Below are positions 1-61,063 of a stretch of DNA of 61,063 nt, one piece after another (the first letter of the stretch is position 1; each line of letters begins with the position of its first letter). The stretch spans positions 1-61,063 of the forward strand of contig JAKAKI010000080.1 in assembly GCA_021813505.1 (NCBI GenBank). Direction: 5' to 3'. Under the pieces are notes generated by a model. The model ran no database searches. It had not been told where the DNA came from and saw only the letters and a list, made by a program, of their open reading frames with translations. The position numbers and the translations under genes were made by a program. This DNA is from a bacterium (GTDB lineage: Bacteria; Zixibacteria; MSB-5A5; WJJR01).

Positions 1-2
1 TC

Positions 3-1913
3 CAGGTCTGCTATGACCCGGTGGCAAGTGAGAGTGTGTTTGTCGTTGCCTTCGAGCGCGACGATTCCGCATTTGTGCTGCGGAAACCAGTTAGCAGCGA
101 GAAGCGGCAGACCTGCTTTCTGGCGACCGGTCTTGATCAAAGCGGGGACACGGCCTGGCGTCCGAACACAGCAATCTACGCGGGATTCCAAAGCGAGCCT
201 GATGGCCAAGCGGAAGTGATTCTCCATGTTCGCCCCGCCAGAGACCTTGAACCCCGCATCCTGTTTTGTATCGACCTGCGCGGCCCTTCGGTTCGATGGT
301 CGCTGCCTTTGGCCACCATCATTGTCGGGCAGATATTCCCCATTCGAGACCCTGCCGATCCGCAGGGTATCTTCGTCAGCTGCGGTCCTGACAACGGCGT
401 GAGTGACGGCGTCTTCGACGATCAATACGGGTATCTGACAGTTGTCAGCGCTTCCGGCCAGATCGTCGGGAACTGGATTGTCACCGACGGGATGGTGGCT
501 CCGGCTCTGGTGCCGGCGAGTGACTCCACTTGGTATTTGTTTCACACTCTGCCTCTGATTCGCCCTGGCCAGCTTGTAGAAGGCGCCACGCACGCTGATC
601 GACTGTCGATCATCAGTGCTCACGGTGATGTCCTGCGGTCGGTGGTACTTGAGGAGAAAATCTGCCCCCCATTTTGGTTCTCCGACTACGATCGGAATGG
701 CTCCCCGGAGTTGTATGCGCTCTCGACCAACGGCCGGCTCTTCGTGTTCAGCAGCGACCTCAATTTGCTGGCTGCTTCGGCGCCTACAAACCTCGATCAG
801 TGGCAGGGCACGGTCACTCTCGCCGGTGAACGTGACAGCGTGTTCGTCTTCAGCGCAGCGGATGGACTGAGTTTCTACTCTCACGATTTGCGGCTGCTGG
901 CGACGACCAGCCCCCCGAATGCTCATTTCCAACCCTTGGCAGTTGATCGGCTGGGCCGCGTGCTCCAATTCGCGAAGGCTGGTGCCGGAGGTATCGCGGT
1001 ATGTCGGATCAGACGCAGAACCTTCGTTGAATTAGCGCGGATCGCCTTCTGGGAGTACCAGTCTTATGTGCTCATGCTCTTGTCCGCGTCGCTGGCTGCG
1101 GTTGTTGTGGTCAACTTCTATCGCCGGAGGACGAAACGCAACCTCATCTTGATTGCCAGCCACAAGTCAGAACTTGAACGAGTTCACGATGAACTGCGCC
1201 GGGCACAGGCCACCATCATAGCGCAGGAGAAATACCGTCAGGCGAGGGACATTGCCGGTGCGTTTGCACACGAAATTCGCAATGCGTTGTTTCCTGCCGA
1301 GGCCGCATCCCGCCGTCTAAGTGGTCCTGTGAAGCCAGAGAGCTCGCCCGAGCATTCTTCCGAGCATTACGCTGGTGTGGTCGCCGGCGCTCTCAGGAGG
1401 GCGCTCGCACTGACCGAGCAAATTTCGCACTACACGCGGCTGGAAGGTGAGCACTCGCTGGCGCCGATTTCGCTACGCCCGGTCATCGATGACGTGCTGA
1501 CGGCGAATCGCCTGCCGATTGAAGAGAATGGAGCTGTCGTTACTGTCGAGTGCAGCGACGGTATCGAAGTGATGGCCAACCTCTCACAACTCAGAATTGT
1601 GCTGAACAACCTGCTCCTGAACAGTCTCGACGCGCTGACTGGCCGGCCGGCACCTGCCATTCGCATCGGTGTTCAGCCTGGTGGCGAGAAGGTCGATCTG
1701 ACTTTTTATGACAATGGTGCAGGGATTTCAGCAGATGCGTTGCCGCGAATCTTTGACGCGTTTTTTTCGACCAAGCCCGCGAAGGGAACCGGACTGGGAC
1801 TGGCGGTGGTCAAGAGGATTGTTGAATTGTCCGGTGGCACGATAGCGGTGGAAAGTGAAGCCGGCAAATGGACGAAGTTCACGCTCCGGTTGGCGCCGGG
1901 ACGGCCTGCATGA
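3..1913 (+). CDS. Sensor histidine kinase, 5'-truncated
   Basis: In-frame codons run from the first bases of the window, ahead of the first possible start (GTG at 21), so the true start lies upstream. Numbered from that GTG, residues 1-345 are beta-rich with an Asp-rich turn (FSDYDRNGSPELYAL) like FG-GAP or propeller repeats. Residues 346-367 are a single membrane span, followed by a short coiled coil. The kinase core has an H-box (AHEIRNALF, phospho-acceptor His417), N-box (NNLLLNSLDAL), G1 (DNGAGI) and G2 (GTGLGL). It probably senses something outside the cytoplasm and phosphorylates the regulator encoded 13 bases downstream. The signal is unknown. Confidence 0.9.
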   Translation, partial: QVCYDPVASESVFVVAFERDDSAFVLRKPVSSEKRQTCFLATGLDQSGDTAWRPNTAIYAGFQSEPDGQAEVILHVRPARDLEPRILFCIDLRGPSVRWSLPLATIIVGQIFPIRDPADPQGIFVSCGPDNGVSDGVFDDQYGYLTVVSASGQIVGNWIVTDGMVAPALVPASDSTWYLFHTLPLIRPGQLVEGATHADRLSIISAHGDVLRSVVLEEKICPPFWFSDYDRNGSPELYALSTNGRLFVFSSDLNLLAASAPTNLDQWQGTVTLAGERDSVFVFSAADGLSFYSHDLRLLATTSPPNAHFQPLAVDRLGRVLQFAKAGAGGIAVCRIRRRTFVELARIAFWEYQSYVLMLLSASLAAVVVVNFYRRRTKRNLILIASHKSELERVHDELRRAQATIIAQEKYRQARDIAGAFAHEIRNALFPAEAASRRLSGPVKPESSPEHSSEHYAGVVAGALRRALALTEQISHYTRLEGEHSLAPISLRPVIDDVLTANRLPIEENGAVVTVECSDGIEVMANLSQLRIVLNNLLLNSLDALTGRPAPAIRIGVQPGGEKVDLTFYDNGAGISADALPRIFDAFFSTKPAKGTGLGLAVVKRIVELSGGTIAVESEAGKWTKFTLRLAPGRPA

Positions 1914-1926
1914 TTGGGACGGCGAC

Positions 1927-3300
1927 ATGATGACAAATACGCGCGCGAAGATCCTCCTTGTGGATGATGAGCGGCCTGTTTTGGAGATGCTGGCCGATCT
2001 CTTCTCCGACGATTACGACGCGGTGTGCGCCGCCTCGGGGCCCGAAGCCATCGAGGCAGCGGGAATCCACAGCGACATTGCGGTTGTCGTAATGGATATC
2101 AAGATGGCTCGTATGGACGGAATTACGGCGGCCCGCCAGATTCGCACACTTCGGCCCGACCTGGCGATCATCTTCCACACCGGGTATCCCGGTGAGTACG
2201 AGGAGCAATCGATCGACGCCGCCGAAAAGCCGTTCGACTACGTGCAGAAGGGCAATACCATCGACCGGTTGCTGCGTTCGGTCCGCAACGCGGTCGAGGC
2301 CTATCGTCTGCGCCAGGACAACCGCCTGTTGTCCGACTTGGCCGCAGCTGACTACGGAATCATTGGACGGTCGGCACCAATGCAGGAGGTCTTTCGCACG
2401 ATCCGCAAGGTTGCGCCTACCGACAGCAAAGTTATGATCCTGGGCGAGACGGGAACCGGCAAAGAACTCGTCGCGCGTGCAATTCACGCGCACAGCCGCC
2501 GCGGCCGCCGGCGCATGGGTATTCTCAACTGCAATCACAAGTCTCCCGACTTGATCGAATCAGAGCTCTTTGGGCACATTAAGGGAGCATTCACAGGGGC
2601 CGTCCAGGATCGGATCGGTTTGTTCGAGTACGCCGAGGGGGGAACTGTCTTCCTGGATGAGATCGGCGATCTGGACATCACAACCCAGGCCAAGCTCCTG
2701 CGCGTTCTCGAAACAGGTGAATTCCAGAAGGTGGGGACTCCGAGCTTTTGCCAGTGCGATGCCCGCCTGATATGCGCAACACATCACGATCTTGCGAAAC
2801 TCGTCGCGCAAGGTCGTTTCCGCGAGGACCTGTTCTACCGTCTCAAGGGTGTGGCCATCGTGATGCCGCCCCTTCGGAATCGCCGCGAGGACATTCCATT
2901 ATTGCTGGACGCCTTCTGCGCCGCGTCGGTTGCCGAGCTCGATATTCCCCCGCGAGTCTTCGACACCGGTGCAATTCAGGTCCTCCTGATGCACGACTGG
3001 CCAGGAAATGTCAGGCAATTGCAGGATACGGTGCGCTCACTTGTGACGCTGGCGGATTCGCAAATCATCTTCGCCGAAGATGTGAGGCAATACCTCGGCT
3101 CTGCCACAGTGGACTGCGACGACGTATCACCGTCCCTGCCGGATCGTCTCCGCAACATCGAACGAACGCTCATTCTGGGCGCCCTGGCTGAGACCAGGTA
3201 CAACATCACAACTGCCGCAAGAATCCTCGGGATAGACCGCTCGACCCTCCAGAAAAAGATCAAAGCGCACGCGCTCGACCTCAATAGACCAAAGCCCTGA
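1927..3300 (+). CDS. NtrC-family sigma-54-dependent response regulator
   Basis: A 457-residue transcription activator with three standard parts. The N-terminal receiver has phospho-acceptor Asp57 ([13 protein letters not shown]). The central AAA+ domain has Walker A GETGTGKE near residue 173, the sigma-54 contact loop GAFTGA near 220 and Walker [12 protein letters not shown]. The C-terminus is a Fis-type helix-turn-helix ([17 protein letters not shown]). It would open sigma-54 promoters when phosphorylated by the adjacent kinase. The start is the first of two tandem ATG codons; a longer in-frame start at 1855 would overlap the kinase gene. Target genes cannot be told from this sequence. Confidence 0.93.
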
Positions 3301-3517
3301 ACTTCCCAGCCAGTGTGGCGTGTCTTCCCACCTTGGGATGGGTGGATTGGGGCGGGATTTCCCGCATCGCGCGTCTGACGAGAGGCCGCGCCCGCGAACT
3401 TGTTGAATCTCTGCCAGTTCACGTTTCGACGACAATCGCAGCCCTTGGCACGGGACTTGATTATGAGCATTCCCGTGTCATCAGTGGATCGAACCAGCCA
3501 TCAACCGGGAGGAGAAA

Positions 3518-6500
3518 TTGAAGAGTCCGAGACTTGCGTTATGCGCTGTCCTGTCCGTCGTGCTGCTTGGTGCGACTGCAGTGCACAGTCAGCAGACCAC
3601 ACTCAAAACCAACCGCATTCTTCACGAGTCTGCGGGCAATCTGGACGAGTCCTTCGGTGCGAACATTCCGATTCCGTTGAATTCGCACGGAGGCACAGGC
3701 GTTCCGGTCGACGGCAAAATCTACATCTACGGCGGCGTGAATTCGGAGAACAATGGCAATACAACCGCTTTTTCCGACAGGGTTTTCGTTTACGACATCG
3801 CCTCCGACGCTTGGACAGAAAACCCTGGTCGCCTGCCGTATGGCATCAACGCCCAAGGATCGAACGCCGCGAAGACCTCGTCCGGTAAGATCGCGATTTC
3901 GCCTGGCCACGGTCCATACAGCTACGGCGGCTGGGGCCAGCACAATCGATTAATCATCTTCGATCCTGTGACTGGAGTTGCCCAAGAGGACGCCGCCTAC
4001 CCCCAAGGAAGGATATGGGGATGCCAGATTGTGGCAGCCGCCGGGAATGTCTACTCCTTTGGCGGTTGGACTGGCGGAGGCGTCTCCGACATTTTCAGAT
4101 ACGACGAGAGCAGTCATAGCTTGGTGCGAGTCGCAGGATTGGCCGGTGGCGGTACACAGATCCCAGATGCAGTCTTGGCTGACAACGGGAAGATATACCT
4201 CATCGGAGGAAATCAAGGAAGCGGTGTCGAAACCCTGATCAACATATTCAATCCCGCCACAAACTCCTGCGCGCTTTCGGCGGCGCGCATTCCCTTCCCC
4301 GCGGAACAGAGTGGCATCAGGGTCTGGTACTTTGGAGGCGATATCATCTATGTCGCCGATACCTACCCGGGTCCAACAACGATCTGGAGGTATAGCATCT
4401 CAAGTGATCGGTTCGACCCTTCACCCCTGGTGTTCACGTTTTCATCGTTGCAGGCGTCATTCCCATTCTCAGTGAAACGCTCCTCGGGCGGGCGGGCATT
4501 CCTGATCGGGGGATATGGAACGGAGCCAGCGCAACCAGGCTACTTCATCCACATCTCGGACATCCACGTAAACGCGAAGTCCGATAACCGGTCGTGGCAT
4601 TCTTTCTTGGAATTGGTGAGAATGCAATCGCCGAAACCCGCCTTTGTAGTAGCAACTGGCGACCTAACGGAAAATGGGTGGAGTACGTGGGGCCTTAGCT
4701 ACCGCGCTAGTCCACACTGGTCTGCACTAACGGCCCCGTTGATAAAGGATCCTCTGCCCGGTGTGGGATTTAACTTCTACGTCGATCCAGCGCGTACGAT
4801 TCCAATCTACTTCTGCCCGGGAAACCATGACCTTATGGACACGCTTGGTTTTGACATGGGCTCAGCTGCATACGAGGTCAATATCGGCGCCACCTTCAAT
4901 TCCATTCAAGCTGCGCCCAACGTCGCACTGATCACTCTCAATAGCGGTGCGAATATGAAGTGCGATTTCAATAATATCCTTAACCCAGAGGGTTCGGGTC
5001 TGTCGCTCGATGAATACGGACGCTTCGCGTCCGCACTCGAGAACCAGAGGTTTCAGCACAAGATTGTGGCCATGCATCACCCCTATTGGAACACAGGTAG
5101 GTGTTGGTTCCCTCCCGGTCCAAATACATGCCTGCAAATGTCGGACCCGAATCTGGATGGCGCTTTTATGGAATTGCGCGGCCCGTTCGCCTATCAGTGT
5201 GGCGCGTACGACGTGGATCTTGTCCTGGCTGGCCACGTGCATAAGATGGCAACGAAGGGGCTTAAGGGTATCTGCAACATGAACGCCGGCGCGTGGCAGG
5301 AGGGTGACGGAACGAGGTTTGTCGTCACCGCGGCGTTGCAGGATTGTTACTTGAGGAAGATTGAGTTCGATCAGTTTGGGAAGATCACTAAGGTCAACAA
5401 GAGGACCATCTTCAGTAGCAGAATTGCTGGTCAAGTGGCATGCAGAACTGACGTCCACATTCACGACAGCGAAGGGCGGCATCTTGGGTTTGGACCTGAC
5501 GGGAGCGTCGAATTCGGTATCCCCGGTTCGTATTTCAATCAATTGGAGTATGACCCCGGTTCGGGCACAGAGGATGGAACTCTGACGGAGTTTGGCATGC
5601 CGCGCGAAGACGGCGCAAACTACGAGATTACGATTACAAGTCTCACCAACGAGCCTCTCAATGTGAGTCTATTCGCGAGCACCCAAGATGGCCCGGAGGC
5701 GGGTTTCGACTATTCCGGAATCCCGGTTGTCGAAGGCTCCGTCGCGGTAGTTAGAGTTGTGAGCGGGGCAATCGAGCCAGAAGTTGTGGTAACAGACCCC
5801 GATGGTTCCACAACAATGGTTCTGCCAACGGAGTACTGGGGAAACATGCCCCCCGACAGGCCAGTGACCCCAAGTGGCTCCGCATCCCTTGTTGTGAATG
5901 AAACCGCCGTCTATTCCAGCAGAACCCAAGAACCCGACGGAGAGACTATCTCCTACGGGTTCGAGTGGGGCGATGGGAGCGAAAGTGGATGGTCTGATCC
6001 GGTCGCTTCGGGCACAGGGATCAGTTCGACCCACTCATGGGCCCATCCAGGGAACTATACTGTCCGTGCCCGGGCGAAGGACCTCTGGGGAAATCTGAGC
6101 GCATGGTCTGAGTCGATGGTTGTCGTTGTAGTGCCCGACACCGGTTCCGTCTCCGGCGTCGTCGCGGCGGCGGGGACAGGACTGCTTGGGGTGCCGATCG
6201 ATCTCTATGGCACGGATGGCGACCTCATTGCGTCAGACGCCTCTGAAGCAGACGGCCGATACGGGTTCTATGGTGTGATCAACGGTTCCTATACAGTCGC
6301 AATTGCCACACCCCTCGGTTTTCAAGCGGATCAAGAGACGAAGGAAGTCGTTGTTCGCGGCCTGCCGCATGTGGTCAACTTCACGCTGATTTCGATGGCC
6401 GCTCGTTTTGCACAGCGTGGGCGAGGCTATTGGGCACAGCAGTTAAGGACTGCCCTCGACGGACGACCGAAGGACTACACGGGCAACGACTTTGCCCGCT

Positions 6501-7261
6501 TCGCAGGTCTGATCAGCCAGCACTTCAACGACAATCGGCTCAACGCCGTGGATTTTTACACCGTACCGCAGCCTGCGACACGGGCAGACAGCTTGAATGC
6601 GTTGTACAGACTTCTGGTTGGTGGACTGGGTCGCGACCACGATGATGACAGGAAGTCGGATCAGGCCAAAAGCCACTTGGCGGCACTACTCCTAAACATC
6701 GCGTCGGGGAAGTTGGCACAGTTTGAGCTTGTCTCGCGCGACAGCGTGACCGTCTCGCAGGCAATTACTTACTGCGATTACCTGATCACCAGCGACGTTT
6801 TGTGCTCGGACGAGGATGATGGCGATGAGCATGATGTCGAGGAGCAAAGTCGCAAGGTTTGCCTCGAGCTAGCCAAGGAAATCGCTGAGGACATCAACGA
6901 GGGTGAGCATGTCGAGAAAGGTATCATTCCCAAGGCCACACTCGACATCGCCTACAAGCAACACGCTGTCGCGCCGCTTCCCGCCGAATTCGCTCTTGGG
7001 CAGAATTCACCCAATCCTTTCAATGCCGGGACGGTGATTCGCTACACTCTCAGCCGAAACGGCCACGCCATCGTAACGGTATTTGACATTCTCGGTCGCC
7101 AGGTGGCGACTGTTGTGGACGAGTTTCAGACGGCCGGTCCACATGAAGTACAGTGGAACGGCACTGATGCGCACGGGCAGGCGGTGGCATCGGGCATGTA
7201 CTTCTACCGTCTCACCGCGGACGGATCCTCGCAATCCAAGAAGATGATCCTGCTAAAGTAG
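3518..7261 (+). CDS. Secreted kelch-like / metallophosphoesterase / PKD protein with C-terminal sorting domain
   Basis: A 1247-residue exported protein. It starts at TTG behind a strong GGGAGGAG site and has a signal peptide ending near AVHSQ. Residues about 45-330 contain kelch-like repeats (VDGKIYIYGGVN, GNVYSFGGW, NGKIYLIGGN). Residues about 340-610 are a calcineurin-like phosphoesterase with the metal motifs SDIH, GDLTE, GNHD, AMHHPYW and AGHVHK all intact. A PKD-like domain (about 790-865) and a carboxypeptidase-regulatory-like beta domain (about 878-958) follow, then an unassigned helical stretch. The last about 90 residues match a FlgD-like/type IX sorting domain (LGQNSPNPFNAGTVIRYTL, SGMYFYRL). 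The substrate is unknown. GC looks lower than in neighbours (30 of 60 in 4561-4620). Confidence 0.88.
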   Translation: MKSPRLALCAVLSVVLLGATAVHSQQTTLKTNRILHESAGNLDESFGANIPIPLNSHGGTGVPVDGKIYIYGGVNSENNGNTTAFSDRVFVYDIASDAWTENPGRLPYGINAQGSNAAKTSSGKIAISPGHGPYSYGGWGQHNRLIIFDPVTGVAQEDAAYPQGRIWGCQIVAAAGNVYSFGGWTGGGVSDIFRYDESSHSLVRVAGLAGGGTQIPDAVLADNGKIYLIGGNQGSGVETLINIFNPATNSCALSAARIPFPAEQSGIRVWYFGGDIIYVADTYPGPTTIWRYSISSDRFDPSPLVFTFSSLQASFPFSVKRSSGGRAFLIGGYGTEPAQPGYFIHISDIHVNAKSDNRSWHSFLELVRMQSPKPAFVVATGDLTENGWSTWGLSYRASPHWSALTAPLIKDPLPGVGFNFYVDPARTIPIYFCPGNHDLMDTLGFDMGSAAYEVNIGATFNSIQAAPNVALITLNSGANMKCDFNNILNPEGSGLSLDEYGRFASALENQRFQHKIVAMHHPYWNTGRCWFPPGPNTCLQMSDPNLDGAFMELRGPFAYQCGAYDVDLVLAGHVHKMATKGLKGICNMNAGAWQEGDGTRFVVTAALQDCYLRKIEFDQFGKITKVNKRTIFSSRIAGQVACRTDVHIHDSEGRHLGFGPDGSVEFGIPGSYFNQLEYDPGSGTEDGTLTEFGMPREDGANYEITITSLTNEPLNVSLFASTQDGPEAGFDYSGIPVVEGSVAVVRVVSGAIEPEVVVTDPDGSTTMVLPTEYWGNMPPDRPVTPSGSASLVVNETAVYSSRTQEPDGETISYGFEWGDGSESGWSDPVASGTGISSTHSWAHPGNYTVRARAKDLWGNLSAWSESMVVVVVPDTGSVSGVVAAAGTGLLGVPIDLYGTDGDLIASDASEADGRYGFYGVINGSYTVAIATPLGFQADQETKEVVVRGLPHVVNFTLISMAARFAQRGRGYWAQQLRTALDGRPKDYTGNDFARFAGLISQHFNDNRLNAVDFYTVPQPATRADSLNALYRLLVGGLGRDHDDDRKSDQAKSHLAALLLNIASGKLAQFELVSRDSVTVSQAITYCDYLITSDVLCSDEDDGDEHDVEEQSRKVCLELAKEIAEDINEGEHVEKGIIPKATLDIAYKQHAVAPLPAEFALGQNSPNPFNAGTVIRYTLSRNGHAIVTVFDILGRQVATVVDEFQTAGPHEVQWNGTDAHGQAVASGMYFYRLTADGSSQSKKMILLK

Positions 7262-7289
7262 GGCTTCGGCAGGATCGGCGGGGGAACAG

Positions 7290-7325
7290 CCCCGGAGGGT
7301 TCGTATAACTCTCCGGGGTTTCCAT
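7290..7325 (+). terminator. Rho-independent terminator after the phosphoesterase gene
   Basis: An 8-bp perfect stem (CCCCGGAG at 7290-7297, CTCCGGGG at 7311-7318) continues inward for four more pairs including one G-T, leaving a 5-base loop (7302-7306). A T-rich tail follows. It lies 29 bases past the stop at 7261. Confidence 0.75.
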
Positions 7326-7384
7326 TTCCCCCAAATTCCCCCCTTGGCAGCCGCATTTTCGCCGCGTATCGTGGTCCGGTGGTC

Positions 7385-8347
7385 ATGGACGCCAAACGTC
7401 AGACAGGATGGGTGTACGCCCCGGACTTTCTAGAGCATAAGTCCGATGCCCCACATCCCGAGTGCCCTGACCGGCTGATCGCAATCGTCAATGAACTGCG
7501 GGTGACCGGAGTCCTCGCACAGTTGCAGCCCATCGAGTTCGGCGAAGCGACACGAGGAGAGATTCTCCGGGTCCATTCGGCGGCGTATCTGGAGATTCTC
7601 GAGAGCTCCGGTGGCAGGTACCTTGACCCGGAGACTTATGCGGCAACGGACTCTCCCCATATTGCCAAACTGGCCAGCGGCGGTGTGCTCGCGGCGGCGA
7701 GGGCTGTGTGGAACGGCCGGTTGGCCAATGCCTTCTGCGCCGTGCGTCCCCCAGGACACCACGCCATGCCCGACCGGGCAATGGGATTCTGCCTGCTGAA
7801 CAACATCGCGATTGCCGCTGCGGGAATTCTGGCGGACCTCCCCGGTGCCCGCGTTCTGGTTCTTGATTGGGACGTGCACCATGGCAACGGGACTCAGGCA
7901 ATGTTCTACGAGTCGCCCGATGTCCTCTATGCCTCGGTGCACCAGTATCCGTTCTACCCGGGGAGTGGCGCGGCCATCGAAACCGGTCGCGGCAGGGGGA
8001 AGGGCTTCACCGTCAATGTCCCTCTCCAGGCCGGTTCCGGGGACGAGGATTCCCTTGCCGCCATCGACCGAATTCTCACTGTCCACGCAGCCCCGTTTGC
8101 CCCGAACATCATTCTCATCTCTGCCGGGTTTGACGCCCACGAGGATGATCCATTGGCAGGACTGCGGGTGACCACCGACGGCTTTGCCCAAGCCACCCGC
8201 CGTGTCTGTGCCTTCGCCAACCGAGTGTGTGATGGTAAGATCGTATCCGTGTTGGAGGGCGGGTACCATTTGACGGCTTTGCCGCAGAGTTGCGCGGTGC
8301 ACGTCGCGGAACTGATTTCCTGGGCCCGTGGGCGGGGGGCGCGTTGA
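7385..8347 (+). CDS. Histone deacetylase-family (acetoin utilization-type) deacetylase
   Basis: A 320-residue protein with the class II HDAC/acetylpolyamine amidohydrolase pattern: HPECPDRL near the N-terminus, RPPGHHAMPDRAMGFCLLNN (tandem catalytic His and tyrosine-face loop), the zinc-site segment VLDWDVHHGNGTQ and a GGYH motif near the end. It should remove acetyl groups from acetyl-lysine or small acetylated amines; the substrate is not predictable here. ATG at 7385 is preferred, with GTG at 7379 as alternative. The stop codon TGA (8345-8347) lies inside the left end of a 119-bp repeat, so the last residues (GRGAR) may have changed when that element inserted. Confidence 0.9.
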   Translation: MDAKRQTGWVYAPDFLEHKSDAPHPECPDRLIAIVNELRVTGVLAQLQPIEFGEATRGEILRVHSAAYLEILESSGGRYLDPETYAATDSPHIAKLASGGVLAAARAVWNGRLANAFCAVRPPGHHAMPDRAMGFCLLNNIAIAAAGILADLPGARVLVLDWDVHHGNGTQAMFYESPDVLYASVHQYPFYPGSGAAIETGRGRGKGFTVNVPLQAGSGDEDSLAAIDRILTVHAAPFAPNIILISAGFDAHEDDPLAGLRVTTDGFAQATRRVCAFANRVCDGKIVSVLEGGYHLTALPQSCAVHVAELISWARGRGAR

Positions 8348-8461
8348 AAAACCGGGCAGACAAGAGTGTCTGCCCCACCCATGGTCATGGGAGTTCTTGT
8401 CTCTCAGTGGCGCGGACACTCCTGTCCGCGCTCTCATCCGCAGATGCTGTGGTTTTTCAAC
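8343..8461. repeat. 119-bp inverted-repeat-ended element, copy 1
   Basis: Bounded by perfect 11-bp inverted ends GTTGAAAAACC (8343-8353) and GGTTTTTCAAC (8451-8461). Inside are two hairpins, GGGCAGAC/GTCTGCCC and a second built on GCGCGGACA/TGTCCGCGC. A diverged copy of identical length is at 18248-18366. There is no coding capacity, which suggests a MITE-like or REP-type non-autonomous element. Confidence 0.85.
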
Positions 8462-8583
8462 AGGCCCCGGGGGCGGGTCGGAATGCCCGGAAGTCATAGA
8501 TTCGGTTGTTTTGACCCGCGCGTGATTTCGCACCAGTTCTGCAGTCGTGCATCATCGCGAAATTCACTATGATTGTATAAGAC

Positions 8584-11500
8584 ATGACGCCGGAACGAAT
8601 CATGAGGGACATTCGCACCTGGACGAATTGCGCCCCGGCTGGGGCTGCGGGCTTCCTGTTTCTGGTTTCGTTTGCGCTTCTGATGACCTCGTCTGCATTG
8701 GCGCAATCCTCCGGCCCATTGATCCTCGACCACGCCGATTCCACGATTCTCATCCAAAGGCCGGAGGAGACCGAGTACCATCTCTACGGCAACGTGCAAT
8801 TCACCCAAGGCGACACGAAACTCCAGGGCGACAGCGCTGTCTGGCTGCAAGGCAGCGGCCAGATTCAATTCGATGGCCACGTCCTCATCAATCAGCCGGG
8901 AATCTTCCTGGGTGCACATCAGGTATCGTACCGCAAAGAGGTTCGTTCGATCTCGGCTCTGGGAAACGTCGTCCTCGACGACACGACCGAAAGCTTCGCC
9001 CTTCGCAGCCAGCGGGCAGTATTTGACCGCGAAAAGTCTGTGGCAAAAGCCGACTCCCAGCCGGTGGTTTACTGGGATTTCCTCCTCGATTCTGCCAGTC
9101 AGACGGTGGTCGAGGCCGACACCGTGTGGTATCTGCGCAATGAGAAACGCGGCATTGGCCAGGGCTCGGTGAGGGTTCGCAAAGGCGGCTGGTTTGCCGA
9201 GGGCGATCACGGGGAAATCTGGCCCGACTCGGGACGCGCGATTCTCACCGGGAATCCCAAAGCCTCGGGCTTGAATGGCCAGATCAGCGGCGATACGCTG
9301 ATCTTATTCTACAAAGGCCGCGCTGTCGACCGCTTGGTGGCCATTGGCCACGCAAACGGGTCGTACGAGGACTCGACTGTCCTCGAAGGCGGACAGAACC
9401 TGATCAAGGGCCGGCAAGCCGAGTTCTTTCTCGCTCGGGACACGCTCCACGCCATCCGCGTCATCGGCGAAGCGGTTACAGACCATATCCCGAATGATCC
9501 CAAGGGTGGCCGGAATCATGCCTCCGGCGATTCACTCTGGCTGAAATTTGACCAGGGACGGCTGGCCAATGTCATCATTGATGGCGGCGCCCAGGGAAGT
9601 TATCAGACGGCACGCGGCGACGGGGGAGCCGACACGGTCAATTACCGTGCCGCGCGCATTGTCTTCCTGCCCGATTCCAGCCGGATAGATCTCTTCCGTG
9701 ATTGCCACTTGAACTACGCCACGGTGCAACTCGATGCCGGACGGGTGTCGTACTGGACCAAAACGCGAAACCTCATCGCCCGGCCTCTGCTGGGGACGAC
9801 CGATACATCCACCGTAACCCAGCGTCCGAAACTCGCCGATGGGCAGCAGATCGTCGACGGCGATACGCTGACCTACAACATCGATTCCCAGCGGGGCCGC
9901 ATCCGGGGATCCGCAACCAAGTTCGAAAATGCGTACTACAAGGGCGGCGACTTCAAGAAATACACCGAGGACGTCTTCTTCGTCACCCACGGCGTGTACA
10001 CCACTTGTGATCGCGACGACCCGCATTTCCACTTTGAGAGCCGCGATATGGAAGTCATTCGCGGCGACAAGGTGATCGCCCGCCCTGTGGTGATGAGGAT
10101 TGGCGAACTGCCGGTCGCGATCCTCCCGTATTACATCTTCCCATTGCGCCGGGGGAGGCACTCCGGGTTCCTGCCGTTGCGCTTCGGTAATTTCGAACGT
10201 GGCCAGCGATTCATCGGCAATGCCGGCTATTACTGGGCCGCCTCCGATTACTGGGATGTGCAGGGAGCCCTGGATTTCAATGAGAACACGGGTATCGTGC
10301 TCCGCTCGGTTGTGAATTATGCCTGGCGATACCACCTCAGCGGGTATGTTTCGGGATCGTACGCCCGCGAATCGAACCGCACTTACAAAGGTCAGAACCG
10401 GAGAACGCGCTGGAACCTCGTGGCCGACCACCGCCAGGATGTCTCGCCGACGGCATCCCTGTCCGCGAGCGTCAATTTCGTTTCGGATAAGAGCTTCTAC
10501 CAAAACTATAGCGCCGATCCGACCGACCGGCGCCAGCGGACGATCACGTCTCAGGCACACTTCGACAAGCGCTTCTCGAAGTCATCCTTCTCCGTGCTCT
10601 TGCAGAGCACCGAGAACCTCGATACCGATGCCCGGACGCGTCTGCTGCCTTCGGTGGATTTCTCGATGTACTCCCGTCCGCTGATCCCGGCAGATTCAGG
10701 GAAAAAAGCCCGCTGGTACAACAGTGGCTATCTGTCCTACGGATCACATCTCACGAACTACGAGAACCGAAGCCGCAAAGACAGTACATCGTTCGACCAG
10801 CGCAAATATGTGACCGTGACGCACCAGAGTTCATTGAGTTTTCCCCAACGGCTCTTCGGCCATATCAACATCAGTCCCAACGCGAGTCTCCAGGAGGCGT
10901 GGTATTACATTTTCGATACGCCGATCGCGCGCGAACTGGGCGTGCCGGTTGACGCATTCGGACGCCGGTTGTCAGGGTCCCTTGGGGTGGGATCCAGCAC
11001 CAATCTGTACGGATTTCTCAATCCCCATTTGTTTGGAGTTTCGACCATTCGCCACAGCATGACTCCCAGCGTCGGCTACACGTTCACTCCCCCGGTCAAG
11101 AGCCACGATGAGATGCGTTCGTTCACCGGCGCCGGTGGCGGATCGTCGTCGCGCAGCCAATCGCTCTCCTTTTCGCTGAACAATGCCCTGGATGCGAAGC
11201 TGGGGGAAGGGGAGAAGGAGCGCAAAATCTCCCTGCTCACGGCATCGATTCAGACCAGTTACAACTTCGAAGCCAGGCAACGCCGCTGGTCGAACCTTTC
11301 GGCTAGCGCGAGCACAAATCTGGCGAGCCGGCTGCAGTTTTCGACCAGTGCCGTTTGGGACCTCTACGATCCCACTACACTGAAACTGCAGTGGAGCAAC
11401 CCGCGCCTGCTCTCGTTTGATGTTTCAGCCGCCATGACGCTCAGTGGCAACAGTTCGGCGTTTTCAGCGGTCACCGGCATCGGCAGCCACCGCGATTCAT

Positions 11501-11859
11501 CCATCACAACCGGATCGTCTCCGTTCAATCTGGCCTTCTCGCATCACTACTCTGAGTCGCGCGGTATCCGGGGGAACTCAGTTACAAACTGGACTGGAGT
11601 GCGCGTCGATTTTGATCCCACCAAGAATTGGTCGGTCCAGTACCAGCAGACAATCAACTGGTCGCTGCACACGATCACCGATCAGCGATTCGTCGTCCAC
11701 CGCGACCTCCATTGCTGGGAAGCCGAAGTGACCTGGGTTCCTGGCGGCGCCAATCAGGGATACTACTTCCGTATCAACGTGAAAGACATTCCGGACATTA
11801 AGATCGAACGCTCCGAAAGCGGGCTGCGCAGTCCGCTGTCCGGTTACGGCGGCTTCTAG
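8584..11859 (+). CDS. lptD: LPS-assembly outer-membrane protein LptD/OstA
   Basis: A 1091-residue outer-membrane protein. After a signal peptide (hydrophobic FLFLVSFALLMTSSALAQ) comes an OstA/LptA-like beta-jellyroll (STILIQRPEE, LYGNVQFTQGDTKLQGDSAVW). Next is the LptD middle segment (TYNIDSQRGRIRGSATKFENA) and a long C-terminal stretch of alternating polar and aromatic beta strands typical of the LptD barrel. With LptE it would insert lipopolysaccharide into the outer leaflet; no lptE is visible here. Start choices are ATG 8584 or ATG 8605; the second gives a tidier signal peptide and lies behind a TATAAG box at 8576-8581. KDO genes and lptC further along support LPS production. Confidence 0.9.
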   Translation: MTPERIMRDIRTWTNCAPAGAAGFLFLVSFALLMTSSALAQSSGPLILDHADSTILIQRPEETEYHLYGNVQFTQGDTKLQGDSAVWLQGSGQIQFDGHVLINQPGIFLGAHQVSYRKEVRSISALGNVVLDDTTESFALRSQRAVFDREKSVAKADSQPVVYWDFLLDSASQTVVEADTVWYLRNEKRGIGQGSVRVRKGGWFAEGDHGEIWPDSGRAILTGNPKASGLNGQISGDTLILFYKGRAVDRLVAIGHANGSYEDSTVLEGGQNLIKGRQAEFFLARDTLHAIRVIGEAVTDHIPNDPKGGRNHASGDSLWLKFDQGRLANVIIDGGAQGSYQTARGDGGADTVNYRAARIVFLPDSSRIDLFRDCHLNYATVQLDAGRVSYWTKTRNLIARPLLGTTDTSTVTQRPKLADGQQIVDGDTLTYNIDSQRGRIRGSATKFENAYYKGGDFKKYTEDVFFVTHGVYTTCDRDDPHFHFESRDMEVIRGDKVIARPVVMRIGELPVAILPYYIFPLRRGRHSGFLPLRFGNFERGQRFIGNAGYYWAASDYWDVQGALDFNENTGIVLRSVVNYAWRYHLSGYVSGSYARESNRTYKGQNRRTRWNLVADHRQDVSPTASLSASVNFVSDKSFYQNYSADPTDRRQRTITSQAHFDKRFSKSSFSVLLQSTENLDTDARTRLLPSVDFSMYSRPLIPADSGKKARWYNSGYLSYGSHLTNYENRSRKDSTSFDQRKYVTVTHQSSLSFPQRLFGHINISPNASLQEAWYYIFDTPIARELGVPVDAFGRRLSGSLGVGSSTNLYGFLNPHLFGVSTIRHSMTPSVGYTFTPPVKSHDEMRSFTGAGGGSSSRSQSLSFSLNNALDAKLGEGEKERKISLLTASIQTSYNFEARQRRWSNLSASASTNLASRLQFSTSAVWDLYDPTTLKLQWSNPRLLSFDVSAAMTLSGNSSAFSAVTGIGSHRDSSITTGSSPFNLAFSHHYSESRGIRGNSVTNWTGVRVDFDPTKNWSVQYQQTINWSLHTITDQRFVVHRDLHCWEAEVTWVPGGANQGYYFRINVKDIPDIKIERSESGLRSPLSGYGGF

Positions 11860-11888
11860 TCCGCATTCAAGCCAACCCTGCAGAAGAG

Positions 11889-11917
11889 AGCGGGGTGAGT
11901 GTATGTCTCACCCCGCT
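11889..11917. terminator. Bidirectional terminator between lptD and the cytochrome c gene
   Basis: A perfect 11-bp stem (AGCGGGGTGAG at 11889-11899, CTCACCCCGCT at 11907-11917) with a 7-base loop, placed between two convergent genes. The 3' flank has only a short T run, so efficiency is uncertain. Confidence 0.65.
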
Positions 11918-11942
11918 TGATATCCGGTGTTCGGCCGCTTGG

Positions 11943-12590
11943 CTACTGTTTGACTGGAGCAGACGGGGGCTGGTACGCCGGCACGTGGTTCTTCATCCGC
12001 GGGACACTTCGCAAATAAGTGAAGACGGCCTTCAAATCCTCATCAGACATCTTCCCGTACCACATCCAGGGCATCGGCGGCATGATCGGACGCGATCCAC
12101 CCATGTGTTTACCAGACCGCATGGCTTTCACAAACGTCTCCTCGGTCCAAACGCCCATTCCGGTTTCCTCGTCAGGAGTCAGGTTGGCCGCATAGGAGAT
12201 TCCCCACGGCCCCGCGAAGGCGGTGTTGGTAGCCGTCCCGGCCCACATCCAGGCATCGGTCAGTGCGGGTGGCGGCGGCAGCTTCATAGTTTCGGGATGG
12301 CCGGAGAGCATGCGGGACATGTCCGGCTCAGGCCCTTGCGGACCCATTGACAACGGCGTGTGGCAATCATTGCATCCGAGAATGGTCACCAGATACTCGC
12401 CGCGCTCCAGCGGGGACTTTGCCGGTGCCGCGGTTTTGGACTTGCCGCCGCCGGACGGCTGGGACTTGACGATCTGCGTCGCCAACAGAACAATGAGTGC
12501 TGTAGCCACGACGGCGAAGCTGACACTCCACCATCGGAATGTGCCGATCTTTGTCGCGGTCCGGGCCGGATCGGGGTTTGCCTTGATCAC
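11943..12590 (-). CDS. Membrane-anchored monoheme cytochrome c
   Basis: A 215-residue protein with one N-terminal membrane helix (about residues 21-40) and one heme c site, GCNDCH (Cys73, Cys76, His77). A Met-rich segment (MPPMPWMWYGKMSDEDL) probably carries the sixth ligand. It should face the periplasm and carry electrons; the partner enzyme is unknown. I place the start at GTG 12590 because a GAGGAGG site sits about six bases upstream; the upstream TTG at 12605 would put that site inside the coding region. The gene stands alone, divergent from ftsK and convergent with lptD. Confidence 0.82.
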   Translation of the reverse strand: MIKANPDPARTATKIGTFRWWSVSFAVVATALIVLLATQIVKSQPSGGGKSKTAAPAKSPLERGEYLVTILGCNDCHTPLSMGPQGPEPDMSRMLSGHPETMKLPPPPALTDAWMWAGTATNTAFAGPWGISYAANLTPDEETGMGVWTEETFVKAMRSGKHMGGSRPIMPPMPWMWYGKMSDEDLKAVFTYLRSVPRMKNHVPAYQPPSAPVKQ

Positions 12591-13004
12591 TTCAAACCTC
12601 CTCAAGCAGGATCATTGAACGAATTACCTGTTAAGCCGGAATCTCCGGCGGTTGTTGCCCCGATCTTACAATGCTGAACATCGGCAGTTCAAGACGTTTT
12701 TTGTCGTATTTTGTGTCGGCCGCGTCCGAATTCCAGCCGTTCGCGCGGATCGGGCGGGCGGAGCCACTTGGTCTGCCGCCGGTGGGCTCCGCCCACCTGT
12801 ATTCGCGGGTGAGGTGCCATTCCGGAATTCGAACATGCCCCTTTGCTCCCGCGGTCCGGCCACCGTCCCGCCGCTGTTCGAAGACGATTTGCCTCAGATT
12901 TCCCGTTGACAGACGTTGGCACAGCGCATTGCTTCCGTGTTGGCCCAGGGGGGGCCAATGCAGTAGTTCGTTGGACTGTCATCGGATAGGGAAAGGCCGC
13001 TTCC
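12591..13004. other. Divergent intergenic region, cytochrome c / ftsK
   Basis: 414 bases with no supportable gene. It holds one short palindrome, GGTGGGCTCCGCCCACC at 12781-12797, of a family also seen at 59271, 60888 and 60930. A perfect TTGACA lies at 12906-12911 but nothing resembling a -10 box is at the right distance. A GGAAAGG ribosome-binding site precedes ftsK. Confidence 0.6.
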
Positions 13005-15305
13005 ATGAAGTGGTTTTCCAAGATTTCGCCCAAACGTAAGAACGAAGTCTTCGGCTTGATGCTGTTCGTTCTGGCGTTGTTTGCATTGCTGTCATTCGCA
13101 ACACACACCCAGGGGGATGACCGCTGGATCAAAGCCGACGCCGACGAGATCTGGGTCGAGAATTATTATCCCCGCAATCTCGCTGGTTCCTTTGGCGCGC
13201 TCGTGTCGTACGTCACGTTCGAGTGTCTTGGCTGGTCGGCCTGGCTCATGGCCATTGTCATGGGCACCTATGGGGTCAAGCGCTTCTTCCTGGCCAAACA
13301 GAACAAACCCATGTGGATTGCCTCGGGAATCTGGGGGGCGGTCTTCCTGTTAGGGATCATTATCGATCTCCCGGCAGCCAAGTCGGGGGTCGCATGGGCG
13401 GCAGGAGTCGAGACATTGTCCGGGTGGTGGGGACGGCTGTTGGCGGAGTTTTTCTCCGGCATCCTGGGCGTGGCAGGGGGGATCCTTGTCTTGGGCGCCG
13501 TGTTGCTTGCCGGTATCTACTGGTCCGTTCCCTGGCGGCCGAAAAACGTTCAACTCCCCGCATGGCTGCGTCAGCCCAAGTCCGCTGCCAAGACCAAACG
13601 GCACGAGCAACCATTGTTGACGCAGAACCTCCGGACCTTCTTCCAGCGCCTCTGGAAGGCTGTGCCGGATTGCCAGAAGGCCGCAGAGCCATCGCGTGTC
13701 GCAGACGCCGACGCGCCGGGAGATCTATTCCCGCCTCCTTCCCCAGTATCTGCCGTTGACGAACCCGCTGGGGCCGTGGCTGCCCAGGCCGGGGAGTTTG
13801 AATCTGCCGATGAAATCGAAGACGTCGCACCCCGCCGGTCGTTGCGTTTGGTGCGGCGCGCGGAACACGCCTCCGACCCGAACTTCTCGTTCCCGTCTAT
13901 TGAATTACTTCAGCCGGCCCGAAATCAGGGCCGCCGCCGCCAGGATTCGCAGGGTCCGGAACTGCTCCTCAAGGCGCTCAAAACCTTCGACATCGGCGTC
14001 GATGGCGAAATCCAAAGCTACCCAGGCCCCGTCATTACCCGGTATGAATTCCGTCCGGCCGCCGGCATCAAGGTCAACCAGGTCGTGGGATTGGCGGATG
14101 ACCTCGCACTGGCGCTGTCGGCTTCCCGTGTCCGGGTGGTTGCCCCCGTGCCCGGCAAGTCGGTCGTCGGTATCGAAATCCCGAATGCCGATCCTGATCT
14201 CGTACCCCTGTCGGCCGTCTTGCAGGACAAGTCGTTTTCCGAATCCAACGCGATTCTGCCATTGGCGCTCGGTGTCACCATCGAAGGTCATCCATTCGTC
14301 GCCGATCTGGCGAGCATGCCGCATTTGCTGATCGCCGGCTCCACCGGATCGGGAAAGAGCGTGTGCATCAACGTCATCATCACGTCGATTCTCTACCGGC
14401 ATCATCCGCGTGACGTACGGCTTCTGTTCATCGATCCCAAGATGCTCGAGCTCTCGATGTACCAGGGTATTCCGCATCTCGACCGCCCGGTGGTGACCCA
14501 ACCCCGTGGCGCCGAACGGCTGCTCGCCGATGCGGTCCGCGAGATGGAAGAGCGCTACAAGACGTTGGCTGCCGCCGGCGTGCGCAACATCGGCGACTAC
14601 AACCGGCAGATCGATCCGGAGAAGCGCCTCCCGTACCTCGTGATCGTGGTCGACGAACTCGCCGACCTGATGATGAGCCAGTCGGCCGCGCGCATCGAAA
14701 TGCTGATCACGCGCCTCGCGCAGATGGCGCGCGCCGTGGGGATACATTTGATCCTCGCAACCCAGCGCCCGTCGGTCGATGTAATCACGGGCCTGATCAA
14801 GGCGAATTTCTCCAGCCGCATTGCCTTCCAGGTCGCCACGAAAGTCGATTCCCGCACCGTGCTCGATGCCAACGGCGCCGAAAAACTGATCGGCCGCGGC
14901 GACATGCTCTTTTTGGCCCCCGGCCAGCCGGAGGCGATGCGTGTCCATGGCGCCTACATCTCCAGCGAAGAATCTTCCGCGCTGGTGGAGTTTCTGCGCA
15001 GCCAGAATCCCAATCCCCAACCCGCCACGCCCGCCGAGTCGATTGCGGACGACGAAGAGTCGGACGAGGACGATGACCACGGTGATCTGTTGTTTAATCA
15101 GGCAGCCGAACTGGTCGTGCGTCACAAACAGGGGTCGGTTTCGCTTCTGCAGCGGCGTCTCGGTGTGGGATACCAGCGTGCGGCGCGCCTGATCGACCGT
15201 CTCGAAGAGGCCGGTGTGGTGGGTCCCTACGACGGCAGCAAGGCGCGCGAGGTCCTCTGGACGCAGGCCGACTACGAAGAGAAGTTCGCAAGATCCGTCA
15301 ATTAA
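13005..15305 (+). CDS. ftsK: DNA translocase FtsK/SpoIIIE
   Basis: A 766-residue septal DNA pump. About four N-terminal membrane helices (within residues 10-180) anchor it. An acidic linker follows, then an alpha-beta motor domain with Walker A GSTGSGKS near residue 445, Walker B LVIVVDELADLMM and the TQRPSVDVITG segment. The C-terminal gamma winged helix (SVSLLQRRLGVGYQRAARL) reads KOPS-type orientation sequences in known homologues. It should clear chromosome termini from the closing septum. The linker is short relative to E. coli FtsK, as in most non-enteric homologues. ATG start behind GGAAAGG. Confidence 0.96.
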   Translation: MKWFSKISPKRKNEVFGLMLFVLALFALLSFATHTQGDDRWIKADADEIWVENYYPRNLAGSFGALVSYVTFECLGWSAWLMAIVMGTYGVKRFFLAKQNKPMWIASGIWGAVFLLGIIIDLPAAKSGVAWAAGVETLSGWWGRLLAEFFSGILGVAGGILVLGAVLLAGIYWSVPWRPKNVQLPAWLRQPKSAAKTKRHEQPLLTQNLRTFFQRLWKAVPDCQKAAEPSRVADADAPGDLFPPPSPVSAVDEPAGAVAAQAGEFESADEIEDVAPRRSLRLVRRAEHASDPNFSFPSIELLQPARNQGRRRQDSQGPELLLKALKTFDIGVDGEIQSYPGPVITRYEFRPAAGIKVNQVVGLADDLALALSASRVRVVAPVPGKSVVGIEIPNADPDLVPLSAVLQDKSFSESNAILPLALGVTIEGHPFVADLASMPHLLIAGSTGSGKSVCINVIITSILYRHHPRDVRLLFIDPKMLELSMYQGIPHLDRPVVTQPRGAERLLADAVREMEERYKTLAAAGVRNIGDYNRQIDPEKRLPYLVIVVDELADLMMSQSAARIEMLITRLAQMARAVGIHLILATQRPSVDVITGLIKANFSSRIAFQVATKVDSRTVLDANGAEKLIGRGDMLFLAPGQPEAMRVHGAYISSEESSALVEFLRSQNPNPQPATPAESIADDEESDEDDDHGDLLFNQAAELVVRHKQGSVSLLQRRLGVGYQRAARLIDRLEEAGVVGPYDGSKAREVLWTQADYEEKFARSVN

Positions 15306-15416
15306 GCTCAATCCAATTGCGGTCTTCCGACATATAACTCACTGGATTTCAATGTGAATGATTGGCATCTTGGCCACTGTGTTCGTGACCAACCGTGCAG
15401 CCAAGTCTGGAGCGGA

Positions 15417-16085
15417 ATGACAAACGCGATGCGAACGAATCTTGGAACAGTTCTATTGTTTTCAGTCTTGGTCTCGTGTGCCGCGGCCACAGCATTCGCC
15501 TGTGATGCGGACAGTGTGCTGACATCGTTTGAGAACGCGATTCAAGCGCACAAGACCATCCGCGTCAATTACACGAAAGAATCCAGTTCGATACTCTTCG
15601 GCAAGCGTCCGGCGGAGAAAGGGATCCTGTGGCTGGGGCCGCCGCGATTCTATCGCGTCGAGGCAGGTGCGCAGGTATTCGTGCGCGGATTGGATACGCT
15701 GTGGAGTTACAATCCCTCCGCGAAGCAGGTGACGCTTCGCATCGGCGGACTCGACTCATTGGAGTTTGGCCCGGCGGGATTTTTCGGATCGGTGCGCACC
15801 GATTTTTTCCCAGTGGATTGCCGGCTCGATACTGTTGAACAAGTGACTTGCTGGCGGGTACGGCTTGCGGCCAAGACCGAAACGGCGGCGGTGCAGCGCC
15901 TGTCATTGTGGATTAATGTGAAAACGAATCTGCCGATTGCCTCTGAGTACGTGGATTACAACGAAGAAACATCGCATTTGCGATTTTCTGATTACCGTCC
16001 GGATTCCCCCAAAGATCAAGGACGATTTACATTTACGCCCCCCGTCGGGGTGGAAGTCGTTGTGCTGCCGGCAAAAAAAGGGTAG
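15417..16085 (+). CDS. lolA: Outer-membrane lipoprotein carrier LolA-like protein
   Basis: A 222-residue periplasmic protein: signal peptide (VLLFSVLVSCAAATAFA), then the LolA beta-barrel pattern (KTIRVNYTKES, KGILWLGPPRFYRVE, LDTLWSYNPSAKQVTL). It would shuttle lipoproteins such as BamD (19208) from the inner to the outer membrane. ATG 15417 is preferred over GTG 15354 because it follows AGCGGA and puts the hydrophobic segment near the N-terminus; ATG 15429 is also possible. It follows ftsK by 111 bases, an arrangement common in bacteria. Confidence 0.85.
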   Translation: MTNAMRTNLGTVLLFSVLVSCAAATAFACDADSVLTSFENAIQAHKTIRVNYTKESSSILFGKRPAEKGILWLGPPRFYRVEAGAQVFVRGLDTLWSYNPSAKQVTLRIGGLDSLEFGPAGFFGSVRTDFFPVDCRLDTVEQVTCWRVRLAAKTETAAVQRLSLWINVKTNLPIASEYVDYNEETSHLRFSDYRPDSPKDQGRFTFTPPVGVEVVVLPAKKG

Positions 16086-16145
16086 CGCACTCCGGTTTAC
16101 CACATTATATTGGGCCATACGAAAAACCGGCCCGGTCTTGCCCCT

Positions 16146-17549
16146 ATGTCTAAACCTATGCCCATACGTCGTGTCTTCCTGCGCACTCTTGGCTGCCCCA
16201 AGAATGAGGTGGATGGCGGCGTCCTGGCCCGGCATTTGGTGAAAATGGGTTTCATTTTCGTTAACTCGCCGGATCAGGCCGACATCGAAATCGTCAACAC
16301 CTGCGGTTTCATCGAGCCGTCCAAGGTCGAATCGCTCGATGCCATCTGGGAAGCCGTCGAACGCAAGCAAGCGGCCGGTGAGGGCAAGCGGCAGTTGATC
16401 GTCACCGGATGTCTCGCCCAGCGCTACGGGCAGCAGCTCAAAAACGAAATCACCGAAATCGATGCGATTGTCGGATTCGACCGTCCCGATCTCGTGCTCA
16501 AAGCCATCGATGCGTCGCACACCGGTGCGCCTGCGTGCTGGGTCGAGAAGCCTGGACGCGTCTACCGCGATGATGCGATGAGCCTGTGGCCGGCCGATCA
16601 AAAAGCTCCGCTTTCCGCGTATGTCAAGGTCGCCGACGGTTGTGACAACGGTTGCCGATATTGTGCAATCCCGTTGATTCGCGGTAAACTTCGGTCGCGC
16701 TCGCTCACATCGATTGTGGGTGAAATCGAATCACTCGTTTCGGCCGGAACACGGGAAGTGATTCTGGTGGCGCAGGATACGACATCATGGGGCATCGACC
16801 GTGCCGATGGCAGCGATCTTGCAAAACTCCTTGGTGAGATTGACCGCATCCCGGAGGAATTCTGGGTGAGGGTCATGTACGCGCATCCCGCGTTCCTGAC
16901 AGATCAGCAGATCGAGGTCATGGCCGGGAGCCGGCACATTGTGCCATATCTGGATATGCCATTGCAGCACGCCACCGACCATATGCTCCGCATCATGAAC
17001 CGCGGTGTCACGCGCGCCCAGACGCAGTCGCGCATCGACACACTGCGCCGTGCGCGCCCCGGTATGGCGCTGCGGACCACGTTCATCGTTGGCCATCCCG
17101 GTGAGACCGATGCGGATTTCGAGGAGCTGTTGGTTTTCGCCGAGGAGAACGCCTTCGAGCGGATGGGCGTGTTTACATATTCGAAAGAGGAGGGCACTCC
17201 GTCGGCGTTACTCCCCGGCGAAGTCCCTGTAGAGCTTGCTTTGGAGCGTCAGGCACGGCTCACAGAGGCATTCGATCAATGGTCCGCCGATGCGTCGGTG
17301 GATCTGATCGGGAAGATCATCCCCTGTGTGCTAGAGTCAGGTTCTCACGGCTGTTGGGAGGGGCGTTCTGTGTATGATGCCCCGGAAATCGATGGTCAGG
17401 TGACGGTCATGGGAATCGTCGGCGAGCCCGGAATTCATCCCGTGCTCATCGAAAACGCGAGTGGCGTGGACCTTACGGGCCGCCGGGTCGACGACAGCGT
17501 CCGGCCGGACCGTGTGGACACGATCACCGAACCGCGAGGTGCATTCTGA
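16146..17549 (+). CDS. rimO: Ribosomal protein S12 methylthiotransferase RimO
   Basis: Radical-SAM methylthiotransferase that adds a methylthio group to the conserved Asp of ribosomal protein S12. The N-terminal UPF0004 domain carries the cluster cysteines (TLGCPKNEVD, NTCGFI, VTGCLAQRYG). The radical-SAM domain has CDNGCRYC (CX3CX2C) near residue 166. The C-terminus carries a TRAM-like barrel (VLESGSHGCWEGRSVYDAPE). TLGCPKN and the GFDRPD linker are RimO-like rather than MiaB-like. The ATG at 16146 is chosen; an upstream in-frame TTG at 16110 adds an unlikely 12 residues. Confidence 0.93.
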   Translation: MSKPMPIRRVFLRTLGCPKNEVDGGVLARHLVKMGFIFVNSPDQADIEIVNTCGFIEPSKVESLDAIWEAVERKQAAGEGKRQLIVTGCLAQRYGQQLKNEITEIDAIVGFDRPDLVLKAIDASHTGAPACWVEKPGRVYRDDAMSLWPADQKAPLSAYVKVADGCDNGCRYCAIPLIRGKLRSRSLTSIVGEIESLVSAGTREVILVAQDTTSWGIDRADGSDLAKLLGEIDRIPEEFWVRVMYAHPAFLTDQQIEVMAGSRHIVPYLDMPLQHATDHMLRIMNRGVTRAQTQSRIDTLRRARPGMALRTTFIVGHPGETDADFEELLVFAEENAFERMGVFTYSKEEGTPSALLPGEVPVELALERQARLTEAFDQWSADASVDLIGKIIPCVLESGSHGCWEGRSVYDAPEIDGQVTVMGIVGEPGIHPVLIENASGVDLTGRRVDDSVRPDRVDTITEPRGAF

Positions 17550-17584
17550 GCGCAGCGATTCTACCCCCTCCACGGCACAAGGCC

Positions 17585-18241
17585 GTGATCTACAGCCGTC
17601 GTATCGCCGTCGTGCTGGCCCTGTTGTGTGTCGCCCAGATCGTGGGCATCGGCATGCTGGTCAGGGACAACTTCACACAGAAAGACATGATCCGGCGGCA
17701 GGATGACGAGATTCGTCATCTCAAAGATCGGCTTCGCATTCTCGAAGTCATTGAAGATCTCCACACGAATCTGACCCCGCAGCAGGAATCGAGCCTGGCC
17801 GCCCACGTGGATCAGTGTAGCCGTTCCTATGGCTTTGATCCCTTGCTGGTTCTGGCCATGATTCAGGTCGAATCGTCGTTTGGTCCGCGTGCCATCTCGC
17901 CCAAGGGCGCCTATGGCCTGATGCAAGTGCGGCCCTCGACCGCGCGGGCAGAGGTCACCAAGCTCGGCTGGGAATGGGCCGGTGACCACAATCTCTTCGA
18001 TCCCGCGATCAATGTCCGCGTGGGGATCGAGTACCTTTCCAAGCTGGTCGCAAAATTTGGGAGTGTGGAAAAGGCCCTGATTGCATACAATCATGGTGAG
18101 ACGGCGGTGCGCGGATGGCTGACAGGCGGATTGTCGCTGCCGCAGGCCTACTTGCGCCGTGTCCAGTCGGAGTACCGGCGGCTTCAGTCACGCTATGATC
18201 CCACGTCCTGCCCCAGCTTCATCGGCCCGCCCACCCCGTAA
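17585..18241 (+). CDS. Membrane-anchored lytic transglycosylase (SLT family)
   Basis: A 218-residue peptidoglycan hydrolase. An N-terminal membrane anchor (IAVVLALLCVAQIVGIGML) and a short coiled coil (DEIRHLKDRLRILEVIEDL) lead into a goose-type lysozyme/SLT fold. The catalytic Glu is Glu96 in MIQVESSFG, and GAYGLMQVRPSTA and AYNHGE are conserved family motifs. It should cut glycan strands to form 1,6-anhydromuramic ends in the periplasm. The GTG start has only a weak AAGG site; it lies 35 bases after rimO and is probably co-transcribed. Confidence 0.9.
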   Translation: MIYSRRIAVVLALLCVAQIVGIGMLVRDNFTQKDMIRRQDDEIRHLKDRLRILEVIEDLHTNLTPQQESSLAAHVDQCSRSYGFDPLLVLAMIQVESSFGPRAISPKGAYGLMQVRPSTARAEVTKLGWEWAGDHNLFDPAINVRVGIEYLSKLVAKFGSVEKALIAYNHGETAVRGWLTGGLSLPQAYLRRVQSEYRRLQSRYDPTSCPSFIGPPTP

Positions 18242-18247
18242 GGGATT

Positions 18248-18366
18248 GTTGAAAGACCGGGCAGACAAGAGTGTCTGCCCCACTCTCGGTCATCGAAGTT
18301 CTTGTCTCTTAGTGGCGCGGACACTCTTGTCCGCGCTCACGTCTCCAGATGCCGGCGTATTTCAAC
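18248..18366. repeat. 119-bp inverted-repeat-ended element, copy 2
   Basis: Same length and layout as 8343-8461: left end GTTGAAAGACC, right end CGTATTTCAAC, with the same two hairpins (GGGCAGAC...GTCTGCCC and GCGCGGACA...TGTCCGCGC). The ends are more degraded than in copy 1. It fills most of the gap between the transglycosylase gene and the next gene. Confidence 0.85.
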
Positions 18367-18389
18367 ACGCGCGCAATCCTCGGGTTTCG

Positions 18390-19049
18390 TTGCGCATTAC
18401 TCTCCTTGTGATCCTCTGTCTCGGTACGGCGGTCGCCTGCGCCGAAACCCCATCTGATTCGGCGGCCAGGACCGGAAGCGATTCGGGCGGCATCTATCCG
18501 AGCAATGCCCAAATCGTGCGTCGCAACGTCGCGGGCGTGGCGCGGAATATCTTTGACGGCTTCCCGTTTGTGCGGCCGAAACCGATGTGGATCACGCCGG
18601 CCGCCGGCCAGCCGCGCAATTTCTGGCTCGAGGAATCCGCCGGCCGGGAATTGTTCGAGCGTGGCTATATCGTCCAGGAATCACCCGGCGAAGATACCGC
18701 CACGAGTGGCCTCTGGGCGGTTCGGTACCGATTCGATCGGTTCAGCCTCACCCTGCCCCAGTGTGCCCGGCATTCGTTTTTGGGACGAATCTGGGTGCAG
18801 CGCACATTCGAGTTATCGCTCCAATTGCAGGTCTGGGACATGGAATCCGGGCAACTACTCTGGTCCAACTCGGGCGACGGCTCCTGGTCAGACTGGGTCC
18901 CCAAGCGGAACCTCAAGGAGCTATCCGACCCCAGTTCCCCTTTCCTCTCACCAGCCCCCCCGGTGACGACGATGGAAAAGCTCGCGGAGCCTGCCTTGGT
19001 CATGGCCGCCGCCGGTGCGCTCACCATCCTCTTCTTCGTGGTTCGATAA
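18390..19049 (+). CDS. Secreted protein of unknown function with C-terminal hydrophobic helix
   Basis: I do not recognise this family. The 219-residue product has a signal peptide (ITLLVILCLGTAVACA), a soluble middle (FDGFPFVRPKPMWITPA, VWDMESGQLLWSNSG) and a C-terminal hydrophobic helix (LVMAAAGALTILFFVV). The open frame continues upstream through repeat copy 2, which is not expected to be coding, so I start at TTG 18390; the binding site is weak and the start is uncertain. It sits between the transglycosylase and bamD genes, hinting at an envelope role. The VWDMESGQLLW segment resembles periplasmic proteins that scale a lipoprotein-type signal, but this is only an impression. Confidence 0.65.
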   Translation: MRITLLVILCLGTAVACAETPSDSAARTGSDSGGIYPSNAQIVRRNVAGVARNIFDGFPFVRPKPMWITPAAGQPRNFWLEESAGRELFERGYIVQESPGEDTATSGLWAVRYRFDRFSLTLPQCARHSFLGRIWVQRTFELSLQLQVWDMESGQLLWSNSGDGSWSDWVPKRNLKELSDPSSPFLSPAPPVTTMEKLAEPALVMAAAGALTILFFVVR

Positions 19050-19207
19050 CAACCTCGCCTGCCCGACGTCCGCCTAACTTGGGCGATTTCCTGTCTGATC
19101 GGTACAATGAGGACGTCACGGGACCTGAGGTGCTCGCACGGCAATCGTGACGGGCTCGCTGGCTTTGGTCTTGAAGCCCGGCCTGCCGCGCCGTATGTTC
19201 GGCCCAG

Positions 19208-20026
19208 ATGGGTTGCGAAATGATGCATCGGGAATTCACATATGCTCGGCGGTTGGCCGCGGTACTGGCCGCGTTGGTGCTGATTTCCGGCTGCTCCAGC
19301 AGCACGCCGCCGCCCGTCGCCACCGCGCAAGCGGGTTTCGAAGAAGGCAAGAAGCTCTTCGAAAGAGGCAAGTGGGACAAAGCGCGCCTGACCTTTGAGT
19401 CAGTCGTCTTCAATCATCCGGGAAGCTCATTGGTCGACTCTGCGCAATTCCTGCTGGCCATGTGTCAGTACAAACTCAAGGATCCGATCATAGCGGCGTC
19501 GGAATTCCAGAGGGTCAAAACACAGTACCCGACCAGTCCCCTGATCGATCAGGCCGATCTCATGCGTTGCGTGTGCCTCCTCGAAGCCGCGCCGGGAAAT
19601 CCCGGGCTGGACCAGGAGCAGACGAATACCGCCGTCGATGAGCTCAAACAATTCCGCGACAATCATCCGATCTCCAAATTCATCCCGGCGGCGGACTCGC
19701 TTCTCAGTGTGGCTCTGGGCCGTCTGTCGATGAAGGATTATCGCACGGGGGTGCTATATTACAAGATGGGCCGCTATCAGGCTTCACGTGTCTATCTTCA
19801 GGACATGATCGACCAGTTTCCCAAATCACCAATGGTGCCTGAGGCGCTCTTCTACATGGCAGAGGGCCAGTTGGAATCTGATTCATTGAAGGCAGCCCAG
19901 GACTACTACGAGAAACTGATTTACCTGTACCCGGATCATGCGCGATCCGCCAAGGCCCGCAAGCGTATCGCCAAAATCGCGCGCGACCAGGCCCTCACGC
20001 CCGCTGTCGGGCAGACGCCTCAGTAA
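19208..20026 (+). CDS. bamD: Outer-membrane assembly lipoprotein BamD
   Basis: A 272-residue lipoprotein with lipobox LISGC. It is built of tetratricopeptide-like repeats (AGFEEGKKLFERGKWDKARL, FESVVFNHPGSSLVDSAQFL, YYKMGRYQASRVYL, YYEKLIYLYPDHARSAKA). That is the YfiO/BamD layout: a periplasmic scaffold tethered to the outer membrane that works with BamA in folding barrel proteins. ATG 19208 is used; ATG 19220 or 19223 would also keep the signal peptide. nadD begins 3 bases after the stop, so the two are likely co-transcribed. Confidence 0.9.
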   Translation: MGCEMMHREFTYARRLAAVLAALVLISGCSSSTPPPVATAQAGFEEGKKLFERGKWDKARLTFESVVFNHPGSSLVDSAQFLLAMCQYKLKDPIIAASEFQRVKTQYPTSPLIDQADLMRCVCLLEAAPGNPGLDQEQTNTAVDELKQFRDNHPISKFIPAADSLLSVALGRLSMKDYRTGVLYYKMGRYQASRVYLQDMIDQFPKSPMVPEALFYMAEGQLESDSLKAAQDYYEKLIYLYPDHARSAKARKRIAKIARDQALTPAVGQTPQ

Positions 20027-20029
20027 CCC

Positions 20030-20608
20030 ATGGCACGCCGGATCGGCATACTCGGCGGAACGTTCGATCCGGTCCACCACGGACATCTGATTCTGGCGTC
20101 GTGCGCGCGGGAGCAACTGCACACCGATGAGTTCATCCTCATTCCGAATTCGCGCTCACCCTTGAAATCGGCTGAGCCGGTGGCGCCGTTCGCCGACCGT
20201 TTCGAGATGCTGCGGCTGGCCCTCGGAGAATCCCACGTCATTACGCTCAGCGACGCTGAGGGGAGACGCGGTGGTGTCTCGTACATGGCCGATACGTTGA
20301 AGGGCATTCTGGAATCGACGCCGGATGCCCAGTTGCACCTGGTGCTGGGAGCAGACAGTATCAGGGATTTGCCGCGGTGGAAGGATGCGCCGACGATTCT
20401 TCGTCTGGCCCGTCTGGCCGTTGTCTCCCGTGACGGCCGTGTGGATGCCGATCTCCCCGAAGGCACGGCGGTGATTCAAATGCCGCGCATTGACATCTCG
20501 GCATCGCTGATTCGCGAACGGGTCTCCCGCCATTTGTCAATCGATTTCCTTACACCGGCTCCGGTAGTCTCCCACATTCATCGCACCGGTTTGTATCAAT
20601 CCCGCTGA
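20030..20608 (+). CDS. nadD: Nicotinate-nucleotide adenylyltransferase
   Basis: A 192-residue nucleotidyltransferase that makes deamido-NAD from nicotinate mononucleotide and ATP. N-terminal IGILGGTFDPVHHGHL holds the HXGH-type active site; LVLGADSIRDLPRWKD and the C-terminal ISASLIRERVSRHLSIDFL (ISxTxxR-type loop) are characteristic of NadD. It starts three bases after the bamD stop. No unusual features. Confidence 0.95.
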   Translation: MARRIGILGGTFDPVHHGHLILASCAREQLHTDEFILIPNSRSPLKSAEPVAPFADRFEMLRLALGESHVITLSDAEGRRGGVSYMADTLKGILESTPDAQLHLVLGADSIRDLPRWKDAPTILRLARLAVVSRDGRVDADLPEGTAVIQMPRIDISASLIRERVSRHLSIDFLTPAPVVSHIHRTGLYQSR

Positions 20609-20624
20609 ATTTTCGCGCAGGTAC

Positions 20625-20653
20625 TTGTTCGGAGTCGTGAGGTTTGTTATACT
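20625..20653 (+). promoter_or_regulatory. Candidate sigma-70-type promoter for the DUF2064 gene
   Basis: TTGTTC (20625-20630) and TATACT (20648-20653) are separated by exactly 17 bases. Transcription would begin close to 20660, giving a very short leader that starts at the ribosome-binding site. Confidence 0.4.
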
Positions 20654-20672
20654 CGCGTTGGAGAGGTTGTCT

Positions 20673-21431
20673 GTGGCATCCAGGGAAGCGATCATCATTC
20701 AAGTCCGGAATCCTGCTGGCGATGGCGAGCCACTGCCGGTGCTGCGCGTCTTTGACGATGACCAGATGCTGCGACTGAAGCGGGCATTCTTCGAAGACAC
20801 GCTCCGCCAGGTTGCCGAGATTGACGGTGTCGACATCAAGATCTCCATCGCGCCACCATCGCGTGTGATCTGGGCCAAGGAGGCGATCGAACATCTTTCC
20901 GAGCGCTTCACGCGCCGCCGCCGTTTCCGCGAGCTGGCCAAGCGCACGCAGATTTCTCCCCAGCCGGTCATTCCCCTGGAAGAACGCACCGCCAAGAGCC
21001 TGACCGAGTATTTGGATGATGGATACGAACGGGTCGTCCTGGTCGGTGGATATCATCCCACGCTGGATCCCGAACGGCTGCACGACGCGCTGCGCCATCT
21101 GCGCAATCACCCGCTGATTCTCGGGCCCACGATTGAGGGTGGCTGCTACCTGATCGGCCTGCGCTCCGATTGCCGCAAGGCCATCGGCCTGGTGAGTCTT
21201 GGCTCCGACATATCCTACTCCCACTCCACGGCGGCGCTGTCACACGCCGGTTTGGCGTGGCAGGAGATTGATTTGTCATACGACGTCGGCCACCAGGAAG
21301 ATCTTGAGTTCATCGTTCGTGAAATCAACCATTGCCGTTATGTCGGCGATGAAGACACCGCCCTGTGCACCGAGAACGTTCTCGCCGAGTTCATCGATGG
21401 CAGACCAATCGGCGACAGCCTCCGCGACTGA
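20673..21431 (+). CDS. DUF2064/TIGR04282-type glycosyltransferase-fold protein
   Basis: A 252-residue protein with the nucleotide-sugar-transferase-like pattern of the DUF2064 family. EAIIIQVRNP lies near the N-terminus, then AFFEDTL, the motif RVVLVGGYHPTLDPERL and LILGPTIEGGCYLIGL, which parallels the GPxxDGGYxLIGL signature. The N-terminal KxPxPGxVKTRL signature of the family is altered (RNPAGDGEPLPVLR), so activity could differ. Relatives are found beside radical-SAM and arsenosugar enzymes, but no such partner is here. GTG 20673 follows GGAGAGG at good spacing and is preferred over TTG 20625. Confidence 0.7.
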   Translation: MASREAIIIQVRNPAGDGEPLPVLRVFDDDQMLRLKRAFFEDTLRQVAEIDGVDIKISIAPPSRVIWAKEAIEHLSERFTRRRRFRELAKRTQISPQPVIPLEERTAKSLTEYLDDGYERVVLVGGYHPTLDPERLHDALRHLRNHPLILGPTIEGGCYLIGLRSDCRKAIGLVSLGSDISYSHSTAALSHAGLAWQEIDLSYDVGHQEDLEFIVREINHCRYVGDEDTALCTENVLAEFIDGRPIGDSLRD

Positions 21432-21471
21432 TCGCGCCTCATTCCTGATGAGAATCGAGTACGCTGTGCCA

Positions 21472-21591
21472 GAGTGTGGCGCGGTCGCCCTCGCCCGCGT
21501 TCACCGCGAAGCGGTGAACTCTTCACGGCAGTCTGACCCAAAGTCAGCTCGCGCCGCCTTACTCGCGGGCGAGGGCGCCCGCGCCACACTC
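21472..21591. repeat. 120-bp element with 28-bp inverted arms
   Basis: Arms at 21472-21499 and 21564-21591 are inverted copies of each other with one mismatch, beginning GAGTGTGGCGCGG. Between them is a smaller hairpin (TTCACCGC/GCGGTGAA). It lies between the DUF2064 and creatininase-family genes and has no coding capacity. Confidence 0.8.
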
Positions 21592-21630
21592 AGTATGATC
21601 TCGGACTGACAATCCAGACGGAGAGACTCC

Positions 21631-22365
21631 ATGCCAACCAATTGGGAAGACCTGAATTGGATTGAGTTCCAAAAACGCGTCCCGTCGGAGTTCCAGACCG
21701 CCATCATCCCCATCGGCACCGTCGAGGCGCATGGTGTCGCGCCGCTCGGTACCGATAACATCATTCCCATCGATCTGGTCAGCCAGATTGCCGGGGAGTT
21801 GAAGGCCTTGGTCTGCCCGCCGATTCACTATGGCCAGGTACGCGGGTTGGCGGGATACCCAGGTTCCGTTTCAATAGATGAATCAGTCCTGCTGTCGTAC
21901 ACTCAAAACGTCTTTTGCAGCATTGCCGACTGGGGGTTCCGGAATCTGATTGTCATCAATGGCCACGGCGGTAACACCCAGACACTCAAGCAGGCCGCGT
22001 GGCTCGCCCACTCGAAATCGAAGATCAGAATCATGGTGTTGGACTGGTGGACACTGGCATATCCGGTATGCGAAGACGTGTATGGCCAATCCGGTGGCCA
22101 TGCGGGATGCGACGAAACCGGATATGTGATGGCGATCCGTCCCGAGACGATTCATCCCGAGCTCTACAAGAAGGCGATGGTCTTCAGCGCCAGCCCCGCC
22201 GCATCACTTTACCCGTACCCCGGCCCGGTCATTACCTACAAGCCGGGGGAAGGTGCACCCGTATTCGATGCCGCCAAAGCGCGCCAATATCGCGACGGCG
22301 CCATCGCTCGCGTTCTCGACTACTGCCGCTCGGTCCTCTCTCAATGGCAGGAGATGGGGATTTAG
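21631..22365 (+). CDS. Creatininase-family amidohydrolase
   Basis: A 244-residue metal-dependent amidohydrolase of the creatinine amidohydrolase fold. Conserved metal and active-site motifs are visible in order: GTVEAHG, LGTDN, GYPGS, INGHGGN and GGHAGCDETGYVMAI. The family includes creatininase, enzymes of riboflavin/F420 pathways and the mycofactocin peptidase MftE; nothing nearby points to any of these, so the substrate is unknown. ATG start with a GGAGAG site. Confidence 0.85.
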   Translation: MPTNWEDLNWIEFQKRVPSEFQTAIIPIGTVEAHGVAPLGTDNIIPIDLVSQIAGELKALVCPPIHYGQVRGLAGYPGSVSIDESVLLSYTQNVFCSIADWGFRNLIVINGHGGNTQTLKQAAWLAHSKSKIRIMVLDWWTLAYPVCEDVYGQSGGHAGCDETGYVMAIRPETIHPELYKKAMVFSASPAASLYPYPGPVITYKPGEGAPVFDAAKARQYRDGAIARVLDYCRSVLSQWQEMGI

Positions 22366-22446
22366 GTTTCATCAGAAGATTTCCCTTAGGCCATCTCGCG
22401 TTTCTGTGAGAGGTATTGGTGTGGACATTGCTTCTGCGCGGCCACG

Positions 22447-22593
22447 CCCTCACCCCCAACCCCTCTCCCAGAGGGAGAGGGGAGAAGATTTGTCCCTTAG
22501 CATGATGCGCCAAATAGACGGCCACGAAGCGGAAAGGATCTTCGAATGAGTATTGCTCCCCTCTCCCTCTGGGAGAGGGGTGGGGGTGAGGGT
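22447..22593. repeat. Pair of inverted copies of a CTCTCCCTCTGGGAGAGGGG palindrome
   Basis: Copies at 22447-22484 and 22554-22593 face each other with about 70 unique bases between. Each is itself a palindrome flanked by a GGGGGTGAGGG-type tail. A third copy is at 44230-44268. The right copy could end transcription of the minus-strand gene that stops at 22614. Confidence 0.75.
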
Positions 22594-22613
22594 GTTTGGT
22601 TTCAGGAAGACGC

Positions 22614-23894
22614 TTACATCCGGTACCCGAACGTCACGAACACGCGATTGCTCGTGTACTTCTCGAACGACTGCCCGGGGTTGGTGTTGCGCAGTTCATA
22701 TCCGCCGTGGACATAGGCGATGTCCAGCACCATGACCCGGTCGAAGAGGAAGCCTGCACCAAAGGTCAGGTACTTGCGTTGCGACTCGATGTAATGACTG
22801 GCAACCGGCAGCGGGTCGAGATAGTAGCCGGCCCGAAGATTCACACCCTGCGCCGGAAGGAGATACTCGGCACCCAGGTGCCAACTGAGCGCCTCACGAA
22901 GATTGTCGGAAATGTACTGCTCATCGGCCTGGCTGCTGTACGACGGATTGTCATAGGTGATTTCCAACTGCGACCAGTCGGTGTAGCGGAGATCTGCCGT
23001 CACCATCAAGGGACCGGTCTCGCCGGAGAGTCCGGCACCGAACGCAAACGGCCGCGTAATCGAGTACGACGAAAGCGAGTCGAAAATGCCAGGCCACGTT
23101 TCCTCGGCGGCCATGTACGTGGGCGATTCGATTACGACGCCTGCCGTCAGCAAATGCGAAAGCGCATACGATGCTCCTGCTGTACCGGAGACGCCTACGT
23201 AACTGATCTTGATGGCCTCCTCATCGATCGTTGGTGAAGAGGGATCGCTGGTCGCCGATTGCCGCCAGTTGTAGTCATCCCGGCCGGTAATCAGGTGCGC
23301 CGAGAGCCCCGCGGACAGCCGCGGCGAAATGTCCATCGCCGCCCCCGCGGTCCATTTCCATAGGCCGCCGGTCTCTGTCTCTCGCGCGAGACTCGACGCG
23401 TGTGTGAGCGTCGGTGGGTACAGGAAAGCCGCAGAACGGTCAAAGCTGTTCACCCGGTTCAGTCCAAAGCCCGCCACGAGCGATCCCCGGTAGGTCGGGA
23501 TCGGAATCGCGAGCGAAAGTGCATTGATCCTCGTCTTCCGCAAGAACAGTCCGCTGCTGTAGGCTTGATCATCGGTAATGATCCGGGAGTCGTTCGTAAT
23601 CCGCTGATGAGACAGTCCGAATCGCATTTCGATTCTGCGGATGCGCGCCAGATTCGCCGGGTTCGAGATGATTGCCGAACCATCGTTCCCGGTGACGATT
23701 CCTGTGTTCCCCATGCCCATCGCCCGGGCGTCGTCTCCGAAGAAATCGGACTGAATCGTCTCCTGGAAGTACGCTACCCGTGGGACCGTGTCATTGGTCT
23801 GGGCGAATCCCGTCTGCGCGGCGAGCAATGAGGCAAAAACGGCGCAGCCCGTAAGTACACAAATCAGCGCGTTTGATCGGGGGTATTGCGGCAC
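22614..23894 (-). CDS. FadL/OmpP1-like outer-membrane barrel protein
   Basis: A 426-residue protein with a signal peptide (ALICVLTGCAVFASLLAAQ). A FadL/PorV-type N-terminal plug region follows (ARAMGMGNTGIVTGNDGSAI, ISNPANLARI), then repeated beta strands to a terminal FVTFGYRM. Relatives transport hydrophobic compounds or serve as PorV-like partners of type IX secretion. PorV relevance is attractive because a sorting-domain protein is encoded at 3518, but I cannot tell the two apart by eye. The start is GTG at 23894 with a GGAGG site. Confidence 0.8.
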   Translation of the reverse strand: MPQYPRSNALICVLTGCAVFASLLAAQTGFAQTNDTVPRVAYFQETIQSDFFGDDARAMGMGNTGIVTGNDGSAIISNPANLARIRRIEMRFGLSHQRITNDSRIITDDQAYSSGLFLRKTRINALSLAIPIPTYRGSLVAGFGLNRVNSFDRSAAFLYPPTLTHASSLARETETGGLWKWTAGAAMDISPRLSAGLSAHLITGRDDYNWRQSATSDPSSPTIDEEAIKISYVGVSGTAGASYALSHLLTAGVVIESPTYMAAEETWPGIFDSLSSYSITRPFAFGAGLSGETGPLMVTADLRYTDWSQLEITYDNPSYSSQADEQYISDNLREALSWHLGAEYLLPAQGVNLRAGYYLDPLPVASHYIESQRKYLTFGAGFLFDRVMVLDIAYVHGGYELRNTNPGQSFEKYTSNRVFVTFGYRM

Positions 23895-23960
23895 TAGTGT
23901 TACCTCCGGAAATGCACGGGAAAGACTTTCAACCCGAATTGTGCTTGATTGCGCACAGTA

Positions 23961-24695
23961 TCAGCGACGCTTGCTCTTCTTGACCTTCGGCTCGAGAGGA
24001 CGGGCGGCGGTGCTGTCTTTCGACGGCTTTTGGACATTGATCGTTCCCGATCCGAAGGTCGTCGGCGTTTCGGATTTTCCCTTCATTTGAGGTGCCCCAC
24101 CCGCCTCGGTCGGAGTAGCGGTTCCAGATGTATCTCCTGATTTGGACTTGAGTCCCGTGGCGGGGACACTCGGCGGCGTTGTGCCGGTGCCCTGCTGGTA
24201 CCCCGTGCCGCCCCCAGAGGACGATCCGCCGGATTGATAGCCGCTGCCGCCGTAGTTGATCACGGGCGCTCCGCCCACGTACGGCGGGACCATCCCACCG
24301 CGCCGTGGAGCTTTCTGTCCATCCACGACCCCGCCGCCGGAATCCGAATTCCACGCGTCGGACGTTGCGCCGTCACCGGAGTTCTCGTACCAAAGCTTGT
24401 CCCACCACCAGGGGTACGCGTAATAGTGGCCCCAGCGGGGATACTCGAAGTAATAGTCCGGGTACTCCCCGTAGAAGAATCCATACGGGTACGACGCGTA
24501 ATCCTGATGACAATCCAGGCATTGTCCCCTGTAATACTCCTGGTGCGAGCCCGCCTCGGCTTCCTCGCCGTCGGCGGTGATCGGATGCTTGAGGATTGTG
24601 TAGCACCCCACCACCAGGAAACTCATCGCCACCACGATCGGTGCCAACCAGAGGGGGTGGAGTGCACGAAACTTCAAAACTCGCTTTTGATCCAT
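23961..24695 (-). CDS. Gly/Tyr-rich lipoprotein with one CXXCH motif
   Basis: I do not recognise the family. The 244-residue product has a lipobox LVVGC (Cys31), then a single CXXCH (QCLDCH, Cys59/Cys62/His63). A strikingly aromatic run of Tyr, Trp and Phe follows (FFYGEYPDYYFEYPRW), then a low-complexity Gly/Ser/Thr-rich tail ending in basic residues. CXXCH could bind heme c, but there is no other cytochrome fold and it might instead bind metal or be redox-active. The start at 24695 keeps the charged n-region; longer in-frame starts reach 24830. It is 66 bases upstream of the FadL-like gene on the same strand and probably co-transcribed. Confidence 0.7.
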   Translation of the reverse strand: MDQKRVLKFRALHPLWLAPIVVAMSFLVVGCYTILKHPITADGEEAEAGSHQEYYRGQCLDCHQDYASYPYGFFYGEYPDYYFEYPRWGHYYAYPWWWDKLWYENSGDGATSDAWNSDSGGGVVDGQKAPRRGGMVPPYVGGAPVINYGGSGYQSGGSSSGGGTGYQQGTGTTPPSVPATGLKSKSGDTSGTATPTEAGGAPQMKGKSETPTTFGSGTINVQKPSKDSTAARPLEPKVKKSKRR

Positions 24696-25028
24696 CTGTC
24701 TTCTCATTCTGACCCGTTGCGCGAAGGTCTTTCCGGATTCGGTCCGCGCCCAATGTGTTCTACGCCTGACCGATGGGTACCGTTGCCCCGGATTGCTCCG
24801 CGCCCGCCTTAAGTTACGAAATTGCGACAAAATCGCAACTCACTCGCACTGCCGTAGCCTTCACAAGGCTTGCGGATGCGTTTATCAGCAAGATCGACAC
24901 AAAGCGGACAGATCGGGAGAGTGTGGCAAGAGTAAGGCACAGCACGGGTGTACGTTGAGCCCCATGCGGCGCGCACCAAAGACCGGTGCGCCCGCACGCC
25001 TCGAAATTGATTCCACAACTGAGGTTCG
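24696..25028. other. Intergenic region upstream of the CXXCH lipoprotein
   Basis: 333 bases with no supportable gene, RNA or repeat. It may hold the promoter of the lipoprotein/FadL-like pair, but no convincing -35/-10 pair was found. Confidence 0.5.
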
Positions 25029-25847
25029 CTAAAACTTCTCGACGTAAATGATGCGTAATTCCCGGCCGACTGTCTTGGTGCTCCGACGGTTCGCCAGGAG
25101 ATCCTTCAGACTCGCTTCCATCTGCAGTCTTTGGAGCAGGGTCCAGCGCACGCCGGCATTCAGGTAACCGCGCCCGCGACCCAGCGAATTCGGCGAACGG
25201 TTGTCGTTCAGGCCGAAATCATACTCGATGACCGTTCCCAGATTCGTGTTGAACCGCATGTCGGCGCCCACAAAGAAATTGATATCGTCATCGTCGCTAT
25301 CCTCGCGGGAGTAATTGATTCCCCCGTGCAGCGACGATGTAAAACTGGCGCTCTGGTATCCTTTGGACACGACGGCGTAGAACCCCTTGGATTTCGACTC
25401 GTAGCGATGGAGCGAATCGATCCACGGTCCGAACCCCTGCTCTTCGAATCCGATGGCGACGGCGGGAAACGTCATCGACTCGCTCAAGAGTTGGACCCTG
25501 GTGAGAAACTGCATGCGCGGGTTCCAATTCGGATTGGAGGATGAGATCATCTCGGTTCCGCCGTACGATAAGCCGATCTGCCAGTGATTGGTGATCCCAA
25601 CCTGCAGAATGCCCAGCATGCCACCGTGGGAAAACGCGCGCAACTCGGTGTCGAACGAGCCTCGTTCCAGTGTCCCCGCCGTCGGTGCGTCAATCATCCG
25701 GCGCGGCGCCTGCATGCCGTTGCTCCACGGCGCCTGTTCCGAATTCTGCCGGTCCCGGCGAAGCCACTGCGCCCCGGCATCAGTGCTGCTCACCAGCACG
25801 AGCCCGACAATCCATAGCCCAGCAATGGGCCCTATCAAACGCTTCAT
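25029..25847 (-). CDS. Predicted outer-membrane beta-barrel protein, unknown family
   Basis: A 272-residue protein with a signal peptide (GLWIVGLVLVSSTDAGA). Alternating-strand segments follow (GSFDTELRAFSHGGMLGILQ, TNHWQIGLSYGGTE, NTNLGTVIEYDFGLND), typical of small barrels, and a C-terminal aromatic residue (YVEKF) that fits Bam recognition. Specific function unknown. Start ATG 25847 has a strong GAGAGGGGG site; an extended frame to 25910 is unlikely. It lies between pabC and the lipoprotein gene on the same strand, but 158 bases from pabC, so co-transcription is uncertain. Confidence 0.7.
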   Translation of the reverse strand: MKRLIGPIAGLWIVGLVLVSSTDAGAQWLRRDRQNSEQAPWSNGMQAPRRMIDAPTAGTLERGSFDTELRAFSHGGMLGILQVGITNHWQIGLSYGGTEMISSSNPNWNPRMQFLTRVQLLSESMTFPAVAIGFEEQGFGPWIDSLHRYESKSKGFYAVVSKGYQSASFTSSLHGGINYSREDSDDDDINFFVGADMRFNTNLGTVIEYDFGLNDNRSPNSLGRGRGYLNAGVRWTLLQRLQMEASLKDLLANRRSTKTVGRELRIIYVEKF

Positions 25848-26005
25848 GATAACCCCCTCTCGGATACTCCCTGCCACCGGCAAGAATCTCGACAAGGGAT
25901 TTCTTGTCAATACAAATTCTGGGGGGAATTACAGGAACGGCTGCCACTCTACAAGTGCCGCGGGGACGAGGTGTTTCATACCACCGGCAGTACCACTGAG
26001 GCCAA

Positions 26006-26884
26006 TTACCATCTGCCCGAACCATCCAAGTCCGACAAGACGGCCAGTGCGTATCCTCGGAGCAGGCGTCGAAACAAAGACTTCGCCGTGGCGGCCATCG
26101 CAACCTTGCGATCGTTGATCCGCGTCACCGCCCGCAACCCCCGCAGCGACGACGTCAGGAATATCCCGTCCGCGTTCTCAAGTCTCTTTTGTGATAGCGA
26201 GACTGTCTTCACAGAAATGCCGAGTTGACTGGCCAACTCCATGACCACACCCCGAGTGATCCCCGGCAATGCTCCGTCCGTGAGCGGTGGCGTGAGCAAT
26301 CGGCCATCGGCTATCAGGAAGACAGAGGCCGAGGAACCGTCCGCGACCTTGCCCCTGTTGTTCAACAAGACTGCATCGGTACAATCTGCTTCCGAGGCAC
26401 AGATGCTCGAAAACGTGTAGGGGAGATACGCCAGCGTCTTGGCGCCGATTCCGGGAACACCTGCACCGATCCGCCAGGGTGCAATCCATATCCGTGCTTC
26501 AGCGCGGGTCGGTGCTGACAATGGGCGAAGACAGAGGATGCGCCGCCCACGGAACAGCGGGGCCTCACCGCGCGTCCAATAAAGATTCAAAACTCGTTCC
26601 CCACGCCCCGCATGGCTCAGTACTTTCGTCGCCGAGAGACGCCACCACTTGGCTTGGTCCTCGCCGGTGAGCAGAAGTGCTCTGGCCGCCCTGCCCAAAC
26701 GCTCCAGATGGCGATCCAGGAAAATCGGCTTGCCTCCGGAGACGTGAATCGTCTCAAACGCGCCCCAGCCATAGCGGAATCCCCAGTCGTCAATGGAGAT
26801 ACGAGCCTGCCCGCTGGCCACCAGCCGCCCATCGATGGAGACAATGGTCCGTCGCTTGGACTTCGAAATCGCCACTGATGCCAT
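26006..26884 (-). CDS. pabC: Aminodeoxychorismate lyase-like class IV aminotransferase
   Basis: A 292-residue PLP fold-IV enzyme: DDWGFRYGWGAFETIHV near the N-terminus, FLDRHLERLGRAA, the Schiff-base lysine in GAKTLAYLPY, and phosphate-binding GKVADGSSASVF and LPGITRGVVMELA. Sequence alone does not separate 4-amino-4-deoxychorismate lyase from D-amino-acid or branched-chain aminotransferases. Its place 26 bases downstream of pabB supports PabC, which turns aminodeoxychorismate into p-aminobenzoate for folate. Confidence 0.83.
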   Translation of the reverse strand: MASVAISKSKRRTIVSIDGRLVASGQARISIDDWGFRYGWGAFETIHVSGGKPIFLDRHLERLGRAARALLLTGEDQAKWWRLSATKVLSHAGRGERVLNLYWTRGEAPLFRGRRILCLRPLSAPTRAEARIWIAPWRIGAGVPGIGAKTLAYLPYTFSSICASEADCTDAVLLNNRGKVADGSSASVFLIADGRLLTPPLTDGALPGITRGVVMELASQLGISVKTVSLSQKRLENADGIFLTSSLRGLRAVTRINDRKVAMAATAKSLFRRLLRGYALAVLSDLDGSGRW

Positions 26885-26910
26885 GGATTACGCCACCCCT
26901 TTCCCAGTCA

Positions 26911-28248
26911 TTATCGGCAGAGACACTCCAGGAGTGGCGCGATCTTGATCAATGACTCGTGATATTCCGCCAAAGGATCCGAGTCTGCCACGATCCCGCC
27001 ACCACCGTGCACACGAACGTGCCGGCCGACTTTCAGCGCCGTGCGAATCGCAATGGAAAAGTCCGCGTCGCCATTGGCGCCGATCCACCCGATCGCACCG
27101 CAATAAACACCACGCGGGACCGGTTCAAGCCCGCACAAGATCTCCATCGCACGGCGTTTCGGCGCACCGGTGATCGACCCGCCGGGGAACATCGCGCGCA
27201 TGATCTGGGGCCACTTCACCTCCGGAGCGACTTGTGCGGTGACGAGTGACTCCAGGTGCCAGATCGATGGGCAGGCCCGTGCCCGCCGCAACGCTTGCAC
27301 GGTGACCGATCCCGTTTGTGCCACTCGCCCCAGGTCGTTGCGCTCCAGATCGGTGATCATGAGCAACTCCGCCCGGTCTTTGTCGCTCGACATAAGGCGG
27401 CGCCGGTTTTCCCGATCCAGAGCACTGGTTCGCCCGCGTGCAATCGTCCCCTTGATGGGCCGCGTCTCGACCACCGAACCGCTCTTCTTCCAGAATCGCT
27501 CCGGTGAGTTGCTAATGATCTCGCATTCGGGGAAGTCCCAATCTGCGCTGTCGGCTGGTTTCCAATGGATCGGGGGAAATCGCAAATACGCCGCGAATGG
27601 CGCCGGATTCGATGCCGCCAGATCCTCGTAGATCTCGAGTCCGTCGCGGTTGGTTTGCAAATCGAACGCCTGCGTGTAATTTGCCTGATAAATGTCCCCG
27701 GCGCTGATGTGTTCTTTAATGCGTGTAATCGCTTCCACGTACGCCATGCGATCAATGATCGGCTTAACCCTGTCGGCGTGGGCCATCGTCAGCAGATCCT
27801 GTTCAGCGTAAACCGCTCTGCCTGTCGCTACGACCTCCGGATTGCGCGGACGCGCCACTGATCGAATGTTGTCGAACACCAGAAACTGCATCTCCGGAAT
27901 CGGGAATGCACCGGCGCGGAATTCGGGCTGTGATATTCCGACCCAGCGGTACCCCGTCTCGTACGAGATGTAGCCGATCGCGCCTGCATCGGGGTGTTGC
28001 CTCGATATGTTGTCCAGGAGTCGCTCGAGGCCTTCAAGCGGCTCCCCGGTTTCAATCCCACTGACCGATCCGTCGCGCCCCTCGCAAACCCAGCGATTCC
28101 CAACCGCGGCAAATCGCAGCAGACACGTCCCGGTAACGATGTCCGCGACCCCGAGGCCGTGCCTCGGCCAACGACTCTGCAGCAACGCACTGGCCCCGGA
28201 GAAGCCGGGTCGGACAAAATTCAATGCAAGGGCCTGATCTGGCGACAT
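26911..28248 (-). CDS. pabB: Aminodeoxychorismate synthase component I
   Basis: A 445-residue chorismate-utilizing enzyme. The catalytic segment reads PIKGTIARG; the Lys of PIKGT is the nucleophile that marks PabB, whereas anthranilate synthase has Ala there. Also present are ELLMITDLERNDLGRVA and the C-terminal PGGSITGAPKRRAMEI. With a glutaminase (PabA, not seen nearby) it aminates chorismate to aminodeoxychorismate, which the next gene would cleave. The ATG at 28248 has only a distant CAGGAG site. Confidence 0.93.
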   Translation of the reverse strand: MSPDQALALNFVRPGFSGASALLQSRWPRHGLGVADIVTGTCLLRFAAVGNRWVCEGRDGSVSGIETGEPLEGLERLLDNISRQHPDAGAIGYISYETGYRWVGISQPEFRAGAFPIPEMQFLVFDNIRSVARPRNPEVVATGRAVYAEQDLLTMAHADRVKPIIDRMAYVEAITRIKEHISAGDIYQANYTQAFDLQTNRDGLEIYEDLAASNPAPFAAYLRFPPIHWKPADSADWDFPECEIISNSPERFWKKSGSVVETRPIKGTIARGRTSALDRENRRRLMSSDKDRAELLMITDLERNDLGRVAQTGSVTVQALRRARACPSIWHLESLVTAQVAPEVKWPQIMRAMFPGGSITGAPKRRAMEILCGLEPVPRGVYCGAIGWIGANGDADFSIAIRTALKVGRHVRVHGGGGIVADSDPLAEYHESLIKIAPLLECLCR

Positions 28249-28500
28249 TGGACCGAAAACTCCTGATAATCCGTCCCCCGTTGCTTAAGGGACCGGCGGG
28301 GACCATACCCGGCGCCCCAGTCTACGCACAATTCGGAATCGAAAACGCCCCAAATTGATGCACTGGCCATGTTGAGCTCACGCAGAAGCTCCAATTGATG
28401 TCAATCCATGCTCGTTGGTAGGGTCGATGGCACTCATTTGTAACAAGTTGCGTAACAGCATCTTGTCTCTTTGGGTGGGGTCCCCAGGCACAAAATCCCA

Positions 28501-28528
28501 TTGAAATTGTTAGAATTCTCCGTAGAGT
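28501..28528 (+). promoter_or_regulatory. Possible promoter for the ECF sigma factor operon
   Basis: TTGAAA (28501-28506) and TAGAGT (28523-28528) are 16 bases apart in the 353-base divergent gap between pabB and the sigma gene (28249-28601). The match is moderate. Nothing else was recognised in that gap. Confidence 0.3.
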
Positions 28529-28601
28529 ACTCCGGAACGGAACGAGGGTTGCCGTGTATATTAGCAAGAACGTTGGCGATAAGGTCTCATTGGAGAACCC
28601 G

Positions 28602-29198
28602 ATGGATACCCAAAAAGCAGTCGACCATGCCCTGATGCGACGCGTCCAACAGGACGATTACGATGCCTTTGAAGAACTGGTGGGGCGCTACAAGTCCCGC
28701 CTCGTCAATCTCATCTACAGAATGCTCAATGATCAAAGTGAGGCCGAGGACTTGGTGCAGGAGACCTTCCTGCGTGTCTGGACTCACCGTCAGGACTACG
28801 ATTTCTCGTACTGTCTTTCGACTTGGATCTACACGATCGCGTTGAACCTGGCGAAGAACGAACTTCGCCGCTATCGCAAGTTTAAGTTCATCAACATGCT
28901 CGATCTGGCCAGCAAGGGTGTCGAACTGCCCGATCCGAAAATGGGGCCATCCGCGCTGGGTCATATGCTGCAACAGGCCATTTCCGGTTTGCCGGCCAAG
29001 TACAAGACGGCATTCTTGCTGCGTGACGTCGAGCAAATGTCCTACGAGGAAGTCGCCCAGATTCTGGGTGTCCCCCTCGGCACCGTCAAGTCGCGTGTGA
29101 ACCGCGCGCGGGCGGAACTGAAAGAACAACTCAAACCGAAACTGGAGCAATCCCGTGCGTTGTCGCAAGGCTCGTTGGTACCTGTCCGCTCGTTGTGA
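28602..29198 (+). CDS. ECF (RpoE-type) RNA polymerase sigma factor
   Basis: A 198-residue group-4 sigma factor. Region 2 reads DAFEELVGRYKSRLVNLIYR, SEAEDLVQETFLRVW and STWIYTIALNLAKNELRR; region 4 reads GLPAKYKTAFLLRDVEQMSY and GVPLGTVKSRVNRARAELKE. It should direct RNA polymerase to stress-type promoters. I use ATG 28602 behind TTGGAGA; an in-frame GTG at 28554 would add 16 residues. The gene overlaps by 44 bases the next gene, a predicted anti-sigma factor, so the pair is translationally linked. Confidence 0.93.
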   Translation: MDTQKAVDHALMRRVQQDDYDAFEELVGRYKSRLVNLIYRMLNDQSEAEDLVQETFLRVWTHRQDYDFSYCLSTWIYTIALNLAKNELRRYRKFKFINMLDLASKGVELPDPKMGPSALGHMLQQAISGLPAKYKTAFLLRDVEQMSYEEVAQILGVPLGTVKSRVNRARAELKEQLKPKLEQSRALSQGSLVPVRSL

Positions 29199-29808
29199 CG
29201 GTACCCTCTCCGAGCGCCAGCGCGGGCGCTTGGATGACCATCTCGCTTCGTGCCCCGAGTGCCGTCGGGAGGCGTTCTATTTTTCGGAGATCGCCGCGTC
29301 GGCCGGCCGGATGGAAACCATTTCGGTGCGTCCCGATTTCGATCTTCGTTTGCGGGCGGCGATTCACCGTGCCGAGACTGTGCCGTCCCGTACCCAATCC
29401 TGGTATCAACTGATGATCTCCCGGCCATGGCGCCCTCTCCTGGCGGCATGTTCGATGATTCTCGTGCTGGGGCTTTCGTATGGTGCCTATCGCGCCAGCA
29501 CCACAAGCACACCGAGCAACGGTTTGCAGGCGCAGGCACCGGCTGACCCCAAGGCAACTCTTGATTATTTCGGGACCCTCGTGTCCGGAACCCGTCCGGC
29601 TGGAATGCCTTCGGGTTGGCTAGTCGTGGATGGAAACTCGCCTGAATCCCGCCGTCTGCAAAGTCTCTATTTGAATGCCAGTCAGGGTCCGAACGATTAT
29701 GTGATTCAGACAGTTGGACTGGACGATTCCAATGCTGCCAAACCGGGGGCGAATTACGTTATGCCGGTTGTGCGCTCCGATGACATGGTGCGCAAAGTAA
29801 GTTATTGA
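29155..29808 (+). CDS. Zinc-finger anti-sigma factor (membrane-anchored)
   Basis: A 217-residue protein with an N-terminal anti-sigma zinc domain (HLASCPEC, the HX3CX2C motif), one membrane helix (LLAACSMILVLGLSYGAY, about residues 97-115) and a periplasmic C-terminal region of no known family. It would hold the upstream sigma factor inactive at the membrane until an envelope signal triggers release. The GTG start lies inside the sigma gene. The protease that would cut it is not identified; the HtrA-like protein encoded next lacks the catalytic residues. Confidence 0.88.
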   Translation: MRCRKARWYLSARCDGTLSERQRGRLDDHLASCPECRREAFYFSEIAASAGRMETISVRPDFDLRLRAAIHRAETVPSRTQSWYQLMISRPWRPLLAACSMILVLGLSYGAYRASTTSTPSNGLQAQAPADPKATLDYFGTLVSGTRPAGMPSGWLVVDGNSPESRRLQSLYLNASQGPNDYVIQTVGLDDSNAAKPGANYVMPVVRSDDMVRKVSY

Positions 29809-29832
29809 TCATAAATGGTTTGCGTGGTGATC

Positions 29833-29864
29833 TCGGCCGCTACCCCCAGCGGCCGATTTCATTT
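29833..29864 (+). terminator. Rho-independent terminator after the sigma/anti-sigma operon
   Basis: A perfect 9-bp stem TCGGCCGCT (29833-29841) / AGCGGCCGA (29848-29856) with a 6-base loop, followed by TTTCATTT. Confidence 0.75.
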
Positions 29865-29988
29865 GGGGTGTGTGCCACAGATTGCGCTTCCCCTGCTTAG
29901 GCCACTGCGGCACAATGATCTTGCTGGCGCCGATTACCTGAACCGGGGTACAATGCTTGGGGGAATGCCGAAGGAGGCGGATGCTTAA

Positions 29989-31368
29989 GTGAGAAACGGG
30001 TTGTCAGCAAACCAAAAGAACCGACCCCATCCGATCCGACGGGCTTTCGCGCTTGTTGCCGCATTCGCCACGCTTGCCGCATCGTCTGCACCCGTGAATG
30101 CCCAGACAGATTCGATTGGTCCTTTGAGCGTGCTCCAGATGTACGAGCGTGATCTGCGCGCGATCGTGAGCACGGTCGGACCGTCCATGGTCACCGTGCG
30201 CGGAACGCAGAGCGCCGAGCGCACCCGCATAACCCGTGGGGTACCCAACCCGTCGATGCTCGTTGGCTCCGGCATCGTGCTGGATTCAACCGGCATCATC
30301 CTCACTTGCAGCCGTGTTGTCGAGGGCTCAGACGATTTCTGGGTCGAAACCGCCGATGGCCGGCTGTTCCAAGCGGCCCTGCTCGGGTCGAGCGACGAAG
30401 TGGCCGTTCTCCAGATCAAGGTTCAGGGCCTCAGACCGCCGCGCTTCGGAGAGGCGGTGGAGCTCGGTGTCGGATCCTTTGTTGGAGCAATTGGAAATTC
30501 CTACGGCTACTCGGGCGGTGTCTCCTGGGGAGAGGTCAACGGCTTTCGCCCCGATGGCACAATCCAGCTCTCGTTGGGTGTGGCGCCCGGCAGCACCGGC
30601 GGAGCGCTGGTGAACAGCCGTGGCGAGGTTGTCGGCCTCATCAAAGCCAAGATTTCCGAGCCCTTCTATCTTGATCCTCTCCAATGCCCAGCAGGGAAGG
30701 AGGGGGGCAGCATCACGGTTCCCGGCCGCCGCCTGGAACTGCCAACATCGTCTGTCTCATTGGCGGTGCCGATTCAGGCCGCACTGAGAGCCGCGGAACG
30801 CGTGATTGCAACCGGAGCCGTCCCCCGCGCCTACGTTGGCGTTTACGTTGAGGACCTGACCGGCTGGTACGTCACACACTTCAAGACCAGCGAAGGTGTG
30901 CTGGTCTCGGATGTGGTCGACAAGACTCCGGCACAGAAGTCGGGAATGCTCGATGGCGATGTCATTACGGCGGTCGACCGCGAGCAAATCCGGTCGGTGC
31001 GTCACTTCCGCCAAGTCGTTAGTCAGGCACGGCCGGGCCAGCGCATGCTGTTTGATCTCATCCGGGGGGGCGTCCCGCTCAAAATGGTGATCGAACTAGG
31101 ACGTGCCGACGCACCAAACTTGAGTGCCGTTACCAACGAGGCGTCACCACGCCTGACCAGTTCGCCAGCCGAGCAGCCCCGTTCGGGAGGCAGCGGGACA
31201 CCGTTTATCCCTTCGGCTGACGCGGCCAGCCAGCCTCGGTCTGCCGATCCTGCCACGGTCTCCGGTCTCCAGGCGGCGGACTTCGACCGCCGTCTGCAAG
31301 AGCTGCAACGCGTGGCCGACTCGCTAAGGCAGGAACTCTCCCGGCTGCGCGGCAACACTCCTCGGTAA
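29989..31368 (+). CDS. HtrA/DegP-like protein with PDZ domain and substituted catalytic triad
   Basis: A 459-residue exported protein with the trypsin-like HtrA fold, one PDZ domain (about residues 282-370: GVLVSDVVDKTPAQKSGMLD) and a C-terminal coiled coil (DRRLQELQRVADSLRQELS). All three catalytic positions appear changed. The usual TNxHVV is TCSRVV (His to Arg, about residue 108), DIAxLxI is EVAVLQI (Asp to Glu) and GNSGGxL is GSTGGAL (Ser to Thr, about residue 204). It is therefore probably a non-proteolytic chaperone or sensor. GTG start with AAGGAGG at long spacing (11 bases). It lies between the sigma/anti-sigma terminator and tamB. Confidence 0.85.
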   Translation: MRNGLSANQKNRPHPIRRAFALVAAFATLAASSAPVNAQTDSIGPLSVLQMYERDLRAIVSTVGPSMVTVRGTQSAERTRITRGVPNPSMLVGSGIVLDSTGIILTCSRVVEGSDDFWVETADGRLFQAALLGSSDEVAVLQIKVQGLRPPRFGEAVELGVGSFVGAIGNSYGYSGGVSWGEVNGFRPDGTIQLSLGVAPGSTGGALVNSRGEVVGLIKAKISEPFYLDPLQCPAGKEGGSITVPGRRLELPTSSVSLAVPIQAALRAAERVIATGAVPRAYVGVYVEDLTGWYVTHFKTSEGVLVSDVVDKTPAQKSGMLDGDVITAVDREQIRSVRHFRQVVSQARPGQRMLFDLIRGGVPLKMVIELGRADAPNLSAVTNEASPRLTSSPAEQPRSGGSGTPFIPSADAASQPRSADPATVSGLQAADFDRRLQELQRVADSLRQELSRLRGNTPR

Positions 31369-31477
31369 GGCAGTTCCTGGCCCGATCTGTTTGGCGGCTT
31401 GCACTGCCGCCCGGCACTTGGTATTCTGGTTTGGCCGGGGGAGGCCCGGCTTCTGTCCTGCAAAGTGGATTTCATTC

Positions 31478-34400
31478 GTGCGCAAGAGATTCAAAATCCC
31501 GCTTTTGTCCCTCGCGTTTCTGATTCTGGTAATCGCGGGTTCGGTCATCTGGGTCTTGCGCTCCGGCTGGCTTCAGCGCCGGGTGATGGCCTATGTCAAT
31601 CAGGCGCTGGCTGTCAAGACCACGCTCGCCGTCGACATCGGCGAACTCGGCGGCAATCCCTTCTCCGGCGTTGTGGCCGACGATATTGTGATTCGGACCA
31701 CCGGACGCCTGCCGGACACGCTTGCGACCATCAAGCACTTTTCGGTTCAATATAGCATTTCCGACCTCTGGAAGCGGCACTGGATCGTCGAGAACATGCT
31801 GATCGACTCACTCCGTATTTACCTCCCGGGCGATTCCATCGCCAAGGCGATTCGATCGCTCGTTCGCGCGGCCGAGACGGACAAGTCGTCTCACCCAACT
31901 CTTTTTGACTTTCGACTGAATTCACTGATCCTCAACGGTGGGACGATTCTGCGCGACCACGACCCGATTCCCCTTGCTGATTCGATTCATCTGCAGCTTT
32001 CCGCGTACCGCGCCGGTGAAAGGCTCGATGCCCGTGTCGATCAGATCAGGGCCTCACTGCCGGACATTGGCCCAATCCTGATCTCGGGACTTTTGACGAG
32101 TGTCGGGGACGCCTGGACCGTTGACTCCGCATCGGTGGCCACCACGCGGTCCAATGTGTCCGGAAGTGGCGGGCCGACGGGATGGATTGTCCAGACCAAC
32201 CCCATCGACCTTGCGGACATTAATCCGTACATCAATGGACGGCTCACAGGCCAGCTCGACTACCACGGCTCAATCAGACTGCCGGACTCCAAATCGGGCG
32301 CAACGGCCATCGGAACCGTCTCGGGCACCTTCGAGGGATACAATCTCGACGATGTCATGCTCCGCCTCACGATGAGCGGATCACGTTTCACCATCGATAC
32401 GCTGGATGGCGCCATCAACGGTATCAACTGGCATGGCGCAGCCAAAGTTGACTTGGGACCATCGCCGCCAAAGTTTGAGTACACCGGCACCGTCGAGCAT
32501 TTCGATTTGAACAAGTTCGCCCCCGAGACTCTCCCCAGCGATCTTTCCGGCACAGTGCGGATGACAGGGGAGGGGCTCAGCAATGCCACACTCGCGATGG
32601 ACCTGACCGTGGCGCTCCATGCCGGGCACATCAATCATTTCGCCTTCGACACCGCCGCCGGCCTGCTCCACGTCACTCCGCGCAATGCTGTGATCGCGCA
32701 GGACTTCTATATGGCACGGGGCGCATCGCGCGTGATCGGCGGGGGCGGGATCAATTACAGCGATTCGCTCGACTTGCTGCTCAATGTCTGGTGTGACGAT
32801 CTGCGTCCCTGGGACTCGCTGGTATTCGTGGATTCGCTCGCGGGGCGCACCGAAGGATACATCTACCTTTCCGGATTGACCGCCGACCCGGACGTCGCGG
32901 GACGCCTGACGTCCGATTCCCTTCGCCTATTCGACCTGCGGACTCGCCAGCTCACCGCCAGTTTCTTTGTCCCGCACTTCAAATCCCATCCGACCGGAAC
33001 CGTGCAGGCGCGCTTTGGCAATTCCAACGCATGGGGATGGGAGGTCGATTCGATCATGGTCAAGGCGGCCCTGGAAGGGCACATGATCACGTTCGATTCG
33101 CTCGCGTGGAACTCCGCGCAAGCGGTCATCAATGGGCGGGGACGTCTCGACTGGTCAGCCGACACGATCCCGATCTGGCTGTATCCGGTCACGGCGCACA
33201 TTCAGGACCAGACGCTGAGCGCGAACGATACTGTCGCCGTCGTCGCCGACTCGCTGGGTTTTAACTTCTCGAATCTCTCCGTCAAGAGTGAGTGGGGCAC
33301 TCTTCAGGCTTACGGACACATTAACTACGATCAGACGCTCAACATGGTTCTGGAAGTCGAAGGTGTGCCGGTGGCCGATATCTGGAAGCGATTCTATCCG
33401 AAATTCGACTTGGAGGGGCAGCTCGCCTGTCTTGGACGAGTGCGGGGCAGTATGGCGGCGCCCAAGTTCGATCTCGATGGTCACATCACCGGTCTCAGCT
33501 ACCAGGGCGACCGGCTGGGCGATCTCGCGGGTTCGCTGTCATACGAAGACGGCCAACTGAGCACCGACCAGCTCGAACTGACTCATTCCGCCTACCGGGT
33601 CCAGGTGGCCGGCAGTCTCCCAATGGAATTGCGGTTCGACAAACCGGCTGCACATATACTCGATCAGCCGTTGTCCGGGCGCTTGACCGCCACAGGGAGT
33701 TCACTGGACATCGTCTCACGATACCTGCCGGAAACCATCGAATCGGTCCGTGGCCAGTTCTCGATCTCCGCCATCCTGAGTGGAACACCGCGTGTCCCGC
33801 TGATTCGGGGAGAAGCTTTCCTGCGGGGTGCCACCATCAAAGCCGTGGAAATCGCGAATCCCATTGAAGATGTGCAAGTCGATCTGTCCCTGCGCCAGGA
33901 TACGATTGAAGTCACGCGCGGTGTCGCCACGATGCGCGACAAGAATCGCCGTGGGCAGATTCAAATCACTGGTTACATCCGCCTGCTCGCCTACAATCTG
34001 TTCGACTACAATCTCAAACTGACCGGGAGAAATGTCCCGGCGCGTTTCGAATTCCAGGACTTCTACGTCGAAACCGACTGCGACTTGACGGTTACCGGAA
34101 TCAATCCTCCGACCGTTCGCGGACATTTCGCGCCGAAGCGCATCGAAGATCGCGAGCCATTCTCCGGCGAACAGATGGAAGCGGTCAGCGACACCTCCCT
34201 GTGGAATTGGGATATGACCGTCGATGTGCCGGGAAACTACTGGCTGCACAACGATCAGATAGATGCCGAACTTTCGGCCGACTTGCGCGTGATGCGGGAC
34301 CGTGGCCGCCCCGTGTACCTTGGCACCGCCGAGTTCATTCGCGGCAAGGTATATCTCTACGACAAAGTGGGAACCATCACGCGTGGCGTGCTGACATTCG

Positions 34401-34951
34401 ACAACCCGAACGTTCCCGATCCCACTCTGGATATCGCCGTCACATTCCGGATCAACCAGCCAAGGCTCGAGCAGGCATCGGCCGGCAGAGGACGCGATGT
34501 CATCGACTTGAACTTGACCGTGTCCGGCAAGGCATCAGAACCGCTCATCCAGCCCCAGCCGCCCTACAACCAGCAGGATGTCGTCTCGCTCATGGTCGCC
34601 AACACGACCTACGGCAGTGGCGACACAACGACCGCCCGGGATCCCTGGGCGGATCGCCTGCGTTTTGCAGCCACCAATGTTCTGTTTTCCGAAGTCCAGC
34701 GGCTTGCTGCTCGCAAGCTTGGTATCGAGATTGTTGAGATTTCGTCCAGCGCCGATCCCAAGATGACTCAGGTGCTCGTGGGCCACTCTTTCTCGCCGCA
34801 TCTCTACCTCTATGGCAGCAGTCCACTCGATGTTGGTGCCGGCCAGGAAGTCGGCTTCGAATACCGGTTTAGCCGTCACATCTACCTCGACGGCAGCCGC
34901 GACAAAGACAACCTCTATCGCCTCAACGTGCACTTCAATTGGGACTATTGA
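31478..34951 (+). CDS. tamB: AsmA-like / TamB translocation and assembly module protein
   Basis: A 1157-residue protein with an N-terminal inner-membrane anchor (LSLAFLILVIAGSVIWVL) and a very long periplasmic beta-rich body of AsmA/DUF490 repeats. The C-terminal TamB domain includes FIRGKVYLYDKVGTITRGVL, LDIAVTFRIN, GKASEPLIQPQPPYNQQDVV and GSSPLDVGAGQEVGFEYRF. Such proteins bridge the envelope and move phospholipids or outer-membrane proteins. GTG 31478 is chosen to place the anchor at the N-terminus; the frame is open upstream to 31391. The stop overlaps the start of the Omp85 gene that follows. Confidence 0.88.
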   Translation: MRKRFKIPLLSLAFLILVIAGSVIWVLRSGWLQRRVMAYVNQALAVKTTLAVDIGELGGNPFSGVVADDIVIRTTGRLPDTLATIKHFSVQYSISDLWKRHWIVENMLIDSLRIYLPGDSIAKAIRSLVRAAETDKSSHPTLFDFRLNSLILNGGTILRDHDPIPLADSIHLQLSAYRAGERLDARVDQIRASLPDIGPILISGLLTSVGDAWTVDSASVATTRSNVSGSGGPTGWIVQTNPIDLADINPYINGRLTGQLDYHGSIRLPDSKSGATAIGTVSGTFEGYNLDDVMLRLTMSGSRFTIDTLDGAINGINWHGAAKVDLGPSPPKFEYTGTVEHFDLNKFAPETLPSDLSGTVRMTGEGLSNATLAMDLTVALHAGHINHFAFDTAAGLLHVTPRNAVIAQDFYMARGASRVIGGGGINYSDSLDLLLNVWCDDLRPWDSLVFVDSLAGRTEGYIYLSGLTADPDVAGRLTSDSLRLFDLRTRQLTASFFVPHFKSHPTGTVQARFGNSNAWGWEVDSIMVKAALEGHMITFDSLAWNSAQAVINGRGRLDWSADTIPIWLYPVTAHIQDQTLSANDTVAVVADSLGFNFSNLSVKSEWGTLQAYGHINYDQTLNMVLEVEGVPVADIWKRFYPKFDLEGQLACLGRVRGSMAAPKFDLDGHITGLSYQGDRLGDLAGSLSYEDGQLSTDQLELTHSAYRVQVAGSLPMELRFDKPAAHILDQPLSGRLTATGSSLDIVSRYLPETIESVRGQFSISAILSGTPRVPLIRGEAFLRGATIKAVEIANPIEDVQVDLSLRQDTIEVTRGVATMRDKNRRGQIQITGYIRLLAYNLFDYNLKLTGRNVPARFEFQDFYVETDCDLTVTGINPPTVRGHFAPKRIEDREPFSGEQMEAVSDTSLWNWDMTVDVPGNYWLHNDQIDAELSADLRVMRDRGRPVYLGTAEFIRGKVYLYDKVGTITRGVLTFDNPNVPDPTLDIAVTFRINQPRLEQASAGRGRDVIDLNLTVSGKASEPLIQPQPPYNQQDVVSLMVANTTYGSGDTTTARDPWADRLRFAATNVLFSEVQRLAARKLGIEIVEISSSADPKMTQVLVGHSFSPHLYLYGSSPLDVGAGQEVGFEYRFSRHIYLDGSRDKDNLYRLNVHFNWDY

Positions 34952-36852
34952 GACGCTCATACCCGATGAGTGCCGTCCTCGCGGTGCTGATACTTCTGGC
35001 CACGGCACCGGCGTGGGCACAGACGCAGGATACCTCCGCGGTCTGGCTGTCTCAGTGGGTGCGCAAGCGGCCCGTCTTGTCGCGCATTGAGTTTGGCGGC
35101 AACAAAGCGATCAAAACCAAGGACCTCCGCGCCGTGATGCAGGTGACGCCGGCCGGTTTCTGGTCGCGTCTGCGCCTGAAGGCCCAGCCGCTCCTGCACC
35201 CCACAATGCTGGGGCGGGAAGAGACGAATGTCCAGCGCGAGTACCGGCGGTTGGGATATTGGGATGCCGAAGTCACTGTCACGGCCCGTCCGTATCGCGA
35301 CGACGAGCACGCCGTGATGCGTGTGTCGGTCGAAGAGGGGATGCGCTCATTCTGGGGGGGGATGGTCATTGAAGGCACGCCTCCCGAGTTGGCGGCGCGT
35401 CTTCATCGTTATTCCGACGAGCTGGTACGGGGAAAGCCGGCCGACTCCCTGCTGCTGGCTCTCGTCGTTGTGCAAATGCAGGCCGAGTGCGGTGACAGAG
35501 GGCGTCCGCTGGCACACATTGCCGCGGCGGTCACGCATCGCGCCGACTCCATTGACGTGGTATTCACACTGGAATCCGGCTCGGAAATCAGCATCGGCAA
35601 GGTCGGCATCGAGGGACTGAAGCGCACACGTTTGGATGTTGTAATGCGCGAATTGCGCTTCAAGCCGGGCGAACTCTTCTCTCGTACCCGCCTGATCGAG
35701 AAGCAACAGGACTTGTACAGCACCGGGCTCTTCACTCTGGTTCGAATTTCCCCGGAGTACACCGACACCAATTCCGGCGCCGCCTCGCGGGTTGCCGACC
35801 TGAACGTGCGGCTCGTCGAACGCCCGCCGTCGTACATCGGTTTCCACACCGGAGCCGGCCAGGACCCTGACCGCGACCTGACGCTCGATTACGCGGTCGA
35901 GTGGGGCTCGCGCAACTGGCTTGGCACCGGACGGCAATGGGCGCTCACCGCGCAGTCCGGCTTCGTGGTCATCACTGAATGGCGCGTTTTGCACCATCGT
36001 TTCAGCGGCCGTTACACCGAGCCATGGATATTCGGACTCAGGCTGCCGGCCACGCTGACACTGGCGTACGAACCGGGTGTGCGATCGCCCACGCAGAACT
36101 ACCGCATCGAAAAAATGTCGGGCGAGCTGAACGTCACGCGCCGCTTCCGGAAATACAACCGGATCTGGTCTGCCCTCGTGTATGAGCGCGTGAACATCTA
36201 CGGCATCCCGCTCGACCAACAGGCCTCCCTGCTTGATGAAGCGGGGATCACAATCAAGCGGCGCTGGACACTGGCTCTCGAACGGGATACACGCCCCAAT
36301 CTATTCCTGCCTTCGGCTGGGGCGCGAACCCGAATCGATTTCGATTACGTCGGCGGCCTGCTGGGCGGCGCCGTCGATTTCTATAAACTCGATCTATCCT
36401 GGGCGCGCTACCAGATCATCAGTTCGCCAACCATTCTGGCCACCCGCCTGCGTGCGGGCTGGGCGGGACTGCATTCGGGAGGAAAGAGCATTCCGACTGT
36501 CGACCGATTCTACTTCGGCGGAGCCAATACCATTCGGGGATATTCGGAAAACACCGTGGGTCCCGTTGACACGCTGGGCAATCCCACTGGCGGCCGCGTG
36601 ATTGCGCTGGCGAACTTCGAGTTGCGAACGCCGATGACCGGCAAACTCTGGTTCACTTTGTTTGGGGACGGCGGCAACAACTGGGCCACGTTCAATGATG
36701 TGAGGTTGAGGGACATGCTGATTTCGCTGGGTGTCGGCCTGCAATACGTGGCGCCGGTCGGGCCGATCCGCCTCGATTACGCCCGTCGCGTCCTGCACCC
36801 CGGCTATCCCCGCTCCGACCGGGTACATCTGTCGATCCTATTCGCCTTCTAA
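34948..36852 (+). CDS. tamA: Omp85-superfamily outer-membrane protein (TamA/BamA-like)
   Basis: A 634-residue protein: signal peptide (AVLAVLILLATAPAWA), POTRA-type domains (RIEFGGNKAIKTKDLRAVMQ, KVGIEGLKRTRLDVVMREL), then a 16-stranded-barrel region with the Omp85 lid segment DRFYFGGANTIRGYSENTVG and a final strand ending RVHLSILFAF. TamA and BamA cannot be told apart with certainty, but its placement directly after tamB favours TamA. I take TTG 34948, whose last two bases and the next A form the tamB stop; ATG 34966 is an alternative. Confidence 0.85.
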   Translation: MRRSYPMSAVLAVLILLATAPAWAQTQDTSAVWLSQWVRKRPVLSRIEFGGNKAIKTKDLRAVMQVTPAGFWSRLRLKAQPLLHPTMLGREETNVQREYRRLGYWDAEVTVTARPYRDDEHAVMRVSVEEGMRSFWGGMVIEGTPPELAARLHRYSDELVRGKPADSLLLALVVVQMQAECGDRGRPLAHIAAAVTHRADSIDVVFTLESGSEISIGKVGIEGLKRTRLDVVMRELRFKPGELFSRTRLIEKQQDLYSTGLFTLVRISPEYTDTNSGAASRVADLNVRLVERPPSYIGFHTGAGQDPDRDLTLDYAVEWGSRNWLGTGRQWALTAQSGFVVITEWRVLHHRFSGRYTEPWIFGLRLPATLTLAYEPGVRSPTQNYRIEKMSGELNVTRRFRKYNRIWSALVYERVNIYGIPLDQQASLLDEAGITIKRRWTLALERDTRPNLFLPSAGARTRIDFDYVGGLLGGAVDFYKLDLSWARYQIISSPTILATRLRAGWAGLHSGGKSIPTVDRFYFGGANTIRGYSENTVGPVDTLGNPTGGRVIALANFELRTPMTGKLWFTLFGDGGNNWATFNDVRLRDMLISLGVGLQYVAPVGPIRLDYARRVLHPGYPRSDRVHLSILFAF

Positions 36853-36936
36853 TTCAGTTGATTGCTCCGCCAACCATCCATCATCGGGCCACGTAAACGA
36901 GTGTGATCTTGTCATACTGGGAGAGCAGCCAGACAT

Positions 36937-37695
36937 ATGAGCCAATCACCGATCATCCTATTGACCCTGCGCGGCAAACCGGCCGACGATACGCGCCGCC
37001 AGCCGACACCGTACGCGTTTGAGTGGTCACCGTCGTCCTTCGGCGCCGCGATCACCCGCGCCGGGGGCGTCCCGGTCATGTTGTCGAACGAGTGTGACCC
37101 GCAGATCGTCCCGCTTGCCATCAAACGGTGTGATGGGTTGTTCCTCACCGGTGGAGAGGATGTAGCGCCAGAGTACTTCGGCGAATCCGACACCGTTGGG
37201 AATCTGACCGTCAATGCGTCGCGCGATGCGGTGGAGCTCGCCGCCATCAAGGCCGCCGATGAAGTCGCCATGCCCATTCTTGGTGTCTGCCGCGGCGTCC
37301 AGGTGCTGAACGTGGCGCGCGGCGGAACACTCTACCAGGATCTCGATCAGCAAATGCCGCAAAAACCGCGCGACCACTCTCGAGGTCCCGACGGATTCTT
37401 CGTTCAAACTCACGAGGTTGAAGTCTCCGGAAATTGCCGGCTCGATTCCGTGCTCGCCAAAGCCCGCTTCCAGGCCGCAACCAGCCACCATCAGGCGATC
37501 AAGGACGTCGGCCAAAGATTGAAAGTCGTTGCCCGTTCGCCGGAGGATGGTGTTATCGAAGCCGTCGAGGAACCGGGCGACCGATTCGTCGTCGGCGTCC
37601 AGTGGCATCCCGAGGTGCGTGCGCAGGATCCGGAGACGATTCGACTGTTCACCGCATTCATCGATGCCTGCCGGCAATTCGCCGGTAGGCGGTGA
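36937..37695 (+). CDS. Gamma-glutamyl-gamma-aminobutyrate hydrolase-like (peptidase C26) protein
   Basis: A 252-residue class I glutamine-amidotransferase-like hydrolase of the PuuD/C26 type. Nucleophile Cys is in LGVCRGVQVLNVARGG, the oxyanion/entry motif is FLTGGEDVAPEYFGE, and the catalytic His-Glu pair is in GVQWHPE. Related enzymes cut gamma-glutamyl bonds of polyamine intermediates or folate-type tails. No other putrescine genes are nearby, so the natural substrate is open. GGGAGAG site upstream of the ATG. Confidence 0.87.
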   Translation: MSQSPIILLTLRGKPADDTRRQPTPYAFEWSPSSFGAAITRAGGVPVMLSNECDPQIVPLAIKRCDGLFLTGGEDVAPEYFGESDTVGNLTVNASRDAVELAAIKAADEVAMPILGVCRGVQVLNVARGGTLYQDLDQQMPQKPRDHSRGPDGFFVQTHEVEVSGNCRLDSVLAKARFQAATSHHQAIKDVGQRLKVVARSPEDGVIEAVEEPGDRFVVGVQWHPEVRAQDPETIRLFTAFIDACRQFAGRR

Positions 37696-37728
37696 CCCTT
37701 AGACTGAGCACATCACGGAGAGGATTTA

Positions 37729-38889
37729 ATGAGTCAGCGCATCATCTATTGTGACCACAACAGCACGACCCGAACCGACCCGCGGGTTGCCGAGGTCATG
37801 CATCAGGCGGCCGTCGAGATTTTCGGCAATCCCTCGTCGGGCCACCGCCTTGGCCAGCAGGCACGCGCCCTACTCGATAAATCGCGCAGCCAGATTGCTG
37901 CATATATCGGCGCCAAGCCGTCGGAGATCATTCTGACCGGCACCGGCAGCGAGTCGGACAATCTTGCAATCTTCGGGAGCCTCAATGCCCCTGACGCCGC
38001 CGGCTGCCATCTCCTGACCGTGGCGACCGAGCACCATGCGATCACCCATTCTGCCGATTGGGCGCAGCGGCACGGCTTCGAAGTGACCATCCTCCCGGTC
38101 GACAGCCGCGGCCGCATCGACCCGGATGACTTCGCCCGAGCGCTCAAACCAACCACACGGCTCGCATCTGTCATGCTGGCCAACAACGAGGTCGGGACCA
38201 TCCATCCGATCGCGCAACTTGCCACGATAGCCCACGAGCGCGGCGTGCTCTTTCACACCGATGCGGTGCAGGCGATGGGGAAGATCCCGGTGGATGTGAA
38301 TGACCTCAAGGTCGATCTGCTCTCTTTGGCGGCGCACAAATTCTACGGACCCAAGGGCGTCGGAATTCTCTACGTCAGAAGCGGAACACGATTGGCCTCC
38401 ATCATCCATGGCGGTGGCCAGGAAACCGGCCGACGTCCCGGCACTGAGAACATTCCCGGCGTGGTGGGCACTGCCGAGGCGATGCGGATTATTGCTGACG
38501 ATCCCCAGGAGGCGGCCCGGGTTGGGGCAATGGCGAAGGACCTGCGCTATCGTCTGGCTCACCAACTCGATGGCATCGAGTTCTTCGGCGACCCGGAAAA
38601 TTGCCTGCCCAACACGGTCGGCGTGGGCTTTGGCGGTGTGGACGGTGAGTCACTGGCGATTGCACTCGACTTGAAATGCATCTGTGTGTCAACCGGATCC
38701 GCTTGCATGACCGGCGCCGCCAAACCGTCCCATGTGCTCCAAGCGATGGGCGTCTCGGAGCGATTCCTGCGTGGCTCAATCCGATTCTCCTTTGGCCGCG
38801 AAAACGTTCCGGCCGATGCTGCCGCCATCGCCGATACGGTGATTGCGGAGGTGCAACGGTTGCGCAAAATGTCTCCCGTAAAGGTCTAA
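37729..38889 (+). CDS. Cysteine desulfurase (IscS/NifS family)
   Basis: A 386-residue PLP enzyme that strips sulfur from cysteine. It opens YCDHNSTTRTDPRV, has the PLP lysine in SLAAHKFYGPKGVG and the persulfide-forming Cys in CVSTGSACMTGAAKPSHVL, where the short SGSACxSG-type loop is typical of NifS/IscS rather than SufS. It ends 9 bases before mnmA, so its likely job is to feed sulfur to tRNA 2-thiouridine, though Fe-S assembly is also possible. GGAGAGG site upstream of the ATG. Confidence 0.93.
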   Translation: MSQRIIYCDHNSTTRTDPRVAEVMHQAAVEIFGNPSSGHRLGQQARALLDKSRSQIAAYIGAKPSEIILTGTGSESDNLAIFGSLNAPDAAGCHLLTVATEHHAITHSADWAQRHGFEVTILPVDSRGRIDPDDFARALKPTTRLASVMLANNEVGTIHPIAQLATIAHERGVLFHTDAVQAMGKIPVDVNDLKVDLLSLAAHKFYGPKGVGILYVRSGTRLASIIHGGGQETGRRPGTENIPGVVGTAEAMRIIADDPQEAARVGAMAKDLRYRLAHQLDGIEFFGDPENCLPNTVGVGFGGVDGESLAIALDLKCICVSTGSACMTGAAKPSHVLQAMGVSERFLRGSIRFSFGRENVPADAAAIADTVIAEVQRLRKMSPVKV

Positions 38890-38898
38890 GTTTCCGCG

Positions 38899-40038
38899 AT
38901 GGCTGTGACGACTGAAATGTGCCGGGAGATTGTCGGCTCGCGTTGGGTTGGGCGGCGCGTGGCGGTGGCCATGTCCGGCGGGGTTGACTCCTCGGTCGCT
39001 GCGGTACTTCTGGCCAAAGCCGGGTGCGAGGTTGTCGGCATTACCATGAAGCTCTGGGATCATTCGAGCGTCGGCGGTGACAACGCGAAGGACGGACGTT
39101 GCTGCACGCTGGAATCCTTCGCCGACTGCCGCGCCGTAGCCGATCAGTTTGGCTTCCCCCATTATGCCATCGATTTCTCCGCGCGCTTCGAGGAGGCCGT
39201 CATCGGCAACTTCGTCTCAGAATACCGCGCGGGGAGAACTCCCAATCCCTGTGCCGTCTGCAATATCCAAATCAAGTGGCCAGCCTTGTGGGGGAAGGCG
39301 AGCGCCTTCGGCTGCGAAGCCATCGCCACCGGGCACTACGCGCAGGTGAGTGTCTCCGAGTCAGGCGAGATCATGCTCCGCCGTGGGACCGACTCCACGC
39401 GCGATCAGTCATATTTTCTCTGGGGCGTACCGCGCGATTACCTGGCGCGAACTATCTTCCCGTTGGGAGCGCTTCTGAAGTCGGAAGTTCGTAAAATCGC
39501 CGCTGAACTTGGACTCCCCAACGCGCAGACACCCGAAAGCCGGGACATCTGTTTCATCGCCGATGGAAATCTCGGACGATTCATGGCGGAGCGGGCCCGG
39601 CGTGATCATGTTGAGCGCACACCAGGTCCAATTGTTGATCGCTCCGGACAGCCTGTCGGGAAGCATGACGGCATCGAGTATCTGACCATCGGGCAGCGCA
39701 GCGGCCTCGGCGTTGCCCTCGGACGTCCGCAGTATGTGACCAGGATCGACCCGGAATCGGGAACGGTCACCATCGGCGATGATGTCGATCTTTTTAATCG
39801 CCGCTGCGTCCTGAACAACTTGAACTGGATCAACCCGCCGCCAATGGGCGCGTTTTCCGCGGGAGTGCAGATTCGCTACCGGCATGAAGCCGCGCGCGCC
39901 TGCGTACTGCCGACGAGTGAGGGAGCCGAAGTGGAATTCGAAACTCCCCAACGGGCCATCACACGCGGACAGTCAGCGGTCATCTACGATGCCGACCGCG
40001 TCATCGGCGGCGGCACGATCGACTTCATCACCGATTAA
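38899..40038 (+). CDS. mnmA: tRNA-specific 2-thiouridylase MnmA
   Basis: A 379-residue enzyme that thiolates U34 of Lys, Glu and Gln tRNAs. PP-loop AMSGGVDSSVAAVLL starts about residue 25. The catalytic pair is in TPNPCAVCNIQIKW and ESRDICFI, and YFLWG and TIGQRSGLGVAL are family motifs. The C-terminal barrel follows (IRYRHEAA). A CCTLESFADC insert early in the protein is as in other MnmA. No clear ribosome-binding site; translation may be coupled to the desulfurase gene. Confidence 0.95.
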   Translation: MAVTTEMCREIVGSRWVGRRVAVAMSGGVDSSVAAVLLAKAGCEVVGITMKLWDHSSVGGDNAKDGRCCTLESFADCRAVADQFGFPHYAIDFSARFEEAVIGNFVSEYRAGRTPNPCAVCNIQIKWPALWGKASAFGCEAIATGHYAQVSVSESGEIMLRRGTDSTRDQSYFLWGVPRDYLARTIFPLGALLKSEVRKIAAELGLPNAQTPESRDICFIADGNLGRFMAERARRDHVERTPGPIVDRSGQPVGKHDGIEYLTIGQRSGLGVALGRPQYVTRIDPESGTVTIGDDVDLFNRRCVLNNLNWINPPPMGAFSAGVQIRYRHEAARACVLPTSEGAEVEFETPQRAITRGQSAVIYDADRVIGGGTIDFITD

Positions 40039-40217
40039 GCGAACAAGTCGTAGAAATGTGACCAGCCCAGTGCGTTCTGGGTGATCGGTTCGAAGGTGTC
40101 CCCGTGCCAAACCAGGAGGCAATGCCGGCAGACCAGCACGCGGGACCGCTTCTCGAGAAGTTCCAGTTTCGCCCGGCACATCGGGCATTGGCGGGGTTTT
40201 CGCCGGAATTTGATCAC
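40035..40217 (-). CDS. Small zinc-ribbon protein
   Basis: A 60-residue basic protein with two CXXC knuckles (CPMCRAKL and CRHCLLVW) about 16 residues apart, typical of a zinc ribbon. It ends in a 4-base overlap with the convergent mnmA. Function unknown. It is followed upstream on the same strand by two more small genes, spaced as an operon. Low coding length makes this less certain, but the knuckles are well formed. Confidence 0.65.
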   Translation of the reverse strand: MIKFRRKPRQCPMCRAKLELLEKRSRVLVCRHCLLVWHGDTFEPITQNALGWSHFYDLFA

Positions 40218-40229
40218 GCCAGATCCTCC

Positions 40230-40562
40230 TTACACGGCCCGTCGTGTCAAAGTGACCAGGGCGCAGGCCCCGGTGAGAATTGGGAACGTCTTCATCGGTG
40301 ACCAACAGGGCATCAGCATCAACAGCACGATGCTGAGGACCGCCGCCGGCATCAGAACCAGCGTGAGAACTCGAAAGATGAGACTCGCTGCTTTTGTAAT
40401 CAGGAACAGAACCAGGAACGCTACTGTCAGCCAGAAGAGGAACTTGCCTATAATGCCAAAGCGGCCCTGAATCAACTGATCCAGAGCCGCCACACGCATC
40501 CACACCGCCGCCAGGAAGACCTGGACATTGCCCAGAATATAGGCGAGTAACCCTGCAATCAT
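40230..40562 (-). CDS. Small integral membrane protein, unknown function
   Basis: 110 residues with two to three hydrophobic helices (IAGLLAYILGNVQVFLAAVW, FLFWLTVAFLVLFLITKA, VLMPAAVLSIVLLMLMPCW) and a basic end. No family recognised. It overlaps the preceding small gene by 4 bases and ends 12 bases before the zinc-ribbon gene, so the three are probably one transcript. Confidence 0.65.
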   Translation of the reverse strand: MIAGLLAYILGNVQVFLAAVWMRVAALDQLIQGRFGIIGKFLFWLTVAFLVLFLITKAASLIFRVLTLVLMPAAVLSIVLLMLMPCWSPMKTFPILTGACALVTLTRRAV

Positions 40563-40813
40563 GGTGATGTGCTCAACTCTTGAATCCCGTTGACTGCTTC
40601 TGCATCGATCGGCTCAATCGTCAGCGACGATTCCCCGACCTCCGTCAGACCGTTCATCCGGTCGGTCAGGAAATTCCGCGACGTAATCCACTTCTGCGAT
40701 TGCTTCATGATCTCTTCGTGGCTCGTGTCGTCTTCCCAGTCGACCACGAGGCTCTCAATCAGCTCGCCATGAACCCGAAGGTTCTCCATGCTCAAAATGT
40801 ACCGGACACGCAT
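40559..40813 (-). CDS. Small acidic protein, unknown function
   Basis: An 84-residue acidic soluble protein (MRVRYILSMENLRVHGELI...). I choose ATG 40813 because AAAGGA lies 8 bases upstream; in-frame starts at 40822 and 40933 give longer products. The 4-base overlap with the membrane-protein gene suggests coupled translation. No motif recognised. Confidence 0.6.
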   Translation of the reverse strand: MRVRYILSMENLRVHGELIESLVVDWEDDTSHEEIMKQSQKWITSRNFLTDRMNGLTEVGESSLTIEPIDAEAVNGIQELSTSP

Positions 40814-41285
40814 TAGGCTCATCCTTTCGCCTGCAAGTGAGCCGACGCACATCGGCTCGATGATGCCTATTGCAAGCAAGGTGCCGGGTCTGGTGAGTCT
40901 CTTTATGGGACAAATAGCCAAGACATAATGCATTGAATAACAAGAAGATAGGCGGGCAACTCGTTGCCCTGCCTGCCTCGCTTGTTTCGATACCAGAACG
41001 AGGAGACTCAGCCGGTTGTAGGATCAGCCCCACAAACTGTGGCAAACCTGCCAAAAACAGTCGGGAAGTCACTCGACAGGATGCCTGCCCTATTCAACCG
41101 TTCGAAGCGGGGAGGGAGGGCGAGGCTCCTGCCGAGCCTCTTGTCCGCGCGGACCAGGGGCTCGGCAGGAGCCTCGCCCTCCCACATAAGGGCGATTTCA
41201 CAATCACACAGGCGTTCGATCTTGGTTGGAAACTTACGACTCCGTCATTCTCGCGTTCGCGGGGATGACAGATGGGGGGGACATC
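40814..41285. other. Intergenic region with a 70-bp palindrome
   Basis: About 470 bases with no supportable gene. A long inverted repeat occupies 41114-41183; nothing else was recognised. It separates two minus-strand transcription units. Confidence 0.6.
41114..41183. repeat. 70-bp palindrome with 25-bp arms, copy 1
   Basis: Perfect 25-bp inverted arms (41114-41138 and 41159-41183) beginning GGGAGGGCGAGGCTCC, with a 20-base loop. Further copies: a left arm only at 44090, complete ones at 54244-54313 and 60125-60193. Confidence 0.9.
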
Positions 41286-41855
41286 TCAAGATCGGAATAG
41301 AGGGTGCGCCTTCGCGATCTCGTCGTGCAGTGCGGCACGGTACAACAGCCCTCCGCGTTGCGATTCGCGCATGATTGCACTGAAGGTCGCGAATTCAGAC
41401 GGATCCGCCCAGCGGGCCTCGCGGATTTCGTGGTGATCGGTGGGTGCAAGCGTACGATCCGATGTCGTCGCCGAGAACACATGCGTGTGCCACTCGATGG
41501 CGGGTTTGTCCGGACACGTAAAGACTACCGTTGCCACAAGCAGATAGCTGGCGAGTTCGACATCGAGCCCTGTCTCCTCGTGCGCCTCTCTCGCCGAGCC
41601 TGCTTCCAGCGTTTCACCGGGCTCCAGCCCCCCCGATGGGGCACGATACAGGCCGGGCGGGTAGAACGGCTTCGCAATCACCGCAATCAGCCCATCCCCT
41701 TCGATATACAATGTGATGTCATGCCGCCGTCCATGCTTCTGGCTGCCGCTGATAATCCCATAGTCGCTTGGCGTGACCGCCTGCCGATGTGACCACTGGC
41801 GCGGCGTGCCATAAAGTCCGCTCCACGACCTGATCGTCTCTTGTGATATGTACAT
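41286..41855 (-). CDS. Nudix hydrolase
   Basis: A 189-residue protein with a perfect Nudix box (GX5EX7REUXEEXGU) at residues 75-97: Gly75, Glu81, Arg89-Glu90, Glu93-Glu94, Gly96. The box marks hydrolases that cut nucleoside diphosphates linked to another group; the substrate cannot be read from sequence. ATG 41855 is chosen although it lacks a clear ribosome-binding site; an in-frame ATG at 41918 would overlap the thioesterase gene by 28 bases and could reflect coupled translation. Confidence 0.85.
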   Translation of the reverse strand: MYISQETIRSWSGLYGTPRQWSHRQAVTPSDYGIISGSQKHGRRHDITLYIEGDGLIAVIAKPFYPPGLYRAPSGGLEPGETLEAGSAREAHEETGLDVELASYLLVATVVFTCPDKPAIEWHTHVFSATTSDRTLAPTDHHEIREARWADPSEFATFSAIMRESQRGGLLYRAALHDEIAKAHPLFRS

Positions 41856-41890
41856 CGAAGGAATGGTACGGGCGTGTTGCTCACGCCCCG

Positions 41891-42358
41891 CTAACGGGAG
41901 GGTGCCGCTTGAAAGCACAACATCGTGAACAAACCGACAGCGATCGTCTCGCCAGAGCCAGGCTTCCGAATACTGACTTCGGAGACACAGGTCCGCCGCC
42001 CCAGATGCACGATACGTCCGGTCGCAATGGCCTTGCCTTTGGCAAACGGCGCCAGAAAGTTGAGTTTGAATTCAATCGTGATGACATCGAACCCGTCAGG
42101 AACGCTCGCCAGTGCAGCGAAGGTCGCTGCGGTGTCGGCCAGTGACGAAATCGCCCCGCCGTGCACGATCTTTTGATACTGGTGAAGCTTGGACACTCCA
42201 CTCATACTGATCCGAGCCTCACCCGGTACCAGCTTGACCATCTTCATTCCCAGCAAATTCGGGAATGGCACACCGGCCATCCGCTCCCGCAGCATCCGCC
42301 GCCGCGCCGGGGCGAGCGCTACCCTCTGCTTTTTCTTTATTACTCCTATTCTTCCCAT
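41891..42358 (-). CDS. PaaI-like hotdog-fold thioesterase
   Basis: A 155-residue single hotdog domain with the acyl-CoA thioesterase signature HGGAISSLADTAATFAAL and TIEFKLNFLAPFAKGKAIATG, then GRRTCVSEVSI. It probably hydrolyses an acyl-CoA in the cytoplasm; the acyl group is unknown. The N-terminal about 30 residues are very basic (IKKKQRVALAPARRRMLRER), so a shorter start may be used. Located between the M24 peptidase and Nudix genes on the same strand. Confidence 0.8.
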   Translation of the reverse strand: MGRIGVIKKKQRVALAPARRRMLRERMAGVPFPNLLGMKMVKLVPGEARISMSGVSKLHQYQKIVHGGAISSLADTAATFAALASVPDGFDVITIEFKLNFLAPFAKGKAIATGRIVHLGRRTCVSEVSIRKPGSGETIAVGLFTMLCFQAAPSR

Positions 42359-42376
42359 TCTTCTCGTAACCTCTCT

Positions 42377-43555
42377 TCAAACCGGCAGCCGCCCAACTTC
42401 CGTCTGCAGCGGCAGAGTGGTTACCACCGCCCGTCCGTTTTCGATCAGCACATCAATCTCCGAGCGAATGCCGAACTCCGGCAGATAGATACCTGGCTCA
42501 ACGGAGAAGCACATCCCGTCTTCCAGCCGCCGCTGGTCCTGCGTTTCCAGGTTATCGATGTTGGGGCCGATGCCATGAACTGTCCCGCCAATCGAATGCC
42601 CTGTTCGGTGGATGAAGTAGTCCCCGTAGCCGGCCTTGTCGATCACGTTTCGGCAGGCATCATCGATTTCGTAGCCAAAGAGTGGCGCCCCCGCCGCCAG
42701 CTTCTCATTTGCAAACTCGACCGCCCGATCACGCGCCCGGCGAACAATGTCGAACACCTCGGAGACCTGTTCCGGGATGTCGTTTCCCGTATAGGCCGTC
42801 CAGGTGATATCCGCGAACACCGCATCGGCAGAATCCAGTCGCGCCCAGATATCAAGCAGGACCAGTTGATTCCGCCCAATCTGGGCCGAGTGCGTGGCCG
42901 ATGGTTCGTAATGCGGATTTCCCGCATTCGCATCGACAGCGCAAATCGGGCCGTCGTCGGTGACCATACCGCGATTGCCAAACTCGTTCTTGATGAATTC
43001 GGTGACTTCGTATTCGGTCAGCTCGACACCGCTTCGGACACGGGCGGCGATCATCGCGTACGCCCGGTCTTTGATGTCAATTAATTCCGCTGCCGCGCGG
43101 TGGTGCCCGGCGGTTTGTTCCGGCGTCCAGCGTGCCAGGAAGTGCGCCACCAAATCGGCGGAGGAGACGATCTCCAACCCCCAACCCCGGAGTTTCTCGA
43201 TTGTCCCGGCGTCGACACAGGCGATGTAAGGAATCGCGTTATTGGGCGAATACTCCATAGCGATCCGTCTGGCGCTGCCCAACGTCTCGCGCACCGCCGC
43301 ATCCAATGCCTTCCACGAACTGTACGTTCGCTGGTTGCCACCCAGGTGCGCAAAGGGACTGCTTTCGATCGCATGCCGGATAATCTGCCCCGGCCCAGTG
43401 CGCGGCACCCAATATGCCCATCGCCGTGTCACCATGCCCTTGACGCCGACGATATTGTGAGCAATCTGATTGGAACCGTGAAAGTCGTACAAGAGCCAGC
43501 CGTCAAGATTGGATTTCGCAAGCATCTGTTGAATGTCGTGTATGGGAATCTTCAT
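42377..43555 (-). CDS. M24-family metallopeptidase (Xaa-Pro aminopeptidase-like)
   Basis: A 392-residue protein: an N-terminal creatinase-like domain and a C-terminal pita-bread domain. Metal ligands are visible at LLDIWARLDSADAVFADITW (two Asp), HRTGHSIGGTVHG (His) and SVEPGIYLPEFGIRSEIDVL (two Glu). It likely removes N-terminal residues ahead of proline or acts on related dipeptides. The start at ATG 43555 has GGAGGCAG upstream; the open frame continues for 109 more codons, but that stretch is antisense to gatC and is rejected. Confidence 0.9.
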   Translation of the reverse strand: MKIPIHDIQQMLAKSNLDGWLLYDFHGSNQIAHNIVGVKGMVTRRWAYWVPRTGPGQIIRHAIESSPFAHLGGNQRTYSSWKALDAAVRETLGSARRIAMEYSPNNAIPYIACVDAGTIEKLRGWGLEIVSSADLVAHFLARWTPEQTAGHHRAAAELIDIKDRAYAMIAARVRSGVELTEYEVTEFIKNEFGNRGMVTDDGPICAVDANAGNPHYEPSATHSAQIGRNQLVLLDIWARLDSADAVFADITWTAYTGNDIPEQVSEVFDIVRRARDRAVEFANEKLAAGAPLFGYEIDDACRNVIDKAGYGDYFIHRTGHSIGGTVHGIGPNIDNLETQDQRRLEDGMCFSVEPGIYLPEFGIRSEIDVLIENGRAVVTTLPLQTEVGRLPV

Positions 43556-43706
43556 TCTGCCTCCATGGGTCTGACCAACATCGCGCACAATCAATGTGAC
43601 GCTTCCGCTCAGAACAAGTTCCGACTGATCGTGATTGACGCTCCCGATCCCCGGAGTTATCATCGAATTGTCGCTGACCTGTTTGGTGACAGTACCAGGA
43701 GCATCC

Positions 43707-44000
43707 ATGTCGATCACCCCCGAAGACGTCGCCCACACCGCCAAGCTTGCCCAATTGGAACTGACCGAGGCGGAAATCGAGCGATTCTGCCGAGAGCTGG
43801 GGCGCATTACCGAGTACATGGCGCAATTGTCCGAAGCGATCACGGGGGATGAACCATCGGAGCCGGTTCTCCCTCTTATCAAGGATGCACAAGCGTTGCG
43901 GGACGACGTCGTGGTGCCATCGTTCGATCAGAAGACGGCCTTATCACAAGCACCGGATTCCAAGGACGGGTTCTTTCGGGTGCCGAAAGTGATCGGCTGA
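43707..44000 (+). CDS. gatC: Asp-tRNA(Asn)/Glu-tRNA(Gln) amidotransferase subunit C
   Basis: A 97-residue GatC: SITPEDVAHTAKLAQLELTE, ITEYMAQLSE and the C-terminal LRDDVVVPSFDQKTALSQAP and DGFFRVPKVI. It wraps GatA and GatB in the enzyme that makes Gln-tRNA or Asn-tRNA by transamidation. ATG 43707 follows CAGGAG with 5-base spacing. Neither gatA nor gatB is next to it; the downstream neighbour is kdsB beyond a repeat-rich gap. It is divergent from the M24 peptidase gene. Confidence 0.92.
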   Translation: MSITPEDVAHTAKLAQLELTEAEIERFCRELGRITEYMAQLSEAITGDEPSEPVLPLIKDAQALRDDVVVPSFDQKTALSQAPDSKDGFFRVPKVIG

Positions 44001-44089
44001 CAAAACTGCTCCGAGAGGAAAGTTATATTCCTCCTACAGAACTACAACTGTTCCAGAGGTCGTGTTTGAGACTACCGATATTCCCAGAT

Positions 44090-44268
44090 GGGAGGGCGAG
44101 GCTCCTGCCGAGCCTCTTTGCTGCCGTGCGGTGAAACGGAGCAAGGGGCTAAAAGCCCCTTGTCCGCAAGACGAAGGGCGCAGTGACCATCTATAACGGA
44201 TTGCACCAAGCGCAACGACAGCGCGAGTTTCCCCTCTCCCTCTGGGAGAGGGGCCAGGGGTGAGGGCT
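44090..44268. repeat. Mosaic of three palindromic repeat families
   Basis: Within the 293-base gatC-kdsB gap: a lone left arm of the 70-bp palindrome (44090-44114), then a hairpin AAGGGGCT/AGCCCCTT with a TGTCCGCA tail (44143-44173; inverted copy at 60288-60320), then a CTCTCCCTCTGGGAGAGGGG copy (44230-44268; see 22447-22593). No gene is supported here. Confidence 0.8.
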
Positions 44269-44293
44269 TTCCGCGTTAATCCGTCATCCATCT

Positions 44294-46718
<2,425 letters not shown>

Positions 46719-47088
46719 CGATTCCCGATATTCGACTGGGGCAGGCAGCAAAGTCTGCCCCAATCAAACTCAGTGCGTCATCGAACAACAGCGACGGCAG
46801 AATCGCATCACCTATTGTGTCTCTATTCCCGAGTTGCTATATTGGCAAGGGCAGGCGCGGCAGGTCGAGTGGATCGTCGGGGTGGATATCAAGTTGTGTA
46901 CAATCCGAGTACAGCTTCTGGAGCGCTTCTCCAAAGACCTTCCGGTGAAGGCTGAGCCGAAATGGACCTCGGCAATCGAATCAGATTGCTGGTCTTTGAC
47001 AGACGTGAATACAAGCCTATCATCGAGGGATGGCACAGGGGAGCCTCGGGTATGATTAACGGGATCGACAACTACCGGAGCGAAGATC
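46719..47088. other. Gap between pyrG and the McrBC island
   Basis: 370 bases. A hairpin GGGGCAG/CTGCCCC lies at 46738-46761; its core resembles the first hairpin of the 119-bp element. It has no T tract, so it is at best a weak terminator. A 138-codon open frame here (46639-47055) starts inside pyrG and shows no protein-like pattern. No gene is supported; this is probably the left edge of an insertion. Confidence 0.55.
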
Positions 47089-49299
47089 ATGAGTTCGAAT
47101 TCGAACGCGTCTGACAACAGAGCGTGTTGGTTTGTAGGGGCCACCTACGGCAAATCAGACGACCAGACGAGTCGGTTTCTCAGTGAGGGAACTTGGCAAA
47201 ACGGCTATCAGGATAAGTACCTGGAGGTCGTCAGGTCCATCCAGGTGGGTGAAAGGATAGCTATCAAAGCCGCCTACACGCGCAAGCGCGGGCTGCCATT
47301 CGATAATCTGGGTCACACCGTATCCGTCATGGCAATAAAGGCGATTGGCAGAGTAAGTGAGAATCTCGGAGATGGCCGAACCCTGAAGGTCGAGTGGACT
47401 TTTTGTGAACCGCAGCGAGAATGGTACTTCTATACCAACCGCAGTGCGGTATGGAAAGTCATGCCCGGCACCTGGATGACTGACGCGCTAATCAATTTCG
47501 CCTTCGAATCAAAGCCTCAGGAAATCGAACGATTTCGGAATGCACCCTACTGGAGAGAGCGGTTCGCAGACAGAACTCCAGATAAAAGGCGCTTCTCTTG
47601 GACCCGCTTTTATGAAGCGGTGGCTGACAAACTGTTGGGCTTTAGAGATAGACGGGCGGAACTCGTCGCGGCTATTCATGCGATCGCAGCCCGCGTCAAT
47701 GGGTTGGCGAATCTGCAAGAGCAGTACACAGACGGAACGTTTGGGCCACTGAGGGATATTTGTCCGTTTACGGTTATGGGGATCTTCAATCGTGGCATTA
47801 CAGATGCCAACCGAAGGATCATTGCCACCGAACTGGCAAAGCTCGTCGGTGTCACGGATCCAGTGCCCCAGTCGTTCGAAGGGATACCAGTCCTCAATAA
47901 CCAGAAGTCCTGGTTCTTCGGTCCCGAAAGCGAACGACAGCAAGACGATATCGATGCTCTTTGGGATATGTTCGCGCAGGCGCTCAAGTATGCTGATTCC
48001 GAGGACGCGAATGCAGAATCCGCTTTCGTAGAGGCGTATGACCGGGTGTCCAATCGCTACGGCGTTGGCTGGAATCTGACGATGGGTCTGTACTGGATTC
48101 GCCCATGGACTTATCTCACCTTGGACAGCCAGTCTCGAAAGTACATAACCAAGAAACTCAACATGCCGATCGCTTTCAATGGTCCAAAGGGTCGGTGCAA
48201 TGCGAAGGACTACTTGACCGTACTGGATGGGCTCGAGTCTCTCTTTCAAGAGGACGCTTACCCCGTTCACTCATTCCCTGAATTCTCGCTGGCCGCATGG
48301 CTGTTCAGAGACTCCGGCGTACAATCCACCGGAAAGTCCGTCGATCAGGAACCCGGTGACGTAAGTAGTGATGAAGCAGAGTCCGGCGGAGTGAGCACAC
48401 GCGCCTCCTTTGAGCCATATACGGTAGATAATATCCTTGCCGATGGTTGCTTCCTTGAGCGTGCGAAGCTTGAAACGGCTCTTGAGCGCCTTCGAACGAA
48501 AAGAAACCTCATTCTGCAGGGGGCTCCCGGCACTGGCAAGACCTGGCTGGCCAAACGCTTAGCCTTTGCACTCATGGGTCAGAGGAACGATGGAAATGTC
48601 CGAGGTGTCCAATTCCATCCCAACCTGTCCTACGAAGACTTCGTTCGGGGGTGGAGACCGACGAGTGAAGGCAAACTCGCCCTAACTGATGGTCCATTCT
48701 TACAGATGGTGATCGCGGCAACTCGGGAGCCGCTCTCAAAGCACGTAATTGTGATCGAAGAAATCAATCGAGGCAATCCCGCTCAAATCTTCGGCGAGAT
48801 GCTCACGCTTCTTGAGGCTGATAAGCGGACCCCCAGTGAGGCGTTAGAGCTTGGGTATCGGCGAAGCGAAGATGAACGAGTCTTCATTCCTGCCAACTTA
48901 TACGTCATCGGCACCATGAACATCGCGGATCGATCGCTTGCGCTTGTTGACCTGGCGTTGCGCCGACGCTTTGCATTCATAGATCTTGAGCCGATACTCG
49001 GAAAGCCTTGGAAAGACTGGGTTCACGGGCAATGTGGCATTGACTATGACCTCCTGTCGATTATCGAAGAACGCATGAGATCATTGAACGAGGATATCTC
49101 CTCCGACGCGAGTCTAGGTCCCAAATTCCGGGTTGGGCACAGTTTTGTAACCCCGCCTTTTGGTAATCCAATGAAAGACCCTAAGGAGTGGTTCAGGCAG
49201 GTTGTCGAGACAGAAATCGGCCCACTTCTTGACGAATATTGGTTTGACGCGCCCGAAAGGTCCCAGAAGGCGCGTGTGCAGTTGCTGGAAGGCCTCTGA
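47089..49299 (+). CDS. mcrB: McrB-like AAA+ GTPase of a modification-dependent restriction system
   Basis: A 736-residue protein. The C-terminal motor has Walker A GAPGTGKTWLAKRLA near residue 478, Walker B HVIVIEEINRGNPAQIFGEM and the McrB signature IGTMNIADRSLALVDLALRR. This family hydrolyses GTP and drives cutting by McrC at modified cytosines. Residues 1-120 (ACWFVGATYG, VGERIAIKAAYTRKRG, WYFYTNR) are beta-rich and might be an EVE/PUA-like reader of modified bases; residues about 170-430 are an unassigned helical domain. GC is lower than around it (31 of 60 in 47521-47580). ATG with GGAG upstream. Confidence 0.87.
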   Translation: MSSNSNASDNRACWFVGATYGKSDDQTSRFLSEGTWQNGYQDKYLEVVRSIQVGERIAIKAAYTRKRGLPFDNLGHTVSVMAIKAIGRVSENLGDGRTLKVEWTFCEPQREWYFYTNRSAVWKVMPGTWMTDALINFAFESKPQEIERFRNAPYWRERFADRTPDKRRFSWTRFYEAVADKLLGFRDRRAELVAAIHAIAARVNGLANLQEQYTDGTFGPLRDICPFTVMGIFNRGITDANRRIIATELAKLVGVTDPVPQSFEGIPVLNNQKSWFFGPESERQQDDIDALWDMFAQALKYADSEDANAESAFVEAYDRVSNRYGVGWNLTMGLYWIRPWTYLTLDSQSRKYITKKLNMPIAFNGPKGRCNAKDYLTVLDGLESLFQEDAYPVHSFPEFSLAAWLFRDSGVQSTGKSVDQEPGDVSSDEAESGGVSTRASFEPYTVDNILADGCFLERAKLETALERLRTKRNLILQGAPGTGKTWLAKRLAFALMGQRNDGNVRGVQFHPNLSYEDFVRGWRPTSEGKLALTDGPFLQMVIAATREPLSKHVIVIEEINRGNPAQIFGEMLTLLEADKRTPSEALELGYRRSEDERVFIPANLYVIGTMNIADRSLALVDLALRRRFAFIDLEPILGKPWKDWVHGQCGIDYDLLSIIEERMRSLNEDISSDASLGPKFRVGHSFVTPPFGNPMKDPKEWFRQVVETEIGPLLDEYWFDAPERSQKARVQLLEGL

Positions 49300-50429
49300 T
49301 GTTGAAAAGCGCACGAAACGGGGTTTCCACTTCAGAACAAACAGAGGCCGGACGAATCGGTCGAATCCCGGTTCGGAACCTCTGGTTGCTAATGCTATAC
49401 GCATCCGACCTTTTCCGTCAATGTGGGAGTGCCAAAGTCGCTGTCGAGGAGAGTCCCGATGATATCCCGGATCTCGTGGCCGAGATACTGACAGCAATCG
49501 TCGAGCGCAGGCTGATCCGAAATCTGAGTTTCGGATATCGACTACGTCAGTCGGTTTTGAGCCGAGTCCGCGGTCGGATTCAGATACTCACCACGGCGCG
49601 GCATCAACTACTCGAGCGCGGAGTTGTGGCCTGCCAATTCGAGGAACTCACGGTCAACACTCCTCGAAACCGGCTTGTTCGAGCCGCACTTGACAGCCTT
49701 TCAAGGGTTGTTCGCGACGCGGCCTTAGCCCGCAGGTGCCGCACACTTTCGGCAAGTCTCAAACAGATTGGTGTTACTGACCCAAAACCAGAGCGAGCTG
49801 AACTCTCTCTGGAGCACTACGGGCGAAACGACGCCTGTGATGAACAGATGGTTGCTGCCGCACGTCTCGCCTTCGATTTGTCGTTGCCCACCGAGTTCTC
49901 AGGCAGCGTCAACCTCCCCAGATTAGATAGGAAGATCGAATGGATTAGGCGGTTATTCGAGAAAGGCGTCGCCGGGTTTTTTGGCGTTGTCCTTGCGCCG
50001 CTGGAATGGCGAGTTGCGGCGGGAAGGACGCTAAAATGGCAAATCGACGCTAAGACGACAGGAATAGATCGCATACTGCCATCAATGCGCGCAGACATCG
50101 TGCTTGAGAACTCGAGATCTTGCCGGCGAGTCATCATCGACACGAAGTTCAATTCTATCTTGACACAGGGCTGGTACCGAGACGCGACATTGAGGAGCGG
50201 GTACGTCTATCAAATCTATACTTACCTGAAGTCACAAGAAGATCACTCCGATTCACCATCACTCACTGCGACTGGCGTTCTCTTGCATCCATCCATAGAT
50301 GAGGCTCTCAGTGAGTCGGTGGTGATTCAGGGCCACGAGATCCGCTTCGCAACGGTAGATCTCGGGGCTCAGCCTTGCGACATCCGGAGGCAATTGCTTC
50401 AAGTTGTAGACGTGTCACTTGAGGTGTGA
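49299..50429 (+). CDS. mcrC: McrC-like restriction endonuclease subunit
   Basis: A 376-residue partner of McrB. N-terminal IPVRNLWLLMLYASDLFR and the middle CQFEELTVNTPRNRLVRAAL are typical of McrC. The PD-(D/E)XK nuclease core is visible as MRADIVLENS followed by RRVIIDTKF (Asp then Asp-X-Lys, about residues 265-284) and a downstream YQIYTYL helix. Its ATG shares one base with the mcrB stop (TGATG), so the two are translated together. Expected to cut incoming DNA carrying modified cytosine. Confidence 0.88.
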   Translation: MLKSARNGVSTSEQTEAGRIGRIPVRNLWLLMLYASDLFRQCGSAKVAVEESPDDIPDLVAEILTAIVERRLIRNLSFGYRLRQSVLSRVRGRIQILTTARHQLLERGVVACQFEELTVNTPRNRLVRAALDSLSRVVRDAALARRCRTLSASLKQIGVTDPKPERAELSLEHYGRNDACDEQMVAAARLAFDLSLPTEFSGSVNLPRLDRKIEWIRRLFEKGVAGFFGVVLAPLEWRVAAGRTLKWQIDAKTTGIDRILPSMRADIVLENSRSCRRVIIDTKFNSILTQGWYRDATLRSGYVYQIYTYLKSQEDHSDSPSLTATGVLLHPSIDEALSESVVIQGHEIRFATVDLGAQPCDIRRQLLQVVDVSLEV

Positions 50430-50447
50430 GATTGTAGCAATCATCCT

Positions 50448-50870
50448 GTGGAAAGGTCTGAACTAATCTTCACGCTGCAATCCAATCGCTGGTATGCCTG
50501 GCAGATGATCCCCGGGTACGGAGAGGGCTGTGTGCCCTATTGTTCACCGATTCTTGTCGAAAGAGCCATACCGCTGGGGTCTGGAAGAGGACTTCTGCGC
50601 CTAGACTTCTGGAATGTCGGTTACGCGGAAGGAGTACAGGATTTCGGCATGGATCTGCTAATTCTCCATCGCGCGTCCCAGTACTTGATCGCGGGGTTGA
50701 TGTACGGTTGTGATACTCCGGGTGAACGATGCGCCGTCGTCAGTGAAATCGAATTCGAGTGGATCAGGCGTTTCTGTCCATGGATCTGGGAAAGGAGATC
50801 GTTGTCCGGCGATGATCGCCGTGCCCATGAGGACGTACAGCGTTATCTTGGCACTATCTTCGGCCGGTGA
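50448..50870 (+). CDS. Unknown protein of the McrBC island (1)
   Basis: I do not recognise this family. 140 residues, beta-rich at the start (ELIFTLQSNRWYAWQMIPG), with WNVGYAEGVQDFGMDLLILH in the middle and a C-terminal helical part rich in Trp and Arg (EFEWIRRFCPWIWERRS). No signal peptide or membrane helix. GTG start 18 bases after mcrC on the same strand with no promoter between, so it is probably part of the same transcript. Accessory or immunity role is only inferred from position. Confidence 0.6.
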   Translation: MERSELIFTLQSNRWYAWQMIPGYGEGCVPYCSPILVERAIPLGSGRGLLRLDFWNVGYAEGVQDFGMDLLILHRASQYLIAGLMYGCDTPGERCAVVSEIEFEWIRRFCPWIWERRSLSGDDRRAHEDVQRYLGTIFGR

Positions 50871-50941
50871 GGCCAGTGATGCTCTCGGAGATCCAGGCCG
50901 GGAGGCAGCTTCCTCCCGATGAGAGCAGGATTAAGCGATAG

Positions 50942-51514
50942 ATGACAGCCATCGAAGAAGAGATGCCTGAAAAAGAAGAAGTTCGGTTGGCGTTTACTCC
51001 TTTGCGAGAGCGCCTGCGGACACTGCAACGTGGCTTGAATCCCAGTGATGAGAACCTCGATTTTGCCACTACGACAACCGCGCAGCAGCAGGACTTCGAA
51101 GTGTTGGGTTGCATCGGAACCGAAGCGTTGGAGGTAACCCGTCGGTACTGGAACCACTTTCTTGATAACCCTTACGGTGGCCGGATGTTCTGGTACGATT
51201 TCCTGCTATTGTCGAACGCGGCTGCACGGTCCCGGCTCGGCCGGCAAGCGTGTGAGCCGATTGCCGATGACGCCATTGAACGACTTCTGACGATCATTCT
51301 TGACGTTAGCGAATTCATGGTCATGGGAGGTGACAGCTCCAGTCGTTGCAGAGAGGCAATTGGAAACATCCGTTTGGCCTTCCCCCAACAGAGCTTTCGG
51401 GATCAGTTGGCTAGGCGAGCTACGACCGCGCATTCCCCACACCTTGCCGGGTTCCTGGAATGGGTGCTGGGTCGGGTGCGCGACGTCGAAGAACGACGCG
51501 GTCGGACTCCGTGA
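50942..51514 (+). CDS. Unknown protein of the McrBC island (2)
   Basis: I do not recognise this family. 190 residues, predicted mostly helical and soluble: acidic N-terminus (EEEMPEKEEVRLAFTPLRER), AARSRLGRQACEPIADDAI and a C-terminal helix ending in a basic tail (LGRVRDVEERRGRTP). No catalytic motif visible. It follows the previous gene by 71 bases and closes the island; kdsA resumes 228 bases later. Confidence 0.6.
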   Translation: MTAIEEEMPEKEEVRLAFTPLRERLRTLQRGLNPSDENLDFATTTTAQQQDFEVLGCIGTEALEVTRRYWNHFLDNPYGGRMFWYDFLLLSNAAARSRLGRQACEPIADDAIERLLTIILDVSEFMVMGGDSSSRCREAIGNIRLAFPQQSFRDQLARRATTAHSPHLAGFLEWVLGRVRDVEERRGRTP

Positions 51515-51742
51515 GAGAGTCGCCGTCCCTACGCTCGATGCGGGAGTCGATCCCACACTGCTGACGGCTTGGGAAGGTCGGTGCCTGAGCCGTCTCCGCC
51601 ACAGGGAGCGACCGCCGTCTTATGTCTGGCATTCAAACGCATCCGTTGTGGCACGGACACCGCGTCCGCGCTTCCACTCCGGGTGTCCATTGTGTATATT
51701 CCTCCCACCGATTTGCGGTCTAATCGGTGCTAGGACCAATTC
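51515..51742. other. Right edge of the McrBC island
   Basis: 228 bases with no gene. It contains GGCACGGACACCGCGTCCGC (51651-51670), a relative of the second hairpin of the 119-bp element, which may mark the right junction of the island. Confidence 0.45.
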
Positions 51743-52600
51743 ATGAAGGTGCTTACCGGTCCAACGCGACAGTTCTCCATCGGCTCGACGTCGATTGGCG
51801 GCGGGCGTGTGTTGTGGCTTCTCGGCCCATGTGTCCTGGAGAGCGAGCAGATGGCCCTGGATGTCGCCCGGCACCTCGCGCAGTTGGGATTGATGACGGG
51901 CCGGTCGATCGTTTTCAAAGCCTCCTATACCAAAGCCAATCGCCTGCGCTCCGATTCGTTCACCGGTTTGGGTCTCGATGAGGGGCTCAGGGTTCTTGAG
52001 AAAGTCCGGGCGGAGTCGGGGCTCGCGATCACCACCGACGTCCATTCGCCCGAGGAAGCCCGCACCGCCGCCGGCGTTGTGGACCTTCTGCAGATCCCAG
52101 CGTTCCTTTGCCGCCAGACCGATCTGGTGGTGGCGGCGGCATCCACCGGGAAGCCCATCAATATCAAGAAAGGCCAATTCGTGTCGGCGTCGGATATGGC
52201 GCACATTGCCGACAAAGCCATCCGTGCCGGCAACAGCAAGGTGATCCTGACCGAACGTGGCACCACGTTTGGCTATGGCGACCTCGTGGTGGACTTCCGC
52301 TCCCTGCCGATCATGCGGCAGGCCGGCTTCCCCGTCTGCTACGATGCCTCCCACTCTGTCCAAACTCCGGGTTCCGCCGGTGGACGATCCGGCGGGAAAC
52401 GTGAGTTTCTCCTGCCGCTGATGCGGGCGGCTCTCGCCGTCGGCGTCGACGCTGTCTTCTGTGAGGTCCATCCCGATCCGGAACGGGCGCTCTCCGATAA
52501 GGACACGCAGTGGCCGCTGGCGCGGGTTGCCGAGCTATTCGATGCCGCCGACCGGATCGCCGGTACGCCTCACCCCACGATTGCAGGTCGCCATGACTAA
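51743..52600 (+). CDS. kdsA: 3-deoxy-8-phosphooctulonate synthase (KDO-8-P synthase)
   Basis: A 285-residue enzyme that condenses phosphoenolpyruvate with arabinose 5-phosphate. Family segments: LLGPCVLES, FKASYTKANRLRSDSFTG, TDVHSPEEA, LQIPAFLCRQTDL and EVHPDPERALSDK. The Cys of GPCVLES is the metal ligand that marks the metal-dependent class (E. coli-type enzymes have Asn there). It overlaps kdsC by 8 bases. First gene of the block after the inserted island, so it may now need its own promoter. Confidence 0.94.
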   Translation: MKVLTGPTRQFSIGSTSIGGGRVLWLLGPCVLESEQMALDVARHLAQLGLMTGRSIVFKASYTKANRLRSDSFTGLGLDEGLRVLEKVRAESGLAITTDVHSPEEARTAAGVVDLLQIPAFLCRQTDLVVAAASTGKPINIKKGQFVSASDMAHIADKAIRAGNSKVILTERGTTFGYGDLVVDFRSLPIMRQAGFPVCYDASHSVQTPGSAGGRSGGKREFLLPLMRAALAVGVDAVFCEVHPDPERALSDKDTQWPLARVAELFDAADRIAGTPHPTIAGRHD

Positions 52601-53129
52601 CAACCGGAAACCCAGCAAAGCCCGGCTGGCGAAGATCCGCCTGATGATTTTCGATTTCGACGGCGTGCTGACCGACAACTTCGTGTTCGTTGGGGAGAAT
52701 GGCGAGAAACTGAAGCGATTCTGGGTGCCCGATGGCGTCGGCATCTTCATTGGCCACAAGGCGGGAATCAAATTTGCCATCGTGACCGGCAATCAGGATC
52801 AGACCACACGAACGCGCGCCGAGTTTCTTCGTATCGATGATGTGTATCAGGGCGCCCTCGACAAAAAGGCCGCCTATGAAGCATTGAAAGCGAAGCACCG
52901 GGTTACCGATGCCGAATGCCTGTTCATCGGCGACGATGTCCAGGATCGGCCCATCCTGGAATTGGCGGGCATCAGCGTTGCCCCCTGCGATGCCAATCCC
53001 GCGATGAAACGCATCGCCCACTGGGTCGGCCAATCGCCTGGCGGACGCGGGATCGTGCGCGAGGCCATTGACGCGGTGCTCGCGGCCCGTGGATACGTCT
53101 GGCCTCCGCCTGCAGAGGGAAAAGAATGA
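52593..53129 (+). CDS. kdsC: KDO-8-phosphate phosphatase
   Basis: A 178-residue HAD phosphatase with DFDGVLTD (nucleophile Asp21, acid/base Asp23), FAIVTGNQ (motif II), KAAYEAL and the metal motif FIGDDVQDRPIL. It lacks a cap domain, as KdsC tetramers do. It removes phosphate from KDO-8-P. The start at ATG 52593 lies inside kdsA; the end overlaps kdsD by 4 bases (ATGA), so kdsA-kdsC-kdsD are one coupled unit. Confidence 0.93.
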   Translation: MTNNRKPSKARLAKIRLMIFDFDGVLTDNFVFVGENGEKLKRFWVPDGVGIFIGHKAGIKFAIVTGNQDQTTRTRAEFLRIDDVYQGALDKKAAYEALKAKHRVTDAECLFIGDDVQDRPILELAGISVAPCDANPAMKRIAHWVGQSPGGRGIVREAIDAVLAARGYVWPPPAEGKE

Positions 53130-54169
53130 CCACGCAGTGGAATCCAATCGGTTCCGACCCGGCGCAGGAGACCGACGCATTGCTCCATTCACCGTTGGGA
53201 GACACCTCCCGACGGTGCCGGATCGGCCGTGATGTGATCATTCGCGAGGCGAATGCGGTTGGCGCACTTGCCGCCCGGCTCGATCACCATTTCGACGCCG
53301 CGGTTGAACTGCTTCTGAAAGCCAAAGGCCGTGTGATCGTAACCGGCATGGGCAAGTCCGGTTTGATCGGCCAGAAGATCGCCGCGACTCTGTCCTCGAC
53401 CGGAACTCCCGCCTTCTTTCTCCATCCGGTAGAAGCCGGCCACGGTGATCTTGGCGTCGTCGGTGCCGGTGACGTTGTTTTGGCCATCTCGAAGTCAGGC
53501 GCGTCGGATGAAATCGGTGACCTGCTGCCGGCATTCAAACGGCTCGGCACGCCCATCATTCTGATCACCGGCAGGCTTGACTGCGAACTGGCGAAGCGGG
53601 CCGATGTGGTTCTCGATGCGGCAGTCGATGGCGAGGCCGAACCACACGACCTGGTGCCGACCTGTTCAACCACCGCCACACTGGCCCTCGGCGATGCGCT
53701 GGCCGTGACATTGCTTTCCGAGCGTGGTCTGACCGTCGAGCAATTCGCCCGTCTCCATCCCAAGGGCGCCCTGGGACGCCGTCTGCTTCTGACCGTGGCG
53801 GACCTCATGCATGGCGGCGAGCAAGTCCCGCTCGTTGGCATCGATGCACCGTTCAAGGATGTACTCGTCGAAATGACACGCAAACGTCTCGGCGCGACCG
53901 GGGTGCTGGATTCGGAAGGACGATTGATCGGAATCTTCACCGATGGTGATCTGCGCCGCCACGTCGAACGTCAGGGAGACCTATTTGCCCTAAGCGCTGC
54001 CGACGTGATGACGAAAAACCCCAAAACGATCAGCAAGTCCGAACTCGCAGTCGTCGCCCTGGGCCGAATGGAAGATTTCAAGATCACAACGCTATTTGTC
54101 GTGGCCGACGACGGACGCCCCCAGGGGATCATCCACTTGCACGATATCCTCACGTCGGGTGCGGTGTAG
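53126..54169 (+). CDS. kdsD: Arabinose-5-phosphate isomerase (KdsD/KpsF)
   Basis: A 347-residue enzyme that converts ribulose 5-phosphate to arabinose 5-phosphate, the KdsA substrate. SIS domain: RVIVTGMGKSGLIGQKIAAT, HPVEAGHGDLGVV and LAISKSGASDEI; then PTCSTTATLALGDALAV and two CBS repeats (VGIDAPFKDVLVEMT, AADVMTKNPKTISKSELAVV). About 20 extra N-terminal residues precede the normal start of homologues. ATGA overlap with kdsC. Confidence 0.94.
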   Translation: MTTQWNPIGSDPAQETDALLHSPLGDTSRRCRIGRDVIIREANAVGALAARLDHHFDAAVELLLKAKGRVIVTGMGKSGLIGQKIAATLSSTGTPAFFLHPVEAGHGDLGVVGAGDVVLAISKSGASDEIGDLLPAFKRLGTPIILITGRLDCELAKRADVVLDAAVDGEAEPHDLVPTCSTTATLALGDALAVTLLSERGLTVEQFARLHPKGALGRRLLLTVADLMHGGEQVPLVGIDAPFKDVLVEMTRKRLGATGVLDSEGRLIGIFTDGDLRRHVERQGDLFALSAADVMTKNPKTISKSELAVVALGRMEDFKITTLFVVADDGRPQGIIHLHDILTSGAV

Positions 54170-54226
54170 CAGTAAGATGTGAGGCCGATCCTCTACAATA
54201 TGATGTCGCGGTGTCACCATAGGACT

Positions 54227-54850
54227 ATGAATGTGGCGAGAGTGGGAGGGCGAGGCTCCCGCCGAGCCATGTTTCCGCGCGGACAAGAGGCTCGGCAGGA
54301 GCCCCGCCCTCCCTCGCGCTTCATGTTACTCGTTCTCGCTATCGTCATCGCCTCCTGTGGCACTCAGGAAACCACCGTCAAACCGCCGCCACAGTCATTT
54401 CCCTCGTCTGAAGCCACCAACGCAACGACCGTCTTTCTGACGGGCGCCATCGTCACGACGAAGATCAAAAGCGAGCGGATCGTCAGCTATGCCGATCGCG
54501 ACTCCGCGTGGTCGCACGGTCTGCTGGTCGACTTTTTTGATGCCGAGGGGAAGCACTCGTCGGTGTTGCGCGCCGACTCCGCCCTCGTACGTGAACGCCG
54601 CCGCGGCCTGGAAGTCTTCGGGAATGTGGGGATCACCACCGACAAGGGCACAAAACTCAAGTCCGATCATTTGGCCTGGAACGATTCAAGCCGGGTCATC
54701 CACACCGATGGTTATGTCGTCATCACCCGCGACAAAGACGTCATGGCCGGCTATGGTTTCGAATCGGACCCGGAACTCACGCACATCAAACTGCGCCGCC
54801 AGGTCACCGGCACGGTAACCGACACCAAGAAGCTAACCGATTCGCTCTAA
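54227..54850 (+). CDS. lptC: LptC-like LPS-export lipoprotein
   Basis: A protein with a lipoprotein signal (MLLVLAIVIASC, lipobox VIASC) and an LptC/OstA-type beta-jellyroll (DFFDAEGKHSSVLRADSALV, GLEVFGNVGITTDKGTKLKS, VITRDKDVMAGYGFES). It would pass lipopolysaccharide from the LptBFG transporter to LptA. The start is unclear: candidates are 54179, 54227, 54233, 54269 and 54323. Starting at 54323 gives a signal peptide with no positive charge; earlier starts translate through the 70-bp palindrome and supply an Arg-rich n-region. Placement after kdsD fits LPS genes, but lptA and lptB do not follow. Confidence 0.78.
   Translation: MNVARVGGRGSRRAMFPRGQEARQEPRPPSRFMLLVLAIVIASCGTQETTVKPPPQSFPSSEATNATTVFLTGAIVTTKIKSERIVSYADRDSAWSHGLLVDFFDAEGKHSSVLRADSALVRERRRGLEVFGNVGITTDKGTKLKSDHLAWNDSSRVIHTDGYVVITRDKDVMAGYGFESDPELTHIKLRRQVTGTVTDTKKLTDSL
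54244..54313. repeat. 70-bp palindrome with 25-bp arms, copy 3, at the start of lptC
   Basis: Arms at 54244-54268 and 54289-54313 match copies at 41114 and 60125 with two mismatches between the arms. It lies within or just ahead of the lptC coding region, and the stem contains the only AGGAG nearby (54297-54301). Confidence 0.85.
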
Positions 54851-54952
54851 CATTCGCTGCGTCAGCCCCAAGAGAATCGATATTCGATAGCCCCGAAGGG
54901 GCGTCCTAATTCAGCCCAGGCCGAAGGGCTGGGACCGTTGGTCCATGAGAAA

Positions 54953-55011
54953 TTCAGCCCTGAAGGGGCGTTCTATCGAATCACTCGATAGAACGCCCCT
55001 TCAGGGCTGAA
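54953..55011. repeat. Perfect 27-bp inverted repeat
   Basis: Arms 54953-54979 and 54985-55011 are exact inverted copies with a 5-base loop. The arm begins TTCAGCCCTGAAGGGGCG. Related partial copies flank it at about 54890-54935 and 55269-55299, the latter inverted. It would also serve as a strong transcription barrier after lptC. Confidence 0.9.
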
Positions 55012-55048
55012 AAGAGGAAATTGATCTTCGTTACCAAGGCTCCGGGGC

Positions 55049-55255
55049 GTGTTGAAAAACCCCGAGCAATCGAGGCGCTGTCGCAGCAGTGAGGCGGAGA
55101 TTGCTTCGCTCCGCTCGCAATGACCTCACAAGTATCCTGGAGCGAGTTGCGCCCCATGTCATTGCGAGGAGCGTCTCCGCCGAAGGCGGAGGGAGCGACG
55201 AAGCAATCTCATGCGTCCCCTGTTCCAGAATTCGAATAGCAGGCTTTTTCAACAC
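55049..55255. repeat. Inverted-repeat-ended element, larger variant (about 207 bp)
   Basis: Ends GTGTTGAAAAACC (55049-55061) and TTTTTCAACAC (55245-55255) match the ends of the 119-bp elements, but the interior differs: two facing segments of the type ATTGCTTCG...CTCGCAATGAC and GTCATTGCGAGGAGCG...CGAAGCAATC. No coding capacity. Confidence 0.8.
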
Positions 55256-55311
55256 ACCCCTCCGCCCTGGGCTGAATTAGGACGCCCCTTCGGGGCTTGG
55301 GTCGAGTCGTG

Positions 55312-56430
55312 CTATAGCGCCTTCGCCACCGCGTCTGCGACCTCGAGCGTGGTGTTACTCCCGCCCATGTCGTACGTGCGCACCTTACCGTCCTTGATGA
55401 CCTTGGCGATCGCCTTCTCCAGACGGGATGACATGGCCGTCTCACCGAGCCAATCCAGCATCAATTTGACCGTCAGGATCGTGGCCATCGGATTAACCTT
55501 GTACATGCCGGCGTATTTCGGCGCTGAACCATGCGTTGGCTCGAACACCGCGTAGTTGTCCCCGATATTCCCCGATGACGCGAAACCCAATCCCCCCACC
55601 AACTGCGCGCACAGATCGGAAATGATGTCGCCGAACATGTTCGACGTCACCATCACACCGTAATCCTTGGGGTTCTTGATCAACCACATGCACATCGCGT
55701 CAATGTTGGCTTCGTAGAACTTGATACCGGGGTACCCGTTCGCCACATCCCGGGCGGTGCGGGTCATCAGCCCGGAGGTCTCGCGCAGCACGTTGGGCTT
55801 CTCGACCAGTGTCACCGACGGATACCCGTATTTCTTGGCGTACTCGAATGCCGAGGTCACAATCGTGCGGCTTGCCGGTCTGGTGATAATCCGGCAGGAG
55901 ATCGCAATGTCTTCGGCCTTGACCTTGTCGAACTTCTTCATGCTCTTGCTGTGTTCGATCAGCTTCGCGCGCAAGTCGTCGGCCACCGGATGGAATTCCA
56001 CGCCGGCATACAAATCCTCGGTGTTCTCCCGGAAGACAACCAGATCGATGTCGTCGCGATAATTGAGCGGATTGCCGGGAAACGCTTTGCAGGGACGAAG
56101 ATTCGTGTGCAGGTTGAATGCCTGCCGCAATCCGACAATCGGGGAGGAGTATTTCAGGCCCTTTTCCTTGAGTGCGGGCGCCAGCTCAGCCTCGGCTTCC
56201 TCCTTGGGTTTCGATGTAATCGCGCCAAAGAGGGCACAATTGGTTTCCCGCAGGATCTTCAGCGTGCGCTCGGGAAGCGGATTGCCTTCTTCGCACCAGA
56301 ATTCCCAGCCGATGTCCGCGTTGATGTACTCCGCGTCCAGTTTGAGCGAATCGAGCACAACCCGCGCCGCATCCAATACATCCTTGCCGATTCCGTCTCC
56401 AGGCATCCACGCGATCTTATACTTGGCCAT
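55312..56430 (-). CDS. Isocitrate/isopropylmalate dehydrogenase family protein
   Basis: A 372-residue beta-decarboxylating dehydrogenase: MPGDGIGKDVLDAARVVL, LFGAITSKPKEE, LRPCKAFPGNPLNYRDDIDL, VVFRENTEDLYAGVEF, SNMFGDIISDLCAQLVGGLG and EPTHGSAPKYAG. The ENTEDLYAG segment and neighbours point to isocitrate rather than isopropylmalate as substrate, but homoisocitrate-type activity is possible. NAD is likely since the coenzyme loop is GSAPKYAGMYKVNPMA. Start ATG 56430 has AAGGAGA upstream. Divergent from the citrate-cleavage genes. Confidence 0.88.
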   Translation of the reverse strand: MAKYKIAWMPGDGIGKDVLDAARVVLDSLKLDAEYINADIGWEFWCEEGNPLPERTLKILRETNCALFGAITSKPKEEAEAELAPALKEKGLKYSSPIVGLRQAFNLHTNLRPCKAFPGNPLNYRDDIDLVVFRENTEDLYAGVEFHPVADDLRAKLIEHSKSMKKFDKVKAEDIAISCRIITRPASRTIVTSAFEYAKKYGYPSVTLVEKPNVLRETSGLMTRTARDVANGYPGIKFYEANIDAMCMWLIKNPKDYGVMVTSNMFGDIISDLCAQLVGGLGFASSGNIGDNYAVFEPTHGSAPKYAGMYKVNPMATILTVKLMLDWLGETAMSSRLEKAIAKVIKDGKVRTYDMGGSNTTLEVADAVAKAL

Positions 56431-56623
56431 CGTAGGTTCTCCTTCCCATCGGTTGAGTCGGGCGCAAGTATTGCCGGAATTTGCAGGCTCGGACAAGTGA
56501 AATCGGTCGCGCCCGGACAAAATGTGTACCACACTCGATTATGACGGGCCATGGTCTTGGGCAATTGAAGTAGCCTGCCGTGTCAGAATGTCCCTTCGAG
56601 ATCACTCTCGAGTCCGACACGTG

Positions 56624-56652
56624 TTGACAACCCACCGGGCCACTGTGATATT
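56624..56652 (+). promoter_or_regulatory. Strong sigma-70-type promoter for the citrate-cleavage operon
   Basis: Consensus TTGACA (56624-56629), a 17-base spacer and GATATT (56647-56652) preceded by the TGN of an extended -10 (TGT at 56644-56646). Expected start of transcription near 56659, leaving a 33-base leader to the ATG at 56692. Confidence 0.65.
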
Positions 56653-56691
56653 GGCTCGCCCGGCCGTGCAATCAACCGGTCGAAGGTGTGT

Positions 56692-58257
56692 ATGGCGCGT
56701 TTACACGAATATCATGGCAAGCAACTTCTGCGGGAAGCAGGATTTGCTGTCCCCAAAGGGCAGGTCGTCCGCTCGCAGAGTGAGGTCCCGGCCGCCCTGG
56801 CCATCAGTGGCCTTCCCGCCGTAGTCAAAGCGCAGGCCTGGACCACCTCCCGAGCGGCGCAAGGCGCCATCGCGATTGCCGAGAACGTCGGCGATGTCAC
56901 CGCCGCAACCGTGCGGATGCTTTCGTTGAAAATCGGCGGTTTCGATGTTACCGAAGTCCTGATCGAAGAGAAGGTCGACATCAACCGTGAATTCTACGTC
57001 GGCATTGTTGTCGATGATGCCAACAAGACCCCGGTCGTGATCTTTTCGTCCATCGGCGGATCCGGTATCGAGGAGTTGGCGCGCAAGTATCCGAAGAATG
57101 TCTCCAAGACTCCGGTCGATGTACGTTTCGGATTGCGCGAATACGAGGCGCGTGAAGCAGTGCGCAAGACCGGCGTGACCGGTTCGCTGCAAAACGAGTT
57201 GACGAAGGCATTGCTGACACTCTATCGCGTCGCCCGCCAATGGGAGGCGCGCTCAGCGGAGATCAATCCGCTCGTGCTCCGTGGCGATGGCAAGCTCGTG
57301 GCGTGTGACTGCCGGATTACTGTCGATGACAGCGCGGTCTTCCGCCACCCCGAACTCAAAATCGAAATCGCCCGTGAATTCGGCCGCCCGCCAACCGCCT
57401 TGGACAAGATCGCCTGGACTGTTGAGAAAGACGATTACCGGGGCACCTTCTACTTCATTGAAATGGCGCGAGGCTACAAGAAGGGCGATGGATTCATCGG
57501 CTTCCATGGTGCGGGTGGAGGCGGATCGATGATGTCGATGGATGCGCTGGTGAAACGCGGGTATACGATTGCGAATTTCACCGACACATCCGGAAATCCG
57601 CCGGCATCCAAGGTCTATCGCGCCGCCAAGATTATTCTCTCTCAGCCCAATATCGATGGCTACTTCGGCTCCGGTTCGGGAGTCGCGTCGCAGGAGCAGT
57701 TCCACTCGGCACGCGGCCTGGTCAAGGCGTTTTGGGAGGAAAATCTCTCGATTCCCGCGGTGATCCGGCTCGGCGGCAATGGTGAGGACAAGGCAGTCCA
57801 GATTCTCACCGAATACACGAAAAATCTCCCAGCCCCGGTGGAAGGATACAAGAAGGACGACACCGCCGATTTCTGTGCCCAGCGCATGCAAAAGCTCCTG
57901 GATGCGCAGAGAGATAAAACCACACCGCGTAACCTGGCCTTGCCGGTCACTCCGGAATTCACCGCCAAAGACCCATACTCATTCGACACGCCGACCGGCA
58001 AAGTCGTTCTCGATCACGCTCTCTGCCGTGATTGCCAGACCAAGAGTTGCGTCCAGACTTGTGTGCCGCAAATCCTCAAAGATCAGGATGGTGTCGTTGT
58101 CCTGAACATCTCACGCGAAGACGCCAAAGCCGGCAAGTGCATTGAATGTCTGGCCTGCGAAGTCGAATGCCGTATCGGCGGGAACGCCGGTGGCCGGGTG
58201 ATCCTGCCGATCCCCGGTTTGGATGAGTACCGAACGAAAGTCGCGGCGGGGGAATAA
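56692..58257 (+). CDS. Succinyl-CoA synthetase beta-like ATP-grasp protein fused to a FixX-like ferredoxin
   Basis: A 521-residue protein. Residues 1-395 follow the ATP-grasp and CoA-ligase beta layout: ARLHEYHGKQLLREAGF, KVDINREFYVGIVVDD, EINPLVLRGDGKLVACD, GFHGAGGGGSMMSMDALV and FTDTSGNPPASKVYRAAKI. The usual glycine-rich GGRGKAGG loop is replaced by WTTSRAAQGA. Residues about 430-515 carry two Fe-S motifs, CRDCQTKSCVQTC (CX2CX4CX3C) and CIECLACEVEC (CX2CX2CX3C), in FixX-type arrangement. With the next two genes it resembles a split ATP-citrate lyase or citryl-CoA synthetase; succinyl-CoA or malyl-CoA synthesis are alternatives. Confidence 0.82.
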   Translation: MARLHEYHGKQLLREAGFAVPKGQVVRSQSEVPAALAISGLPAVVKAQAWTTSRAAQGAIAIAENVGDVTAATVRMLSLKIGGFDVTEVLIEEKVDINREFYVGIVVDDANKTPVVIFSSIGGSGIEELARKYPKNVSKTPVDVRFGLREYEAREAVRKTGVTGSLQNELTKALLTLYRVARQWEARSAEINPLVLRGDGKLVACDCRITVDDSAVFRHPELKIEIAREFGRPPTALDKIAWTVEKDDYRGTFYFIEMARGYKKGDGFIGFHGAGGGGSMMSMDALVKRGYTIANFTDTSGNPPASKVYRAAKIILSQPNIDGYFGSGSGVASQEQFHSARGLVKAFWEENLSIPAVIRLGGNGEDKAVQILTEYTKNLPAPVEGYKKDDTADFCAQRMQKLLDAQRDKTTPRNLALPVTPEFTAKDPYSFDTPTGKVVLDHALCRDCQTKSCVQTCVPQILKDQDGVVVLNISREDAKAGKCIECLACEVECRIGGNAGGRVILPIPGLDEYRTKVAAGE

Positions 58258-58343
58258 GGACTAAGGACAAAGGACGACATAAGGCCAAACGTAGGGGCGC
58301 CCCTGTGTGGGCGCCCGGTTCCGAATTCGCGCAACCATAACGT

Positions 58344-59270
58344 ATGAGCATCCTCGTCGACGAAACCAAGACTGTCATCGTGCAGGGCATTACCGGCCGC
58401 GAGGGAATGGCGCGCACGCAACTCATGCAGCGCTACGGCACCCGTGTCGTCGCCGGCTGCACACCCGCCAAAGGGGGACAGGATGTCCTGGGTGTGCCGG
58501 TTTTCGATACCGTCATGGAAGCCGTCGAGAAGATGGGACCCATCGATGTCTCCACGATTTTCGTCCCCGCGCCACTGGTCAAGAACGCGGCCCTCGAGGC
58601 CATCGCGGCGGGCATCAAACTCCTGGTGATCGTGCCTGATCGCGTCCCGATCTACGACGTTCTCGAAATCGCCGCTGCCGCCAAGGATGTCGGCGCCCGT
58701 TTCGTCGGGCCCAACACGCTGGGACTCCTGTCACCCGGCCGGGCTGTATTTGGCATGATCGGCGGTTCGGCTGCCTCCGCAAAAGACTGGTTCCTTCCCG
58801 GACGTGTTGGAGTGACCTCGCGCTCCGGCGGTATCACATCCTCCATCGCGTACTACCTCTCTCGCGCCGGTATCGGCCTGTCCACGATCATCCATGTTGG
58901 CGGCGATGGGATCATCGGGACCGATCACCCCGCGGTCATGGAGTTGTTCGAATCAGACCCCGACACCGATTGCGTCGTGATGTTCGGCGAAATCGGTACC
59001 TCACAAGAGGAACGCGTCGCCGATCTCATCGGCTCCGGCAAATTCACCAAGCCTCTGATCGCGTACATCGGTGGCAAAGGGGCGCAGACGGGAACACGCT
59101 TCTCGCATGCCGGGGCCATCATCGAAGGTGACCGGGGCACGCACGACGGTAAAGTCAAACGTTTGCGCGAGGTCGGTGCGACCGTCGTGGACAACTTCGG
59201 CGATATCCCGGACGCGGTGAAGACGATCATCCGGCCAATGGAGACCGCGAAAATCCCCATCATCGAGTAG
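58344..59270 (+). CDS. Succinyl-CoA/citryl-CoA synthetase alpha-like subunit
   Basis: A 308-residue CoA-binding ligase subunit. The N-terminal Rossmann part reads VIVQGITGREGMARTQLMQ, VVAGCTPAKGGQDVLGVPVF and VPAPLVKNAALEAI, then RFVGPNTLGLLSPG and GVTSRSGGITSSIAYYL. The phosphohistidine loop is GTRFSHAGAIIEGDRGT, His about residue 254. It should pair with the upstream beta-like protein to make an acyl-CoA with ATP. An 86-base gap containing a GGGCGCCC hairpin (58291-58318) separates them; same operon expected. Confidence 0.88.
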   Translation: MSILVDETKTVIVQGITGREGMARTQLMQRYGTRVVAGCTPAKGGQDVLGVPVFDTVMEAVEKMGPIDVSTIFVPAPLVKNAALEAIAAGIKLLVIVPDRVPIYDVLEIAAAAKDVGARFVGPNTLGLLSPGRAVFGMIGGSAASAKDWFLPGRVGVTSRSGGITSSIAYYLSRAGIGLSTIIHVGGDGIIGTDHPAVMELFESDPDTDCVVMFGEIGTSQEERVADLIGSGKFTKPLIAYIGGKGAQTGTRFSHAGAIIEGDRGTHDGKVKRLREVGATVVDNFGDIPDAVKTIIRPMETAKIPIIE

Positions 59271-59287
59271 GGTGGGCTCTGCCCACC
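59271..59287. repeat. Short GGTGGGC/GCCCACC palindrome
   Basis: GGTGGGCTCTGCCCACC begins directly after the stop codon of the alpha-like gene. Related copies are at 12781-12797, 60888-60904 and 60930-60946. Confidence 0.75.
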
Positions 59288-59308
59288 TCTTGTAGGTCAG
59301 GAGCAATC

Positions 59309-60088
59309 ATGGGCGACATGAACTGGTCATCCGCAATCACCGAGATCGGCCCCAATGTCATCCGTCTCCGCGGCTACCCGGTCGAAGAGTTGATGGGCAG
59401 GATCGGCTTCGCCGAAGCGATTCATCTCGCCTTGCTTGGCGAACTCCCTGATCCCGCGACCGCCACGATCCTGAACGCGATCTTTGTCTCATCGGTCGAC
59501 CATGGCACCTCGCCGCCGTCTGTCCTCTCAACTGTAACGGTGGCCTCGACCGGTGCACCGCTCGGTGCGGCGGTTGCCGCCGGCATTCTCTCGATTTCCA
59601 GATTCCACGGCGGCGCCATCGAAGATTCGATGAAGGCCATCAGCGAAGCGGTGGCCGCGGCAAAGAGCAAGGGCCTGTCGTTCGAGGATGCCGCCCTCGC
59701 CACATTCGAAAGCTACAAGGCACGCGGAGCGCGGCTACCCGGATTCGGGCATCGCCTGCATACCAAAGACCCGCGCACTACCAGGCTGCTGCAAATGGTC
59801 GATGACCTTGGCAAGGCAAAAGACGGACTTGCGATGGCCCGTGCGCTCGAGTCGACGATTGCCAAGGAGGCCGGCAAGCCGCTACCCCTCAATGTCGACG
59901 GTGCGATTGCCGCGGTGCTGCTCGACTTGAACGTGCCGCCCGCCCTCGCCAATGCCTTTTTCATGATTGCGCGTCTGCCCGGGCTGGTGGCGCATGCCAA
60001 CGAAGAGCGGACCCGTCAGAAACCGATGCGCCAAATTCACCCGACCGATACCACCTACGACGGTCCGGCTCTCCGCCACCTGAAATGA
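59309..60088 (+). CDS. Citrate synthase-fold lyase, probable citryl-CoA lyase
   Basis: A 259-residue citrate-synthase-fold protein, much shorter than true citrate synthases (usually about 370-430). The three catalytic positions are retained: His in RFHGGAIEDSM (about 101), His in PGFGHRLHTKDPR (about 147) and Asp in LNVDGAIAAVLLDL (about 196). RQKPMRQIHPTDTTYDGPA ends the protein in place of the usual RPRxxYxG tail. This size and pattern fit citryl-CoA lyase or the C-terminal domain of ATP-citrate lyase, splitting citryl-CoA into acetyl-CoA and oxaloacetate. It follows the alpha-like gene by 38 bases. Confidence 0.82.
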   Translation: MGDMNWSSAITEIGPNVIRLRGYPVEELMGRIGFAEAIHLALLGELPDPATATILNAIFVSSVDHGTSPPSVLSTVTVASTGAPLGAAVAAGILSISRFHGGAIEDSMKAISEAVAAAKSKGLSFEDAALATFESYKARGARLPGFGHRLHTKDPRTTRLLQMVDDLGKAKDGLAMARALESTIAKEAGKPLPLNVDGAIAAVLLDLNVPPALANAFFMIARLPGLVAHANEERTRQKPMRQIHPTDTTYDGPALRHLK

Positions 60089-60124
60089 GTTTCTCTTCTG
60101 ACAGACTTCTCGATCGCGCAAAGT

Positions 60125-60193
60125 GGGAGGGCGAGGCTCCTGCCGAGCCATCTTCCCGCGCGGAAAGAGGCTCGGCAGGAGCCTCGCCCTCCC
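60125..60193. repeat. 70-bp-type palindrome with 25-bp arms, copy 4
   Basis: Arms at 60125-60149 and 60169-60193 with a 19-base loop, matching copies at 41114 and 54244. It sits in the gap between the lyase gene and the HD-domain gene. Confidence 0.88.
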
Positions 60194-60287
60194 AAAGCGC
60201 TGAGTCGAATCAGTCCAGTGTAATGACCACACAATCCATGAAGCGCAAACCTGCCATTGAGTGGCCCCTTTCGCACTCAACGCGCCA

Positions 60288-60320
60288 GTTGCGGACAAGG
60301 GGCTTTCAGCCCCTTGACTC
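60288..60320. repeat. AAGGGGCT hairpin repeat, second copy
   Basis: TTGCGGACAAGGGGCTTTCA followed by GCCCCTTG: an inverted copy of 44143-44173. It ends 27 bases before the HD-domain start. Confidence 0.75.
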
Positions 60321-60346
60321 GTTCGCCTAGAAGCGAGGAAAGTACC

Positions 60347-60880
60347 ATGCCCAACGAAATCCTCTCCATCTTCCCCGAAATCAACGAAATCAAGGACGCG
60401 ACCCTGCGCAGCAAGACCGCCGCGACTTGGACCGCTGCGATGAAACGCAGCACGCTGTCCTACGATGATCTGCGCACCATGCCGTTCACGCTTTTGGTGT
60501 CCAACGTCAACGTGACCTTCGTTGAACACGTGCGTACTGTGTGCAAAATGTGCATCGCCTGCTGGGATGTGTTGCAGAAATCCTACGGCGACCGCAACAT
60601 GGTCGACCGCGACGTCCTGATCGCCGGCGCGATGCTCGCCGATGTCGGCAAAGTGCTGGAGTTTACCAAGAAAGACGGCCAGTTCGTCAAAAGTGAACAC
60701 GGCCGTTTGCTCCGCCATCCGTTCAGCGGTGTAGGACTCTGCTGGGAGCAGGGGCTACCCGAAGCGGTGATTCACGTCGTGGCGATGCATTCCAAGGAAG
60801 CGGCCGGTGGCAAACGCACCCCGGAAGGCATCGTCCTGCACCACGCCGATTTCATCGACTTCGAACTTGTCGGAGGCTGA
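60347..60880 (+). CDS. HD-domain (HDIG-like) phosphohydrolase-fold protein, HD pair altered
   Basis: A 177-residue cytoplasmic protein with an HD-superfamily pattern: VEHVRTVCKMCIA (first His), GAMLADVGKVLEF, HGRLLRHPFSGVGLCWEQGL and LHHADFIDFE. At the signature position the usual LHDIGK reads LADVGK, so the metal-binding His is replaced by Ala while Asp is kept; catalysis is doubtful unless another His substitutes. It is embedded between the citryl-CoA lyase and aconitase-family genes. ATG 60347 has GAGGAAA upstream. Its role in this cluster is unknown. Confidence 0.78.
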   Translation: MPNEILSIFPEINEIKDATLRSKTAATWTAAMKRSTLSYDDLRTMPFTLLVSNVNVTFVEHVRTVCKMCIACWDVLQKSYGDRNMVDRDVLIAGAMLADVGKVLEFTKKDGQFVKSEHGRLLRHPFSGVGLCWEQGLPEAVIHVVAMHSKEAAGGKRTPEGIVLHHADFIDFELVGG

Positions 60881-60929
60881 TCTGTACGGTGGGCTCCGCC
60901 CACCAATTGTTGTCCGAGATATCTTGTAG

Positions 60930-60952
60930 GGTGGGATCTGCCCACCTTTTTT
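60930..60952 (+). terminator. Possible terminator or attenuator ahead of the aconitase-family gene
   Basis: GGTGGG (60930-60935) pairs with CCCACC (60941-60946), followed by six T. A related stem without the T run is at 60888-60904. It could end or reduce transcription before the next gene. Confidence 0.5.
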
Positions 60953-60971
60953 GAGCGGCCAAGGAGATTAC

Positions 60972-61063
60972 ATGGGCCAGACAGTCGTCGAAAAACTCGC
61001 CACCGCCCACGCGGTGGGGCTCGAGCCAGGGGAGAAGGTTCTTTCCGGAGACTTCATTCGTAT
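60972..61063 (+). CDS. Aconitase / 3-isopropylmalate dehydratase large subunit family, N-terminus only
   Basis: Only the first 30 codons are in the window; the gene runs off the end. MGQTVVEKLATAHAVG and GEKVLSGDFIR match the N-terminus of aconitase-superfamily proteins (aconitase A-type bacterial and LeuC-like forms). ATG follows AAGGAGATTAC. With isocitrate dehydrogenase and citryl-CoA lyase genes adjacent, aconitase is the better guess. Confidence 0.65.
   Translation, partial: MGQTVVEKLATAHAVGLEPGEKVLSGDFIR

Follow-up and report, generated by a model that had tools for sequence, protein, structure and literature searches.

The window (the whole stretch of DNA analysed, 61,063 nucleotides) contains, at positions 56692..58257 of the forward strand, a gene for a 521-residue protein in which the large subunit of a CoA ligase, predicted to be of the citryl-CoA synthetase type, is joined in a single frame to a dicluster ferredoxin domain; we refer to the product as CcsA-Fd. 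The frame is unbroken from the ATG at 56692 to the stop at 58257. A GTG at 56686 offers an alternative start, the ATG matches the MARLHEY start of homologues, and residues and cysteines are numbered here from the ATG. The ATP-grasp and citrate/CoA-ligase part spans residues 1-405 (56692..57906, forward strand), as delimited by motifs, by an ATP-grasp_2 domain (PF08442, E = 1.1e-44 in a Pfam scan) and by alignment to 6hxq_B, the large subunit of citryl-CoA synthetase, which reaches residue 406 of the 523-residue translation from the GTG at 56686. A poorly conserved linker (residues 406-427; 57907..57972, forward strand), evident in the alignment and as a dip in AlphaFold2 pLDDT to about 80 at residues 411-420, leads into the ferredoxin domain (residues 428-521; 57973..58257, forward strand), for which eight invariant cysteines, the AlphaFold2 model and Foldseek predict two [4Fe-4S] clusters. 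Cysteine motif I, CX2CX4CX3C, comprises C445, C448, C453 and C457 (58024..58062, forward strand), and motif II, CX2CX2CX3C, comprises C483, C486, C489 and C493 (58138..58170, forward strand). The mean pLDDT of the whole protein is 92.6, with most blocks of the ferredoxin domain at 91-97; modelled alone, the domain reaches 92.3.

A first-pass annotation of this DNA had described a two-cluster ferredoxin-type domain in the same frame as a CoA-ligase beta subunit. That description holds, the cysteine spacings and coordinates it gave are exact, and the fusion is common to homologues. The frameshift or assembly join between residues 395 and 430 that it had raised as a concern was looked for, and the frame is continuous there; an artefact of this kind was rejected given the identical architecture on 80 other contigs.

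Three further genes follow on the forward strand: a SucD/CcsB-like small subunit (58344..59270, 308 aa) whose phosphohistidine motif is SHAGA, a citryl-CoA lyase-like protein (CCL; 59309..60088, 259 aa) with HGGA, GFGHR and NVDG motifs, and a small HD-domain protein (60347..60880, 177 aa; PF01966, 23.5 bits against a cut-off of 22). The lyase scores 231.1 bits against the NCBIfam citryl-CoA lyase model NF004869 (cut-off 212), and its top PDB match is the citryl-CoA lyase 6hxp (E = 9.4e-47). Upstream, and divergent, lies an isocitrate/homoisocitrate-type dehydrogenase (55312..56430, reverse strand, 372 aa; PF00180, E = 1.7e-85). HD-domain proteins of about 177 residues, placed in the window after the citryl-CoA lyase gene, belong to a family found near 42 of the loci examined (for example L042:10230-10760, L057:11687-12223 and L086:9252-9782). 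Farther off, at 47089-50429 (forward strand), an AAA ATPase gene followed by one for a 376-residue protein resembles, by eye, a McrB/McrC-type restriction pair.

Conservation of the fusion and its tie to the ligase

Eight relatives were aligned and used to scan GTDB genomes; of the 336 relatives matched, the best 80 were analysed. All of these best 80 carry the fusion with both cysteine motifs, at identical spacing and with a gap of 25 or 26 residues between them, and they span at least ten phyla, including, by record title, Zixibacteria, Chloroflexota, Aminicenantes, KSB1, Calditrichota, Marinimicrobia, Acidobacteria, Cloacimonadota, Hydrothermota, WOR-3 and others. None of the eight cysteines varies across an alignment of 71 homologues, for the most part 52-60% identical to the window protein, or across a set of 62 aligned sequences; with eight cysteines invariant in 71 homologues and their spacing constant in the best 80, the pattern lies far beyond chance. 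Candidate close homologues lacking the module proved to be cut at contig ends, interrupted by Ns or frameshifted (L117, L118, L121, L122), and a fifth (L119, in genome G355) has a separate module gene 2.5 kb downstream, adjoining the alpha subunit.

A set of the 80 top-scoring matches is biased towards full-length proteins, and we therefore also give counts over whole genomes, which are free of that bias. Across 523 genomes from three lineages, the ligase occurs in 84 and the iron-sulfur module in 86. In the class Anaerolineae (249 genomes, searched at E up to 1e-60 for the ligase and up to 1e-8 for the module) both occur in the same 22 genomes, and in the phylum of the window (132 genomes) in the same eight. 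One class of Aminicenantes (142 genomes) has 54 with the ligase and 56 with the module; the two extra modules (G546 and G563) are no more than about 50 bases away from the end of a contig, which would have removed the ligase. All module matches in the genome lists are fused to the ligase, adjacent to it, or located at broken contig ends or in interrupted genes. Close relatives without the fusion, which the first-pass annotation had regarded as telling, were sought: wherever the ligase is present the fusion is kept, and two genomes of the same family as the window, G127 and G129, lack ligase and iron-sulfur domain together. The module thus belongs specifically to this clade of ligases. Because the tie is one-to-one, the module works with the ligase and not as a general electron carrier, and since the ligase is its only constant partner, a role inside the ligase complex is favoured over docking to one external enzyme.

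The distribution among Chloroflexota is patchy: in an even sample of 151 genomes from this phylum, that of carrier G149, the carrier itself was the sole one. Genome G129, reported as 100% complete, has a citryl-CoA lyase gene beside aconitase (L114:2039-2914, reverse strand, on G129:C13) and neither ligase nor iron-sulfur module.

Identity of the iron-sulfur domain and of the ligase

The domain had initially been called a FixX-like two-cluster ferredoxin. Its eight invariant cysteines agree with two clusters, which the window module almost certainly binds, to judge by homology; the FixX label does not stand. Pfam and NCBIfam scans returned no FixX/ETF-QO family match for the window domain at E up to 0.1, nor any among 62 homologues at E up to 0.01, and membership of that family was rejected. 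FixX holds one cluster, whereas two are predicted here; the resemblance lies in a small iron-sulfur domain with a CxxCxxC motif. The CX2CX4CX3C spacing is that of DmsB/HycB-type dicluster ferredoxins, and the eight-cysteine pattern, a predicted fold that may be of ferredoxin type and weak Fer4_9- and KorD-type matches likewise resemble the 2x[4Fe-4S] domains of DmsB/HycB, KorD and Fer4_9. Unlike these, the module stays below every curated cut-off in Pfam and NCBIfam (Fer4_9, 19.9 bits against 27), is found with no proteins other than these CoA ligases across the 523 genomes, and may in its separate forms have an aspartate in place of one cysteine. The earlier remark that no standard family has such an architecture is accordingly true of Pfam and NCBIfam. 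Foldseek gave many ferredoxin-type matches with probabilities up to 0.98, individually weak, as is usual for a domain of this small size (best E = 0.028), among them HgcB, HydB, oxalate oxidoreductase and Azotobacter FdI; the top PDB profile match is 8ys5_D, the small subunit of a 2-oxoglutarate:acceptor oxidoreductase (E = 0.002).

The ligase itself is probably of the citryl-CoA synthetase type (CcsA), its specificity for citryl-CoA being judged by homology; the name succinyl-CoA ligase given in the first-pass annotation is probably wrong, considering the citryl-CoA-synthetase-type motifs and the citryl-CoA lyase two genes downstream. As in the CcsA/CcsB enzyme of Hydrogenobacter thermophilus (6hxq), an ATP-grasp large subunit is paired with a SucD-like small subunit and a separate citryl-CoA lyase partner (6hxp, the top match of the third gene). 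The window ligase and 6hxq_B have GGGGS and GNPPASKVYRAAKIILS motifs in common, and the substrate loop reads GGGGS...ANFTDTSGNPPASKVYRAAKIILS in the window and GGGGS...ANFTDIGGNPPAEKMYKITKIILS in H. thermophilus CcsA, where SucC has GGG or GGS forms; the GNPPA.K.Y...KIILS substrate motif is also common to the two, with GNPP standing where SucC has GGG or GGS. However, the solved CcsA chain (429 residues) has no iron-sulfur domain, and its overall score is no closer than that of SucC: over the whole length, both sequence and fold scores place succinyl-CoA synthetase (3ufx SucC) above CcsA, which ranks first for the substrate half of the ligase only. The citryl assignment therefore draws on four things, namely the substrate loop, the lyase gene, the conserved phosphohistidine and lyase motifs, and the aconitase and isocitrate dehydrogenase neighbours in relatives, against whole-length scores that favour SucC.

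Those scores are also the case for a succinyl-CoA or other dicarboxylate-CoA ligase that has an iron-sulfur domain and is no citryl-CoA synthetase: fold, ATP-grasp domain and best whole-protein match all lead to 3ufx. We consider such an enzyme improbable, as the substrate loop has GNPP and not the GGG/GGS of SucC, the window genome has its own SucC elsewhere (G000:C89), CCL adjoins or is fused to CcsB, and SucC, which has no iron-sulfur domain, forms a clade apart in the tree (100/99).

The neighbourhood of the ligase is largely shared by relatives. CcsB lies near about 70 of the 80 loci and CCL near about 61 of 80 (counted by eye), several others ending at a contig edge; FSHAGA occurs in 53 of the 56 homologous small-subunit reading frames scored, and the short lyase form was found in 36 of 37 carrier genomes by manual count. 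Aconitase and isocitrate dehydrogenase genes stand beside the ligase in relatives, and a homologue of the window dehydrogenase lies near 20 of the loci examined. ATP-citrate lyase in its two-subunit forms from bacteria and archaea (6hxj, 6hxi) has the same predicted net reaction; its beta subunit (chains of 398-421 aa) lacks a ferredoxin domain, however, and its alpha subunit unites ligase and lyase on one polypeptide, whereas the window has CcsB and CCL as separate genes. Only four loci have the two in one frame of 565-614 aa resembling ATP-citrate lyase alpha (L059:7412-9253, L069:1550-3316, L070:7464-9233 and L101:3337-5031, all forward strand). At one Marinimicrobia locus a DNA methylase gene (PF01555) sits between ccsA-Fd and ccsB (L042:7524-8510, forward strand), and a second from that phylum was identified by position and likeness at L046:6200-7210.

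The module is not always fused. Five paralogous ligases in four genomes (two of them in G405) have a separate module gene, in the order beta-Fd-alpha (L120:621-5273, L124:2588-5093, L125:2827-5335 and L126:1977-8466, with L123:2854-5362 on the reverse strand). Split and fused modules are homologous (40% identity and E = 6e-19 for the pair compared), and one cluster-II cysteine is replaced by aspartate in all four split modules aligned. In the tree the fused ligases form one side of a branch supported at 94/97 and the split ones a clade at 100/100; long branches leave the deep order unsure. Some of the split paralogues adjoin HMG-CoA-lyase-like, PrpF and LeuC/LeuD-like genes, others the genes for methylmalonyl-CoA mutase and epimerase, and these operons possibly represent undescribed hydroxy-acid degradation pathways. 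Genome G355 has yet another arrangement (L143:6554-12451, equivalent to G355:C215:15553-21450, forward strand), with beta subunit, an insert, a separate eight-cysteine ferredoxin, alpha subunit and a CitE-like lyase; the latter is followed by another HD-domain protein, and genes for a member of the MmgE/PrpD family and for sdhA/sdhB-like proteins also lie downstream. Whether fused (citryl type) or split, the module stays with the ligase while lyases and neighbours vary, and because it also accompanies paralogous ligases that have other lyases nearby, the arrangement looks like a general principle and not a single odd fusion.

Possible roles of the module

Many uncultured bacteria of anaerobe type are thus predicted to encode a citrate-CoA ligase that always has its own two-cluster module, as a fused domain or a neighbouring gene, which raises the question of what eight cysteines, invariant across at least ten phyla, do in an enzyme without redox chemistry. 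Full-text searches of open-access papers turned up no account of the fusion, nor of any CoA ligase that has a ferredoxin as a subunit. One report describes CCS/CCL genes of Planctomycetes that previously bore the annotation succinyl-CoA synthetase and that fall between the CCS/CCL of Aquificae and Leptospirillum and type II ACL; its section on these genes makes no mention of an iron-sulfur domain (PMC5459899).

Our preferred reading, to which we give a probability of roughly 0.4 as a whole, is that of an ATP-dependent citryl-CoA synthetase with its own 2x[4Fe-4S] module through which citrate activation is gated by redox state; the same reading minus the gating is likely, with a CCL above the NCBIfam cut-off and a substrate loop that is CcsA-like and not SucC-like. 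CcsA-Fd, CcsB and citryl-CoA lyase would interconvert citrate, CoA and ATP with acetyl-CoA, oxaloacetate, ADP and phosphate, so that CCS and CCL together would do with two enzymes what ATP-citrate lyase does with one. The module itself would perform no chemistry on citrate and would be regulatory: its clusters may equilibrate with the ferredoxin of the cell, or be lost to oxygen, and so decide whether the ligase runs, such that the activation and cleavage of citrate would be limited to times when there are low-potential electrons with which to use the acetyl-CoA. Since CCS/CCL working against a co-encoded citrate synthase would burn ATP, such a gate would hold off a wasteful cycle with the ordinary enzyme, which most carriers encode: a full-length citrate synthase is present in 29 of the 37 carrier genomes checked (manual count), and G131 has a fragment only. 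The same count led us to reject the idea that CCS/CCL merely replaces citrate synthase. However, the gating is a tentative proposal. CcsA-Fd has no sequence feature indicating redox control, seven of the 37 carriers have no citrate synthase, either full-length or as a large fragment, so that the futile-cycle argument is partial, and the exchange of a cluster-II cysteine for aspartate in the split modules of four paralogous operons implies that the cluster can vary.

The iron-sulfur domain could just as well serve for docking or be part of the structure. In the docking reading, which is close to the proposal of the first-pass annotation, it would be a built-in ferredoxin that occupies the ferredoxin site of an oxidoreductase acting on pyruvate or 2-oxoglutarate, so that the acetyl-CoA from citryl-CoA cleavage (or the partner oxoacid) would pass directly between the enzymes, possibly with electron transfer; we consider this somewhat unlikely. 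The products of the lyase, acetyl-CoA and 2-oxoacids, are indeed substrates of these oxidoreductases, which all eight carriers in the window phylum encode, but so do 125 of the 132 genomes of that phylum, with or without the fusion, and we dropped oxidoreductase presence as a diagnostic because the association is not specific. KorA/B/C-type genes occur within about 6 kb at five of 73 loci (L057, L064, L077, L094 and L098), some of them accompanied by HdrA-like or hydrogenase genes; 68 of the 73 have no oxidoreductase gene nearby, and at least one of the adjacent Kor operons (L094) has its own KorD-like ferredoxin beside KorA and the fusion, which weakens the notion of the module as a KorD substitute. 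The match to 8ys5_D points the same way as docking, yet is weak and maybe generic. With genes for 2-oxoacid:ferredoxin oxidoreductases near just five of 73 loci, docking to these enzymes seems to us a less likely role than the redox control of citrate activation.

A purely structural module, whose clusters would have no redox role but would hold together a small domain that aids beta-alpha assembly or brings in the lyase, appears less likely again. Both the beta-Fd-alpha order of the split operons and the C-terminal position of the fusion place the module by the beta/alpha assembly, its obligate association with the ligase is what a structural part would show, and to judge by the loss of one cluster cysteine in some split modules, redox tuning may not be strict. 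Such a part could nevertheless have been replaced, whereas eight cysteines have stayed invariant at mostly 52-60% identity across at least ten phyla; the solved CcsA (6hxq, 429 aa) and the ATP-citrate lyases do without the module, and the lyase partners have unrelated folds.

Citrate cleavage is the key step separating the reductive from the oxidative TCA cycle, and surveys of carbon fixation recognise it by genes for ACL or CCS/CCL, so that a widespread CCS with an obligate iron-sulfur module would extend the catalogue of citrate-cleavage genes. The formation of citryl-CoA moves no electrons, yet the module is constant, suggesting that citrate cleavage is maybe coupled to electron supply. Were the gating true, it would be a direct link from the supply of low-potential electrons to the direction of central carbon flow; were docking true, the module would be a channelling device. 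Slightly more speculative than the gating of this one enzyme is its extension to a new iron-sulfur-dependent family of CoA ligases, in which an obligate two-cluster module, fused or present as a third subunit, would couple the ATP-dependent activation of citrate (other hydroxy acids being the probable substrates of the paralogues) to the redox state of ferredoxin and thereby steer the direction of carbon flow through citrate in many uncultured lineages of anaerobe type.

One of the loci mentioned above, from an Anaerolineae genome, has HdrA-like, MvhD-like, hydrogenase-like and KorC-like genes divergent beside the fusion (L064:92-5448, reverse strand), a cluster in which the profile scan covered the HdrA-like protein only.
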